Shown: positions 1-55,057 of the stretch, in pieces
Layout: each line of letters opens with the position of its first letter
How positions within the stretch are numbered: the first letter of the stretch is position 1
Assembly: GCA_902560315.1 (NCBI GenBank)
Contig: CACELG010000007.1
Span: 1 to 55,057 of the forward strand
Length of the DNA stretch: 55,057 bases
Reading direction: 5' to 3'
Origin: an uncultured SAR86 cluster bacterium
Lineage (GTDB): Bacteria; Pseudomonadota; Gammaproteobacteria; Magnimaribacterales; D2472
The notes under the pieces: generated by a model
Told to the model about the DNA's origin: nothing
The model's input: only the letters and a program-made list of their open reading frames with translations
The model's database searches: none
Program-made: the position numbers and the translations under genes

Positions 1-1
1 T

Positions 2-940
2 AATCAACTTCAGAATAAAAATTTAGTTTATATTTTATACAATCTTAAAGAAGATATTGTTCAGGGGAAAAGACTTGGAAGTTCAATGAGAAAATTTCCT
101 GGAGTATTTTCTGATACATACATTTCAATGGTTAGTGCTGGAGATTCATCTGGTAATTTAGATATTGTTTTTAATAAGCTTGCTGATTATTTAGAAGAGA
201 GCGCATCTATTAAGCAAAAAGTTATATCTGCTCTAACATATCCTTTAATTTTAATAGGATTTTCAATTGTAGTAATAATTTCGCTGTTAGCATTCGTATT
301 ACCTCAAGTAGTTGGTCAATTTATAAAGGCTGGAGCAGAGCTGCCATTTATAACTAAGTTTTTAATAGGAATCTCAAATAACATTATTCCAATACTAATC
401 GTGATTGTTATTTCTATTGGCATTATTTTTTATTTTTATAAAAATTACGTTAGCAAAATAGAGAATAAAATTATATTTGATCGAAAGCTCCTTAATACAC
501 CTTTACTTGGTAATTTTATATTGAACTCAGAATTAGAAAGATTCTCAAGTACCATGGAACTGTTGTTAGCTTCTGGAACAAATCTTGATGTTGCTCTTGA
601 AGAGTGCTCAAAAATTTTTAACAACAAGTTCCTTTCAAAAATTATATTAAATGCAAAAAATGATGTTGTTGAAGGTAAAGACTTTATAGTTTCTCTAAAG
701 AATGAAGGAGTCTTCCCTGATATATTTATTCAATTAGTATCTAGTGGTTATAGGTCTGGTAATCTAGTGAAAATGTTTAATAAAGTCTCTCATTTTTTAA
801 AATCTGAAATTGAAAATAAAAGAGCAATCTTTTTATCATTACTTGAACCTATTGTAATAATATTTATGGGTGGATTTATTATGTTGATAGTTCTAGCTAT
901 ACTAATACCAATAATGCAAATGAATACCCTCGCAATATGA
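2..940 (+). CDS. gspF: Type II secretion inner-membrane platform protein GspF (5' end cut)
   Basis: The frame is open from the first bases of the window, so the true start lies upstream. About 312 residues are visible out of roughly 400 usual for GspF. The visible part holds the end of the first T2SSF repeat with the VSAGDSSGNL motif, two long hydrophobic stretches, then the second repeat with the related VSSGYRSGNL motif and a hydrophobic C-terminal anchor. This internal duplication is typical of GspF, the polytopic platform protein that couples the secretion ATPase to pseudopilus assembly. Its stop overlaps the gspG start (ATGA). gspE, D and C are presumably upstream. Family assignment is secure. 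Confidence 0.93.
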   Translation, partial: NQLQNKNLVYILYNLKEDIVQGKRLGSSMRKFPGVFSDTYISMVSAGDSSGNLDIVFNKLADYLEESASIKQKVISALTYPLILIGFSIVVIISLLAFVLPQVVGQFIKAGAELPFITKFLIGISNNIIPILIVIVISIGIIFYFYKNYVSKIENKIIFDRKLLNTPLLGNFILNSELERFSSTMELLLASGTNLDVALEECSKIFNNKFLSKIILNAKNDVVEGKDFIVSLKNEGVFPDIFIQLVSSGYRSGNLVKMFNKVSHFLKSEIENKRAIFLSLLEPIVIIFMGGFIMLIVLAILIPIMQMNTLAI

Positions 941-1368
941 AGAATAAAGAAAAAGGATTTACGCTGATAGAGTTAATGGCTGTCTTAGTTATTTTGGGTA
1001 TATTAGCGACCGTCGTTGTGGTTAGTGTTGACCCAGTATTCCAAAGAGCTAATCTAGAAAAGATTAGAGCTGATATGGCAAACACAAATAAAGCCTTAGA
1101 AATATATAAATTTAATGAATTATCTTATCCTACTACCTCTCAAGGTCTAGATGCTCTTGTTAATCCTCACTCCGAATTAAAAAATCCATTCTTGTATCCT
1201 GAAGGTGGTTATATTTCTTCAATTCCAAAAGATCCATGGGGAAGAGAATATATATATGAACATCCTTCACGAAGGTCTTTTAAATATGACTTGTATACTC
1301 TCGGGGCTGATGGCGTTGAAGGAGGATCAGGCGAGGATTCTGATATTGGAAACTGGATGCAGCAGTAA
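937..1368 (+). CDS. gspG: Major pseudopilin GspG
   Basis: The 143-residue product opens with a short basic leader and the prepilin peptidase site KG/FTLIELMAVLVILGIL, which has the conserved Glu at position +5. The hydrophobic helix is followed by the GspG hallmarks: alternating small segments, SIPKDPWG and a C-terminal LGADGVEGG..DSDIGNW stretch whose acidic residues bind calcium in known GspG structures. It would form the shaft of the periplasmic pseudopilus. Its start overlaps the gspF stop by four bases, indicating translational coupling inside the gsp operon. Confidence 0.96.
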   Translation: MKNKEKGFTLIELMAVLVILGILATVVVVSVDPVFQRANLEKIRADMANTNKALEIYKFNELSYPTTSQGLDALVNPHSELKNPFLYPEGGYISSIPKDPWGREYIYEHPSRRSFKYDLYTLGADGVEGGSGEDSDIGNWMQQ

Positions 1369-1852
1369 CAAACATCAAAAAGGGTTTACCTTAATAGAAA
1401 TTCTTGTTGTTTTATTTATTATTGGTATTACAACCACGCTTATTACTCTCAACTTTAGCACTCTAAGATCAGTAGATTCTCAAAATAATACATTTAAAAA
1501 TACAGTTAGCTTCTTAACATATGAAAGCATAGTCACTGGAAATATAATTGGATGGTATTTAAATTCAACTAATCAGTTTGCTGAGTATATATATGATAAT
1601 AAAAACCAAGAAATAGATTATGATTTCGATAATTCCTTTTTAAGTGAAATAGCATCATTAAAGAAAACATTTAAATTTGAAGATGGCACTTTAATTGAAT
1701 TAGAAGATAAACAAAGCAAGTCTCCTCTAGTTATTTTTTATCCCTCTGGTGAAAATTCAGGAGGAGAGATTAATATTTATCATAATGATTATATTCAACG
1801 AATAGTTATAAAAAATAATGGGAAAGTAATAAATGAATTCATCAACTACTGA
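1346..1852 (+). CDS. gspH: Minor pseudopilin GspH
   Basis: This frame carries a class III leader (QKG/FTLIEILVVLFIIGI) and the late FYPSGE motif seen in GspH. An ATG at 1205 would add a long nonsense N-terminus lying wholly inside gspG. I chose TTG at 1346, which gives a 13-residue leader (METGCSSNKHQKG) and sits about 8 bases after a GCGAGG ribosome-binding sequence. The start therefore lies inside the last codons of gspG, so the two genes overlap by about 23 bases in different frames. The product is about 168 residues and belongs to the pseudopilus tip complex. The frame is certain; the exact start is inferred. Confidence 0.85.
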   Translation: METGCSSNKHQKGFTLIEILVVLFIIGITTTLITLNFSTLRSVDSQNNTFKNTVSFLTYESIVTGNIIGWYLNSTNQFAEYIYDNKNQEIDYDFDNSFLSEIASLKKTFKFEDGTLIELEDKQSKSPLVIFYPSGENSGGEINIYHNDYIQRIVIKNNGKVINEFINY

Positions 1853-2201
1853 GAAAGGATTTAGTTTAATTGAAGTAGTGGTTTCATTATTTATCTTAAG
1901 TGTGTCTGTAATAACTATTTATAATTTAATAATATCAACAGCAACATCAAGCTTTGACTTAGAGCAAAGATATTTAGCTAAAGAGGTAGCAAATAATCGT
2001 ATTTCATTAATACATACTCTAGAAAAATCATTAAAACCATTACAAAGAAGTGGTGAAATGGTTATGGGAGGACAGAAATGGCAATGGGATGAAACTATAA
2101 GCAATGGACCCAGCGATGAGTTTTTTGAATATGAGATATTTGTAAAGCTTAAAAATGAAAAAACATATATATATACAACCAAAGGCTTATACAGTAAATG
2201 A
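1833..2201 (+). CDS. gspI: Minor pseudopilin GspI
   Basis: A 122-residue protein with leader MNSSTTEKG and a cleavage site before FSLIEVVVSLFILSVSV, the normal GspI size and order. The C-terminal domain has the GspI-like segment around WQWDETI. It would seed the pseudopilus tip with GspJ and GspK. It overlaps the end of gspH by 20 bases and the start of gspJ by four (ATGA). The assignment rests on the pseudopilin signature plus position between H and J. Confidence 0.9.
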   Translation: MNSSTTEKGFSLIEVVVSLFILSVSVITIYNLIISTATSSFDLEQRYLAKEVANNRISLIHTLEKSLKPLQRSGEMVMGGQKWQWDETISNGPSDEFFEYEIFVKLKNEKTYIYTTKGLYSK

Positions 2202-2791
2202 ATAAAGGTTTTACATTAATAGAGGTCTTGGTGTCATTAGTCATTCTTTCAATGATAGCTATTATCTCATCAAACATACTTCAGTCTTCATTAGAAACGG
2301 AACGTCTATCATCTGAAAGGTTACAGTCAGCAAGAGTATTAAATTTTTCATCAATTACTTTAAGAAGGGATTTAAGACAAATAATAAATGTTTCATTGCG
2401 CGATTATTATGGAAATCCCATCAAAGGGACATTTTTGGGAAGCAATATTGATAAAAGGATTTCATTTAATTCCAAAATTAAATCCATTTCTAATGAAACA
2501 TCTCCTATTAAAAGGATTGAATACGAACTTAATAATGACAAACTTATAAGAAAACAATTCTTTTCCTCCAATCCATTTAATAGTGGTGAAAATATTGAAT
2601 CAAATTTTCTAGAAGATATATCTGAGCTAGATATAAGATTTATGTATGAAAAAAAATGGCATGAAAAGTGGCCCATAAATCCTGAAACAGAAACAAAAAT
2701 ACCAACTTTGATAAAACTCGAATTTAAAAGAAGTGGTAAAGAGTATTTATGGATAATTGAACCGAATATTGATTATGTATTCAAAAGATAA
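2198..2791 (+). CDS. gspJ: Minor pseudopilin GspJ
   Basis: A 197-residue prepilin with an unusually short leader (MNKG) followed by FTLIEVLVSLVILSMIAI. The size and the Arg-rich segment after the helix (TLRRDLRQI) fit GspJ, the largest tip pseudopilin apart from GspK. The start is fixed by the ATGA overlap with gspI, and its end overlaps gspK by 17 bases. Confidence 0.9.
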   Translation: MNKGFTLIEVLVSLVILSMIAIISSNILQSSLETERLSSERLQSARVLNFSSITLRRDLRQIINVSLRDYYGNPIKGTFLGSNIDKRISFNSKIKSISNETSPIKRIEYELNNDKLIRKQFFSSNPFNSGENIESNFLEDISELDIRFMYEKKWHEKWPINPETETKIPTLIKLEFKRSGKEYLWIIEPNIDYVFKR

Positions 2792-3743
2792 AGGCGTCGT
2801 TTTAATATCTATTCTATTAATAGTTTTGCTATTGTCGTCTGTTGCAGTCTTATTTGGTAATAAATATTTTTTATCGCTTAAAAGGGCACAATATATAGAG
2901 TTTCAAACTTTATCATTAAATATTTTTCGTAATATTGAATCTTTAGCAAAAGACAAGATAGAAAAAGAGCTGAAGTTTAATCGAAACAAGTTATTAAAGA
3001 ATAACCCAATAATAAACCAGCCAATGGTATTTGATTTAAATGGGGCTAATATTGTTGGGAAAATATCAGATTATGGAAATTGTTTTAATATTAATTCAAT
3101 TGTTACTTTAAAAGATGGAAATTATGTTGAAAATAAGAATTCATCAGCCGCATTCAGAAAAATCTTAACTTTAAATGAAATAGACAATAACGTCATTGAA
3201 GAGCTAATTGATCAAACTATCGATTGGATTGATAAAGATTCAAATCCTAGGGCTTATGGTCTTGAGGACTATTACTACTCAGGTCCTTTACATAGCCCAA
3301 GAGAATATACTGGGATGAGATTAATGGTATCTATTGATGAATTAAAGAGCATTCCTGCTGTAAAACAAATAGATTGGAATATCTTTAACAATTATTTCTG
3401 CACAATACCCAATGCATCGCAAATCTCTTTAAACATTAATACATTAGATTTAAAGGATGTATATTTATTGAGTTCTATCTTCCCTAATCTATCTATTAAA
3501 GATGCCGAATATATAATTGATAATATTCCTGAATCAGGTTTTGATGATTTAAATCACTTTATGAGAAGTTTTCCAAATTTTGATTTTGATCTTGCTTATG
3601 GAAATATAAAAGTTACATCAAATATCTTTGAATTAAATTCTGAAGTTAGTTTTAAGAAATTTGTATCCTCCTCAAAAAGCATCATAATTTACGAAGATAA
3701 TAATAATGGTTTTATTATTTCAAGAATTTATAATGGTATTTAA
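2775..3743 (+). CDS. gspK: Minor pseudopilin GspK
   Basis: The leader MYSKDKG is followed by VVLISILLIVLLLSSVAVLF, lacking the +5 Glu as is usual in GspK. The large globular domain includes NCFNINS and the conserved WIDKDSNPRAYGLEDYYY segment, which is diagnostic of GspK. I prefer ATG 2775 over TTG 2757 because it gives a normal short leader of seven residues. About 322 residues. It caps the pseudopilus tip. The stop and the gspL start share one base (TAATG). Confidence 0.93.
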   Translation: MYSKDKGVVLISILLIVLLLSSVAVLFGNKYFLSLKRAQYIEFQTLSLNIFRNIESLAKDKIEKELKFNRNKLLKNNPIINQPMVFDLNGANIVGKISDYGNCFNINSIVTLKDGNYVENKNSSAAFRKILTLNEIDNNVIEELIDQTIDWIDKDSNPRAYGLEDYYYSGPLHSPREYTGMRLMVSIDELKSIPAVKQIDWNIFNNYFCTIPNASQISLNINTLDLKDVYLLSSIFPNLSIKDAEYIIDNIPESGFDDLNHFMRSFPNFDFDLAYGNIKVTSNIFELNSEVSFKKFVSSSKSIIIYEDNNNGFIISRIYNGI

Positions 3744-4900
3744 TGGATACTTTTGTAGCATACCCAAATAATTTAGATTTTAACCAAGGAAGTTTCCATA
3801 GAAGTTCTGATAATTACAAAAAAGTATCTAATTTCTCTGATATTAAAGATTTTTTAACTCTATCTCATGCGGATAAATTAATTTACTTATTGCCTTCATC
3901 CGTTATCGGTAGCTATGCTTTCGAAAGAAATGATAATTTATCTACTCAAAATAATTTAGCAAATTTTATATCTGATATCGACTCATTCATAGTCAATGAT
4001 GTTTCAGAAAATGAGTTTTTTTTATTTGAAAATATTGGATTTGTAATGGATAAGAGATTGTATAACGAATTAAACAGATCCCTTAACAAATTGAAGTGCA
4101 AAGTTATTTTAATTCCTGATTATTTTTTAAATAAAAAATTTGATACCAACACTATTACTGAATTTAATAATAGATTTTTATTTTCATTCAATGATGGAAC
4201 AGGTTCTTCAACAGACCAAGACTCATTAGCACAATACTTAGATATGGTTAAATCCATATATATAAATTTTGAACCCAACATTTTTATAAATAAATCTATT
4301 AAAGAGCTTGACGGTTACAATCAAAATAAAAATATTTCTATTGCCAAATTTATTTCATCAATCAATGACAATCTCCCAAATCTATTTAAGTTTGAATTTT
4401 CATTTCAAAATATCTTTAACAAGTTAAATTTTTCTAGAATTGAGATATATGCGTGCCTATTCTTAATAACATCCATAATTGCTTTGCCATATATCTTTAC
4501 TGCTCAAAATAATAAACAGATGAATATTTATGAAACTGAAATATTCAATATTTTTAAAATGATTGATAAAAATACAAAAAGAGTCATCACTCCAAAAATT
4601 CAAATCGATCAGTTAATTGAACAAATACCTGGATCGTCAAGATTACAATCATCAAAAAATGAGTCAAAATTTGATAATTTTGGTTTTATGATTTCGCTTG
4701 GAGAGAAGTATATAGAAGCTATTAAAATAGACTTTAGCTCTAATCAAGCGACTTTAAATATAGAAAAATTACCACAAATACAATATGCGGTAGTTAAAAA
4801 TAGTGTTGATACCTTTAATATAAATATTATTGATGAAAATATCATTACTGAGAATAATGAAATTTCAGGCGAAATCAAAATTGAATTAAAAGATGAATAG
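3743..4900 (+). CDS. gspL: Type II secretion assembly protein GspL
   Basis: A 385-residue bitopic protein: a cytoplasmic domain of about 230 residues, one membrane helix at about residues 231-250 (rich in Leu/Ile, ending IFTAQN), then a periplasmic domain of about 130 residues. This layout, the length and the position between gspK and gspM define GspL, which links the ATPase GspE to the inner-membrane platform. The sequence is divergent; the call relies heavily on architecture and synteny. Confidence 0.85.
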   Translation: MDTFVAYPNNLDFNQGSFHRSSDNYKKVSNFSDIKDFLTLSHADKLIYLLPSSVIGSYAFERNDNLSTQNNLANFISDIDSFIVNDVSENEFFLFENIGFVMDKRLYNELNRSLNKLKCKVILIPDYFLNKKFDTNTITEFNNRFLFSFNDGTGSSTDQDSLAQYLDMVKSIYINFEPNIFINKSIKELDGYNQNKNISIAKFISSINDNLPNLFKFEFSFQNIFNKLNFSRIEIYACLFLITSIIALPYIFTAQNNKQMNIYETEIFNIFKMIDKNTKRVITPKIQIDQLIEQIPGSSRLQSSKNESKFDNFGFMISLGEKYIEAIKIDFSSNQATLNIEKLPQIQYAVVKNSVDTFNINIIDENIITENNEISGEIKIELKDE

Positions 4901-5336
4901 TTTTTTAAATAGTCTTAACACAAGAGAAAAAAATTTAATTTTTGCAGCATTTTTTATAGTTGTTGTTGCCGTATTATTTTTTATAATAAATACTACTGTT
5001 GGGAATTTAAACTTTTCATCAAAACAATTAGATAAGGCTAAATCTGACTATGAGTATGTTGTTTCCAAGGCAGAACTCTTGAGTAATACCTTGATAAGCC
5101 AATCATCAGACATTGAAGAGATAGAGTTGTTTATAGGTAATCTTCTCCCAGAATCAATTTCCGACCTTGCAATTGTTGAAGAGGATAGCTCCCTGATAGT
5201 TTCTTTTAAAACAAATAATTTAAAAGAATCAATTTCAATTTCAGATGAAATAGCATTTAGATTGGGAAGGGAGCTTAACAACATATCTTATTCAAAGAAT
5301 GAACAAGACTCTGTAACAAAACTTGTTTTTAATTAG
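4893..5336 (+). CDS. gspM: Type II secretion protein GspM
   Basis: A 147-residue protein with a short cytoplasmic tail containing LNTREKN, one membrane helix (about residues 16-33) and a periplasmic domain, the normal GspM shape. It overlaps gspL by eight bases and is the last gsp gene here; no gspN or prepilin peptidase gene follows. It ends tail-to-tail with the aquaporin gene, overlapping by eight bases with no visible terminator. Confidence 0.85.
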   Translation: MNSFLNSLNTREKNLIFAAFFIVVVAVLFFIINTTVGNLNFSSKQLDKAKSDYEYVVSKAELLSNTLISQSSDIEEIELFIGNLLPESISDLAIVEEDSSLIVSFKTNNLKESISISDEIAFRLGRELNNISYSKNEQDSVTKLVFN

Positions 5337-5967
5337 TCTTGAAGAAATATCTATAAACTAAGAAAGCTAAAATACTTCCAGAAATTTGTGCAATACAAAA
5401 ATAAATTACATTTTCTGGATTTATACCAGCAAAGCTATTTGAAAACATTCTTCCAATTGTTCCCGCAGGATTTGCAAATGAAGTTGAGGATGTAAACCAA
5501 TACGCAGCTCCTATATAGGATGCAACAACTAATGCTAGTTTTTCTTTATTTGATATCAATATAAAGAATACTAATCCAAATGTAGCAACAATCTCAGATA
5601 TAAAAATATTTGATCCTGATCTGGTTTTTTCAGATAATTCAATAATTTCCATGCCAAACATAATATTAGCAATCAAAACTCCAGTAATTGCTCCAAATAT
5701 TTGAAGCAAACTAAAAATAAAAAATATTTTCAATGAAATTTCTTTATTTAAAAAAAGAACAAAAGAAACAACAGGATTAAATTGATTACTAAAGGATTCA
5801 AATGCAGTAATTAAAAAGTATAGTGCAAAAAAAGTAACAACCGCATTTACGAGCAGAATAATAGAGTTATCATTACTTAAGTTTTCAGCCATTATTCCAG
5901 ATCCAACAACGGCGCAAAATAAAAATCCAGTACCCAAGAATTCTGATATGTATTTACTTATCTTCAT
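5329..5967 (-). CDS. MIP-family aquaporin / aquaglyceroporin
   Basis: A 212-residue polytopic protein with the two half-helix motifs of the MIP family: NPV (in FNPVVSF) and NPA (in FANPAGTIGRM), each after three membrane segments. The second motif and the following FAGINPENV resemble the MIP branch often found in arsenic operons (AqpS-like) more than water-specific AqpZ. The ATG at 5967 gives the usual start just before the first helix; a longer frame upstream would run into the phosphatase gene. It overlaps the preceding phosphatase gene by 14 bases, so it is the last gene of a ppk2-ppx-aquaporin operon. The substrate (water, glycerol, or arsenite/polyol) cannot be fixed from sequence. Confidence 0.85.
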   Translation of the reverse strand: MKISKYISEFLGTGFLFCAVVGSGIMAENLSNDNSIILLVNAVVTFFALYFLITAFESFSNQFNPVVSFVLFLNKEISLKIFFIFSLLQIFGAITGVLIANIMFGMEIIELSEKTRSGSNIFISEIVATFGLVFFILISNKEKLALVVASYIGAAYWFTSSTSFANPAGTIGRMFSNSFAGINPENVIYFCIAQISGSILAFLVYRYFFKTN

Positions 5968-6817
5968 AAATTGATATTTTGTCTGAGTAAATCTCGTGAA
6001 AAGTTTTAACAGCAATAGAATCTGAAACCCCCCATTTCGTTGATTTAATAGTTCTGATTCCTAGTTGCTTTATTATTCTTTCATATATTTGTAAGGCAAA
6101 TCCGATTATATCTGCACGATCTTCTGCAAATCCATATTTTTCAATTTTATCTTTGGTATTAAGTCCATTTAGCTTTTTAAATTTTTTATAGAAGTTATCT
6201 GATTTCATTTTCTTTGAATTATGAGTATTTAAAAATGATCGTATATTTCCACCAAGGCCTATTATGGTTTCCATCTCTTTATGATTTTTTAACCAATTTT
6301 CCATTCTTTTCCATTCACTTATTTCATCTTTTTTAAGCATTAATCGAACACCGCCTAGCTGAAATGATTGGACGAAGTGTTTATTTGATTTATATATATA
6401 AATTTCAGTACTGCCACCACCAACATCAATAAACATTTTATTTTTTCCCTGTTGTGCTTCTGGATGAAAACTAATTAATTTAGCTTCTTCAAGACCAGAA
6501 ATAATTCTGATAGGGTGATCAATTTTATTTTCTATTAATCTTCTGGCATCTTCTGAGTTTGAAGAATTTCTAAAAGCGCTTGTTGCAACTATCTCATATT
6601 GATCAATTTTATCTTTCTTAAATTTTTTTTGATATTTTTGTAATGTTTTAGACAATTCATTCAATTTCTTCTCAGATATTTTTCCGTTTTTAAAAACGTC
6701 AGACCCAAGTCTAATTGGAGAACGTATTCCATCAATATATTCCATTGAAGTAGGGGTTGTTTTAAAAATCTTTGACTTAACGGCGTTGGTGCCTATATCA
6801 ACTGATGCAATCTTCAT
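5954..6817 (-). CDS. Ppx/GppA family phosphatase (exopolyphosphatase-like)
   Basis: A 287-residue protein of the ASKHA fold. It shows the N-terminal phosphate loop VDIGTNAVK, the second loop DVGGGSTEIY, the TSAFRNSSN segment and the GLGGNIR adenosine-type motif. It is the short, two-lobe form without the C-terminal HD-like domain of E. coli Ppx. It hydrolyses polyphosphate or pppGpp; pairing with PPK2 favours polyphosphate. The start overlaps the ppk2 stop (ATGA), indicating coupled translation. Confidence 0.9.
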   Translation of the reverse strand: MKIASVDIGTNAVKSKIFKTTPTSMEYIDGIRSPIRLGSDVFKNGKISEKKLNELSKTLQKYQKKFKKDKIDQYEIVATSAFRNSSNSEDARRLIENKIDHPIRIISGLEEAKLISFHPEAQQGKNKMFIDVGGGSTEIYIYKSNKHFVQSFQLGGVRLMLKKDEISEWKRMENWLKNHKEMETIIGLGGNIRSFLNTHNSKKMKSDNFYKKFKKLNGLNTKDKIEKYGFAEDRADIIGFALQIYERIIKQLGIRTIKSTKWGVSDSIAVKTFHEIYSDKISIYEDK

Positions 6818-7653
6818 GAATTATCACTGTACTTGCTAATAATCATGAATTGATCATATGAAAGATTATCGAATTGCACACCTTCTAAATTGGATGAATA
6901 ATTATTAAGGGATTTAGACCATTTTGTTGGCTTAAGTATCTTTTTGCCTTCATATTCTGTTTTTATCAAGAGGTATCTAAGCGATGTTAGTCTTGCAATC
7001 ATCTTGTTATTTGAATTGATAGAGATCCATGGACTAGTATCGGTACTTGTTTGATCAAACATTTGCTCTTTGTATAAGGTGAATGCATTCCACTTAGTTA
7101 TGATTTTTTCATCGTTTTTTGAAAGCTTCCAATATTTTAATTCTGAATTCTTTCTTGCCTTCATTCGTATCTCTTGTTGATCTTTAGACAAAGAAAAATA
7201 AAACTTTGTCAGTTCAACCCCATTATCCATTTGTTCATTTTCCCATTTATTAACTTTTTTCATAAAAGTTCTATATTGATTTTCAGAGCAATAACCCATA
7301 ATCGGTTCTGTAATTGCACGTGTATACCAAGAACGGTCTAGGAATGAAATTTCTCCTCTGCGTGGTAATGCTTTTTTCCATCTTTGGAACCAATGCGAGG
7401 ATTCCCATTTGGTTGGAATGCCAAGTTGAACATAGTTGAAGTGTTGAGGCCTTAAATATTCAGAAAAAAATCGAATAGCAGTACTCTTTCCTGCAGTATC
7501 CCTCCCTTCAAAAATAATACATAACTTTCTGTTATTTTTAATAACGTCTTCTTGAAGCTTTAGTAACTCAATTCTTAGTCTTCTTTTTTCACGATCATAC
7601 GCTTTAGCATCTAAACTTTTGTACTCACTTTGATCTAAAGAAATAAGACTCAT
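6814..7653 (-). CDS. ppk2: Polyphosphate kinase 2 (PPK2)
   Basis: A 279-residue P-loop kinase. Walker A is GRDTAGKST (about residues 50-58), Walker B is in ISFLDRSWYTR, and the RRGEIS and QRW segments are typical of PPK2. The family transfers phosphate between polyphosphate and nucleoside mono- or diphosphates. The single-domain length fits class I or III; the direction and the nucleotide cannot be told here. It is the first gene of the minus-strand operon and diverges from the PiT carrier, with 190 bases between them. Confidence 0.93.
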   Translation of the reverse strand: MSLISLDQSEYKSLDAKAYDREKRRLRIELLKLQEDVIKNNRKLCIIFEGRDTAGKSTAIRFFSEYLRPQHFNYVQLGIPTKWESSHWFQRWKKALPRRGEISFLDRSWYTRAITEPIMGYCSENQYRTFMKKVNKWENEQMDNGVELTKFYFSLSKDQQEIRMKARKNSELKYWKLSKNDEKIITKWNAFTLYKEQMFDQTSTDTSPWISINSNNKMIARLTSLRYLLIKTEYEGKKILKPTKWSKSLNNYSSNLEGVQFDNLSYDQFMIISKYSDNS

Positions 7654-7781
7654 AATTAATTATTTTTAAAATTGATATGACATATTTTACTATTCAATAA
7701 GGAATTATTCTTCTAATTTATTTTTTATGATTATTCTTTCATTAATCTATATTAAAAATATAACCTGAACTTCAAAATTCA

Positions 7782-7816
7782 GTAACAAGTGTGTAACAAA
7801 TGTATTGTTATATAAT
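7782..7816 (+). promoter_or_regulatory. Candidate Pho-box-like direct repeat and promoter of the PiT gene
   Basis: Two adjacent 11-base copies, GTAACAAGTGT and GTAACAAATGT (10 of 11 identical), occupy 7782-7803. A TATAAT -10 element follows at 7811-7816, and the PiT ATG is at 7844. An 11-base tandem spacing in place of a -35 box, just upstream of the -10, is the layout of PhoB-activated promoters. The half-site on the minus strand (TTGTTAC) differs from the E. coli TGTCA core and runs opposite to the usual orientation, so the regulator is inferred, not shown. Confidence 0.45.
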
Positions 7817-7843
7817 GATTGAACAAATATCCTTTTATAAATT

Positions 7844-9091
7844 ATGGAAAATTTATTTTTAGATCCAACAATAATATTATTAATTGCGGCCTTTGGTGGT
7901 TTTTTTATGGCCTTTGGTATTGGTGCTAATGATGTTGCAAATGCTATGGGCACATCAGTTGGAAGTAAAGCAATAACATTTAAACAAGCAATATATATTG
8001 CAGCAATTTTTGAATTTCTTGGTGCTTATTTAGCTGGCGGGGAGGTAACGTCAACTATAAGAAAAGGAATAGTTTCACCAGATCTTTACGTAGGAAATGA
8101 AAATATTTTTATAATTGGAATGATGTCTACACTTTTTGCTGCTGCTACATGGTTACTTCTTGCAAGTGCAAGAGGTTGGCCAGTTTCAACGACGCATTCA
8201 ATTGTAGGATCTATAGTAGGGTTTGTAATTATTTCTTTAGGTTTTGAAGCAGTTTCTTGGGGTAAAGTTGGAAACATTGCTGCAAGTTGGGTTGTTTCTC
8301 CAGTTATCTCTGGAACAATGGCATTTCTTATATTCTTAAGCGCAAAAAAATTTATTTTAGATAGAAGAGACCCTGCCCAAGCTGCTGTTTCACTAATACC
8401 TTTTTATGGTTTTTTTGTTGCAGTCATTATAGGCTTAGTAACAGCTAGAAAAGGTCTTAAGCATGTTGGGTTACCTCTTACTGACAATGAAGTTGTCTTA
8501 GTAACTGTTATCTTTGGTGTTGTTGTGTCGTTAATTACTGCTATTTTATTAAACTTAAAAAAAGACAAAATTAAAGAGTACGGAGTAGAGTCAGCCTTTG
8601 CTGTTCTAATGATCGTAACAGCCTCTGCAATGGCATTTGCACATGGGTCTAATGATGTTGCAAATGCAATTGGTCCTATGTCAGCAATAATAAGTGTTGC
8701 ATCCGAGGGTGCAATTGGAGCAAAAGCAGCTGTAAGTCCTTGGGTTCTTCTGGTAGGCGGAATTGGTATTGTTTTTGGATTGGCAACGCTCGGTGGAAGA
8801 GTTATTAAAACTGTAGGTAGTAAAATTACTCTTCTAACACCAAGCTTAGGCTTTTCAGCAACAATGGCAGCAGCTTCAACTGTTGTAGCTGCAACATATA
8901 TTGGATTTCCAATATCTACAACACACACATTAGTTGGAGCAGTTATTGGTGTTGGTTTAACAAAAGGTGTTTCCCACTTAGATCTTGGTTCTATTGGAAG
9001 AATTGTACTTTCTTGGGTAGTTACAATTCCAGCTGGAGCTGCTTTAACAATAATATTCTATTATTTATTCAAATTTACATTTGAGATATAA
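7844..9091 (+). CDS. PiT family inorganic phosphate transporter
   Basis: A 415-residue polytopic protein with the duplicated PiT signature: GANDVANAMGTSVGSKA near residue 28 and HGSNDVANAIGP near residue 267, plus the paired PxSTTHxxVG motifs in each half (VSTTHSIVGS and ISTTHTLVGA). PiT proteins import phosphate, usually as a metal-phosphate complex, with protons or sodium. The gene heads the plus strand of the phosphorus block, divergent from ppk2, and ends two bases from the convergent tetR stop. Family assignment is secure; PitA-type selectivity is not implied. Confidence 0.95.
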   Translation: MENLFLDPTIILLIAAFGGFFMAFGIGANDVANAMGTSVGSKAITFKQAIYIAAIFEFLGAYLAGGEVTSTIRKGIVSPDLYVGNENIFIIGMMSTLFAAATWLLLASARGWPVSTTHSIVGSIVGFVIISLGFEAVSWGKVGNIAASWVVSPVISGTMAFLIFLSAKKFILDRRDPAQAAVSLIPFYGFFVAVIIGLVTARKGLKHVGLPLTDNEVVLVTVIFGVVVSLITAILLNLKKDKIKEYGVESAFAVLMIVTASAMAFAHGSNDVANAIGPMSAIISVASEGAIGAKAAVSPWVLLVGGIGIVFGLATLGGRVIKTVGSKITLLTPSLGFSATMAAASTVVAATYIGFPISTTHTLVGAVIGVGLTKGVSHLDLGSIGRIVLSWVVTIPAGAALTIIFYYLFKFTFEI

Positions 9092-9093
9092 GA

Positions 9094-9687
9094 TTATTTT
9101 TTAATCCAACTTTCTAAATATGCACTAGCAGCCCTTATTGCTTCAATCTTTCCCACATCATTAAGGGCACCACTTTCTTTGGTGTTTAATGAAAATATGG
9201 AAAGAATAATTTGAGCTATAACTCTACAAACTCCTGCCTTATTAAAAACATTATTAATATCAATATTTCTTTCATATGTTTTTTCAATTGTACTTCCAAG
9301 TTTATGTATACATTTTGAATTTAAAGGTGGATTGATAGTATACCCAAGGATAAGTTTTTGACTTACCAGTGAATTAACAAAAAAATCAAAGATTACTGTT
9401 ACTATAAGATTTGTAACTTTTGAAATATCAACATCTAAATCTAATTTATTTAAATCGTTATCAAAACAATCTACACATTCATCAATGCATTTCATAATGA
9501 CTAATTCTTTTAGGGTGTTAACCGTTGGTATAAATTTATATGTTGAAGTTCTTTTTAAACCAGATATTTCTGCAACTTTTGCAAGTGATAGAGCGTTAAC
9601 ATCTTCAGATTCAATTATTTGAATAGCTGCATCTACTATTCTATTGATTCGTTTTTGACTTCGCTCTTGCTTAGCAATTACTTCCAT
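9094..9687 (-). CDS. TetR/AcrR family transcriptional regulator
   Basis: A 197-residue protein with the TetR N-terminal helix-turn-helix: RINRIVDAAIQIIES, then LSLAKVAEISGL and TSTYKFIPTVNTL. The C-terminal ligand domain is divergent and rich in Ile and Asn. It is transcribed away from the TBDR-phytase genes across a 136-base gap holding two palindromes, so control of those genes and of itself is likely. Effector unknown. Confidence 0.9.
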   Translation of the reverse strand: MEVIAKQERSQKRINRIVDAAIQIIESEDVNALSLAKVAEISGLKRTSTYKFIPTVNTLKELVIMKCIDECVDCFDNDLNKLDLDVDISKVTNLIVTVIFDFFVNSLVSQKLILGYTINPPLNSKCIHKLGSTIEKTYERNIDINNVFNKAGVCRVIAQIILSIFSLNTKESGALNDVGKIEAIRAASAYLESWIKK

Positions 9688-9709
9688 AATTTTATTATGG
9701 ACATATGTC
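9684..9709. promoter_or_regulatory. Two overlapping palindromes at the tetR start (candidate operator)
   Basis: CCATAAT-TTT-ATTATGG (9684-9700) is a perfect 7-base inverted repeat covering the tetR start codon. It runs directly into the perfect 10-base palindrome GACATATGTC (9700-9709). TetR proteins bind such short dyads, so autoregulation is plausible. In DNA this AT-rich, short dyads also arise by chance. Confidence 0.35.
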
Positions 9710-9751
9710 TATAAATGTAAATATAAATAAGATCTAAAATGTTTCCAAAAA

Positions 9752-9794
9752 GTTACATTTTATTTTTTTAAATGTAACAAATTAATCTTATATT
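9752..9794 (+). promoter_or_regulatory. Inverted repeat and -10 region upstream of the TBDR-phytase pair
   Basis: GTTACATTT (9752-9760) and AAATGTAAC (9770-9778) form a perfect 9-base inverted repeat with a 9-base spacer. The right arm extends into TGTAACAAAT (9773-9782), a 10-mer also present in the PiT promoter repeat. A TATATT -10-like element follows at 9789-9794, and the receptor starts at 9824 without a clear Shine-Dalgarno sequence. The site could serve the TetR protein, a Pho-type activator, or both. Confidence 0.4.
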
Positions 9795-9823
9795 TTTCTA
9801 GCGTTAATTATTTATTTATAAAC

Positions 9824-12361
9824 ATGAAAAAATCATTTTTAACTTTTTTCTTAATAACCCCACTTTTATTTTCTCAAGATGATGAATCTAATGCATCTGA
9901 TGGTTCAATAGAAGATGTAGTTGTAATAGGTACTCTAGCGAGCATCATTTCTGCAATTGAAAAACAAAGAGAATCAGATCAAATAGTATCAATTGTTGAC
10001 TCTGATGCACTAGGTGATTTTCCAGATACTACTGCGGCAGAAGCAATTAGAAGATTGTCTGGAATCACTGTAGAAAATGATCAAGGTGAAGGAAGGTATG
10101 TAAGCATAAGAGGTCTATCGGGTGATTTAAATTCTATATCTGTAAACGGTGCTCTTGTCCCAGCTCCTGAGGGCGGAAGAAAAGTTATGTTAGATGGCTT
10201 GCCAACAGAATTACTTGATTCAATTGAGGTTTATAAAACACTTACTGCTGACCAAGATGCCGACTCAATAGGTGGAAGAATAGAATTTAATACAAAAAGA
10301 GCTACGTCTTTAAAGAAAACTCTTTTTAAAGCAAAATTTGATACATCCTACAATGATCAATCAAAGAATTCTGATAATCCTAAAATTGCTCTAACTTACG
10401 GGGATATGATATCTGATTCAGTTGGCCACATTATCGGTTTAACCTACGCTAGTAAGCAAATTATTACTTATAACAACGAGACAGGTTTTCCAGGTTGGAC
10501 CAATGATGGAGCAGGAAAAAGATTAGACGATGATTGGGAAATGCGATATTACGATCTTACTAGAGAGAGAACAGGCCTAACTTACGATATTGATTATATG
10601 ATTGATGATCAGACAGCAATATTTGCAAATTTTTTATATAACAATTATGAAGATAATGAACTTAGATATAAAGATGAATATGGAAGTTTAAAGCATGGTG
10701 AAGTTTTTTCTAATTATAGTGAAATAAATAGAATTAGAAGAGATGCAGAAGTTAGAAGAAGGATCGAAACTAGAGATATTAGAACTGCAGTAATAGGTGC
10801 CGAGACTGTGGTTAGTGGTTGGTTTACAGAAATACAGTTTAGCCATTCTTATGCTGAAGAAGATGATACAAATAACATAGATGTTAAGTTTAGAAGTAAA
10901 AGATATGATACTGACGATTGCGGAGGCCCTTGTGGATATTTTTATTATTCAGATCCAAAAAAAGTTGGACTAGAATTTGATTCATCTGTTGCACCTATAT
11001 GGGATACTTCAATGACAGTTGATGCATGGGAAGAAGATTGGTCATTAATCAAAGATACTGAAAAAGCTTTTAAAATTGATATGTCAAAAGAAGGCTTTTC
11101 ATTCATGGATATGCCTACCACAGTAAAATATGGATTTAAATACAGTCAAAGAACAAAAGAAAGAGACAGAAATGCAATTGAGATAGAAGATGGTCCTGCA
11201 ACTGATTTAATGCAATCTCAATTTAATCCATCTCAAATTTCATGGCCTTTCGCAGGTCAATCAATGGGTCCTATGGCTAATGATTCACTCTTATGGCCTC
11301 TAAAAGGAACGTTTGGCGGCCCTGATTATTCAAATGTTGAGCAAGATTACGAATCCGATGAAGATATTATGGCAACATACTTAATGGGTACTATGAAGGC
11401 TGAAAATGCAGTTATTATTCTAGGCTTAAGAGTTGAAGATACTTCCTACTCAACTTTAGGTTACAACGATGGTGATATAAATGATCCAATCACAGCATCA
11501 AAAGATTACACATTCGTTTCACCAAGCATAAACGTAAAATATTTCCTTGATGATCAAACCATCATAAGAGGAGCAATTTGGAGAGCCTTATCCAGACCTG
11601 GATTTGGTCAAGCATCTACTGTTGCAGAAATTCAAAATGAAAATGATGGTACTTTTTCAGGTGAAATGGGAAATCCAGACCTAGAACCATATGAAGCTAA
11701 TAATTTTGACCTTTCTTTGGAAAGATATGGTGATACCGGCTCATACTCAATTGGATATTTTAAGAAGGATATTGATAATGCTATTTATCCACTTGTAACC
11801 GCAGGAACAATTAACGGAATTGTTTTTAGTGAACTAGAAACATATGTCAATACTGGTCCTTCTGATGTTTCCGGATTTGAAATGAATGTTTTTCAAGAAT
11901 TAGAATTTTTACCAGAACCTTTTAATGGAATGTTTGTTTCACTTAATATTACAAAAACTGATGGAGAAAGTACTCTTGATGTAGATAATGGAAAAGTTAC
12001 ATTTCCTTTCAGAAAACTCTCAGATAGAAATTCAAACCTTTCAATTGGTTATGATCAAGGAAAGCTAGACATGAGATTATCAGCTGTATCAAGAACCCCA
12101 TATTTAGATTATTTAGCAGATGAGGATAGTCCAGGAGATGTTCAGGAAGAATTGTCACTAGATAATATCAGATATACAGATGATCATACCCAATACGATT
12201 TTAATCTAAAGTATAAAATTAATGACAACTTTAGTGTTAAATTTGATATCAGCAATATTACTGATGAGCCTGAATTTTATTACTGGGGGTCACCTGATAG
12301 ATTATCTCAGTATGATATTTATGGAACAACTTATTCAATAGGTATTAGATATAACTTATAA
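9824..12361 (+). CDS. TonB-dependent receptor, probable phytate / organophosphate uptake
   Basis: An 845-residue outer-membrane receptor. A signal peptide of about 18 residues precedes a TonB-box-like EDVVVIGT and a plug domain with DALGDFPDTTAAEAIRRLSG, YVSIRGL and the plug-end GGRIEFNTKRA. This plug style matches the TonB-Xanthomonas/Caulobacter branch (TIGR01782-like). The long barrel ends in an aromatic-poor but typical SIGIRYNL strand. The gene directly precedes a beta-propeller phytase; that pairing is known in marine and freshwater bacteria and suggests uptake of phytate or its metal complexes. Substrate is inferred from context only. Confidence 0.93.
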   Translation: MKKSFLTFFLITPLLFSQDDESNASDGSIEDVVVIGTLASIISAIEKQRESDQIVSIVDSDALGDFPDTTAAEAIRRLSGITVENDQGEGRYVSIRGLSGDLNSISVNGALVPAPEGGRKVMLDGLPTELLDSIEVYKTLTADQDADSIGGRIEFNTKRATSLKKTLFKAKFDTSYNDQSKNSDNPKIALTYGDMISDSVGHIIGLTYASKQIITYNNETGFPGWTNDGAGKRLDDDWEMRYYDLTRERTGLTYDIDYMIDDQTAIFANFLYNNYEDNELRYKDEYGSLKHGEVFSNYSEINRIRRDAEVRRRIETRDIRTAVIGAETVVSGWFTEIQFSHSYAEEDDTNNIDVKFRSKRYDTDDCGGPCGYFYYSDPKKVGLEFDSSVAPIWDTSMTVDAWEEDWSLIKDTEKAFKIDMSKEGFSFMDMPTTVKYGFKYSQRTKERDRNAIEIEDGPATDLMQSQFNPSQISWPFAGQSMGPMANDSLLWPLKGTFGGPDYSNVEQDYESDEDIMATYLMGTMKAENAVIILGLRVEDTSYSTLGYNDGDINDPITASKDYTFVSPSINVKYFLDDQTIIRGAIWRALSRPGFGQASTVAEIQNENDGTFSGEMGNPDLEPYEANNFDLSLERYGDTGSYSIGYFKKDIDNAIYPLVTAGTINGIVFSELETYVNTGPSDVSGFEMNVFQELEFLPEPFNGMFVSLNITKTDGESTLDVDNGKVTFPFRKLSDRNSNLSIGYDQGKLDMRLSAVSRTPYLDYLADEDSPGDVQEELSLDNIRYTDDHTQYDFNLKYKINDNFSVKFDISNITDEPEFYYWGSPDRLSQYDIYGTTYSIGIRYNL

Positions 12362-12374
12362 TCTTTAAAATATT

Positions 12375-12403
12375 AATAAGGCAAGACTTTAACTTGCCTT
12401 ATT
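12375..12403 (+). terminator. Hairpin between the receptor and phytase genes
   Basis: AATAAGGCAAG and CTTGCCTTATT form a perfect 11-base-pair stem with a 7-base loop, followed by TT and then a run of A. The T-tract is weak (TTATTTT), so it may be a partial terminator or an mRNA-stabilising hairpin. It ends only ten bases before the phytase ATG, in the place of its ribosome-binding site. Confidence 0.6.
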
Positions 12404-12413
12404 TTAAAAAAAT

Positions 12414-13499
12414 ATGAAATTTCTACTCGCAACAATATTTATATATTCGCTTTCTGTAGTATCTGATCCTATAGATAAAGTTATTCATATAGTTCCTGCA
12501 ATAGATGAAACTCCACAAGTAATCTCAAAAGGTGATGCTGCAGATGATCCTGCTATTTGGTTAAATAAATTAAATCCAAATAGATCACTAGTATTTGGAA
12601 CAGATAAGAGAAGTGGCATATATACATATAACTTAATGGGCGAAAAAATAGGCTACACAGAAATTGGAGATATTAATAATATTGATGTTAGAACAATGAA
12701 TGTTACTGATGATGACAATAAAGATATAGGCAGTTATTCATTTATTTTTGCATCAAATAGAACAACAAATACACTTGATATATGGACATACAAAGATACC
12801 AACATTGATAAAGCTGTAAAGGATGATAATTTTGAAATTTCAAAGGAGCCTTATATAAATGCTAAAGCAAACATGGTAGTTTATGGAGTTTGTGCAGGTA
12901 TTGATTCGAGATTTGGATTAATAGCATTTTTAACAGAAGATGAGGGACCAAAGGTACAGATGTGGAATTATGGTCCTTCTGGAATGACACTTTTAACAAC
13001 ATTTAATAATGGAAATGCAACTCAATCTGAGGGATGTGTTTACGACGATGAAAATAGAACTCTTTTTATATCTGAAGAACAAGATAGAGGTATTTTAAGA
13101 GCTTATAAAATAAATAACGAATTAGATTTTTCAAATCCTATTGTTATTGATAATAGATCTGGAAATATAGATGGTGATCCTGAAGGAGTAACGGTTTATA
13201 AATCTTCTGAAAAAGATGGATATGTTATCGTTTCATCTCAAGGTGATAGTTCTTTTAATATTTATAATCGACAAGAGCCTTATAACTACCTAGGCAGTTT
13301 TAAAGTTGGAAGTAACAAGGACATTGATAATGTTAATGACACTGATGGTATTGACGTTATTAATTTCAATTTTGGTAATAAATATCCTATGGGTTTATTT
13401 GTCCTGCAGGATGGAACAAATGATGGTAAAAATAAGGTTAAGAGACAGAATTTTAAATATGTTTCTTTTGCTGATGTTCTAGAAAAATTAGATCTTTAG
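12414..13499 (+). CDS. Beta-propeller 3-phytase
   Basis: A 361-residue secreted enzyme with signal peptide MKFLLATIFIYSLSVVS. The phytase propeller motifs are clear: DAADDPAIWLN..FGTDKRSGIYTYNL near the N-terminus, then GVCAGID, TQSEGCVYDDENRTLFISEE, DGDPEGVTVY and the final DTDGIDVINFNFG..LFVLQDG. Acidic residues of these motifs bind the calcium ions that hold phytate. The enzyme releases phosphate from phytate in the periplasm or outside. No Shine-Dalgarno sequence is present because a hairpin lies there, so translation may be coupled or leaderless. Its end overlaps the epoxide hydrolase gene tail-to-tail by 12 bases. Confidence 0.93.
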   Translation: MKFLLATIFIYSLSVVSDPIDKVIHIVPAIDETPQVISKGDAADDPAIWLNKLNPNRSLVFGTDKRSGIYTYNLMGEKIGYTEIGDINNIDVRTMNVTDDDNKDIGSYSFIFASNRTTNTLDIWTYKDTNIDKAVKDDNFEISKEPYINAKANMVVYGVCAGIDSRFGLIAFLTEDEGPKVQMWNYGPSGMTLLTTFNNGNATQSEGCVYDDENRTLFISEEQDRGILRAYKINNELDFSNPIVIDNRSGNIDGDPEGVTVYKSSEKDGYVIVSSQGDSSFNIYNRQEPYNYLGSFKVGSNKDIDNVNDTDGIDVINFNFGNKYPMGLFVLQDGTNDGKNKVKRQNFKYVSFADVLEKLDL

Positions 13500-14609
13500 T
13501 TTCTTTATAAATTCTATAATATCCTTAGAAAGTGACTCAGGTTGCTCTAAGGCTGCAAAATGTCCGCCTTTGTGAGTATTCCATTGAACTACATTATAGA
13601 TTTCTTCAGCCCATGCTCTCGGAGGTGCAATTAAGTCTCTTTCAAAAACTGCACCTGCCATAGGTTGCTTAATGTTCTCAAAAGAAAATCCTAAGTCGCC
13701 ATTTTCTTTATATAACCTTGTTGATGAAGTTATTGATTCACTAAACCAATACAAAGATACTATTGCCAAAACTTCATCATTAGAAACAACTAGTTTATTC
13801 TCTTCACCATCAAACCAGCCATAAAACTTCTCTACAATCCAAGCAGCCAGTCCAATAGGAGAGTCATTTAAGCCATAACCAAGTGTTTGTGGTTTTGTTT
13901 TTTGTATCTCATAATATCCAACTCCTTGTTCTTTATATTTTTCATAATTTGCCATTAATTTTTGTTCTTCTTGTGAGGTATTTTCTAATGGATCTTTATC
14001 AGCAGGCGGCCAAGCAATAATCATATTAAGGTGAATGCCAATACAATGATCTGGATAAAGTTCAGCCATCCATTTGCTTATGGTAGCTCCCCAGTCACCA
14101 CCTTGAACAATATATTTATCATATCCAAGAGCTATCAAGAGCTCATGCTGCAAAATAGCAATCTGTTTGGAATCCATACCAATCTCTTTTGGTTTGTCAG
14201 AGAAACCAAATCCTGGGAGAGAAGGGCAAATAATATCAATTGGAATATCAGAGTTTTTTTGAATTATAGGTATTATTTTTAAAAATTCCTGGATACTTCC
14301 AGGCCATCCATGAGTCATTACAAGTGGAATAGCATTATCGTTGTTTGACTTTGAATGAAGGAAATGAAGCTTAAGTCCGGACTTGGTTGTATATCTGTAG
14401 CTACCAATGTCATTAATCTTCTTTTCATGATCTTGCCAATTAAATTCATTTCGCCAATAGTTTGCTAGTTCTTTTAAGAAATTAAGATCTGTCCCATGAG
14501 ACCATCTATGATTTATTTCATCAGGCCATCTAGTTAGATCAATTTTTTGATGCAAAAGATCAATATCCTTTTCGGGGACATTAATCATGAATTTTTCGAT
14601 GTTTTCCAT
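13488..14609 (-). CDS. Epoxide hydrolase (alpha/beta hydrolase with EHN domain)
   Basis: A 373-residue protein. The first ~110 residues match the epoxide hydrolase N-terminal (EHN) region, including DLTRWPDE and W(R/S)HGTD. The catalytic fold shows the oxyanion motif HGWPGS, the nucleophile Asp in QGGDWGA (about D172) and the histidine in KGGHFAALEQP (about H350). There is no signal peptide, so it is cytoplasmic. It opens epoxides to diols; the natural substrate is unknown. It stands alone, convergent with phytase. Confidence 0.92.
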   Translation of the reverse strand: MENIEKFMINVPEKDIDLLHQKIDLTRWPDEINHRWSHGTDLNFLKELANYWRNEFNWQDHEKKINDIGSYRYTTKSGLKLHFLHSKSNNDNAIPLVMTHGWPGSIQEFLKIIPIIQKNSDIPIDIICPSLPGFGFSDKPKEIGMDSKQIAILQHELLIALGYDKYIVQGGDWGATISKWMAELYPDHCIGIHLNMIIAWPPADKDPLENTSQEEQKLMANYEKYKEQGVGYYEIQKTKPQTLGYGLNDSPIGLAAWIVEKFYGWFDGEENKLVVSNDEVLAIVSLYWFSESITSSTRLYKENGDLGFSFENIKQPMAGAVFERDLIAPPRAWAEEIYNVVQWNTHKGGHFAALEQPESLSKDIIEFIKKLKI

Positions 14610-14681
14610 AATAATTTATTTAGTTTAATTTATATCATTAGTTAAATACATTGAAGTAAAATATCTTTTTTTATTAAGACA

Positions 14682-15185
14682 ATGTTTGAAAATATAGAAT
14701 CATTTTTAAATAACAATAATGAATTGGCATGGATTGCTATATTTATTTTTGCTTTTATGGAATCCTTTATTCTTTCTGGAATAGTAGTATCAAGTGCAAT
14801 ACTATTCTCTGTTTGTATTTTTGTTTTCAATATGGACTTATTGCCACTCCACATTATTGTATTAGTGGCTATGTTAGGTTCTCACTTAGGTGATATGTCA
14901 GGATTTTTATTTGGTAAAACAATTGGACCAAGTCTTTTATCTACTAAATTCATTTCTAAAAGAGAAAAAACGATAAAGAGGGCACAAAGATTTCTAGATA
15001 AAACTGGATCATACACAGTCATTCTTGGAAGGTTTATTCCTGCTATAAGAGCCATTGTTCCTTTTTTACTTGGTATTTCTGATTTAAAAGCTGTAAGATT
15101 TTATGTAGCAGATGTTATTGCATGCTTATGTTGGGGTGTTGCATTAGCACTCTTAGTAACAGGAGTCGGCTCATTGATAGGATAA
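14682..15185 (+). CDS. DedA family membrane protein
   Basis: A 167-residue polytopic protein with the DedA/SNARE-associated signature: SHLGDMSGFLFGKTIG, then the amphipathic segment RAQRFLDKTGSYTVILGRFIPAIRAIVPFLLGIS, which carries the functional GRFIPxxR motif. DedA proteins act in lipid flipping and envelope homeostasis. It is slightly shorter than E. coli homologues at the N-terminus. A small membrane gene and a HIT gene follow at short spacing, suggesting an operon. Confidence 0.9.
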   Translation: MFENIESFLNNNNELAWIAIFIFAFMESFILSGIVVSSAILFSVCIFVFNMDLLPLHIIVLVAMLGSHLGDMSGFLFGKTIGPSLLSTKFISKREKTIKRAQRFLDKTGSYTVILGRFIPAIRAIVPFLLGISDLKAVRFYVADVIACLCWGVALALLVTGVGSLIG

Positions 15186-15189
15186 TGTT

Positions 15190-15378
15190 ATGTTAAGTGT
15201 ATTTATTTTAGTTGTAAGTTCTATAGCAGTAATTTATTTACTTATTCAATTAATAAAAGCTGGTAGGCAGGGAAGATTTCTTCAAACTCTTCGGGATCTT
15301 TTAATTATCTTGTTAGCAATTCTAATGACCGCTGCCATTTTTTATATTGGTTTTAGATTTTTTAGAACCTTTTTCTAA
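15190..15378 (+). CDS. Small two-helix membrane protein, unknown function
   Basis: A 62-residue product with two hydrophobic helices (about residues 2-21 and 36-57) separated by a basic, Arg-rich loop (KAGRQGRFLQTLRD). It lies four bases after dedA and six before the HIT gene, the main reason to accept it. No family recognised. Confidence 0.65.
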   Translation: MLSVFILVVSSIAVIYLLIQLIKAGRQGRFLQTLRDLLIILLAILMTAAIFYIGFRFFRTFF

Positions 15379-15384
15379 TTCACT

Positions 15385-15726
15385 ATGTCATTAACTCTTT
15401 TTGAAAAAATAATTAACAAAGAGATACCTGCAGACATAATATATGAGGATGATATTTCGATTGTAATAAAAGATATCAGTCCACAAGCACCAACACACTT
15501 ATTAATTATTCCAAAGAAAGTTATTCCTAAACTATCAGATGCTACCGCTGAAGATCAAAATATCTTAGGACATTTAATGTTGATTGCTGGAAAAATTGCT
15601 GATGATTTAGGTTTAGATGAAACTTTTAGATTGGTAGTTAATAATGGTGCAAAAGCCGGACAAAGTGTTTTTCACCTGCATTTACACTTACTTTCAGGAA
15701 GGCCTCTTAACTGGCCTCCAGGTTAG
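15385..15726 (+). CDS. HIT family nucleotide hydrolase (HinT-like)
   Basis: A 113-residue protein with the N-terminal [19 protein letters not shown] and the catalytic histidine triad HLHLHLL near the C-terminus. This is the HinT group, which hydrolyses AMP-lysine and other purine phosphoramidates as a dimer in the cytoplasm. Full length. The gene ends next to a minus-strand small gene with almost no spacer. Confidence 0.93.
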
Positions 15727-15821
15727 AAATACAAATAAGCGCCTAATCCGAGCAAGAAAACAATAATACCAATACCTATTGCAAAATAGGAACCATATTT
15801 TAATGTTGAACCATCATCCAT
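15723..15821 (-). CDS. Small single-helix membrane protein (32 residues)
   Basis: The minus strand encodes a 32-residue peptide beginning [11 protein letters not shown] and ending in a Gly/Ile-rich hydrophobic helix and YLYF. An AAGAGGAG ribosome-binding sequence lies seven bases before the ATG, much stronger than most here. Its stop overlaps the HIT gene by four bases. Function unknown. Confidence 0.6.
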
Positions 15822-15914
15822 GTTGTAACTCCTCTTAAAAAAATATATCAAAAATTAATTTTTTTTCAAACTATTTCTACTATAAAATGACTATAAATTC
15901 ATTACTATTTAATC

Positions 15915-17162
15915 TTGAGTAAAACAAAACTATCTAAAGAAGTTAAAGCTTGGATTTCTTATGACCTTGGAAATTCAGCATTTGCAACGACTGTCTTAGC
16001 GGCATTCTTTCCTATTTTTTATAATCAATATTGGGCATCTACATTAGATCCTGCATCATCAGCAGAGTATTTAAGTTGGACGTTAGTAATTTCAAATTTA
16101 ACTCTATTGTTTACTGCGCCCCTTATAGGCGCCATAACTGATATAAGTAAATCAACTAAATTAATGTTTATATCAATGGTTTCAATATCGATTGTTTGTG
16201 TTGGATTGCTATTTTTTTTACAAGTTGGATCATGGATGTATGCACTAGTTTTTTTTGGTATAGCAAATTATTTTTTTTCTGCCTCAAATGTTTTATATGA
16301 CAAGATTTTAGTTCAAATCACATCACCTGATTTATTTTCAAAAATTTCAGGATATGGATATGCTTGGGGTTATTTTGGGGGAGGATTACTCTTCTTAGTT
16401 AATGCCTTGATGAGTCTTTATCCAGAAATGTTTGGATTAGAGTCTCAGGCTGATGCAATTAGATGGTCATTTATAACAGTATCTGTATGGTGGACAATAT
16501 TCTTACTACCCTTATCAATTACCTACAAAGAAAGAGTTGTAATTACATCAGAAAAGGTAATTAAAGATTCTTTTAACAATTTTATAGATACCCTTAAATC
16601 TGTTTCAAAATATAAGAATGCATTTATATTTTTAATTGCTTTTTTTCTATATATTGATGGTGTTCATACTGTAATTGCACTTGCATCTACTTTTGCCTTA
16701 AATTTAGGCCTTGATACAAGCTCAATTATTATTGCTTTAATCTTAGTTCAATTTGTAGCATTTCCTTCTACGCTTATGTGGTCATTTGTTGCTGAAAAAT
16801 ATGGAGATAAGATAGTAATAAATATAACCATCGTCATCTATATAATATTAATTTTATATTCACTAAATTTATCTAATGGAGTTGAGTTTTATACTCTTGC
16901 AGGCTTAATAGGTTTCATTCAAGGTGGTATTCAAGGAAGCTCTCGAAGTTTATTTGCTAAATTAATACCAACAGACAAAGCAGGTGCATTTTTTGGATTA
17001 TTTAATACCTTTGGAAAGGCTGCAGCATTTATTGGCCCAGCACTTATAGGTATTTTCCTAGTAATATTTAAAGATACATCTTTAATGCTTTTGCCTCTAT
17101 TGGTCTTATTTGTACTAGGCATTATTGTTTTATATTTCGTAAAAACTGATGAAATTATTTAG
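15915..17162 (+). CDS. MFS transporter, UMF1 / Atg22-like
   Basis: A 415-residue protein with about 12 membrane segments. The N-terminal KAWISYDLGNSAFATTVLAAFFPIFY motif region, with its WxxYDxxNSA core, defines the UMF1/Atg22-like branch of the major facilitator superfamily. A second landmark is the GGIQGSSRSLFAKLIP loop in the C-terminal half. The start is TTG. Eukaryotic Atg22 exports amino acids from the vacuole; the bacterial substrate is not known. Confidence 0.9.
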   Translation: MSKTKLSKEVKAWISYDLGNSAFATTVLAAFFPIFYNQYWASTLDPASSAEYLSWTLVISNLTLLFTAPLIGAITDISKSTKLMFISMVSISIVCVGLLFFLQVGSWMYALVFFGIANYFFSASNVLYDKILVQITSPDLFSKISGYGYAWGYFGGGLLFLVNALMSLYPEMFGLESQADAIRWSFITVSVWWTIFLLPLSITYKERVVITSEKVIKDSFNNFIDTLKSVSKYKNAFIFLIAFFLYIDGVHTVIALASTFALNLGLDTSSIIIALILVQFVAFPSTLMWSFVAEKYGDKIVINITIVIYIILILYSLNLSNGVEFYTLAGLIGFIQGGIQGSSRSLFAKLIPTDKAGAFFGLFNTFGKAAAFIGPALIGIFLVIFKDTSLMLLPLLVLFVLGIIVLYFVKTDEII

Positions 17163-17334
17163 CACAAAATCAATAATTTTTTATAGTATTCTGGGAGCTA
17201 TAACTGCTTTTATAATCGCTCCTTTCATTAGAAGTCTTATAGATTTTTCTACTGGAATAGAGTTACTTATTACGACAGCTATAATAATTCCAATGTATGC
17301 CGTAGTTACAAGAATTTTGAAAAAATATCTTTAA
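17149..17334 (+). CDS. Small two-helix membrane protein, unknown function
   Basis: A 61-residue protein with two hydrophobic segments and a basic tail (RILKKYL). The ATG lies inside the last codons of the MFS gene (14-base overlap, different frame), and its end overlaps the convergent phosphodiesterase by four bases. Such tight packing suggests a real coupled gene, but no homologue is recognised. Confidence 0.55.
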   Translation: MKLFSTKSIIFYSILGAITAFIIAPFIRSLIDFSTGIELLITTAIIIPMYAVVTRILKKYL

Positions 17335-18065
17335 GATTTTTGAAGTGTTTCGAATAAAAGTTTAGGTTTATCAGTGATAATGCCATCTACGTTTAATTCT
17401 ATAAGATGCTCAAATGTCGCTACATCATTTATGGTCCATACCATTATTTTAAGTCCTCTTGATTTAACGTAATCAACAAACCTTTTTGTCACAACTTTAA
17501 TTCCGTAGTATTTCATTGGAATTTGTAAACAATCACCATCTATATTTCGTTTGTATAAGCCAAAACTTGAAATCAGTGCTTTAGCAACTTCATTTGGTCC
17601 CATAGAGATACATAGATCAGGAAAGCTTTTTCTTACTCTATCTAATCTACTACTGTTGAAGCTTGCTACACAAACTCTTTCAGATGAACGAGTTTTATTA
17701 ATTACATCCAAAGCAGGATTAACAACCTCATCTGTTTTGAAATCTATTTGAAAAGAGAGGTCAGGAAATTCATTTAACGCTTCTTCAAGTCTTGGTATTT
17801 TATAATCATTGAATATTTTTAGCTTATCAATTTGATCGCTGGACAAAGAATCAAATTTTGAATTTATATTTAATATTCTTTTTAGATCGTTATCATGAAA
17901 TATATAAGGGATTCCATCAGATGAAACTTGAACGTCTGTTTCTATAAATTTACAACCTAAGTTCTTCGAATAATCAAATGATTCTAAAGTATTCTCATAA
18001 GACTCTTCTGCGCCACCTCTATGGGCAAGAACTTCAAGTCCGTCATATTGAAGATAAGCTTTCAT
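17331..18065 (-). CDS. Glycerophosphodiester phosphodiesterase
   Basis: A 244-residue TIM-barrel protein with the GDPD motifs: LAHRGGAEESYENTLESF, FIETDVQVSSDGIPYIFHDNDL with catalytic Glu, Asp and His, and the C-terminal MVWTIND..DGIITDKP. There is no signal peptide, so it is a cytoplasmic (UgpQ-like) enzyme releasing glycerol-3-phosphate from deacylated phospholipids. This is a further phosphorus-scavenging function near the phosphate block, though transcribed separately. Confidence 0.93.
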   Translation of the reverse strand: MKAYLQYDGLEVLAHRGGAEESYENTLESFDYSKNLGCKFIETDVQVSSDGIPYIFHDNDLKRILNINSKFDSLSSDQIDKLKIFNDYKIPRLEEALNEFPDLSFQIDFKTDEVVNPALDVINKTRSSERVCVASFNSSRLDRVRKSFPDLCISMGPNEVAKALISSFGLYKRNIDGDCLQIPMKYYGIKVVTKRFVDYVKSRGLKIMVWTINDVATFEHLIELNVDGIITDKPKLLFETLQKS

Positions 18066-18129
18066 TCATCGATATTGTATACATTATTAATGTAAAATAT
18101 AGGCATTACATTACAAGATCAGTTCTATA

Positions 18130-18795
18130 GTGAATAAATTCGATTCTATAAGACCCTACAATGATAACGAGGTAAATGATGTACTTTCTCAGTTATCTAG
18201 TAATAGAAGATTTTTAAAAATGTTGTTCGCAACAGGAAAGTTTAATCAAATTAGATACTTCCCATTCTCTAGAAAATTACTAAGCCTTGTTCTTAAAAAT
18301 AGAATTAAAAATATAAATGACGTAAATTCATATCAAAATTTATTTGAAGGTATTGTTTCAGGTATTGTTCAACAGTCAATCAATAAATTTTCTGTTGAAG
18401 GAATCAAAAATTTAGACTCAGAAAAAGGGTATCTTTACATCTCCAATCATAGAGATATCACTTTAGATTCAGCGCTGCTCAATCTAACACTGCATCAAAA
18501 TAATTTGAAAACAACATACAACGCAGTTGGAAACAATCTATTAAGTGAAAAATGGGCTTCTGATCTCATGAGATTAAATAAAAGTTTTATTATTGATAGG
18601 AGTGATAAATCAAAAAGAGATATTTATAAAAGTTTAAATCTCGCCTCTGAATTTATATTTAATGCAATTAAAAATAAAAATGAGTCTGTATGGATTGCTC
18701 AAAAACAGGGAAGATCTAAAGATGGAAATGATTATACCGATCCATCTGTAATTAAGATGATTCATTTAAATTCAAGAAAAAAAGGTACCGGTTGA
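18130..18795 (+). CDS. PlsC-like acyltransferase, N-terminal part (frame broken at A7)
   Basis: The GTG-started frame gives 221 residues containing the acyltransferase motif region YISNHRDITLDSALL and the downstream WIAQKQGRSKDG..DPSVIKM, which resembles the glycerolipid acyltransferase group with HRDI-x-x-D. After RKK it runs into a short unrelated tail and a stop. The homologous continuation (VPVDQYLNSLNIVPVS) is present in the +1 frame directly after the run of seven A at 18777-18783. The two parts are one gene split by a one-base change or joined by slippage. Confidence 0.8.
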   Translation: MNKFDSIRPYNDNEVNDVLSQLSSNRRFLKMLFATGKFNQIRYFPFSRKLLSLVLKNRIKNINDVNSYQNLFEGIVSGIVQQSINKFSVEGIKNLDSEKGYLYISNHRDITLDSALLNLTLHQNNLKTTYNAVGNNLLSEKWASDLMRLNKSFIIDRSDKSKRDIYKSLNLASEFIFNAIKNKNESVWIAQKQGRSKDGNDYTDPSVIKMIHLNSRKKGTG

Positions 18796-19240
18796 TCAAT
18801 ATCTAAATAGCTTGAATATTGTTCCAGTTAGTATTTCATATGAAAAAGATCCTAATGACCTATTGAAAGCTAAAGAATTATATTTAACAGATTTGAATCA
18901 AAAATATACCAAAGATAGAAAAGAGGATATGGAAAGCATATCAGACGGAATTACCGGTGATAAAGGAGATGTTCATTTAAGCATTGGTAAAATAATTAAT
19001 TTTAAATCAGATTCTTATGATGATTGTTCTAATCAAATAACTAAAGCAATAAAAGATTCATACAAATTACATCCTACAAATTATGCAGCTGCGATTATTC
19101 AAGGAAAGGATAATCCAAATGACTCAAACGATTTAGATAAAATTGATGACGCTATTCAATATCTTGAAAATAGAATCAAACTGCTTCCTGAGGACATGCA
19201 ATCATATCTGCTTAATCAATATAGCAATCCAGTTTTGTAA
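18785..19240 (+). CDS. PlsC-like acyltransferase, C-terminal part (frame +1)
   Basis: From VPVDQYL onward this frame continues the acyltransferase: NIVPVSISYEKDP is the strand after the catalytic core, followed by a helical, Lys/Asp-rich tail. It has no good start of its own (TTG at 18812 is inside the domain), so separate translation is unlikely. The absence of further stops or gaps implies selection on the whole protein until recently, or a base-call error at the A run. Confidence 0.75.
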   Translation, partial: VPVDQYLNSLNIVPVSISYEKDPNDLLKAKELYLTDLNQKYTKDRKEDMESISDGITGDKGDVHLSIGKIINFKSDSYDDCSNQITKAIKDSYKLHPTNYAAAIIQGKDNPNDSNDLDKIDDAIQYLENRIKLLPEDMQSYLLNQYSNPVL

Positions 19241-19270
19241 GTTTGTAAAATTAATATATTTTTTTAGCGC

Positions 19271-19308
19271 AAAAAAAAGAGAAGAGCTATATTGAATAGC
19301 TCTTCTCT
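19271..19308 (-). terminator. Intrinsic terminator of the porin-glnK-amtB operon
   Basis: On the minus strand a perfect 13-base-pair stem (AGAGAAGAGCTAT / ATAGCTCTTCTCT, 5-base loop) is followed by eight T residues, a textbook Rho-independent terminator about 60 bases after the amtB stop. On the plus strand the same hairpin lacks a U-tract, so it serves mainly the minus-strand operon. Confidence 0.88.
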
Positions 19309-19368
19309 AGATTTAATATTATGACTTAACCTAATAGGGGGAGCACTATGCCAGCCATATTTATTAAA

Positions 19369-20601
19369 TTACTTAAACTCTGGATAGGCCTCTATACCTA
19401 TTTCAGAGACATCAAGACCCATGTCTTGTTCTTCATCAGTTGCTCTTATCGGCATTACTGTATTGATTGCTAATGTTGTTAAATAACTCATTATGAATGT
19501 AAATCCAGCAATGGCACATACACCTATTAATTGAGTAACAAAACTAGCTCCTCCAGTAAAGCTAACTGCTAGCACACCAAAAATACCAACGGTACCGTGT
19601 GCAGAAATAGCTCCAACAGGATCATCAATTCCAGATTTCTCAAGATATAAGATTGAGAAATAAACAATGACACCACCAATAGCACCAACTAATATAGCCA
19701 TGCCTCCTGATGGACTTAAAGGATCAGCAGTAATAGCCACTAAACCAGCAATCGCGCCGTTCATAGCCATTGTTACATCCATTTTTCCTGTCATTACTAA
19801 GCTGACTAAAAGTGCAGCAACTACTCCACCAGCAGCAGCCATGTTTGTATTCATGAATACTTGGCTAACAGCAATGGCACTTCCTTCACTAGCAACTGCT
19901 AACTCAGAACCACCATTAAATCCAAACCAACCTAACCATAAAATCCATACACCTAATGCTGCCATTGGAATATTAGATCCTGGCATAGGATTCACTGAAC
20001 CGTCATAACCATACTTACCTTTTCTAGGTCCTAAGATACTTACAACACCTAATGCTGCTGCTGCACCACATAAATGTACAGTTCCAGAACCAGCATAGTC
20101 AGAATATCCCATTGCGTTTAAGAATCCACCACCCCAATTCCAATAACCTTGGATAGGGTATATAAATCCTGTCAAGATAATAGCGAACACGAAAAATGGT
20201 AACAATTTCATTCTTCCAGCTACAGCCCCTGACACAATAGACATTGCAGTGGCAACAAAAACAACTTGGAAAAAGAAGTCAGCTTGTTGTGAATAATCCA
20301 TACCATATGGAATACCAATTTCTTCATTTGGTAAACCAGTTGATAATCCTAAAGATGTACCAATACTTGGAATAACACCTTCAATTAATGAACCACCAGG
20401 GTACATTAGAACAAAGCCACAAACTAAATACATAATACATGCAATAGAGTATAGGCCTAGGTTTTTAGTAACAATTTCGGATACATCTTTCTTTTGGACT
20501 AGTCCTGCTTCTAGCATGGTAAAACCAGCTGCCATCCACATAACTAATGCACCTGCCATAACGGCATAAAATGTATCTAATGCAAATTTAATTTCTTCCA
20601 T
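19369..20601 (-). CDS. amtB: Ammonium transporter AmtB
   Basis: A 410-residue polytopic Amt protein starting before the first helix (FYAVMAGALVMWMAAGFTMLEAGLV). The vestibule and pore landmarks are GTVHLCGAAAALG, with the first pore histidine, and ISAHGTVGIFG, with the second. It conducts ammonium under nitrogen shortage and is blocked by the PII protein encoded just upstream. An AAGGAG ribosome-binding sequence precedes the ATG; 14 bases separate it from glnK. Confidence 0.96.
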   Translation of the reverse strand: MEEIKFALDTFYAVMAGALVMWMAAGFTMLEAGLVQKKDVSEIVTKNLGLYSIACIMYLVCGFVLMYPGGSLIEGVIPSIGTSLGLSTGLPNEEIGIPYGMDYSQQADFFFQVVFVATAMSIVSGAVAGRMKLLPFFVFAIILTGFIYPIQGYWNWGGGFLNAMGYSDYAGSGTVHLCGAAAALGVVSILGPRKGKYGYDGSVNPMPGSNIPMAALGVWILWLGWFGFNGGSELAVASEGSAIAVSQVFMNTNMAAAGGVVAALLVSLVMTGKMDVTMAMNGAIAGLVAITADPLSPSGGMAILVGAIGGVIVYFSILYLEKSGIDDPVGAISAHGTVGIFGVLAVSFTGGASFVTQLIGVCAIAGFTFIMSYLTTLAINTVMPIRATDEEQDMGLDVSEIGIEAYPEFK

Positions 20602-20615
20602 AATATCTCCTTAAT

Positions 20616-21562
<947 letters not shown>

Positions 21563-21597
21563 TTATATCTCCTTTAAAATACTTACATAAATATATA

Positions 21598-21614
21598 TGC
21601 AATTGATGTGCCAA
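21598..21614 (-). promoter_or_regulatory. Sigma-54 (RpoN) promoter of the porin-glnK-amtB operon
   Basis: On the minus strand the 17 bases read TTGGCACATCAATTGCA. This matches the -24/-12 consensus TTGGCAC-N5-TTGCA exactly, with GG and GC ten bases apart. The predicted start of transcription is about 26 bases before the porin ATG, leaving room for its AAGGAG site. Control of glnK-amtB by NtrC and RpoN is established in other proteobacteria. No clear NtrC dyad fits in the 63 bases upstream, so the enhancer may lie inside the divergent SDR gene. Confidence 0.82.
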
Positions 21615-21677
21615 TAATTAAATTCATATTTTTTTCTTAAAAGAAGTTATAATTTTTATGAGTTAATAGGAGTATTT

Positions 21678-22448
21678 ATGGAACTTAAAGATAAAGTAGC
21701 GTTAATAACAGGTGGGGCGTCAGGCTTAGGTCAAGCTACGGTCGAGGCATTTGTTTCAAAAGGTGCAAAGGTAGTCATATTAGACATAAACGAAGAAAAA
21801 GCTAATGAAATAATTAATAACCTTGGCGAAGATAACGTTATGTTTATCTCAACGGATATTATGCAAGAAGATCCTGTTGTTAATGCTGTAAAGAGTATTA
21901 ATGAAAAATTTGGAGGCCTTCATATAGCAGTTAATTGTGCAGGAACTGGATATCCTGGAAGAATTCTTGGAAAGGAAGCTCCTCACCCTTTAGATGCTTT
22001 TAAATTTATCATCAACTTAAATCTTGTAGGAACCTTTAACGTAATGAGAATAGCTGCAGAGCTTATGGATAAAAATGAACCTGATGACAAAGGTGAGAAG
22101 GGTGTAATCATCAATACAGCTTCTATCGCAGGCATTGAAGGTCAAATTGGACAATCAGCTTATAGCGCATCAAAGGCAGGTGTTATTGGGTTAACGTTAA
22201 CAGCTGCTAGAGATTTAGCTAGACATGCGGTTAGAGTTTGTACGATTGCTCCTGGAATATTTGATACTCCTCTAATGCAGCTTGCGCCTGATAAAGTAAG
22301 AGACCCTCTCCTTGAATCTACTCAATTTCCGCATCGTTTTGGTAAACCGCACGAGTTTGCAGACTTAGCAGTGCATATAGTAGAGAACACTTATTTAAAT
22401 GGAGAAACGATAAGACTTGATTCAGGAATGCGAATGAAACCTAGATAA
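21678..22448 (+). CDS. SDR oxidoreductase, 3-hydroxyacyl-CoA dehydrogenase type 2-like
   Basis: A 256-residue short-chain dehydrogenase: cofactor loop TGGASGLG (about 11-18), NCAGTG, catalytic Ser149, Tyr162 and Lys166 (YSASK). The insert with GKEAPHPLDAFKF and the C-terminal FPHRFGKPHEFADL..GETIRLDSGMRM match the HSD17B10/type 2 3-hydroxyacyl-CoA dehydrogenase group, which oxidises short or branched 3-hydroxyacyl-CoA with NAD. AGGAG lies before the ATG. It diverges from the porin operon. Confidence 0.92.
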   Translation: MELKDKVALITGGASGLGQATVEAFVSKGAKVVILDINEEKANEIINNLGEDNVMFISTDIMQEDPVVNAVKSINEKFGGLHIAVNCAGTGYPGRILGKEAPHPLDAFKFIINLNLVGTFNVMRIAAELMDKNEPDDKGEKGVIINTASIAGIEGQIGQSAYSASKAGVIGLTLTAARDLARHAVRVCTIAPGIFDTPLMQLAPDKVRDPLLESTQFPHRFGKPHEFADLAVHIVENTYLNGETIRLDSGMRMKPR

Positions 22449-22449
22449 T

Positions 22450-22581
22450 TTACTGAACAGCTACCCAGTAAGTCATAGCAATTACAGCTACAATGATCAT
22501 AAATAGTATTACTCTTGCATCACTTTTGCTATCAAGATTTTCTTCTTCTGATTCATAATATTCATCGTAATCATCTTTCAT
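22450..22581 (-). CDS. Small acidic single-helix membrane protein (43 residues)
   Basis: The minus strand encodes 43 residues: an Asp/Glu/Tyr-rich N-terminus (MKDDYDEYYESEEENLD), a short linker with Arg, then a hydrophobic helix VILFMIIVAVIAMTYWVAVQ. A GGAG sequence sits nine bases before the ATG. It ends one base beyond the convergent SDR stop and lies just downstream of the reductase gene. Function unknown. Confidence 0.6.
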   Translation of the reverse strand: MKDDYDEYYESEEENLDSKSDARVILFMIIVAVIAMTYWVAVQ

Positions 22582-22583
22582 AA

Positions 22584-23567
22584 TTAATCTCCATGTTTTA
22601 TAACAACTCTGCCAACTTGACCGCCTTGTAAAATTTTATCAATTTCTGAACCTATATCAGCTATATCAACAGTTTTTGTTTGTTTAGAAAGGTCTAACGA
22701 CCATGAATTTGATAATAAATTCCATAATTCTTTTTTAATTTCTATGGGCGATTCAGCAGAATCGATTCCTGATAATTGAACTCCTCTTAAGATAAAAGGA
22801 AAAACAGATGTAGTAAAGGAAGCACCACCTACATTACCGCAACATGAAACAACCCCCTGATTTGAGGTCATAGAAATCATTTTTGCTAATATATCTCCAC
22901 CAACAGTATCAACACCAGATGCATAAATACCTTTATCAAGTGGTTTTGTTGGCTCTGACATATAGTCATGTCTTGAAATAATTTCAGTTGCTCCAATTTC
23001 TTTCAATAAATCACTTTCATTAGGTTTGCCTGTAATCGCATGAACTTCATAACCAAGTTTAGATAATAAACCAACGGCAACCGATCCAACTCCACCTGTT
23101 GATCCAGAGACAAGAACAGGTAAGTTATTTGAAACATTTTTATCAGTAATCTTTTTTACACATTCTGCTGCAGTTATACCTGCTGTTCCATAACACATTG
23201 CTTCAAAACTTGAAAAATTTTTTGGTGATTTAACAACCCATTCTTCAGGTAAATGAACTATTTCACCAAAACCTCCAAATTCAGCCATTCCCATTTTATA
23301 ACCTGTAGCTATTACACTATCGCCAACAGAAAAATTTTCAGATGAAGATTCAATAATTTCACCAGCAACATCAACCCCAGGAACAAAGGGATATGACCTT
23401 ACGACTCCTTTTGCCCCAGATGCAGCTAAAGCATCTTTATAATTTAATGATGAATATTTAACTTTAATGAGCACTCTTCCATCAATCAATGAAGGAATAT
23501 CTAATTCTTTTATAGAGCCTGAAAATTTACCATCATTTTCTTCAACTAAATATGCTTTATATTTCAT
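22584..23567 (-). CDS. acuI: MDR-family NADPH oxidoreductase, AcuI / YhdH type
   Basis: About 327 residues from the ATG at 23567, chosen because it lies just after the trxB stop. The medium-chain reductase fold is clear: SSLNYKDALA, FVPGVDVAGEI and GTAGITAAECV. The NADPH loop VSGSTGGVGSVAVGLL and the AITGK segment that follows resemble AcuI (acrylyl-CoA reductase) and YhdH. No zinc ligands are seen. AcuI detoxifies acryloyl-CoA formed from DMSP or 3-hydroxypropionate, which would suit a marine cell; the substrate is inferred. Confidence 0.85.
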   Translation of the reverse strand: MKYKAYLVEENDGKFSGSIKELDIPSLIDGRVLIKVKYSSLNYKDALAASGAKGVVRSYPFVPGVDVAGEIIESSSENFSVGDSVIATGYKMGMAEFGGFGEIVHLPEEWVVKSPKNFSSFEAMCYGTAGITAAECVKKITDKNVSNNLPVLVSGSTGGVGSVAVGLLSKLGYEVHAITGKPNESDLLKEIGATEIISRHDYMSEPTKPLDKGIYASGVDTVGGDILAKMISMTSNQGVVSCCGNVGGASFTTSVFPFILRGVQLSGIDSAESPIEIKKELWNLLSNSWSLDLSKQTKTVDIADIGSEIDKILQGGQVGRVVIKHGD

Positions 23568-23568
23568 A

Positions 23569-24549
<981 letters not shown>

Positions 24550-24588
24550 TTATGCCTATAATTAACAGTAATTAAAATTATTAATCAA

Positions 24589-26889
24589 ATGCCTCCATAT
24601 ATAAAAAATACTTTTCTAAATTTTTTTAGTTTTTTCTTAATAGCATTTTCTTTATATATTTTTATATCGCTTGTGTCTTACGATGTTTCAGATTCTGGTT
24701 TTTTTAATAAAAACTCTTCTACGGTTATAAATAATCTTGGAGGGCCTTTAGGCGCATCCATTTCAGATTTTTTGTATACAATAATTGGCTATGGATCATA
24801 TTTAATTCTTTTGATTGGTTGTGTATGGGCAGTTCAAATTTTATTTTATGAGGATCCTTATAACTCTAAAAACAAAGTTCTAGTTAGAGCAGCCAGTTCT
24901 ATTTTTCTCTTAACATGTATTTGTTCAATAGGTGAATTTTATTTCCAAAATAATTTTGGAGGCATTTTAGGTCTTCAGGTTTTAGTTTCTTTATCCTCAA
25001 TAATTGGAAATATAGGAGCATTAATTTTTTTAACAATATTGTTAATACCCGCTGCCTCTTTATCATTTAATTTTTCATGGATGAAGACAGTTGATCAGCT
25101 TGGAAAGATATTAATAGTTATAGGAAAATATATTTTCAATTTAATATCTAAAGTATCAAAAAATTTATTTGATGCTACATTCCTATTTTTCAAAAAGGTT
25201 AGAAAAATTGTAACGACGCTTCAAATTAATTCTGATAAAAAAATAAAAGAAACCTCTTCACCAAAAATATCAAACGAACCTCAAATTAAAGAAAAACCTA
25301 TTGACCAAAATAAAAACGATTTAAAGCAAGCCGATTTGCCTATTAAAAATGAAAGTCCACTTAAAGAGGTGCCAAAAGAAAAAATAGAAGAAAGCGATTC
25401 TGAAAAAAAAGAAAAAACAGTGATGCCAAGTACTCAATTGTTAGATAGAGCGCTTGATGATGGAAGCTCTCTGTCTGAATCAGAGTTAAATCAAATTGCT
25501 GAATTATTAGAAAATAAATTAGAAGAATTTGGAATTGAAGCAACTGTTGAATCAGTTCTTCCTGGTCCAGTTGTTACACGTTTTGAAATTCAACCAGCAC
25601 CAGGAACTAAAGCAAGCAAAATAACTAATATTGCCCAAGATATCGCAAGATCTCTTTCTGTAAGTAGTGTTAGGGTTGTTGAGGTTATTGAAGGAAAATC
25701 ATTTGTTGGGATTGAGATTCCAAACAACAACAGAAAAATGGTGAGATTAACAGAGATACTCTCTTCTAAAGCATTTAAATCCTCGCCTTCAAATTTAAGC
25801 CTTGCACTTGGCCAAGACATTTCAGGTAATCCAGTAGTAGTTGATTTATCAAAAATGCCACATTTACTTGTTGCTGGTACAACTGGGTCGGGAAAATCAG
25901 TTGGTTTAAATGCAATGTTGCTGAGTTTATTATTTAAATCTGATCCTGAGGAAGTGAGATTAATCTTGGTTGATCCAAAAATGCTTGAATTAGCAGTTTA
26001 TGATGGAATTCCTCATTTATTGACGCCAGTCATTACAGACATGACTGATGCATCAAATGGCTTAAGGTGGTGTGTTGCTGAAATGGATAGAAGATATAAA
26101 TTAATGTCTATGATGGGAGTTAGAAATTTAGCTGGCTTTAATAAAAAAATACAAGAAGCAGAAAAAAATGGAAAACAAATATTAAATCCTTTAAAAGAAG
26201 ATGAAGAAGAATACTTAGAAGCTCTTCCATCTATAGTAGTTGTTGTTGACGAATTTGCTGACATGATGATGTTGGTTGGAAAGAAGGTTGAGCATCTAAT
26301 TGCGAGAATCGCACAGAAAGCCAGAGCAGCTGGAATACATCTTATTTTAGCAACTCAAAGGCCATCAGTTGATGTTATTACTGGTTTAATAAAAGCAAAT
26401 ATACCCACTCGAATAGGTTTTCAAGTTTCTACGAAAATTGATTCTAGAACTATTCTTGATCAAGGCGGGGCAGAGCAGCTTTTAGGATATGGCGATATGT
26501 TGTATCTTCCTCCAGGTGTTGGGGTGCCAGTTAGAGTTCATGGTGCATTTGTAGGTGATGATGAAGTGCATAGAGTTGTAAATGACTGGAAATCAAGAGC
26601 AGAGCCAAACTATGTCGAAGAAATTATTTCAGCGACTCAAGATACTGGTCCTATCCCTGGCTGGACTGGAGTAGATACAGGATCATCTGATGAACAGGAT
26701 GAGTTATATGATGAAGCGGTAAATTTTGTTATTGAATCAAGAAGAGCTTCAATATCTGCTGTGCAACGAAAACTAAGAATAGGATATAACAGGGCAGCTC
26801 GACTAATTGAAACGATGGAAGAGGCAGGACTTGTCTCTGAAATGAGCTCAAATGGATCAAGAGAAGTTTTAGTTCCTAAAAGAGATTAA
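24589..26889 (+). CDS. ftsK: DNA translocase FtsK
   Basis: A 766-residue protein: four N-terminal membrane helices (first ~165 residues), a Lys/Pro-rich linker of about 90 residues that is short compared with E. coli, then the motor domain with Walker A GTTGSGKS (about 430-437) and Walker B in [14 protein letters not shown]-terminal winged-helix gamma domain reads KOPS ([21 protein letters not shown]). It links division to chromosome dimer resolution. lolA follows one base after the stop. Confidence 0.96.
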
Positions 26890-26890
26890 A

Positions 26891-27382
26891 TTGAAATTAA
26901 TATTTATTAATTTACTGTTAGTTTTTAATGTAACAATTTCATCTAATTCTGCTGAGTCTCTTAATATTTTTTTTAAAAATGACCTCTCTTTTATTCAAAC
27001 AAGTCTAAACACAATTAACAATAACTTTGATACCTCTTCAGGAAATATCTATAGAGATAAAGATAATTCTATAAAGATTGAAGTATATGAACCTTTTAAG
27101 GAAACATATTCAATAGACAATCAAGGTATTAAAATTCATGACTTAGAATTCGATCAAGTTAGGATAATTGATAAAGAAGACATTAATAACAATATCTTAG
27201 AATTTTTATATAACGGTTTTTCTGAAGAAAAATTAAATATTGAAAACTTTAAAAATTCAGATTTTAAAATAGTTCATAATGAAAGCCCTTATTATTTTAA
27301 ATTTATAGATAAAAATACACTTCAAATAAAATACAAAGATAATATGGGCATTGAAAATTTAATTAAGTTTTTTAAAAAATAA
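26891..27382 (+). CDS. lolA: Divergent outer-membrane lipoprotein carrier LolA
   Basis: A 163-residue protein with a signal peptide (MKLIFINLLLVFNVTISSNSA) and a beta-rich body. Sequence similarity to LolA is weak, but position between ftsK and crcB/serS is the conserved lolA slot of gammaproteobacteria, and the length is close to the usual 180-200. It would carry lipoproteins across the periplasm. The start is TTG right after the ftsK stop (TAA-A-TTG). It overlaps crcB by one base. Confidence 0.7.
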   Translation: MKLIFINLLLVFNVTISSNSAESLNIFFKNDLSFIQTSLNTINNNFDTSSGNIYRDKDNSIKIEVYEPFKETYSIDNQGIKIHDLEFDQVRIIDKEDINNNILEFLYNGFSEEKLNIENFKNSDFKIVHNESPYYFKFIDKNTLQIKYKDNMGIENLIKFFKK

Positions 27383-27741
27383 TGTTGGTAAATATTTTAT
27401 ATGTTGGTTTTGGAGGAGCTCTTGGAGCTATTTCAAGGTTTGGAATAAATGAAATATTTGAAAATTATTTATCTTTGTCTTCTCCTGTTGGTACCTTGTT
27501 TATTAATGTAATGGGATGTTTTTTGATAGGACTGATACTTGGTATTACATTACCAACTAAAGACACTTCATATTATTTTTTTGTGATCGGTTTTTTAGGC
27601 TCTTTTACAACTATGTCAGCATTAACCTACCAAACAATATTGATGGCTAATACAAATTTTATTTCAGCTCTTTCATATATAATAATCACGATAACGCTTA
27701 CTTTATTTGCAACATATTTAGGAGCATTGATAGCTAAATAA
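27382..27741 (+). CDS. crcB: Fluoride channel CrcB / FluC
   Basis: A 119-residue protein with four membrane helices and the family motifs GGALGAISRF, GTLFINVMGCFLIG and GFLGSFTTMSAL. It exports fluoride as a dual-topology dimer. A single copy is typical of the homodimeric form. It is stitched between lolA and serS by one-base overlaps. No fluoride riboswitch is seen; there is no room for one. Confidence 0.93.
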   Translation: MLVNILYVGFGGALGAISRFGINEIFENYLSLSSPVGTLFINVMGCFLIGLILGITLPTKDTSYYFFVIGFLGSFTTMSALTYQTILMANTNFISALSYIIITITLTLFATYLGALIAK

Positions 27742-28988
27742 TGATAGACATAAAAAAACTAAGAGATAATTTAGAAGGAATTGAATCGTCATTAAGTAAA
27801 CGTGGTTATAAATTAGATAAATCATCTTTTAAATCTTTAGATAAAAAAAGGAAGGAATTACAAATAGATGTAGAAAGTCTTCAGGCTGAAAGAAAGTCAC
27901 TTTCAAGCGACTTTGGAAAATTGAAAGCTTCTGGTGAAGATACATCTGATTTAAAAAGTGTAATCGATAAAAAAAATCATGATCTAGAAACTAAAGACGT
28001 TGAACTTCAAAATATATTAGATGAAGTCAATAATTTATTGCTAGACATTCCAAATGTCCCTGATGAATCAGTACCAGAAGGTAAGAATGAAGATGATAAT
28101 GTAGTTATTAAAAAATATGGAGAAATTAAATCAAAGAATACTTTAGATCATCTTGAAATAACTAATCATATTGATACTGATCTTGCAGCAAAATTAGCCG
28201 GATCTCGATTTGCTGTCCTAAAAGGAGATATAGCAAAATTACAAAGGGCATTAATTACATTTATGCTAGATGAAGCATCAAATAATGGCTATCAGGAATT
28301 TTATCTACCTTATATAGTTAATAAGGAATCTTTAATAGGTACAGGACAATTACCAAAATTTGAAGAAGATCAATTCAAAGTATCTGATAGATTATATTTA
28401 AGTCCCACAGCTGAAGTTCAACTTACAAATATGTTTAGAGATAGAATTTTAGATGATAAAGAGTTGCCTATTAAAGTAACTGCTCACACTTCATGTTTTA
28501 GATCTGAAGCAGGAAGCTATGGTAAAGATACTAGAGGACTAATAAGACAGCATCAATTTGAAAAAATTGAACTGGTACAAATTACTCATCCCACCAATTC
28601 TATGGATTGCCTTAACGATTTATTAAAAAATGCATGTCAAATTCTCGACAAGCTTGAATTACCATATCAAGTTATTGAACTATGCACTGGTGATTTAGGG
28701 TTCTCATCTGCAAAGACATTTGATATTGAAGTTTGGATGCCAAGTCAAAATAAATATAGAGAAATTTCTTCTTGCTCAAACTTTTCAGATTTTCAAGCAA
28801 GAAGAGCGAACATAAAGTTCAAAGATAAAAAAAGGAATACTTTTGCCCACACCATCAATGGTTCTGGTTTGGCAGTAGGCAGAACTTTGATTGCATTATT
28901 AGAAAATAGGTTTAACGGTAATGATGAAATCGATCTTCCAGAATGTCTAGTCTCGTATTTCGGTGCAAAAAAAGTTAAATTAAAATAA
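27741..28988 (+). CDS. serS: Seryl-tRNA synthetase
   Basis: A 415-residue class II synthetase. The N-terminal antiparallel coiled coil (about residues 30-105) binds the tRNA variable arm. Class II motif 2 is FRSEAGSYGKDTRGLIRQHQF and motif 3 is NGSGLAVGRTLIALLEN. The serine-binding TAE appears in LSPTAEVQL. Length is normal (about 425). Order ftsK-lolA-crcB-serS is conserved in gammaproteobacteria, with rarA missing here. Confidence 0.97.
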   Translation: MIDIKKLRDNLEGIESSLSKRGYKLDKSSFKSLDKKRKELQIDVESLQAERKSLSSDFGKLKASGEDTSDLKSVIDKKNHDLETKDVELQNILDEVNNLLLDIPNVPDESVPEGKNEDDNVVIKKYGEIKSKNTLDHLEITNHIDTDLAAKLAGSRFAVLKGDIAKLQRALITFMLDEASNNGYQEFYLPYIVNKESLIGTGQLPKFEEDQFKVSDRLYLSPTAEVQLTNMFRDRILDDKELPIKVTAHTSCFRSEAGSYGKDTRGLIRQHQFEKIELVQITHPTNSMDCLNDLLKNACQILDKLELPYQVIELCTGDLGFSSAKTFDIEVWMPSQNKYREISSCSNFSDFQARRANIKFKDKKRNTFAHTINGSGLAVGRTLIALLENRFNGNDEIDLPECLVSYFGAKKVKLK

Positions 28989-29097
28989 TTCCAGAAAAAA
29001 AACTTCACTAAAAATTTTCAAAATTGTAATAGTCCTGAAGGAATTTTTGATATATATTATATGAAATTACTAATTAAACGTTAGGGGCGTAATTATT

Positions 29098-32000
29098 ATG
29101 ATTCGGAATTTTTTAAAACTCTCTTTACTTTCAATTTTTATTTCACCAATTCTTCTTTCTCAAGAACTTACATCAGATATCTCAGGTAGCGTATCTTCTT
29201 CGGATGGATCAGTTGATGGAGCACAAGTTGAAATAACCTATGAACCAACTAATACTACAATTACTAGAACTACAGATTCTTCAGGTAAATATTTTGCCGG
29301 TGGTTTAAGACCTGGTGGACCATACAAGATTACTGTAACTGCTGCAGGGTTGGTATCACAAAGTGCATCAACATCTTTGGTAGTTGGTGATACAAGAAGA
29401 TTATCTTTCTCACTTGTTTCTGCTGATTCAGTTGACGAACTAATTGTTACTGGTTCAAGAATTACAATGGATAGAGATGGATTTACAACTGTTATAGACA
29501 GTGAGACTATAGAAACAACACCATCTGTCACTAGAGATTTAAAAGATATTTTAAGATTAAATCCTTTTGTAACTCTTGATGACGAAGAAGATGGCGAAGA
29601 ATCAATATCTATTGGTGGTGCACATCCAAGAACTAATGATATTAGAGTTGACGGTGTTTCATTTAATGATGATTTTGGACTTAACGATAATGGTTATCCT
29701 TCTCAAAGAAGCCCTATTAACTTTGGTTCAATAGAACAACTAGCCGTAAAAGTAGCTCCTGCTTCAGTAGAATATGCTCAGTTTAGAGGTGGTGTTATAG
29801 ACATCATTACTAAAGGTGGTACAAATGAATTTACTGGAGATGTAGCTTATTTTGATAGAGGTGATTCTCTAATGGGAGATAAGCTTGAAGGTGAGGATGT
29901 TGATATCACAAAAGAAGATACTGCTTATGAACTTGCTTTTGGCGGACCAATTATAAAAGATAAACTATTTTTCTATGTTACTTACAGTGAAGCAGAAATT
30001 GCCAATCCATTAAGATATGGAATTCAAGGGTCTGGTGCAGAAAATATTCTTGATGTTACTGCCGACCAAGCGGCACAAGTAAGAACTTCTATTCAATCAT
30101 TAATAGGTCTTGATCCATTCGGTCCAACTGGCGCAACTGAATCATCTCAAGAAAATACTTCTATTAGATTAGACTGGAACATAAATGATAATCATAGATT
30201 AACTTTTAATCATAAAGATGTTTACGGTACTGACTTAAGAGGTTCATCTTCTGACAGAAATACTGTAGCTCTTTATTCAGCTAGATATATAAAATCAGAA
30301 GAAACAACTACAAACAGTTTCCACCTTGTTTCTGATCTAGCAGACAATCTAATTTCTGAGGTGTATTTTTCAACTAAAGAAACTGCAACCGATCAAATTT
30401 CCCCAGCTGGTCAAAACATGCCAAGTATTACTATTGATGAAGCATTTGGATATGAGTTTGTTGCTGGACCTGATATTTTCAGAATGGCTAATGATTTAGA
30501 TACAGAAAACACATTCTTCAAAGCTAAATTAACTTATTATCAAAACAATCATAAGATAACAGCAGGTTTTGAGAATTCTGTTTATGATACTTATAACGTA
30601 TTTATTGTAGATGAAGATGGTTCGTATGAATTTGATAGTCTTGCTGCACTTCAAGCTGGTCAAATTGCTTCATATTCTGCATCCGGCTCCAAAACTGGAA
30701 ACGTTGCTGATGCAGCTGCAGATTTTGAATACGACCTTCAATCAATGTACATTATGGATGAATATTCTATGTCCGATAATGTAACTCTAACTTTTGGACT
30801 TAGACATGATGAGTATTCTGGAGATGATACTCCAACAAATGCATCATTCTTAAGCACATATGGTTTTAAAAATGGAGGCATAAAAGGCACTGATTTAACT
30901 ACTTATAGATTTGGCGCTGATATCGTATTAGATGATATGAGTGATATAAATATTACCTATGGTACTTATTCAGCTAAATTGCCAAATGTTTGGATATCGA
31001 ATGCATATACCAACACTGGAACTAATATTGCTAATTACAATAGCTCATATGGAAATTGTCCTTCAACAGGTTTGTATAGTGACTATACATTCTCAGGTTC
31101 TAATACGAAACCTGATTGCGTAATAGCTTCTATCAGCAATCCTGCTAATGTATCAGGAAAGGTTGATTTTATTGCTCCAAGTTTTGAATGGCCTAAATCA
31201 ACAATTCTTAATGTAACTTATAACAGAGTTCTTCCTTATGATATTGATATGACATTAACATTATTAAAATCTCAAGAAGAGGAGGCTTTATATAGAATAG
31301 TTGATACTGGTTACCCGTTAGTAGGAGATGAACCAACTGTACCAACAGAAAAAGCTCCTGATGGAAGACCAATATATGACCAAAAGGAAGTGCGTGGTTA
31401 CCATGCAGGTTTATATAATGTTTGTTGCGGTGATAGAGAAGTTTTCTCAGCAAGTCTCACTAAAGGATTTAGAGATGGAGATACACTTTTAACCTGGGCA
31501 TATACTGCACAAGACCATCAAAACAGAAGTGATATGACTTCTTCAACATCAAATTCAAACTTTGGTAAAACCGGTGCGGTTGATTTTAATAACAGAATGA
31601 AAAATAGATCAACCTACGAAACAGAACATAGTTTCTTAATAACATTAACTTCAAAACATTATTTCTTTGGAGGTAATGCACCAACAACATTTAGCTTGGT
31701 TTATGCTAAAGAATCTGGAAATGTTAAGTATCCAACATTTGATACATATACAAGCTGGCCAGGAGATTATAAATCTAAAGCATTTGGTTATGAATTTAAT
31801 TTAAATGATGACAGCTCATCTCTTTTATACATTCCAACACCTAATGACCCATTAGTGTGTTACTCATATAAATGTTATGAAGAAGGTTCTGGAGATGCTC
31901 TTCAAAGAGAATCAGAAATACTAAACTTCTTGTATAACGTTTGGGGTCTTGAAGATTACGCTGGTCAAATTGCTCCAAGAGATGCAGGTAATTTCCCATG

Positions 32001-32301
32001 GCAAACATCTTTAGATTTAAATATAGTTCAAGAACTTCCTGGATTTAGAGAAGGTGATGCTTTTGTTATTACTCTTGCATTAGAAAACTTATTAAACTTT
32101 ATTGATGATGATAAAGGTATAATCAAGTATGGATATTACTCAGGTAGAGTTCCTGTTCTAGATCTTAGAATTGTTGATGGTGAGAGATATGACTATAGTA
32201 GAAATGCTTTCAGATATAGCTTTGATGATCCATTTAATATAGATAGATCAACTACACAAAGTTTGTGGAGAGCATCATTAGGAATTCAGTATAAATTCTA
32301 A
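29098..32301 (+). CDS. Oar-like TonB-dependent receptor with carboxypeptidase-like N-domain
   Basis: A 1067-residue outer-membrane receptor. A signal peptide ending near ILLSQE is followed by a carboxypeptidase-regulatory-like domain (SGSVSSSDGSVDGAQVEIT..SGKYFAGGLRPGGPY), a TonB-box-like DELIVTGSR, the plug (IRVDGVSFNDDFGLN, FRGGVIDIITKGGTNEFTG) and a large barrel ending in SLGIQYKF. This layout is the Oar/adhesion-type TBDR branch used for large peptides or polymers. A strong TTAGGGG ribosome-binding sequence lies upstream, and a perfect terminator follows. Substrate unknown. Confidence 0.93.
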   Translation: MIRNFLKLSLLSIFISPILLSQELTSDISGSVSSSDGSVDGAQVEITYEPTNTTITRTTDSSGKYFAGGLRPGGPYKITVTAAGLVSQSASTSLVVGDTRRLSFSLVSADSVDELIVTGSRITMDRDGFTTVIDSETIETTPSVTRDLKDILRLNPFVTLDDEEDGEESISIGGAHPRTNDIRVDGVSFNDDFGLNDNGYPSQRSPINFGSIEQLAVKVAPASVEYAQFRGGVIDIITKGGTNEFTGDVAYFDRGDSLMGDKLEGEDVDITKEDTAYELAFGGPIIKDKLFFYVTYSEAEIANPLRYGIQGSGAENILDVTADQAAQVRTSIQSLIGLDPFGPTGATESSQENTSIRLDWNINDNHRLTFNHKDVYGTDLRGSSSDRNTVALYSARYIKSEETTTNSFHLVSDLADNLISEVYFSTKETATDQISPAGQNMPSITIDEAFGYEFVAGPDIFRMANDLDTENTFFKAKLTYYQNNHKITAGFENSVYDTYNVFIVDEDGSYEFDSLAALQAGQIASYSASGSKTGNVADAAADFEYDLQSMYIMDEYSMSDNVTLTFGLRHDEYSGDDTPTNASFLSTYGFKNGGIKGTDLTTYRFGADIVLDDMSDINITYGTYSAKLPNVWISNAYTNTGTNIANYNSSYGNCPSTGLYSDYTFSGSNTKPDCVIASISNPANVSGKVDFIAPSFEWPKSTILNVTYNRVLPYDIDMTLTLLKSQEEEALYRIVDTGYPLVGDEPTVPTEKAPDGRPIYDQKEVRGYHAGLYNVCCGDREVFSASLTKGFRDGDTLLTWAYTAQDHQNRSDMTSSTSNSNFGKTGAVDFNNRMKNRSTYETEHSFLITLTSKHYFFGGNAPTTFSLVYAKESGNVKYPTFDTYTSWPGDYKSKAFGYEFNLNDDSSSLLYIPTPNDPLVCYSYKCYEEGSGDALQRESEILNFLYNVWGLEDYAGQIAPRDAGNFPWQTSLDLNIVQELPGFREGDAFVITLALENLLNFIDDDKGIIKYGYYSGRVPVLDLRIVDGERYDYSRNAFRYSFDDPFNIDRSTTQSLWRASLGIQYKF

Positions 32302-32320
32302 GAATACTTCTATATAATTT

Positions 32321-32346
32321 AAAGGCGGTTTTATACCGCCTTTTTT
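32321..32346 (+). terminator. Intrinsic terminator after the Oar-like receptor
   Basis: AAAGGCGGT and ACCGCCTTT form a 9-base-pair stem with loop TTTAT, and the T-run continues to 32346. It ends three bases before the ATG of the oxygenase gene, which therefore has no room for a ribosome-binding site or promoter of its own downstream of the hairpin. Confidence 0.88.
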
Positions 32347-32349
32347 ATT

Positions 32350-33252
32350 ATGAGTAACTTGATACCTGAATTATCTTTTAAAGAAATTGAAAAGGGCGAC
32401 TTAACCTCAATTAATTTATTAAAGGAAGCACTATCCAATCATGGATTTTTTTCAATCACTGAACACGGCTTATCTAAAGACTTAGTCAATAATTGTTATA
32501 AATCATCAAAAGCTTTTTTCGATTTGAATTACGAAACTAAAAGTATTTATAGTTCAGTTGGTTCAAAAGGGGCAAGAGGTTACACCCCAAAAGGTATTGA
32601 AACCGCAGTTGGTGAAAAGATAGCTGACCAAAAAGAGTTTTGGCATCATGGACCAATAATTGACGATACATATGACAAAAAAATTCCAAAAAACTTAACC
32701 ATTGAACAAATACCTGAATTTAATAATCATTTTGATAATTTATATAAAGAACTTCATAAAATTGGTTCAAGAGTATTATCAGTAATAGCGATGTCATTAG
32801 ATATTGATAAAAACTACTTTGACTCATGGGTTCAAAAGGGTAATTCTCTTTTAAGATCAATTCACTATCCTCCAGTTGAATCAAAATCTAATCTACATAG
32901 AGCAAGGGCTCATGAGGATATAAATCTTATAACTTTGCTAATTGGTGCTGAAGAAGGAGGGCTTGAAGTTCTAAATAAAGATGGCTCTTGGATTAAGGTT
33001 GCTCCAAGTTCTGATGCAATTGTTTGTAATATAGGAGATATGATGCAGCTTGTTACAGATAAAAAATTAAAAAGCACAACACACAGAGTAATTCAAGATG
33101 AAATGGCAGAATCAAAAGCTAGATATAGTATTCCTTTTTTTCTACACCCAGCTCCATCAATTAATTTAAAATCTATCTTTAGAGAAGATGATGAAGGAAT
33201 ACTTGCAGATGATTTTCTTGATCAAAGATTAAAAGAAATTAAACTTTATTGA
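32350..33252 (+). CDS. 2-oxoglutarate / Fe(II) oxygenase, isopenicillin N synthase family
   Basis: A 300-residue cytoplasmic enzyme with the double-stranded beta-helix metal site: HEDINLITLL (His-x-Asp), the distal His in STTHRV, and the 2-oxoglutarate Arg in ARYSIPFFLHP. The N-terminal part (NHGFFSITEHGL, ARGYTPKG) is typical of the isopenicillin N synthase-like group, which includes fungal thymine 7-hydroxylase and many uncharacterised bacterial dioxygenases. The gene is one base from the nucleoside carrier, hinting at a nucleobase or nucleoside substrate; this is inference. Confidence 0.9.
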   Translation: MSNLIPELSFKEIEKGDLTSINLLKEALSNHGFFSITEHGLSKDLVNNCYKSSKAFFDLNYETKSIYSSVGSKGARGYTPKGIETAVGEKIADQKEFWHHGPIIDDTYDKKIPKNLTIEQIPEFNNHFDNLYKELHKIGSRVLSVIAMSLDIDKNYFDSWVQKGNSLLRSIHYPPVESKSNLHRARAHEDINLITLLIGAEEGGLEVLNKDGSWIKVAPSSDAIVCNIGDMMQLVTDKKLKSTTHRVIQDEMAESKARYSIPFFLHPAPSINLKSIFREDDEGILADDFLDQRLKEIKLY

Positions 33253-33253
33253 T

Positions 33254-34504
33254 ATGGATATAAGCACAGTAATACAAATAATTATTGGTTTTGTTGGATT
33301 AATTATAATCGCTATGCCATTTTCAGAAAATTACAAGATAATTAATTATAAGTATGTAAGTTATGGAATTTTATCTCAAATAGTACTAGCAGCAATTTTA
33401 TTGAAAGTTCCTTTTATTATTAGTGCCTTTGAAATTCTAGGAAATGGGGTGGTTATTCTTCAAGAAGCGACCGTTGAAGGTGCAAAATTTGTTTTTGGTT
33501 ATCCACCTTCAGATGATTCAAATCCATATAGGTCTTTATTAGAAACTTTTGCTTTTGGCGTTTTGCCTTACATCATTGTTATGGCATGTATTTCGGCAAT
33601 ACTTTGGTATTGGGGAGTGCTCCCATTTATAGTTAATTTAATATCTAAAGCATGTCAGAAATTATTCAATATTGGTGGTCCGGTTGGTCTAGGTGCTGCT
33701 GCTAATATCTTTGTAGGACAAGTAGAGGCTCCTTTACTTATTAGGCCATATGTTAGTAAATTGTCTAAAAAAGAATTATTGATCTTAATGACTGCTGGAA
33801 TGGCTACAGTTGCTGGTTCTGTTATGGTTGCATTGATTACTATTTTAGAAAGCTCATTTGGTGATGAAAACTTAATTCAGCATTTTATTACTGCATCAGT
33901 TTTATCTGTACCAGCTGCAATAATGTATGCAAATATTATGATTCCATCTAACTCAATTACAGATTTTAATGAAAACAGGGTTCCAAAAGTCTACAAAAGT
34001 ACTATGGATGCTGTTACAAGAGGAACATCAGATGGGACAAGCATAGCTGTAAGTGTTGGAACAATATTAATAGCCGTAATTGCTTTGGTATATATTGTTA
34101 ATTCAATTTTGGGAGGTATTTCATATAATTTTGGTTTTGATTTATCTATTGAAATTATTCTTGGATACATATTTGCTCCTATAGCATGGCTAATGGGCAT
34201 ACCATGGAATGAAGCAATTATTGCTGGAGAGTTGTTAGGTATTAAGACAACTTTAAATGAATTTGTAGCTTATCCTGGATTAGCTGCATTAGAGAATGGA
34301 GAGCTTTCTGACAAATCAAAATTAATAACTTTTTATAGTTTATGTGGTTTTGCAAATTTATCATCAGTAGGCATTCTAATTTCAGGTATTACTGCAATGG
34401 CTCCTGAAAGAAAAGATGATTTAATAAAAGTATCATTCAAGGCACTTGTTGGAGCAACATTAGCATCATGTATGACAGGCCTTACTGTAGGAATTTTTAT
34501 CTAA
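33254..34504 (+). CDS. Concentrative nucleoside transporter (CNT / NupC family)
   Basis: A 416-residue polytopic protein with the CNT core: GGPVGLGAAANIFVGQVEAPLLIRPY and MTAGMATVAGSVMVAL, followed by SVPAAIMYANIMIPS and the late GFANLSSVGILISGI. The Gly/Gln/Glu motif (VGQVEAP) binds the nucleoside in structures of this family. It imports nucleosides with sodium or protons. It follows the oxygenase by one base and overlaps TspO tail-to-tail by four bases. Confidence 0.92.
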   Translation: MDISTVIQIIIGFVGLIIIAMPFSENYKIINYKYVSYGILSQIVLAAILLKVPFIISAFEILGNGVVILQEATVEGAKFVFGYPPSDDSNPYRSLLETFAFGVLPYIIVMACISAILWYWGVLPFIVNLISKACQKLFNIGGPVGLGAAANIFVGQVEAPLLIRPYVSKLSKKELLILMTAGMATVAGSVMVALITILESSFGDENLIQHFITASVLSVPAAIMYANIMIPSNSITDFNENRVPKVYKSTMDAVTRGTSDGTSIAVSVGTILIAVIALVYIVNSILGGISYNFGFDLSIEIILGYIFAPIAWLMGIPWNEAIIAGELLGIKTTLNEFVAYPGLAALENGELSDKSKLITFYSLCGFANLSSVGILISGITAMAPERKDDLIKVSFKALVGATLASCMTGLTVGIFI

Positions 34505-34941
34505 TTATTTAGAACTATAAATAGATTTAAATAAGAAGCAAACAACAACCATAAAACATAAGGAATATATAGAATTGTAGATAAACTATCTTTTTTATAT
34601 AACATTAAAAGTATTTTTACATTCAAAAATATCAGTAACCATATGTCTAATAATGCTATTACTGGAAGGTGATATGCAAAAAATAACCAAGACCAAATAG
34701 TATTGAAAAATAACTGTATTAAAAATAGTTTTGATATTAAATCAAACGATCTGTAGGCAGATATTCCCATAAACAAATAAAGAATTGGCCACACAATTCC
34801 AAAAACATAACCTGGAGGATTGAGTTGAGATTTTAACAACCCCTGATACCAAGAATCATCACCCGTATTTGATGATGATAAGCCACCTAGGAATAAAGCA
34901 AGTAAGACGAAAACAAAAACACTTGATTTTTTATTGAACAA
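34501..34941 (-). CDS. tspO: TspO/MBR family membrane protein
   Basis: About 146 residues with five helices and TspO landmarks WYQGLLKSQLNPPGYVFGIVWPILYLFMG (core NPPGYVFGIVWP), NTIWSWLFFAYH and the YVLWLLFASYLN end. It binds tetrapyrroles and is linked to porphyrin and stress control. I chose TTG 34941, one base after the stop of the small gene upstream (TAA-A-TTG), over a longer frame that would overlap it by 75 bases. The same stop-start arrangement occurs at ftsK-lolA. Confidence 0.88.
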   Translation of the reverse strand: MFNKKSSVFVFVLLALFLGGLSSSNTGDDSWYQGLLKSQLNPPGYVFGIVWPILYLFMGISAYRSFDLISKLFLIQLFFNTIWSWLFFAYHLPVIALLDIWLLIFLNVKILLMLYKKDSLSTILYIPYVLWLLFASYLNLFIVLNN

Positions 34942-34942
34942 T

Positions 34943-35086
34943 TTACCTACTTCTAAAGAAACGACTGATAGTCTTAGAAATACTTTCAAAAAGATTTGAA
35001 CCTTTAGGTCTTGCTTCAATATAAATATAAAATCCTACAAAAACTAACGAGATTATAAAAACCCATACAGCATCATATTCACCCAT
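34943..35086 (-). CDS. Small single-helix membrane protein (47 residues)
   Basis: The peptide begins MGEYDAVWVFIISLVFVGF, has one helix and ends in a basic tail (ISKTISRFFRSR). GAAGG lies nine bases before the ATG, inside the last codons of the KAS III gene, and tspO starts right after its stop, so three minus-strand genes are tightly coupled. Function unknown. Confidence 0.6.
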   Translation of the reverse strand: MGEYDAVWVFIISLVFVGFYIYIEARPKGSNLFESISKTISRFFRSR

Positions 35087-35088
35087 AA

Positions 35089-36204
35089 TTAAACCTTCTC
35101 TACTAATATTGAACAAACAGAATAACCTGCTCCAAAGGAACAAATAATACCTTTTTCACCAGATTTTAAATCATTATTAAGATTAAATGAAAATAAAGAT
35201 CCTGCACTTGCTAAATTACCAAATTTTTGAATAGGAAGCGGTGCTAAATTTGTATCAAAGTCATCAGATCCAATCACTTTGGATACAATAAGATTAATCA
35301 TTCTTGCATTTGCTTGGTGTAACCAAAATTTTGATATTTCTTCAGGTTTAATGTTATTTTTTTCTAATTGTTCAGAGATAAATTTCGCAACTAATGGACA
35401 GACTTCTTTAAAGACGCTACTCCCGTTTTGATTAAATATCAGATCATCTGATGTTTTATGATCTGTTGCAGTTCTTGCAAGATAACTCCAATCACTTCTA
35501 ATGTTATTAGAGAATTGAGTCATTAGTTTTCTATCTAAAATTTTAAAAGTTTTTTCTGATGAACTATTTTTTTTAATAACAGATGCTACACATCCATCTC
35601 CAAAAATAAAATGAATATCTCTTTTTCCAAAGTTTACTGCCGGAGTAGAAATTTCTGGATTAACAACAAGAATCGTTTCTGCTAATCCAGACGCAATATC
35701 ACTGTATGCATTATTGATTGCAAATGTAGTCGAGGAGCAACCTACAAGCATGTCATAAGCGTAACCATCTATTCCTAATTCATTTTGTATCTCAATTGCA
35801 ACAGCAGGATAGTATCTAGCATTATGCGAGGTACCTAAAATAACAGCGTCAATATCAGCTGGAGTAACATTTGCTTGATCCATAGCTTTTTTTGCTGCAT
35901 CGATACCTGCAATTGCTTGAATTGATAACCTTGATTCATCTTCGTGTTTTAAAGATGGCATCATTCTATCCACATCAAGAATATTCTTTTTATCAACTAC
36001 ATGTCTTGTCTTTATGCCAGAAGCTTTTTCTATAAACTCAACAGAGGAGTGTTCTAATGCAATAATATCACCGCTTGCAATTGAGTCTTTATTGGATTCA
36101 TTGAAATTATCTACATAAGCATTATATGAAGAAACAATTTCATCATTGGTTATAACATCCTCAGGATACCAAACGCCCGTTCCAGCAATATGAATTTCTT
36201 GCAT
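35089..36204 (-). CDS. Beta-ketoacyl-ACP synthase III family protein
   Basis: A 371-residue thiolase-fold enzyme with active-site Cys156 in MLVGCSSTTF, His296 in WLHQANARM and Asn330 in FGNLASAGS. It belongs to the longer FabH-like group with the N-terminal insert SYNAYVDNFN..FIEKASGIKTRH, known from Pseudomonas, rather than to housekeeping FabH (about 320 residues). It condenses an acyl-CoA or ACP with malonyl-ACP; role in fatty acid initiation or a special lipid is open. Confidence 0.92.
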   Translation of the reverse strand: MQEIHIAGTGVWYPEDVITNDEIVSSYNAYVDNFNESNKDSIASGDIIALEHSSVEFIEKASGIKTRHVVDKKNILDVDRMMPSLKHEDESRLSIQAIAGIDAAKKAMDQANVTPADIDAVILGTSHNARYYPAVAIEIQNELGIDGYAYDMLVGCSSTTFAINNAYSDIASGLAETILVVNPEISTPAVNFGKRDIHFIFGDGCVASVIKKNSSSEKTFKILDRKLMTQFSNNIRSDWSYLARTATDHKTSDDLIFNQNGSSVFKEVCPLVAKFISEQLEKNNIKPEEISKFWLHQANARMINLIVSKVIGSDDFDTNLAPLPIQKFGNLASAGSLFSFNLNNDLKSGEKGIICSFGAGYSVCSILVEKV

Positions 36205-36243
36205 AATTATTTAAATAATTTGGTTATAAGTTTATTATAAATT

Positions 36244-37137
36244 ATGAGTAATAGCATATCTATTGATAATAAACATATTTATAGGTATTTATCAGAATCT
36301 CCAAACCCAAAAGGAATTATCCATATCAGTCATGGTATGGCAGAACATATAAAAAGATATAAATGGATAATTAATAAACTAAACATTGATGGTTACCATG
36401 TAATATCTATAGATCATAGAGGGCATGGAAAAAGAGTAGGAATGAATCCAAAAGGGTTTTTTAATGATCAAAATGGCTGGAGTTTGGTTGTAAATGACTT
36501 GTTACAATTAATAAATCAATCTAAACAAGAGTTTCCAAATTTAAAGCAGTTCTTACTTGCTCATAGCATGGGTTCATGGATTGCTCTATCTGCATTACAG
36601 AAGAATTTAATTATTGAAGGTATAGTATTATCAGGTTCAAGCAAACCATTTAGAGTAATTATATGGATTCAGAAGATACTTATAAAAATTCAGATATTAT
36701 TATCTGGCAAAAGATCAGTGAGCAATTTTTTAGATAGAATTACTTTAGGTTCATATAATAAATTTTTTAAACCTAATAGAACTAAAAAAGATTGGATTTC
36801 ATCTGACAATGAAAATGTAGATAATTATGTTTCTGACCCAATGTGTGGTTTTCCTGTTACAAATGGATTATGGGATGACCTTGCAAACGGAATTTTAAAT
36901 GTTTTTAAACATCAAAATTATTCTTTATCAAATAAATCTATTCCTATATTAGTGATATCTGGTTCAAATGATCCAGTTGGAGAGAATGGGAAAGGGGTTA
37001 TGCGCCTCTTCAATTTTTTATCAGAAATATTTTTAAATGTTTCTATTGAAATCGTTAAAGGAGCTAGACATGAGGTTTTTAGTGAAACCACAAAGGAAAA
37101 CTCTTACAATACATTGGTCAAATTTATCAATAATTAA
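36244..37137 (+). CDS. Alpha/beta hydrolase, monoacylglycerol lipase / lysophospholipase-like
   Basis: A 297-residue cytoplasmic serine hydrolase. HISHGMAEHIKRY is the oxyanion region, DHRGHGKR is the conserved loop, and the nucleophile lies in AHSMGS (G-x-S-x-G variant with Ala). The acid is in SGSNDPVG and the histidine in GARHEVFSE. This matches the PldB/monoglyceride lipase group (serine aminopeptidase S33 domain). It precedes a secreted esterase by three bases and likely shares its transcript. Confidence 0.88.
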   Translation: MSNSISIDNKHIYRYLSESPNPKGIIHISHGMAEHIKRYKWIINKLNIDGYHVISIDHRGHGKRVGMNPKGFFNDQNGWSLVVNDLLQLINQSKQEFPNLKQFLLAHSMGSWIALSALQKNLIIEGIVLSGSSKPFRVIIWIQKILIKIQILLSGKRSVSNFLDRITLGSYNKFFKPNRTKKDWISSDNENVDNYVSDPMCGFPVTNGLWDDLANGILNVFKHQNYSLSNKSIPILVISGSNDPVGENGKGVMRLFNFLSEIFLNVSIEIVKGARHEVFSETTKENSYNTLVKFINN

Positions 37138-37140
37138 AAT

Positions 37141-38172
37141 ATGAAATTTATACTTACATTTTTCTTAGTAATATCAATAAATATTGTTTCTGAGAGCATG
37201 ACAAGAGTTGATGTAAATTTTGAAGGTGAATCAAGACATTATTTAATTTATAAACCAAATGCTGATATAAAAACAACTAGTCTAGTTATTGGCATTCATG
37301 GTTATACAGGAACTGCATCTGGATTTGAAAAGGAAACTACAGGTGGTTTTAATTTAAGTGCAGATAAATATAATTTTATTGCAGTGTATCCTCAAGGTAC
37401 ATATTTTTACGAAAATAAGCCCTTTGGAAGATTTCTAAATAATACATATGTATCATCATGGAATGACTTAACAGGTTCTAAAACCATGACTCCTAATGGA
37501 GAGACTTGTGCTGAAGATGCACCAATTTACCCTCAATTTTCCAATTGTGAAGGCACCGATGCAGGAAGATGTGCATGGGCGAGCTGTGGTAATGATATTG
37601 GATTTATTAAAAAAATTATTGATGACGTTAAAGAAAAATATAATCTTAATAAAATATATTTAGTTGGTATGAGTAACGGAGGGATGATGGCACATGCCTT
37701 TGCTTGTGAATATCCTGATTTGTTGAGTGGAGTTATAAATGTAGTAGGCGCACCAGCCCTTGGGTTAGGTTGTGAACCCAGCAACCCTTTTAATTATATT
37801 ATTTATGGCGGTTTAAAAGATGATATTGTTCCTCCAATTGATATCGTCTCTTGGGATAAATATTACTATACCCCCATTAATGACATTACTGATAGATGGT
37901 CTGAATTATTTGAATGTAAGCAAAAAAAGTCCTCAAGTTATGATGAATTTGATGAAATTAATGAATCTATATATTTTGACTGTAAAAATGGAGTAAAAAT
38001 TGTAAATTTACTCAATATAAATCAAGGTCACACTTGGCCTGGCGTCAATAATTCTTCAGCTGGAAACTGCAGATCATCAAGTCAATACGATATTAACTTT
38101 AGTGAATGTAAGCAAATTGTTAATAAATGGGGTAATGATTTTTTACTTGAAAGATTATTTGATCACAATTAA
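37141..38172 (+). CDS. Secreted esterase, PHB depolymerase / feruloyl esterase (LpqC-like)
   Basis: A 343-residue protein with a signal peptide (MKFILTFFLVISINIVSES). The core is GIHGYTGTASGFE, the nucleophile motif VGMSNGGMMAHAFAC, the acid region YGGLKDDIVPP and the histidine in NQGHTWPG. Eight or more Cys in the middle and C-terminal parts suggest disulfides and a periplasmic or extracellular site. This family cleaves polyhydroxyalkanoates or hydroxycinnamate esters; the substrate is unproven. It would be a candidate client of the Sec and type II systems. Confidence 0.87.
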   Translation: MKFILTFFLVISINIVSESMTRVDVNFEGESRHYLIYKPNADIKTTSLVIGIHGYTGTASGFEKETTGGFNLSADKYNFIAVYPQGTYFYENKPFGRFLNNTYVSSWNDLTGSKTMTPNGETCAEDAPIYPQFSNCEGTDAGRCAWASCGNDIGFIKKIIDDVKEKYNLNKIYLVGMSNGGMMAHAFACEYPDLLSGVINVVGAPALGLGCEPSNPFNYIIYGGLKDDIVPPIDIVSWDKYYYTPINDITDRWSELFECKQKKSSSYDEFDEINESIYFDCKNGVKIVNLLNINQGHTWPGVNNSSAGNCRSSSQYDINFSECKQIVNKWGNDFLLERLFDHN

Positions 38173-38184
38173 TCAACTCTTTTT

Positions 38185-38200
38185 GCCTTGAAATCAAGGC
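38185..38200. other. Short perfect hairpin downstream of the esterase gene
   Basis: GCCTTG-AAAT-CAAGGC is a 6-base-pair stem with a 4-base loop, preceded by five T and not followed by a T-tract. It may help end the esterase transcript, but it lacks the tail of a standard terminator. Confidence 0.3.
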
Positions 38201-38246
38201 CAAATGTATTATTATTATAAAAGCTAATATATATTTAGGGGAAATT

Positions 38247-40649
38247 ATGCCAGCAATACAACTTAAACCATTATTTGAAAAAAAAGTTGATCCAGTAACC
38301 GAAATTTTAAGAGATGTATTTAAAGATAATAATTATGCTTTATCATTTCTAGGTGCACTTTCTATTGGTATTGGAGTATCACAATCAAATAACCTCCATG
38401 CACAGGACGACGTAGAAGAAGTTATAGTCACAGCGTCCAAAAAAGAACAAAATATTCAAGATGTTCCGATGGCTGTGCAAGCAATTTCTTCAGCTGAATT
38501 AGATGCAAAAAATATAAAAAGTTTAGAGGATATTGCTAATTTATCTCCAGCTGTTACTTTTAATAACGTAGGACCTGGTAAATCTAATTTTTACATTAGA
38601 GGTGTATCTGATGGTTCTATTATGAACAGTTATGCAGGAACAGAAGCAACAGCAGCTCTTTATTTAGATGACCAACCACTAACCGCTCAAAGCTTAACAC
38701 CTGACCTTCATGTATACGATATCGAGCGTGTTGAGGTTTTAATGGGACCTCAAGGAACTTTATATGGCTCAAGTTCCACATCTGGGAATATAAAAATTAT
38801 TACAAAAAAACCAGATACATCGTCTATTGATTATGGGTTTGATGTTGAATATGGATCCATAAATATGGGTTCTAATGATCAATCTTTGGAAGCATTTGTT
38901 AATCTTCCAATTGGCTCAAATATGGCTGCCAGATTAAGTGCTTATGATGTCCAAGACGGCGGATGGATAGACAATATGCCTTCAACTTTTACTTATAGAA
39001 ACAATGGTATTAACTATACAATTGATAATACAACTGATCCGTATAATGTTGCTGGTAAAGATTATAATGACTCTTCAAAAGAAGGCGCAAGATTAAGAAT
39101 AAAAGGTGAGTTTGAAAATTTTGATCTCGATTTATCATTCTTAAATCAAGATTCAGTTACTAATGGGTCATACGAAACTGATCCAATGAATGATCTTCAA
39201 ACTGCAAAAATGCCACAGAGATCAAATACAAGATACACACCTGAAAAATATGAAGATTCATTTGATCAAATGTCTTTCACATTAAGTGGAAGCATTTCAG
39301 ATGATATTGATGTTGTATTAACTTCCTCAATTTTTGAAAGAGATACAGAATATACATACGATTACTCTAGTTACGTTGAGTATTATTATTATGCGGCATA
39401 CTCATATTATGTATGTAATTACTATGAATACTATGGTTACTATTACATAGATATAAATGATTGTAGAGATCCTAGAATGTCTTATGCTCAAAGCAATGAC
39501 ATAGAAAGAACAGCTACTGAAATAAGAGTATCTTCAAATAATGAATCAGGCTTTAATTGGGTTCTAGGCGCTTTCCAAGAAACAAATGAAAAAGTTACTG
39601 ATGTTGATTATTTACAACCGGGAGCTACTTTCTATAGCAATGGATTATCAGGTACTTGGTGGGAAGCTGATCTTGATAGGAAAGGTGAAATACAAGCATT
39701 ATTTGGAGAAGCCTATATAGATATAGGTGATAAATCTCAATTAACACTTGGTTTCAGAAATTATGACCAAGATATGGACCTTACCGCTAGTAATGGATAT
39801 TACGGAGACATGCAGTTTGGTATTACCAATCAGAAATTTAATTCATCTGAATCTGGGACCATTCCTAAAATTAACATCAAACACAACGTTTCTGATGATT
39901 TGATGGTTTATGGTACTTATACCGAAGGATTCAGGCCAAGTGGTGTTAATAGACTTAGACCATCTGATCCAGCTCCAAAGACTTATGAAGCAGATTATTT
40001 AGAAAGTATGGAGCTTGGATTTAAGTCTACATTAAATGATGGAAAACTTGTCATGAATGGAGCTATATATTCCATGGACTGGAATGACTATCAAACTACA
40101 ACATATGATTTAACTCTTGTTGCTGTAGCTTTTGTTGATAATGTAGGTAATGCTGAAATTACTGGAGTTGAATTAAATGTTGATTATGCTATTAATGATA
40201 CAACAGGCTTAACTTTATATTATAACGGTGTTGATTCAACATTATCTGAAGATTACTATCAAAATGGTGTTCTGTATGCGACCTCAGGAAATAGACTATC
40301 TTATATGCCTGAAACATCTGCATATATATCATTAGACAAAGACTATACTATCGCAGGAAGACCTGCCTTTATGAATATAGATTATTCATATACAGGTGAT
40401 AGGTATAACTCGTATGAGGATGGAGCAATTTTATTACCATCTTACGGGCTTGCTAACTTTAGAACAGGCCTAGATTTTAATAATACTTCTTTAGAATTAT
40501 ATGTAAATAATATTTTTGATAAGGATGCTTATCTATCTAGATACAATGATTTTGAAGGCGTTGGTCCTTCAGGTTATGCTGGTTTTGGTATCAGAAGAAC
40601 CGGAAGCAAGCCTAGAGTTATTGGTATTAGATTTAGATATAGATATTAA
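38247..40649 (+). CDS. TonB-dependent receptor with tyrosine-rich loop (copy A)
   Basis: An 800-residue receptor. The N-terminus is a long, atypical signal region of about 53 residues (MPAIQLKPLFEKK..., hydrophobic ALSFLGALSIGIGV, then LHAQDD) before the TonB box EEVIVTASK. The plug has QDVPMAVQAIS, FYIRGVSDG and MGPQGTLYGSSSTSG, a style common in SAR86-like and sphingomonad receptors. A barrel loop holds 18 Tyr in 38 residues bounded by Cys. The barrel ends IGIRFRYRY. TTAGGGG precedes the ATG. It is related to the receptor at 48717. Confidence 0.93.
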   Translation: MPAIQLKPLFEKKVDPVTEILRDVFKDNNYALSFLGALSIGIGVSQSNNLHAQDDVEEVIVTASKKEQNIQDVPMAVQAISSAELDAKNIKSLEDIANLSPAVTFNNVGPGKSNFYIRGVSDGSIMNSYAGTEATAALYLDDQPLTAQSLTPDLHVYDIERVEVLMGPQGTLYGSSSTSGNIKIITKKPDTSSIDYGFDVEYGSINMGSNDQSLEAFVNLPIGSNMAARLSAYDVQDGGWIDNMPSTFTYRNNGINYTIDNTTDPYNVAGKDYNDSSKEGARLRIKGEFENFDLDLSFLNQDSVTNGSYETDPMNDLQTAKMPQRSNTRYTPEKYEDSFDQMSFTLSGSISDDIDVVLTSSIFERDTEYTYDYSSYVEYYYYAAYSYYVCNYYEYYGYYYIDINDCRDPRMSYAQSNDIERTATEIRVSSNNESGFNWVLGAFQETNEKVTDVDYLQPGATFYSNGLSGTWWEADLDRKGEIQALFGEAYIDIGDKSQLTLGFRNYDQDMDLTASNGYYGDMQFGITNQKFNSSESGTIPKINIKHNVSDDLMVYGTYTEGFRPSGVNRLRPSDPAPKTYEADYLESMELGFKSTLNDGKLVMNGAIYSMDWNDYQTTTYDLTLVAVAFVDNVGNAEITGVELNVDYAINDTTGLTLYYNGVDSTLSEDYYQNGVLYATSGNRLSYMPETSAYISLDKDYTIAGRPAFMNIDYSYTGDRYNSYEDGAILLPSYGLANFRTGLDFNNTSLELYVNNIFDKDAYLSRYNDFEGVGPSGYAGFGIRRTGSKPRVIGIRFRYRY

Positions 40650-41521
40650 TTTTTAAGAATACTAAGAAAAATCTCTTCTAGTTGGTCTGGATCTTCGAAA
40701 TATGGAAAATGTCCTGTCTCGTTTAGCATAAAGATATCTTTATCTAAGTCAGCATTTTTTAAGATTTCATTTTCAGGGTTGTACCTTGCTAATTTATCTT
40801 TGTCACAGAAAATATATTTTACGTTTTTAAGTTTATTAATTTGTTCATCTTCCATCCGGAAGTTATTACATGAATTAAGATCTATAGAGCTAATCTCTTT
40901 TTCAGTCTGGTTAAACAATCTTTTTAATGGATATAATTTAATTTCTCTTTCTGGATCTGCTTCAACAGTTTTAGTTCCATATGGTGATTTGATTTCACCC
41001 TTAGATCTTCCATAAAAACCAGATCCTTTTACGCCAAAACCTGTTGTTTTAATTTCCGTTTCAGGCATTTTATATATTCCATACTTCATCAAAAACTCGA
41101 CAGATTGATCTAAATTGCCTTTCGCATAATCCAATAAAATATCTCCTACCAAAAAAGGATAAGCAATATTCATACAGATAGTCATTTCATTTTGATATTT
41201 TGTAGATAAATCCAAAGCTATTAATCCTCCCCAACTATGACCAGTAAAAATAAGATTTTTAAGATTTAACTCATCTAATAAATCAACACAAAAATTTGTA
41301 TGACTTCCAACATCATTAAAAAGAGGACCAGTTGTATATCCATGACCAGGTAGGTCAATAGCAACTATATTAAAATCGTCTTTAATTTTATCTAATTTGA
41401 ACATTGATAGCGTTCTGTGGTCCATTCCAGCTCCAGGAATCATAACAATTGTACTTTTTGAAGGGTCTATTTCGTTTTTTGTAAAAACGTGTGCTTTATG
41501 TGATTTTAATTGAATAAACAT
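40646..41521 (-). CDS. Alpha/beta hydrolase
   Basis: A 291-residue cytoplasmic hydrolase: VMIPGAGMDHRTL oxyanion region, DLPGHGYT, nucleophile GHSWGG, histidine in NETGHFPYFEDP. The cap is of medium size. It overlaps the receptor stop by four bases at its 3' end and the BCCT gene by 26 bases at its start, so it is likely co-transcribed with BCCT. Substrate unknown. Confidence 0.85.
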   Translation of the reverse strand: MFIQLKSHKAHVFTKNEIDPSKSTIVMIPGAGMDHRTLSMFKLDKIKDDFNIVAIDLPGHGYTTGPLFNDVGSHTNFCVDLLDELNLKNLIFTGHSWGGLIALDLSTKYQNEMTICMNIAYPFLVGDILLDYAKGNLDQSVEFLMKYGIYKMPETEIKTTGFGVKGSGFYGRSKGEIKSPYGTKTVEADPEREIKLYPLKRLFNQTEKEISSIDLNSCNNFRMEDEQINKLKNVKYIFCDKDKLARYNPENEILKNADLDKDIFMLNETGHFPYFEDPDQLEEIFLSILKN

Positions 41522-42977
41522 TTTTTAATATTGAGTAAATTAACATTAGATATATAAATAGCAAGGGAATTGAAAATATAACCATTATCCATTTAAAGGA
41601 ATCCACCCCATTTAAATACATTAGAAGAGTAGGTTGAACAACAAGTAAAATTGCAAATAATACACGAAGTGATTTAGAACTTTCCATGCTAGAGTCTTTC
41701 ATTGACGCTGATGCTAACACATATGTTGCAGAGTCATAAGTAGTACATAAAAAAATTATTAATATTATGGAAAAAGCTATCAATAAATAATTGTAATTTA
41801 AAGAGGAGATTGTCTTAACCACTAATTCTTCTTTAGACATAATATTATTTTCAATAATATTAGGACTATTTATGTAACCGGATTCAAACAATGAAATTGA
41901 TAAATTTGATAAAATCATCATACTAAAAATACATCCAAAACTTCCAATAAAAATCGTTCCAAATATAATTTGTCTTAAGCTTTTGTTATTAGAAACATTA
42001 ATGATGAATGTACCAATCATTGGAGCAAGTGCTAGCCACCATGCCCAATAAAATACCGACCAATTAATACTTATTTCTGTTCCTGTTGAAATGCTCATTG
42101 GAATATATTCTTTTAATAAGAAGACAAATGAATCCGCTGAATTTGATAAAATATACTTAGAGGGCCCTAATAATAAGATAATTAATAAGAAAATTATCAC
42201 CATTATTACGTTTATATTACTCAATCTTCGTATTCCTTTTTGAACTCCAACATATGCACTCATTCCAAAAATAAATGAGCAAATAATTATTGTAAAAATA
42301 TCCAAAGTTACAGTCCGTTCAATTACAAATATTTTTGATATTACAGATGAGATAAGAGGGAATGAGAGCCCTAATCCAACTCCAGCACCGCAAATAATGG
42401 CACCAATAAATAAAACATCCAGTATAAATTTATTAAATGAATTTTTTGCACCTAGAATTCCCGAAAAGGTTAAATTTGTATCAGGCTTTAGTGTTAAGGC
42501 AATCCCAAAAGCAACAGCAGGTAAACAATATATAGCCCATGCAGAAAACCCCCAGTGAAATAATGGATATGCTCTAGAATAGAGCATCAGCTCTTTTTCA
42601 GATAAGGCAGAGTTGTTTTTAAGAATATTGTAATACTCAATCCATTCTACTGTAGACCAATAAAGAAGAGTTGCTCCAATTCCCCCAGCGAATAACATAG
42701 AACTCCATGAAAACATTGAATATGAAGGTTTATTGGAAAGTTTTACTTTAAATGAACCAAATTTTGATGAAGCTAAAACTAAAAGAAAAAGTAGAAGTAC
42801 AAAACTACCATACATAAAGAATCCTTCAAACATATTCGATAAATAGTTATAAATATTTTTTAGTATTTGTGAAGAATATTCTGGACTAATTAATACGAAT
42901 ATTGATAACACCAGTGATAGTAAAATAGTTATACTGATAACCGACTTGTTCCAATTGGGATTTATACTTTTTAACAT
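41496..42977 (-). CDS. BCCT family transporter (CaiT-like)
   Basis: About 493 residues from ATG 42977, with 12 helices. The substrate-site motifs are FAGGIGATLLYWSTVEWIEYY and VFYWAWWLALAPMIGTF. The WSTVEW form is closer to CaiT-type exchangers than to the sodium-coupled BetP/BetT type (compare the second BCCT here, GVAEP). The family moves betaine, carnitine, choline or DMSP. Its start codon touches that of the divergent TPR-sulfotransferase. Confidence 0.9.
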   Translation of the reverse strand: MLKSINPNWNKSVISITILLSLVLSIFVLISPEYSSQILKNIYNYLSNMFEGFFMYGSFVLLLFLLVLASSKFGSFKVKLSNKPSYSMFSWSSMLFAGGIGATLLYWSTVEWIEYYNILKNNSALSEKELMLYSRAYPLFHWGFSAWAIYCLPAVAFGIALTLKPDTNLTFSGILGAKNSFNKFILDVLFIGAIICGAGVGLGLSFPLISSVISKIFVIERTVTLDIFTIIICSFIFGMSAYVGVQKGIRRLSNINVIMVIIFLLIILLLGPSKYILSNSADSFVFLLKEYIPMSISTGTEISINWSVFYWAWWLALAPMIGTFIINVSNNKSLRQIIFGTIFIGSFGCIFSMMILSNLSISLFESGYINSPNIIENNIMSKEELVVKTISSLNYNYLLIAFSIILIIFLCTTYDSATYVLASASMKDSSMESSKSLRVLFAILLVVQPTLLMYLNGVDSFKWIMVIFSIPLLFIYLMLIYSILKNVYSIKIT

Positions 42978-44942
42978 ATGACAGATTTTAATACCGCACA
43001 ATATGCATTCAAAAATGCAGTAAATTTGTACAATGATAATAATCTAAATGAATCCATTGAACAACTTAATGAGATATTAAAGACTCATCCAAATCATGAT
43101 AAATCTCTTGATCTGTTAGGAATTATTTATATTAAGCAAAATAAGGCAGATAAAGCACTCAAAGTTATCAACAAATCAATAGAAATTAATAAAGATATTA
43201 AAAAATATCTAGATATGAAATATAAATTATTAATATATAAAGGTGATAACAATAACGCCCTTGATTGTTTAAAACTTCTTCATAAAAAATATCCATCTGT
43301 AAGTACTGCTAGGGAAATTTCAAATCATTATCTTGATTTAGATGATCACGAAAAAGCAGATCAAACTATTCAAGACTTTATAGAATCTGACAAAACTTAT
43401 TCAGAACTTTACAAAGGTATTCGTCATGTAAAGGCTAATCGAGATAGAGAGGCTGAAAAAGCATATAAAAACGTTCTTAAAAAAGATAAAAACAATGTTG
43501 ATGCATTAAGGTTATTAGGATTATTAGCTACAAAAAATAGAAAATATTCTGTAGCTGAAAAGTTATTTACAAGAGCAATCAATTTGCAACCATATTACAA
43601 ACTTCTTTGGGATAACTTAGCAAAATGCTATAGATTTCAAAACAAATTAACCGAAGCTAAAAAAGCATTTACTAATTTATTAAAATTAGATCCAAATAAC
43701 TTTGAAGCCATTGGCGCTTCAGCAACAATGTCTATTAGGCTGGGACAATATAAAGAAGGGATACAATTATATAAAGAACTTTTACAATTTCAGAATAATA
43801 ACCCAAGAGTGCATTTAAGCATGGGGCATGCCTATAAAACCATAGGCGAGAGATCAAATAGTGAAAATGCTTATCATAAAGCAATTGAGCAATTTCCATT
43901 ATGCGGTGAGGGTTATTGGAGCCTTGCAAATCTTAAAACTTATGAATTTTCTGATGATCAAATTAAATCTATGGAGGATGCATTAAAAGAAGAAATGAAT
44001 GAAGTCGAAAAAATTCAAATGCTATTTGCGCTTGGAAAGGCATATGAATCATTAAAAGATTATAAAAAATCTATTCATTACTATAAGGATGGTAATTGGC
44101 TTCATAGAAAAACAATAAATTACAATGCACAAAATAACTCTGATTCAATTGATAAAGTTATTAATTTTTTTGAGAAAAATAAAGGAAATATTAATTTTGA
44201 ATCTGGCTTTAAATCAAACGAGCCAATATTTGTTTTAGGACTTCCAAGAGCGGGATCAACTTTACTAGAGCAAATATTATCAGCACATTCTGAAATAGAA
44301 GGTACTCAAGAGCTTGGAAATATTATGCATATTGGAAGACAAATAAGGACATCAAATAATTCTGAGGACTACCTAAATAATTTATTAACATTAAATGATA
44401 AATCCATTAGATCTTATGGTAAAAATTATATTGATGAAACTAAATGGGCTCGTAACGAAGACTGTTTTTTTATTGATAAAATGCCTAACAATTTTCCTCA
44501 TATTGGTCTCATAAAAATGATTCTGCCAAATGCGAAGATTATTGATGCAAGAAGAAACCCCATGGATGCTTGTTTTAGTTGTTTTAAGCAATATTTTGCA
44601 AAAGGGCAACACTTTACTTATGACTTAGATGATATTGCTAGATATTACAAAGATTATTTAAAGATCATGGAATTTTGGAATTCTTATTTTCCTAGCTCTA
44701 TTCATACAGTTATGTATGAGGATGTTATTGAAAACCCAGAAAAGGAAGTAAGATCAATGATAGATTTTCTAAATCTTGATTTTCAAGAATCATGCTTAAG
44801 TTTTTATAAATCATCAAGACCTGTTAAAACGGCAAGTTCAGAACAGGTAAGACAACCTATTTATAAATCAGCTCTTAATTACTGGAAGAATTTTGAAGAT
44901 GATCTAAACGAACTAACCAAACATTTTCCTGAGCATGGATAG
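42978..44942 (+). CDS. TPR-domain sulfotransferase (copy A)
   Basis: A 654-residue protein: about 400 residues of TPR repeats (for example AEKAYKNVLKKDKNNVDALR), then a sulfotransferase domain. The 5'-phosphosulfate loop is GLPRAGSTLLEQILSAH (about residue 420), followed by DKMPNNFPHIGLI and the 3'-phosphate region ARRNPMDACFSCFKQYF. It would move sulfate from PAPS to a hydroxyl or similar acceptor. No signal peptide or membrane segment is seen. It starts directly against the BCCT start with no leader and overlaps the exonuclease gene by eight bases. Confidence 0.9.
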   Translation: MTDFNTAQYAFKNAVNLYNDNNLNESIEQLNEILKTHPNHDKSLDLLGIIYIKQNKADKALKVINKSIEINKDIKKYLDMKYKLLIYKGDNNNALDCLKLLHKKYPSVSTAREISNHYLDLDDHEKADQTIQDFIESDKTYSELYKGIRHVKANRDREAEKAYKNVLKKDKNNVDALRLLGLLATKNRKYSVAEKLFTRAINLQPYYKLLWDNLAKCYRFQNKLTEAKKAFTNLLKLDPNNFEAIGASATMSIRLGQYKEGIQLYKELLQFQNNNPRVHLSMGHAYKTIGERSNSENAYHKAIEQFPLCGEGYWSLANLKTYEFSDDQIKSMEDALKEEMNEVEKIQMLFALGKAYESLKDYKKSIHYYKDGNWLHRKTINYNAQNNSDSIDKVINFFEKNKGNINFESGFKSNEPIFVLGLPRAGSTLLEQILSAHSEIEGTQELGNIMHIGRQIRTSNNSEDYLNNLLTLNDKSIRSYGKNYIDETKWARNEDCFFIDKMPNNFPHIGLIKMILPNAKIIDARRNPMDACFSCFKQYFAKGQHFTYDLDDIARYYKDYLKIMEFWNSYFPSSIHTVMYEDVIENPEKEVRSMIDFLNLDFQESCLSFYKSSRPVKTASSEQVRQPIYKSALNYWKNFEDDLNELTKHFPEHG

Positions 44943-45612
44943 CAAATATAACTATCCAAAACTTGAAAGGGTAGATACTGAAATTGGAAGATTTTATAAA
45001 GATTCCAATGATAGTCTTGTTCCAAGTGTAACAACTGTTCTTTCTAATACCTCTTCAAAGAAAAGTGGATTGTCAGATTGGAGATTGAGAGTAGGTGATG
45101 AAGAAGCTGATAGAGTCATTAAACAAAGTACTGATATTGGCACTGCAGTTCATCAAGCCATTGAAAACTATTTAAATAATGACGAATGGCGTAATTTTGG
45201 ATTGTCATATGAAGAAAAGATTTCTGAACAAATAACAAAACGTTTTATTTCAGATGGCTTAAATAAAATTACTGAAGTCTGGGGTTTAGAAGTTGGTCTT
45301 ATTTTGGATAAATTATATGCTGGTACTGCTGATTGTGTAGGGAATTATTCAGGTATACCATCATTGATAGATTTTAAAACAGCTAAAAAAATCAAGAAAA
45401 GAGAATGGATCGAAGATTACTTTTTACAAGGTTGTGCATATGCGAATGCACATAATGTTATGTTTGAATCTGATATTAAACAAATTGTAATTCTTATGGT
45501 TGATAGAGACTTAATATTTAAAGAATTTGTTGTAAGGGAAAATGAATTTAATCACTTAACTGCAAAATGGAAACAAAGATTAATAGCCTTTGATAAGAAA
45601 TATAATAAATAA
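44935..45612 (+). CDS. PD-(D/E)XK exonuclease, MGME1 / phage exonuclease-like
   Basis: A 225-residue nuclease of the RecB-like fold. Seen in order: PSVTTVLSNT, GTAVHQAIENYL (His73), GLEVGL, AGTADCVGNYSG (Asp133), LIDFKTAKK (Asp146, Lys148) and the Q-x-x-x-Y-like LQGCAYANAH (Gln165). This D-12-D-x-K arrangement and the PSVTTVL start resemble mitochondrial MGME1 and exonucleases of T7-like marine phages more than Cas4 or RecB. It probably trims single-stranded DNA ends. Overlap with the sulfotransferase suggests coupling by position rather than function. Confidence 0.8.
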   Translation: MDSKYNYPKLERVDTEIGRFYKDSNDSLVPSVTTVLSNTSSKKSGLSDWRLRVGDEEADRVIKQSTDIGTAVHQAIENYLNNDEWRNFGLSYEEKISEQITKRFISDGLNKITEVWGLEVGLILDKLYAGTADCVGNYSGIPSLIDFKTAKKIKKREWIEDYFLQGCAYANAHNVMFESDIKQIVILMVDRDLIFKEFVVRENEFNHLTAKWKQRLIAFDKKYNK

Positions 45613-45616
45613 AACT

Positions 45617-46315
45617 ATGAAACAAATTATAGCAATAGGTGGTGGGGGTTTTGGTAGAGAGATTAAAGATTTAAAAATTGAACAATACATAGTTAATCAA
45701 TGCCAAAAAGAAAAACCATCAATTTGTTTTATACCAACAGCTACTGGAGATGATATAGGATATATTGAGAATTTTTATAAAGCATTTGATTCTTTAAATT
45801 GTAAAACATCTCATATCGATTTCTTTAAAAGAACAATTAATCTAGAGAAACATATTTCTAATCAAGACATTATTTTTGTTGGCGGTGGTAATACTAAAAG
45901 TATGTTAGCGGTATGGAGAGAATGGGGCTTGGATAAAATACTTTTTAATGCGTATTCCAATGGAACCATCATGAGCGGTGTAAGTGCTGGAGCAATTTGT
46001 TGGTTTCAGCAAGGTATAACTGATTCATGGAAAGAAAATCAAGCAGTTTTGCCATGCCTAGGCTTTATCAATGGTATATGTTGTCCACATTACGACGAAG
46101 AGCCTGAGAGAATTCCATTTGTATCAAAAATTTTAAAGTCAAATGAAATAGATGATTGTTTAGCAATTGAAGGATTTTGTGCTCTTCATGTTGTGAATGA
46201 TATACCTAGATATGTAGTCAGTTTTGGAAATGATAGTAACTGCCATAACGTTTGTCTAAAAGATAATGAAATTTCTCACAAGCAGATATTAAATACTGAA
46301 AGAATTAAATTATAA
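45617..46315 (+). CDS. Peptidase S51 family protein (dipeptidase E-like)
   Basis: About 232 residues from ATG 45617, chosen because MKQIIAIGGGGFG is the normal first strand. The family motifs are FVGGGNTKSML, the nucleophile elbow GVSAGAICWF (Ser123) and CCPHYDEEPER, which supplies the His. Members cleave Asp-X dipeptides or cyanophycin dipeptides. It is the PepE-like rather than the cyanophycinase length. It overlaps the nitroreductase gene tail-to-tail by six bases. Confidence 0.9.
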   Translation: MKQIIAIGGGGFGREIKDLKIEQYIVNQCQKEKPSICFIPTATGDDIGYIENFYKAFDSLNCKTSHIDFFKRTINLEKHISNQDIIFVGGGNTKSMLAVWREWGLDKILFNAYSNGTIMSGVSAGAICWFQQGITDSWKENQAVLPCLGFINGICCPHYDEEPERIPFVSKILKSNEIDDCLAIEGFCALHVVNDIPRYVVSFGNDSNCHNVCLKDNEISHKQILNTERIKL

Positions 46316-46861
46316 ATAGGTCACAAATTTATCAATATCTAAAGACGGTATTTTTTTCTTTTTTCCTACTTCTGTTCCTATATATAAGTATCCTAAAATT
46401 TCCTGATTCGATTCTAATCCAAGTTCTGTTTGTACCATTTTATTAAATGCTAATTTTCCGGTTCTCCATATAGATGAATAGTTCATTGAATTTAATGCAA
46501 GCATAATATTTTGAGCAGCCGTTGCTGTTGAAAGTTTTTGTTCAATTGCAGGAACCTTAGGATGATCTTTAAACGTATTAACTAATATTATGATCATCGG
46601 AGCTCTATATGGAGCATTTTGATATTTATTTAATACTTCATCAGATATATCTGGCAATGACTTGCCAAACTTAACAAATATTTTTGAAAGCCTATCAAGC
46701 GCCTCGTCTTTGACTTCAATAAAAGTTGATGGTCTTAGCCAAGCATGATCTGGTGCTCTTAATGCTGCTTTATATACAAGCTCCATTTCATCTTTGCTTG
46801 GATATGGAGAGGATAACTCTCTAGCAGAAACTCTAGTCAGAATATTGTTCAGCGCTTCCAT
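46310..46861 (-). CDS. Nitroreductase family protein, YdjA type
   Basis: A 183-residue FMN enzyme. SARELSSPYPSKDEMELVYKAALRAPDHAWLRPS, ending in the core APDHAWLRPS, and NAPYRAPMIIILV, then KVPAIEQKLSTATAAQNIMLALNSM and IWRTGKL follow E. coli YdjA along the whole length, which is the minimal nitroreductase form. It reduces nitro or enone groups with NAD(P)H; the true substrate is unknown. Confidence 0.92.
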   Translation of the reverse strand: MEALNNILTRVSARELSSPYPSKDEMELVYKAALRAPDHAWLRPSTFIEVKDEALDRLSKIFVKFGKSLPDISDEVLNKYQNAPYRAPMIIILVNTFKDHPKVPAIEQKLSTATAAQNIMLALNSMNYSSIWRTGKLAFNKMVQTELGLESNQEILGYLYIGTEVGKKKKIPSLDIDKFVTYL

Positions 46862-46920
46862 TTATTTTTATAGTGCTTAATAGGTTAATATAGATGAAGT
46901 TAATTATATATATTGAATAA

Positions 46921-47070
46921 ATGCTTTACCAACTTGGAATTATATTAATAATCGTTGTTGCAGCTATGTTAATAGCAAAAAGATTAAAAAATAGTAAGGA
47001 TACTAATTTAGTCTATGAAGATGAAATGGATGAAGATGAGTTAAAAGAAATTGATGACGAAATAAACTAG
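46921..47070 (+). CDS. Small single-helix protein with acidic tail (49 residues)
   Basis: MLYQLGIILIIVVAAMLIAKR forms a helix with a basic stop, followed by an acidic cytoplasmic tail (DEMDEDELKEIDDEIN). It fills the gap between the nitroreductase and BCCT genes and its stop overlaps the BCCT stop by four bases. No clear ribosome-binding sequence. Function unknown. Confidence 0.5.
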   Translation: MLYQLGIILIIVVAAMLIAKRLKNSKDTNLVYEDEMDEDELKEIDDEIN

Positions 47071-48557
47071 TTTTCTAATTCACTTTCAAGTGACTTATAG
47101 AATTGTCTACATGCAAAGACAACAATGATTGAAAATGGAACCCCACATATTACCACTGAAGTTTGAAGTGCAGTCAAACCACCTTTATATAGAAGCACTG
47201 CAGCTATTATTCCTAAAAGTATTGCCCAAGTAACACGAGACATTATTGGCGAATCATCATGAATGCCAACATGTTTTTTTGATGAGAGCATTGAAGCTAC
47301 TAAAGCTCCTGAATCAGATGAAGTTACAAAGAAGGTAACAATTATAACTAATGCAAGAATTGAAACAGCTTTTGCAATGGGGTAAACATCAAATAATGCA
47401 AATAATGCAACAGTATAATTATTGCTTACAATTTCGTTAAGCTGGCTTGTTTCATTTATGACTTGATAAATTGCAGCATTACCAAAAATGCCCATCCATA
47501 AAAATACTATCAATGAAGGAACGAATAAGACACCAATAATAAATTCCTTAATTGATCTTCCGTATGAAATTCTTGCTATAAATAATGACACAAAAGGAGC
47601 CCATGCAAACCACCAGGTGTAGAAGAACAACGTCCAACCATCTTGCCAAGACGTTGTATCATATACCTCAGTCCAAGTAGCAGACTCTATAAGGGTGTTT
47701 ATATAAGATCCAAAATTTTGTATTAATGCGTTTAATATAAAAACAGTTGGTCCAAATATAAAAATGAATCCCATAAGTGATGTTGCTAGAATCATATTTA
47801 CTTGAGATAGCCTCTTGATGCCTTTGTCTAATCCTAGAGAAACACTTGTTAAACCTATTAAAGTAATTAATATAATTATTATAATTTTGTTTAAAAAAGT
47901 TTCTGGAATAGAAAAGACATAGGATAATCCAGAGCTTATTTGAATAGTTCCAAGCCCTAATGAGGTAGTAACACCTAAAACAGTTGTAAGAATTGCAATA
48001 ATATCTATTGAAATTGCAAGAGGCCTATTTTCAGAAACTTTTTTCCCAAGAAGAGAACTTACTCTAAAAGGAAGATTTTTATTATAAGAAGCAAATGCAA
48101 AACAAAGCCCAAGTAGAGAGTATATTGCCCATCCATGAAGCCCCCAATGAAGATTTGCAAGACCTATCGCCTTACCAGCATTATACGATGTGTTGCCTTC
48201 AATCATTCCAGGATATGAATTTAAATGCATGATTGGTTCTGCAACACCATAAAATAACAATCCAATACCCAAGCCAGCACTAAACAACATTGCGATCCAA
48301 TTGATATATGAATATGAAGGTCTTGCATTTGGTCCACCCAATCTAATATCTTTATATTTTGTAAAGATTAGGTAAATAGCAAATACAACGAAACCATTAG
48401 CAAGTATTATTATCATCCACCCTAAATACATTGATAATGATGCCTGTAAATCTAGAAAAAATGATTCAGAAATATCACTATTTAGTGAAACTATAGTTGT
48501 AATAATGGAAATTAATATTATTGATAGAAAGAACCGTGATTGACTTATATTTTTCAT
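47067..48557 (-). CDS. BCCT family transporter (BetT/betaine-like)
   Basis: A 496-residue 12-helix carrier. Motifs: SYINWIAMLFSAGLGIGLLFYG followed by VAEP, HWGLHGWAIYSLLG, and LFFYTWWFAWAPFVSLFIARISYGRS, the standard BCCT signature for sodium- or proton-coupled choline, betaine or DMSP uptake. C-terminal STSSDSGALV-type segment (VTSSDSGALVASML) is conserved. It lacks the long regulatory tail of osmosensing BetP, so uptake for metabolism is likely. It diverges from a TBDR gene across 159 bases. Confidence 0.93.
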   Translation of the reverse strand: MKNISQSRFFLSIILISIITTIVSLNSDISESFFLDLQASLSMYLGWMIIILANGFVVFAIYLIFTKYKDIRLGGPNARPSYSYINWIAMLFSAGLGIGLLFYGVAEPIMHLNSYPGMIEGNTSYNAGKAIGLANLHWGLHGWAIYSLLGLCFAFASYNKNLPFRVSSLLGKKVSENRPLAISIDIIAILTTVLGVTTSLGLGTIQISSGLSYVFSIPETFLNKIIIIILITLIGLTSVSLGLDKGIKRLSQVNMILATSLMGFIFIFGPTVFILNALIQNFGSYINTLIESATWTEVYDTTSWQDGWTLFFYTWWFAWAPFVSLFIARISYGRSIKEFIIGVLFVPSLIVFLWMGIFGNAAIYQVINETSQLNEIVSNNYTVALFALFDVYPIAKAVSILALVIIVTFFVTSSDSGALVASMLSSKKHVGIHDDSPIMSRVTWAILLGIIAAVLLYKGGLTALQTSVVICGVPFSIIVVFACRQFYKSLESELEN

Positions 48558-48716
48558 ACTTTAGGCAGAAATTTGAACTAGTGAAACATAATTCAAATTA
48601 AATATCCACTTGTGAGAAATTATACTACTAATTAATATATATATTTCTTAACCAAATTTGCATACTTTAAGCTAATTTAGTAACCTTAAACAGTTAATTA
48701 CTTAATTAGGGGAACT

Positions 48717-51311
48717 ATGTTAAAAAAATTAAACAAAATACGGAAGGATGTCGTACCTTCACTAATTCCAGCGATATTACCATCGTTGTCTACTTTTGCT
48801 GTTATTAACGCATCTGTATTCAGTGGTTTTATAGCTGCTCAAAACGCTACGATTGAAGAAGTTGTTGTTACAGCTCGAAAAAAATCTGAAAGTTTACAAG
48901 ATGTACCACTTTCAGTAAGCGCGTTAAAAGAGGAAACTTTGGAAGAGAGAGGTATCAATGTCTTTGAAGATTACCTTATGCAACTTCCTGGTGTTACAGC
49001 TGGTGGCTCAGGCCCTGGACAAAGCACTATTTATATTAGAGGTTTAGCCTCAACAACACCTAACTTAACTACAGCTGGTGTTGCTGGTCTAACACCTAAT
49101 GTAGCATTTTACTTAGATGAACAACCTTTAGCTCAACCAGGCAGAAATTTAGACGTTTATGCTGCTGACGTTGCGCGTATTGAGGTTCTAGCTGGACCAC
49201 AAGGAACTCTTTTTGGTGCTAGTTCTCAAGCTGGTGTGGTAAGAATGATTACCAACAAACCAAAGATGGGCGTTACTGAAAGTAATGTTGAAGTTGAATC
49301 AAGATTTATGCCAGAAGGCGATACAGGAACTAAACTTGAAGTAATGACCAATGTTCCTATTTCTGATAACACAGCATGGAGATTTGTTGCGTACAGAGAT
49401 AGAAGAGGCGGTTATATTGATCAAGTTGCTGGTAATGTTGACCCTAGTATGTCAGCTCGTTTTAGAACTGCTGGAACAGTAAGAGAAAATGGACTTCCTG
49501 TAAGCAGCTCAAGAGGTGGATTCCAAGCTGGAGCTGATTTATCAGGTGTTACATTTGCAAATACTCCTGCACTTGAGGAAGAAAATGTAAACGGCACAAC
49601 ATATGAAGGTTTTAGATCATCTCTTGCTCATGAGCTTGGTGATAGTTGGAAAGCTACGCTAGTATATGCTGAACAATCAATAGAATCAGATGGTGTTTTC
49701 TTTGCTGATCCAAATTTAGATGATTTAGAAATTCAAAGATATAGCGATGATCATATTACTGATGATTATGAAAATATGAGTTTAACTCTTGAAGGTTCAC
49801 TTGGTGAGCTTGAAGTAGTTTATGCTGGTGCATATACTGACAGAGAAACAAATCAAATAGTTGATTACACAGACTACTTATTTGTTGGTCAATATTTACC
49901 TTATTACATTTGTGATTACTACGTAACTTACACATCATTCTCGCCAACAGGTGCTCCTTTTGGATCATGTGGAACATCTGATTTATTTGTTGACTCAACA
50001 ACAAATACAAAAGTTGAGAGTCATGAAGTAAGAATCAACGCTCCAATAAACGACACTATGTCGGTTACCGCTGGTGTGTTTATGAGTGATACTGAACTTA
50101 TGGAATTAAATTTATTTACATATCCAGGTTCATTAGCGAATGATATTACGTATGCAGCTAACTATGCATTAACAGATATTTCTGTAACAGGTGATAGATC
50201 AGATAGTGGTAAATCATCTGTTAGAGCGGGAGCTGGTTGGTTCTCTGCAGGACCTTTTTCAGAACCTGTAATATTCTTTAACGATATTAGAAGAACTGAT
50301 GAACAAAAAGGTGTATTTGGTGAAGTTAATATAGCTTTAACAGATACTTCAGAACTTACTTTAGGTGCTCGTTGGTATGATATCGAAGTTGACTTCGAAG
50401 GAAGTGCTAACTCATCATTTGGTAATGGTTTTGGTAATCCTGATGAACAGAGATTTGGATCAAACTTATCAGTGCAATATGCCCCAGGAAATGCAAATGG
50501 ATATCCGGATGTAGCAAAATCTGATGGTGTTATTGGAAAGGTTACATACTCATGGAATCCTGCTGAAGACATAATGTACTACGTTACATGGTCTGAAGGT
50601 TTTAGACCTGGTTTGCTAAATAGACCTGTTGGTTCTACAAACCCAGACGGTACATATACTGTTAAACCTGAAGTAAAATCTGATGATATTACTAATCTTG
50701 AATTTGGTTGGAAAACAATCTTAAGAGATGGTCAGATGAGATTTAATGGTAGTGCCTTTAATGTTGATGTCTCTGGACTTCAAAGTACTATTTTTGATCC
50801 AAGTATTGTTAACTTATTCTTCTCCGATAATGCTGCTGATGCAACCATTAAAGGTATAGAAGGAGACTTTACATACTTTACAAATATTGAGGGATTATCA
50901 GTTGCTGGTGCTTTCTCAGTATTAAGAAGTGAAATTGATGAAAGCTTAGTACCAACTAATGACATTGTTGTCGGACAAGATCTAGCTTTTGCTCCTGGTA
51001 AACAGGGTAATATAAGAGTTAGACAAGAATTCGGTATGTCTGGTGGAAATGTTGGTCATGTTCAAGCTCAAGTTGTATTTTCTGATAAAAGTTATTCAGA
51101 CATAATGCAGCCTAATAGAGCAGAACAAGATAGCTATAGCTATATGGATCTAAGAGCTGGTTTCAGCAATGATGATCTTACTGCTGAGCTTTACATCGAC
51201 AATGTAACAGATGAAAGGGCTGAAATAAGTAATACGTTTGTTTTTGATAGACAGCGTATCGCATATATCAAACCTACAACAATAGGTATTAGGGTTAAAA
51301 AGAATTTTTAA
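48717..51311 (+). CDS. TonB-dependent receptor (copy B)
   Basis: An 864-residue receptor related to the one at 38247. The N-terminal region of about 45 residues (MLKKLNKIRKDVVPSLI..., ending FIAAQNA) precedes the TonB box EEVVVTARKK. The plug shows QDVPLSVSAL, IYIRGLAS and LAGPQGTLFGASSQAG, and the barrel ends GIRVKKNF. A Cys-bounded aromatic loop occupies the place of the Tyr-rich loop of copy A. TTAGGGG lies before the ATG. A terminator follows. Confidence 0.94.
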   Translation: MLKKLNKIRKDVVPSLIPAILPSLSTFAVINASVFSGFIAAQNATIEEVVVTARKKSESLQDVPLSVSALKEETLEERGINVFEDYLMQLPGVTAGGSGPGQSTIYIRGLASTTPNLTTAGVAGLTPNVAFYLDEQPLAQPGRNLDVYAADVARIEVLAGPQGTLFGASSQAGVVRMITNKPKMGVTESNVEVESRFMPEGDTGTKLEVMTNVPISDNTAWRFVAYRDRRGGYIDQVAGNVDPSMSARFRTAGTVRENGLPVSSSRGGFQAGADLSGVTFANTPALEEENVNGTTYEGFRSSLAHELGDSWKATLVYAEQSIESDGVFFADPNLDDLEIQRYSDDHITDDYENMSLTLEGSLGELEVVYAGAYTDRETNQIVDYTDYLFVGQYLPYYICDYYVTYTSFSPTGAPFGSCGTSDLFVDSTTNTKVESHEVRINAPINDTMSVTAGVFMSDTELMELNLFTYPGSLANDITYAANYALTDISVTGDRSDSGKSSVRAGAGWFSAGPFSEPVIFFNDIRRTDEQKGVFGEVNIALTDTSELTLGARWYDIEVDFEGSANSSFGNGFGNPDEQRFGSNLSVQYAPGNANGYPDVAKSDGVIGKVTYSWNPAEDIMYYVTWSEGFRPGLLNRPVGSTNPDGTYTVKPEVKSDDITNLEFGWKTILRDGQMRFNGSAFNVDVSGLQSTIFDPSIVNLFFSDNAADATIKGIEGDFTYFTNIEGLSVAGAFSVLRSEIDESLVPTNDIVVGQDLAFAPGKQGNIRVRQEFGMSGGNVGHVQAQVVFSDKSYSDIMQPNRAEQDSYSYMDLRAGFSNDDLTAELYIDNVTDERAEISNTFVFDRQRIAYIKPTTIGIRVKKNF

Positions 51312-51331
51312 TTTACTATAACCTCATAATG

Positions 51332-51357
51332 AAAAGGGAGTTTATGCTCCCTTTTTT
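51332..51357 (+). terminator. Intrinsic terminator after receptor copy B
   Basis: AAAAGGGAG and CTCCCTTTT form a 9-base-pair stem with loop TTTATG, followed by two more T. It separates the receptor from the TPR-sulfotransferase that starts 41 bases later. Confidence 0.85.
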
Positions 51358-51397
51358 ATTTGATAAAGTTAATATTTCTTAAGATTAAAAAATTAAT

Positions 51398-52258
51398 ATG
51401 ACAGAAGATAAACTTAATATTGAAAGAGCTACCAAAGCAATTAAAGATAGTAGATTTGTTGAAGCTCTTAGTTTTTTAGAATCTAATCTTGCAAAGGATC
51501 CATATCATAAAGATAGTTTGTATTTTGCAGCAGTATCTTCAAGATATCTAAAAAATTATAAAGACTCGCAAAAGTATTTAGAAAGATTGCTCACAATTAC
51601 ACCAGATATGGGTAGGGCTTATCAAGAATTAGGCCATCTAAATAGAGATTCAGGAAACATAGAGAGGGCTGTTACTCATTACAGACAAGCATGCGAACTA
51701 AATCCTGCATTATTATCATCATGGAAGTTTCTTTTTGAATATTTTAAAAAAAATAATAATATACCAGCAGCAGAACATGCTCTTGAACACATTAATAAGC
51801 TTCAGTCAGTTCCAAGCGTTCTTTTATATATAAATCAAATTTTAAACGAAGGTAAATTAGGAATAGCAGAATCTAAATGTAGAGAGTTCCTTAAAAAAAA
51901 TCCTACTAATACTTATGCAATGTCATTGTTATCAGATATTGCCAATAGATTTGGATACTTTGATGACGCAGAATTATTATTAAAAAATGCAGTTAAATTT
52001 AGTCCCAACGATGGTGAACTAAGAATGAAATATGCATTGATTTTGAGAAAAAAACAAAAGTTTGCAAAAACTATGGAACAAGTAAATATACTTTGTGATC
52101 AATTTCCAGAAAATCTTTCATATCAAGCTCAGAAAGCAAGTGAAATTATGCAAAATGGTGATCATAAGGAAGCAATAAATTTATTTAATAATATACTCAA
52201 AAAAATCCATATAATTTTAGTGCTCTTACTTCAAAAGGACATGCTGAAAAAACTCTAG
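51398..52258 (+). CDS. TPR-domain sulfotransferase copy B, N-terminal part (frame broken at A7)
   Basis: This 286-residue frame holds about seven TPR units (for example GRAYQELGHLNRDSGNIERAV, core YQELGHLNRDSGNIERA). After NNILKK it shifts into a short meaningless tail. In the -1 frame, directly after the run of seven A at 52199-52205, the TPR continues as KNPYNFSALTSKGHAEKTLG. The gene is thus one unit of about 665 residues, like copy A, with a single frame break. Confidence 0.82.
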   Translation: MTEDKLNIERATKAIKDSRFVEALSFLESNLAKDPYHKDSLYFAAVSSRYLKNYKDSQKYLERLLTITPDMGRAYQELGHLNRDSGNIERAVTHYRQACELNPALLSSWKFLFEYFKKNNNIPAAEHALEHINKLQSVPSVLLYINQILNEGKLGIAESKCREFLKKNPTNTYAMSLLSDIANRFGYFDDAELLLKNAVKFSPNDGELRMKYALILRKKQKFAKTMEQVNILCDQFPENLSYQAQKASEIMQNGDHKEAINLFNNILKKIHIILVLLLQKDMLKKL

Positions 52259-53400
52259 GAGAAACTAGTCAAGCTATAAATAGTTATCAAGAGGCATATA
52301 AGATTAAACCTGATCATGGAGAGGCATTTTTTTCTTTATCCAATTTAAAAACATATTCATTTAGTGAAAATGAATTAAATATAATGAGAGACCAACTTAA
52401 AAGGGTTGATTTAACATTAAAAGATAAAGCATATTTTCATTTTGCACTTGCTCAGGGTTGCGAAGTCACTGGTGAATATGAAGAAGCTTTTATTAATCTA
52501 GATAAAGGTAATAAAATCAAAAATGAACAAAGTAAGTATTCTATTGAGAAAATGGATAAAGAACTTCAGGCTCAAGCCAAGATTTGTGATAGAAAATTCT
52601 TTGAAAACTTAGGTGATGGTGGACATAAAACAAATGATCCAATTTTTATTTTAGGCCTACCGAGAGCTGGCTCTACATTAATAGAACAAATATTAGCATC
52701 TCATTCAATGGTAGATGGAACATTAGAACTTCCAAATATCTTATCAATGGCCCAGAGCTTAAGAGGCGATGATATTTATGGAAACTTAGGTAATTATCCA
52801 AAAAGCATGAAATCTTTAACACTGGAAAGGAGAGAAGAATTAGGAAAGTCGTTTATTGACGACACAATGATGCACAGAAAAGATGCTCCAAGATTTACAG
52901 ATAAAATGCCCAATAATTTTCGTCACATAGCCTTAATTCATTTAATAATGCCTAATGCAAAGATTATTGATGCAAGAAGATATCCCCTTGATTGTTGTTT
53001 TAGTATGTTTAAACAGTTATTTGCTCAAGGCCAAGAATTTACATATGGGTTAGCAGAGGCGGGAAGTTATTATAATAGCTATGTAAAATTAATGGATCAT
53101 TGGGACAAAGTTCTCCCAAATAAAATCTTAAGAGTTAATAATGAGGATATTATTGATGATCTAGAAGGACAAGTTATTAGAATGTTAGATTTTCTTGATC
53201 TTCCATTTGAAGAATCATGTATAACGTTTTATAAAACAGACAGACTAGTCAGGACTGCAAGCTCAGAACAGGTTAGAAAACCAGTTAATAAGTCTGGTAT
53301 GGGCAGATGGAAGCCTTATGCTAAAAATCTTAAACCATTATTAAATGTTTTAAATAAAGATTTATTAAAATCAGAAGATGTTGCCTTGATTGAATCTTAA
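52204..53400 (+). CDS. TPR-domain sulfotransferase copy B, C-terminal part (frame -1)
   Basis: It contains the last TPRs and the full sulfotransferase domain: PAPS loop GLPRAGSTLIEQILASH, DKMPNNFRHIALI, ARRYPLDCCFSMFKQLFAQG and TASSEQVRKPV, all aligning with copy A. The first ATG in this frame is 52384, which would lose two TPRs. The intact catalytic motifs argue against long-standing decay. It is the paralogue of the gene at 42978. Confidence 0.82.
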   Translation, partial: NPYNFSALTSKGHAEKTLGETSQAINSYQEAYKIKPDHGEAFFSLSNLKTYSFSENELNIMRDQLKRVDLTLKDKAYFHFALAQGCEVTGEYEEAFINLDKGNKIKNEQSKYSIEKMDKELQAQAKICDRKFFENLGDGGHKTNDPIFILGLPRAGSTLIEQILASHSMVDGTLELPNILSMAQSLRGDDIYGNLGNYPKSMKSLTLERREELGKSFIDDTMMHRKDAPRFTDKMPNNFRHIALIHLIMPNAKIIDARRYPLDCCFSMFKQLFAQGQEFTYGLAEAGSYYNSYVKLMDHWDKVLPNKILRVNNEDIIDDLEGQVIRMLDFLDLPFEESCITFYKTDRLVRTASSEQVRKPVNKSGMGRWKPYAKNLKPLLNVLNKDLLKSEDVALIES

Positions 53401-53437
53401 ATTTTTTATGATTACTATATAGATACAGGAGGTATAT

Positions 53438-53821
53438 ATGATTAATCTAATAATTTGTGTTTTATTTTTTTATGCGGCACATCTCTTCTTAAAGATGTCT
53501 TTTTCATTACATAAGGTTCCTTTTATTAACTTTACGGTTGCCAATGGGGATTTATCTGGAATGACTGATTTGTCTGAAAGGATGGGGCTAGCAGGTGAAA
53601 ATCTTAGGCAATCTCTTTTTATATTTATACCATTTGCAGTAATGTCTGCAGTATTAGGTGTAGATAACTTAATGTTAGCCAAAACATGGTTTGGCTTAAG
53701 AATAATTTATTTTTTAGGTCATTTACTAAATCTATATAAAATTCCATATATAAGGCCAATAATTTGGGTACCATCAATAGTTGTATTAATTATGATGGGG
53801 CTTAATTTGTACATGTCTTAA
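53438..53821 (+). CDS. MAPEG family membrane protein
   Basis: A 127-residue four-helix protein with the MAPEG-type ERMGLAGENLRQSL segment after the first helix (the E-R-x-x-x-A-x-x-N core that binds glutathione in eukaryotic members) and a later GLRIIYFLGHLL. An AGGAGG ribosome-binding sequence precedes the ATG, the strongest in the window. Bacterial substrates are unknown. Confidence 0.87.
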   Translation: MINLIICVLFFYAAHLFLKMSFSLHKVPFINFTVANGDLSGMTDLSERMGLAGENLRQSLFIFIPFAVMSAVLGVDNLMLAKTWFGLRIIYFLGHLLNLYKIPYIRPIIWVPSIVVLIMMGLNLYMS

Positions 53822-53833
53822 TTAAATAAAGTT

Positions 53834-53869
53834 TGGCATGGTGTCCAGGGGATTGAGACGACCATGCCA
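53834..53869. other. GC-rich hairpin in an AT-rich gap
   Basis: TGGCATGGTGTC (53834-53845) pairs with GAC-g-ACCATGCCA (53857-53869) to give about 12 base pairs with one bulged G and an 11-base loop containing AGGGGATT. There is no T-tract. It lies 13 bases after the MAPEG stop in a 152-base gap that otherwise holds nothing I recognise. It could be a small RNA element, an mRNA end structure or a dispersed palindrome. Confidence 0.45.
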
Positions 53870-53973
53870 TATTTCAAGGACATATAAAATTTTATTTAAG
53901 CAAATTAATAAAACCTTATAATGAAGTTGATGAAAAATGATTGTAATAATTTTGTTACAAAACAGAAAATTAA

Positions 53974-54306
53974 CTAATTAAATTTTCTTTCAATCCTGGC
54001 TTTACCTCTGTGTACACAACTTAAGTTTGATGTTTTTTCATCTAATAAAGTTACTATTTCGTGATTAAACATACAATATGATTGAATTAAATCAGTTATA
54101 TATACCTTGCTTATTGATAATTCTAAAAAACTAGTTACTGATAGAATATCGTATTTTTCACATTGATTAATTTTATTTATAGCATCTTTATAAGCATCAT
54201 CATTATTTTGAAATCTAAGCGTAATTATGACTGAACATTTATCATCAAAATCTGCTAACAATGGAAAACTGCTAAATAATATAAAAAGGGTTATTAACTT
54301 GCGCAT
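53974..54306 (-). CDS. Small secreted four-cysteine protein, unknown function
   Basis: A 110-residue product with a signal peptide (MRKLITLFILFSSFPLLA) and four Cys at about 24, 49, 78 and 97, enough for two disulfides, with a basic C-terminus (HRGKARIERKFN). No family recognised. It is divergent from the gamma-glutamyltranspeptidase gene with 42 bases between starts. Confidence 0.65.
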   Translation of the reverse strand: MRKLITLFILFSSFPLLADFDDKCSVIITLRFQNNDDAYKDAINKINQCEKYDILSVTSFLELSISKVYITDLIQSYCMFNHEIVTLLDEKTSNLSCVHRGKARIERKFN

Positions 54307-54348
54307 TAAATGAGTATATATTAATAGCTTATTTAATACTGAAAAAAT

Positions 54349-55057
54349 ATGAGATTAATATTACTATCAATTTTATTTTTACTTCCATTTAAATCTATTG
54401 GTTATGACAGGATTACTGGGTTGGAATTTGCAAGTAGATCTGAAGTTTTTGCAAAAAATGGTATGGCTGCTACAAGCCATCCACTTGCAACACAAACAGC
54501 AATTTCAATTCTTAAAAGAGGTGGTAACGCAATTGACGCTGCCATTGCAGCAAATGCAGTTCTTGGCCTAGTTGAGCCAACCGGATGCGGAATTGGCGGT
54601 GATTTATTTGCAATAGTGTGGATTGAAGAAGATAAAAAACTATATGGTTTAAATTCATCAGGCCCTGCACCAAAAAATATATCGATTTTAAAGTTAAAGA
54701 CTATGGGATTGGAAAAAATACCTCCTTATGGACCTTTGCCAGTTACTGTTCCTGGAGCTGTAGCTGGATGGACAGCTTTACATAACAAATTTGGAAAATT
54801 AAATTTTGATGAATTATTTGATGATGCTATTAATTATGCTGAAGAAGGATTCCCTGTATCAGAATTAGTAGCATATTATTTAAATAGATCATCTGAAGTT
54901 TTTAAAGATTATGAAAATTTTTCAAATGTATGGATGAAAAATGGCAAGACACCAGTTAAAGGTGAAATATTTAAAAATCCAATGCTTGCAAAAAACTATA
55001 AAGATATCGCAAAGACTAAAGGAAATGACTTTTACAATGGTAATATTGCTAAAGAAA
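54349..55057 (+). CDS. ggt: Gamma-glutamyltranspeptidase family protein (3' end cut)
   Basis: The first 236 residues are visible: signal peptide (MRLILLSILFLLPFKSIG), then the large-subunit motifs GMAATSHPLATQTA, GGNAIDAAIAANAVLGLVEP, GCGIGGDLFAIVW and VPGAVAGW. The self-cleavage threonine lies beyond the window, so activity cannot be judged. It is a periplasmic Ntn-hydrolase that breaks down glutathione or related gamma-glutamyl compounds. Confidence 0.93.
   Translation, partial: MRLILLSILFLLPFKSIGYDRITGLEFASRSEVFAKNGMAATSHPLATQTAISILKRGGNAIDAAIAANAVLGLVEPTGCGIGGDLFAIVWIEEDKKLYGLNSSGPAPKNISILKLKTMGLEKIPPYGPLPVTVPGAVAGWTALHNKFGKLNFDELFDDAINYAEEGFPVSELVAYYLNRSSEVFKDYENFSNVWMKNGKTPVKGEIFKNPMLAKNYKDIAKTKGNDFYNGNIAKE

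Follow-up and report, generated by a model that had tools for sequence, protein, structure and literature searches.

A predicted sigma-54 promoter ahead of a porin-glnK-amtB operon in a SAR86-cluster bacterium

The porin-glnK-amtB locus

The window (the whole stretch of DNA that was analysed, 55,057 nucleotides of contig CACELG010000007.1, assembly GCA_902560315.1) carries on its minus strand three consecutive genes for a TorF-family putative porin, a P-II family protein and the ammonium transporter AmtB, followed by a 3' hairpin and an intrinsic terminator (Table 1). The closest matches to the porin come from SAR86 cluster bacteria, including SAR86A and SAR86E. The P-II protein scores below both of the P-II equivalog cut-offs listed, so its name, glnK, rests on its place beside amtB. 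In ten related loci (L070, L077, L087, L088, L092, L093, L106, L113, L114 and L115) the transporter that follows glnK is only ~27-33% identical to the window AmtB, which suggests that another type of Amt belongs to the operon in these loci. Convergent with the operon are two adjacent plus-strand frames, 18130-18795, which matches PF01553, and 18812-19240, which has no match; they are perhaps one acyltransferase gene split by a frameshift.

Table 1. Features of the porin-glnK-amtB locus (window coordinates)
Feature	Position	Strand	Basis or remark
-24/-12 (sigma-54) promoter element TTGGCACATCAATTGCA	21598..21614	-	sequence, uniqueness in window, family conservation
Shine-Dalgarno-like AAAGGAG of porin gene	21569..21575	-	read from sequence
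TorF-family putative porin, 200 aa, Gcw_chp/TIGR02001	20960..21562	-	TIGR02001 80.5 bits (cut-off 47.15); predicted signal helix and 12-stranded barrel
P-II family protein (glnK by position)	20616..20954	-	below cut-offs of two P-II equivalog models listed
Ammonium transporter AmtB, marine subtype TIGR03644	19369..20601	-	571.7 bits (cut-off 514)
3' UTR hairpin UUUAAUA..UAUUAAA with CUCCCCC (19343-19337) in loop	19312..19368	-	single-sequence fold
Intrinsic terminator of operon, AGAGAAGAGCUAU-loop-AUAGCUCUUCUCU and U-run	19271..19308	-	sequence, fold
Divergent short-chain dehydrogenase, outside operon	21678..22448	+	63 bp from element

Sigma-54 promoters follow the consensus TTGGCA plus TTGC, with GG and GC ten bases apart, and transcription usually starts about 12 nt past the GC. 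The element ahead of the porin gene has TTGGCA, TTGC and the GG-N10-GC spacing: on the minus strand its GG occupies 21612-21611 and its GC 21600-21599, separated by ten bases. It begins 52 nt upstream of the porin ATG at 21562, and its spacing would place the transcription start near 21587. A first-pass annotation of this DNA had described a near-perfect sigma-54 site on the minus strand, with GG and GC exactly ten bases apart and at the right distance from the porin start and its AAGGAG site; its sequence, strand, coordinates and spacing are all correct, with the ribosome-binding site reading AAAGGAG.

The significance of such a match depends on how much of the consensus is demanded. Bare GG-N10-GC pairs occur 168 times in the window (94 expected) and are uninformative on their own, and TGGCN7TTGC, found 25 times with 20.5 expected, was dropped as a regulon probe. 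The pattern TGGCAYN5TTGCW, by contrast with the bare pair, occurs without mismatch only once in the window (0.14 expected), at the porin element, and the long form TTGGCAYN5TTGCAT likewise only once (0.01 expected). Genome-wide there are four long-form sites, as compared to 0.19 expected when the window's first-order Markov model is extrapolated to genome size, and at all four an ATG begins 51 to 56 nt after the element start. The genome scan for GG-N10-GC sites that the first-pass annotation had suggested is of little use with the bare pair and telling with the long form.

The TorF-family protein likely forms a pore. An AlphaFold2 model built with 53 sequences (mean pLDDT 86.9, pTM 0.79) predicts a helix at residues 2-15 and 12 strands, and the top folds listed by VIA-align are those of the 12-stranded monomeric porins KdgM (Z 19.2, 155 residues, 1.9 A), VhGalP (18.4) and NanC (17.8). 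The predicted barrel resembles theirs, though perhaps only in the arrangement common to such barrels; identity is 10-11%, and so we claim neither a family nor a substrate from this resemblance.

Conservation and apparent loss of the sigma-54 machinery

The source genome is a SAR86-cluster draft of 1,082,665 bases in 19 contigs, rated 90.2% complete. It contains a single PF04552 match, rpoN, in a frame of 461 aa; read from MAIVLSK, the encoded protein retains the activator-interacting, core-binding and DNA-binding domains, and it scores over the TIGR02395 cut-off (285.1 vs 277.35). NtrC (TIGR01818, 632.2 vs 558.6) and NtrB (NF008293, 265.8 vs 240) also exceed their cut-offs, and their adjoining genes stand behind a glutamine synthetase gene (L379 1240-2211, minus strand). 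The best model for this synthetase is GlnII and not type I GlnA, with a GlnII score of 357.5 bits that falls short of the 500-bit cut-off. Only NtrC matches PF00158 strongly in this genome (246.9 bits); the next is ClpX, at 16.1 bits or, joined with its neighbours, at 21.6 bits, which is then just over the cut-off. The first-pass annotation had named a genome without rpoN as the finding that would speak against its reading; because the draft genome encodes one rpoN, that objection fails, and ntrC is present too, within the glutamine synthetase-ntrB-ntrC cluster.

We compared 107 draft genomes of the family, whose genera are labelled g1, g3, g5 and so on. A porin relative is present in 82 of them, and all 82 upstream regions were read. 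Seventy-eight lie outside genus g3, and one of these (L073) reads N at the element, which leaves 77 readable upstreams; TTGGCAY-N5-TTGCW is present in every one (77/77, dinucleotide shuffle mean 0.01), the pattern having been fixed after the upstreams were viewed and the anchored profile, which requires the core letters, having been failed by 0/77. The conservation upstream of torF-like genes that the first-pass annotation had proposed to check is found in all readable porin upstreams outside g3. In these 77 the distance from element to ATG ranges from 41 to 67 nt, and the positions around the element mostly hold less than 1 bit. The family retains rpoN in 87/107 genomes and ntrC in 81/107 (E <= 1e-40), with exactly one ntrC match in each of the 81. 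RpoN retention had been considered informative on the grounds that streamlined marine lineages often lack the factor, a view that we rejected, as retention is the rule in this family and it is the loss in one genus that is informative.

That genus is g3, in whose ten draft genomes (completeness ratings 78 to 93) neither rpoN (0/10) nor ntrC (0/10) was found. The element is missing at all four porin genes found there (0/4), one of which keeps TTGGCAC without the GC half, and the three long-form elements among the matches listed for the ten genomes each fall within a reading frame. The porin and amtB adjoin in all four porin loci, and in three of the four glnK is unmatched and amtB lies directly 3' of the porin. 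Five g3 genomes have amtB, namely the four porin-bearing ones and one more, in which the match starts at the end of a contig; the other five have neither gene. Since g3 is one clade of related genomes, we count it as one event that rpoN, ntrC and the element are all missing there, and it is probably a single natural loss. The porin gene keeps its element outside g3 and has none in g3, where rpoN was not found (77/77 vs 0/4, one clade). Six genomes do not fit a strict rule: G026, G031, G037, G092, G097 and G098 have a porin element and no rpoN match. We assume incomplete assembly in these cases; G097 is rated 92% complete.

The operon extends well beyond the family. In a sample of 370 genomes rated 90% complete or more from the class, taken to be Gammaproteobacteria, PF09694 occurs in 194, and among 14 control genomes it occurs only in Caulobacter. 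We read the 30 best-scoring porin loci of the class, which are not a random sample, and found glnK near the porin in 25 and amtB in 26; in those 25 loci glnK lies on the strand of the porin and behind it. TGGCAYN6TGC precedes 19 of the 25 glnK-bearing loci (0.12 in Markov shuffles), and an NtrC-type GCACN7GTGC is present within 600 nt in 18 (0.41 in Markov shuffles). As gene order and elements are shared, nitrogen control of a porin-glnK-amtB operon probably dates back far in the class, SAR86 having kept the operon; the idea that it is a SAR86 speciality was rejected, as it is widespread among the best class-sample loci. The open literature, seen mostly as titles and abstracts, yielded no description of a porin-glnK-amtB operon in searches on TorF with amtB or porin and no SAR86 sigma-54 circuit in searches on SAR86 with rpoN, sigma-54 or NtrC; a TorF match in PMC7214821 is an author's name.

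Activator boxes and alternative readings of the element

Within the family, the long-form element also precedes unrelated genes, namely those for a TonB-dependent receptor, for proteins of a 131-aa and a 93-aa type (neither with a family match over a cut-off), for lone glnK copies and for glnII. These non-porin sites were taken from genomes up to G068, those being partly read, and part of the sites could not be assigned a gene; in the 74 loci examined, the clusters of downstream proteins number 23 (TonB), 8, 8, 7 (glnK) and 4 (glnII). The source genome itself has the element before a TonB receptor and both small-protein types (L015, L022 and L034). The receptor (L015 / L382, G000:C2:148452) and the small proteins (L022, G000:C3:16544; L034, G000:C14:3666) all have relatives that lie behind the element in other genera, and the receptor is possibly a nitrogen-stress receptor.

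NtrC boxes occur at only some of these promoters. An unbiased search for five-letter dyads in 78 non-porin upstreams ranked TGCAC-N7-GTGCA first, which we take to be the classical NtrC box of the E. coli-type consensus, with 9 sites as compared to 0.00 in shuffles; the best count for any dyad over 30 shuffles was 8, and the nine sites, being promoters of one gene in related genomes, are not independent. All ten glnII promoters read (9 in g5, 1 in g6) have a box of at least 9 of 10 letters, eight of them with a pair of boxes that precede the element by about 75 and 23 nt, and a box is present at 3/5 lone glnK promoters of other genera. The other element-bearing types gave 0/25 for the TonB receptor, 0/8 for the 93-aa type, 0/18 for the small RNA described below and 1/8 for the 131-aa type (these counts by promoter type omit L121, L183, L194, L198, L203 and L138 and the duplicates L132, L134 and L135). 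At the porin promoter, 0/77 upstreams reach 9 of 10 box letters over up to 500 nt, and the 5/77 that reach 8 are no more than in shuffles (6.1); the commonest dyads in the 77 porin upstreams are mostly AT-only repeats. The source genome has no exact TGCACN7GTGCA, and its glnII upstream has a 9-of-10 box without a clear sigma-54 element. In the relatives L250 and L252 the amtB terminator is followed by another sigma-54-like element, here accompanied by an NtrC box that matches exactly (TGCACAAATATCGTGCA), and then by a further reading frame.

The first-pass annotation had placed the porin under the same nitrogen control as ammonium import. This holds insofar as no strong sigma-54 activator other than NtrC was found in the genome, which is why we infer shared control, and it lacks the support of an NtrC box at the promoter. 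The pattern of boxes at glnII and lone glnK promoters and none at the porin lends some weight to a real sigma-54 promoter that works differently, with NtrC acting here without a box, from solution or through degenerate sites, or with another activator encoded in the part of the genome that a 90.2% complete assembly leaves out. Against these possibilities stand the single NtrC-like protein per genome in all 81 that have a match and the NtrC-type box in 18/25 of the equivalent class operons, from which ancestry points to NtrC; we consider them open to serious doubt, though worth keeping in mind. Transcription of the operon from a sigma-70 promoter, with the sigma-54 match owed to chance or a relic, is very improbable: GG-N10-GC pairs are common and AT-rich sequence fills the 63 bp up to the divergent gene, but a search for sigma-70-like sites over 21500-21760 gave none (0 vs 1.4 in shuffles), the element persists in every readable upstream outside g3 while porin identity falls to about 51%, the genome holds its four long-form sites where 0.19 are expected, and the element is missing where rpoN was not found, so that a chance site was rejected as the origin of the porin element. 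Least probable of all is that the stretch is kept for some other reason, e.g. as a 5' leader RNA feature or as the binding site of another protein, as might be suggested by the roughly 1 bit held at some positions 3' of the element, but the element sits upstream of the expected transcription start and is shared by unrelated genes (TonB receptor, two small proteins, glnII, small RNA).

C-rich RNAs and a proposed nitrogen circuit

A conserved stretch that has no reading frame and is convergent to a TonB receptor gene likewise follows the element in genus g5; PF00593 is present in both RNA-neighbour genes checked, one in g5 and one in g7. The structured RNAs of g5 and g7 lie directly behind the sigma-54 element, contain UUUCCCCC-like stretches and in most copies end in a terminator (g5 loci L166, L168, L172, L173, L176-L178, L180, L182, L186, L188, L189, L191, L193, L150 and L162; g7 loci L200 and L201). 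A consensus of 15 aligned g5 copies has 37 pairs, 6 of them with changes on both sides (L193 of alignment A1 was omitted from alignment A3 as divergent), and fold z-scores are -8.6, -8.8 and -6.4 for three g5 copies and -6.1 for one g7 RNA. RNA model R1 matches 17 of the 107 genomes, all in g5 (17/26), 15 of which supplied the model sequences, and under the stricter filters used above 40 genomes it has no match in the source genome. Rfam, run on 11 sources, returned two tRNAs and no other RNA family.

A related feature follows amtB. Of 81 sequences, 67 have readable 3' ends (an amtB more than 60% identical, with 70 nt after it), and a C-rich run lies no more than 70 nt past the amtB stop in 42 of these, as compared to 2.3 expected in Markov sequences; in 38/42 single-sequence folds the run stays unpaired within a loop closed by a stem. 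The window and 41 further amtB 3' ends (among L239-L318) thus have a hairpin with a C-rich loop between stop and terminator, the stem sequences of which differ between genera, and the CUCCC loop is kept in the three g3 loci read. The 25 ends without a C-rich run belong to g5 (17), g7 (5), g10 (1) and g1 (2), g5 and g7 being the genera where stand-alone C-rich RNAs occur. RNAalifold found only 3 pairs in alignment A6 (23 rows, picked as hairpin carriers), and the 3' UTR hairpin therefore rests on single-sequence folds.

At the sequence level we have a conserved element, genes for RpoN, NtrB and NtrC, a defined gene order and one genus in which neither rpoN nor ntrC nor the element was found; together these argue that a sigma-54 (RpoN) promoter very probably drives a porin-glnK-amtB transcript under NtrC and nitrogen limitation in this SAR86-cluster bacterium. 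Sigma-54 RNA polymerase would bind the -24/-12 element as a closed complex; upon nitrogen limitation NtrB would phosphorylate NtrC, whose ATPase would open the complex at the porin promoter, presumably without a recognisable box, and from a single operon the 12-stranded outer-membrane pore, P-II and AmtB would be produced together. The pore presumably passes ammonium or small nitrogen compounds across the outer membrane, and AmtB would import the ammonium. The C-rich RNAs may have a regulatory role. More tentatively, and with rather less confidence than doubt, the SAR86 nitrogen response could be a one-activator sigma-54 circuit with an RNA arm, in which C-rich RNA is made when the circuit fires, arising from the 3' UTR of the porin-glnK-amtB message in several genera including that of the window and from its own sigma-54 promoter in g5, with similar RNAs in g7. 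This RNA would pair with G-rich ribosome-binding sites of transporter messages, and one genus would have lost the sigma-54 part, while a porin next to amtB and a C-rich hairpin remained in some of its members.

Several known systems resemble parts of this arrangement. The enteric glnK-amtB operon is under NtrC and sigma-54. So is the enteric glnALG operon, according to the available text of PMC9731577. The SAR86 genes share with these systems a sigma-54 element, adjoining P-II and AmtB genes and an ntrBC pair behind glutamine synthetase, but the SAR86 operon is led by a porin, no NtrC box was recognised at its promoter and its synthetase is nearest to GlnII. The TorF/Gcw_chp loci of the class have the same porin-glnK order (25 of the 30 best) and a sigma-54-like element (19/25), and differ in their NtrC-type box (18/25), which is not recognisable at SAR86 porin promoters. 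The torF gene of Shewanella oneidensis is named 'TMAO reductase system outer membrane porin' and listed with TMAO respiration in the part of PMC5955497 available; the likeness lies in NCBI's TIGR02001 family name and not in a sequence comparison, and it concerns TMAO, not ammonium uptake. Non-coding outputs of the NtrBC/RpoN response are described in the accessible portions of PMC9308961 and PMC9731577, respectively, for NrsZ of Pseudomonas aeruginosa, which has its own gene, and for GlnZ of Enterobacteriaceae, a 3' UTR product, whereas the predicted SAR86 RNAs are rich in C and are located at amtB or next to a gene for a TonB receptor.

SAR86 is described as one of the bacterial groups that are most abundant in surface waters of the global ocean (PMC11582366, available text). 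The accessible text of PMC9277239 covers the charge of SAR86 Amt and contains none of the words 'porin', 'promoter', 'operon' or 'rpoN', and that of PMC11582366 notes SAR86 amtB and GS-GOGAT and contains none of 'sigma', 'regulat', 'porin' or 'rpoN'; neither of these portions gives a promoter or sigma factor for SAR86 ammonium uptake. The porin element itself is a well-supported sigma-54 promoter of a known kind, and what should interest specialists is the loss at the level of a clade, the lack of a recognisable NtrC box and the C-rich RNAs. With one sigma-54, one strong activator and a handful of targets, the circuit is small enough to be outlined from sequence, and its target genes would provide a short list of nitrogen-stress signs for ocean transcriptomes. 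The genus in which neither rpoN nor ntrC was found, some members of which keep the porin and amtB, indicates what streamlining may retain when regulation goes.
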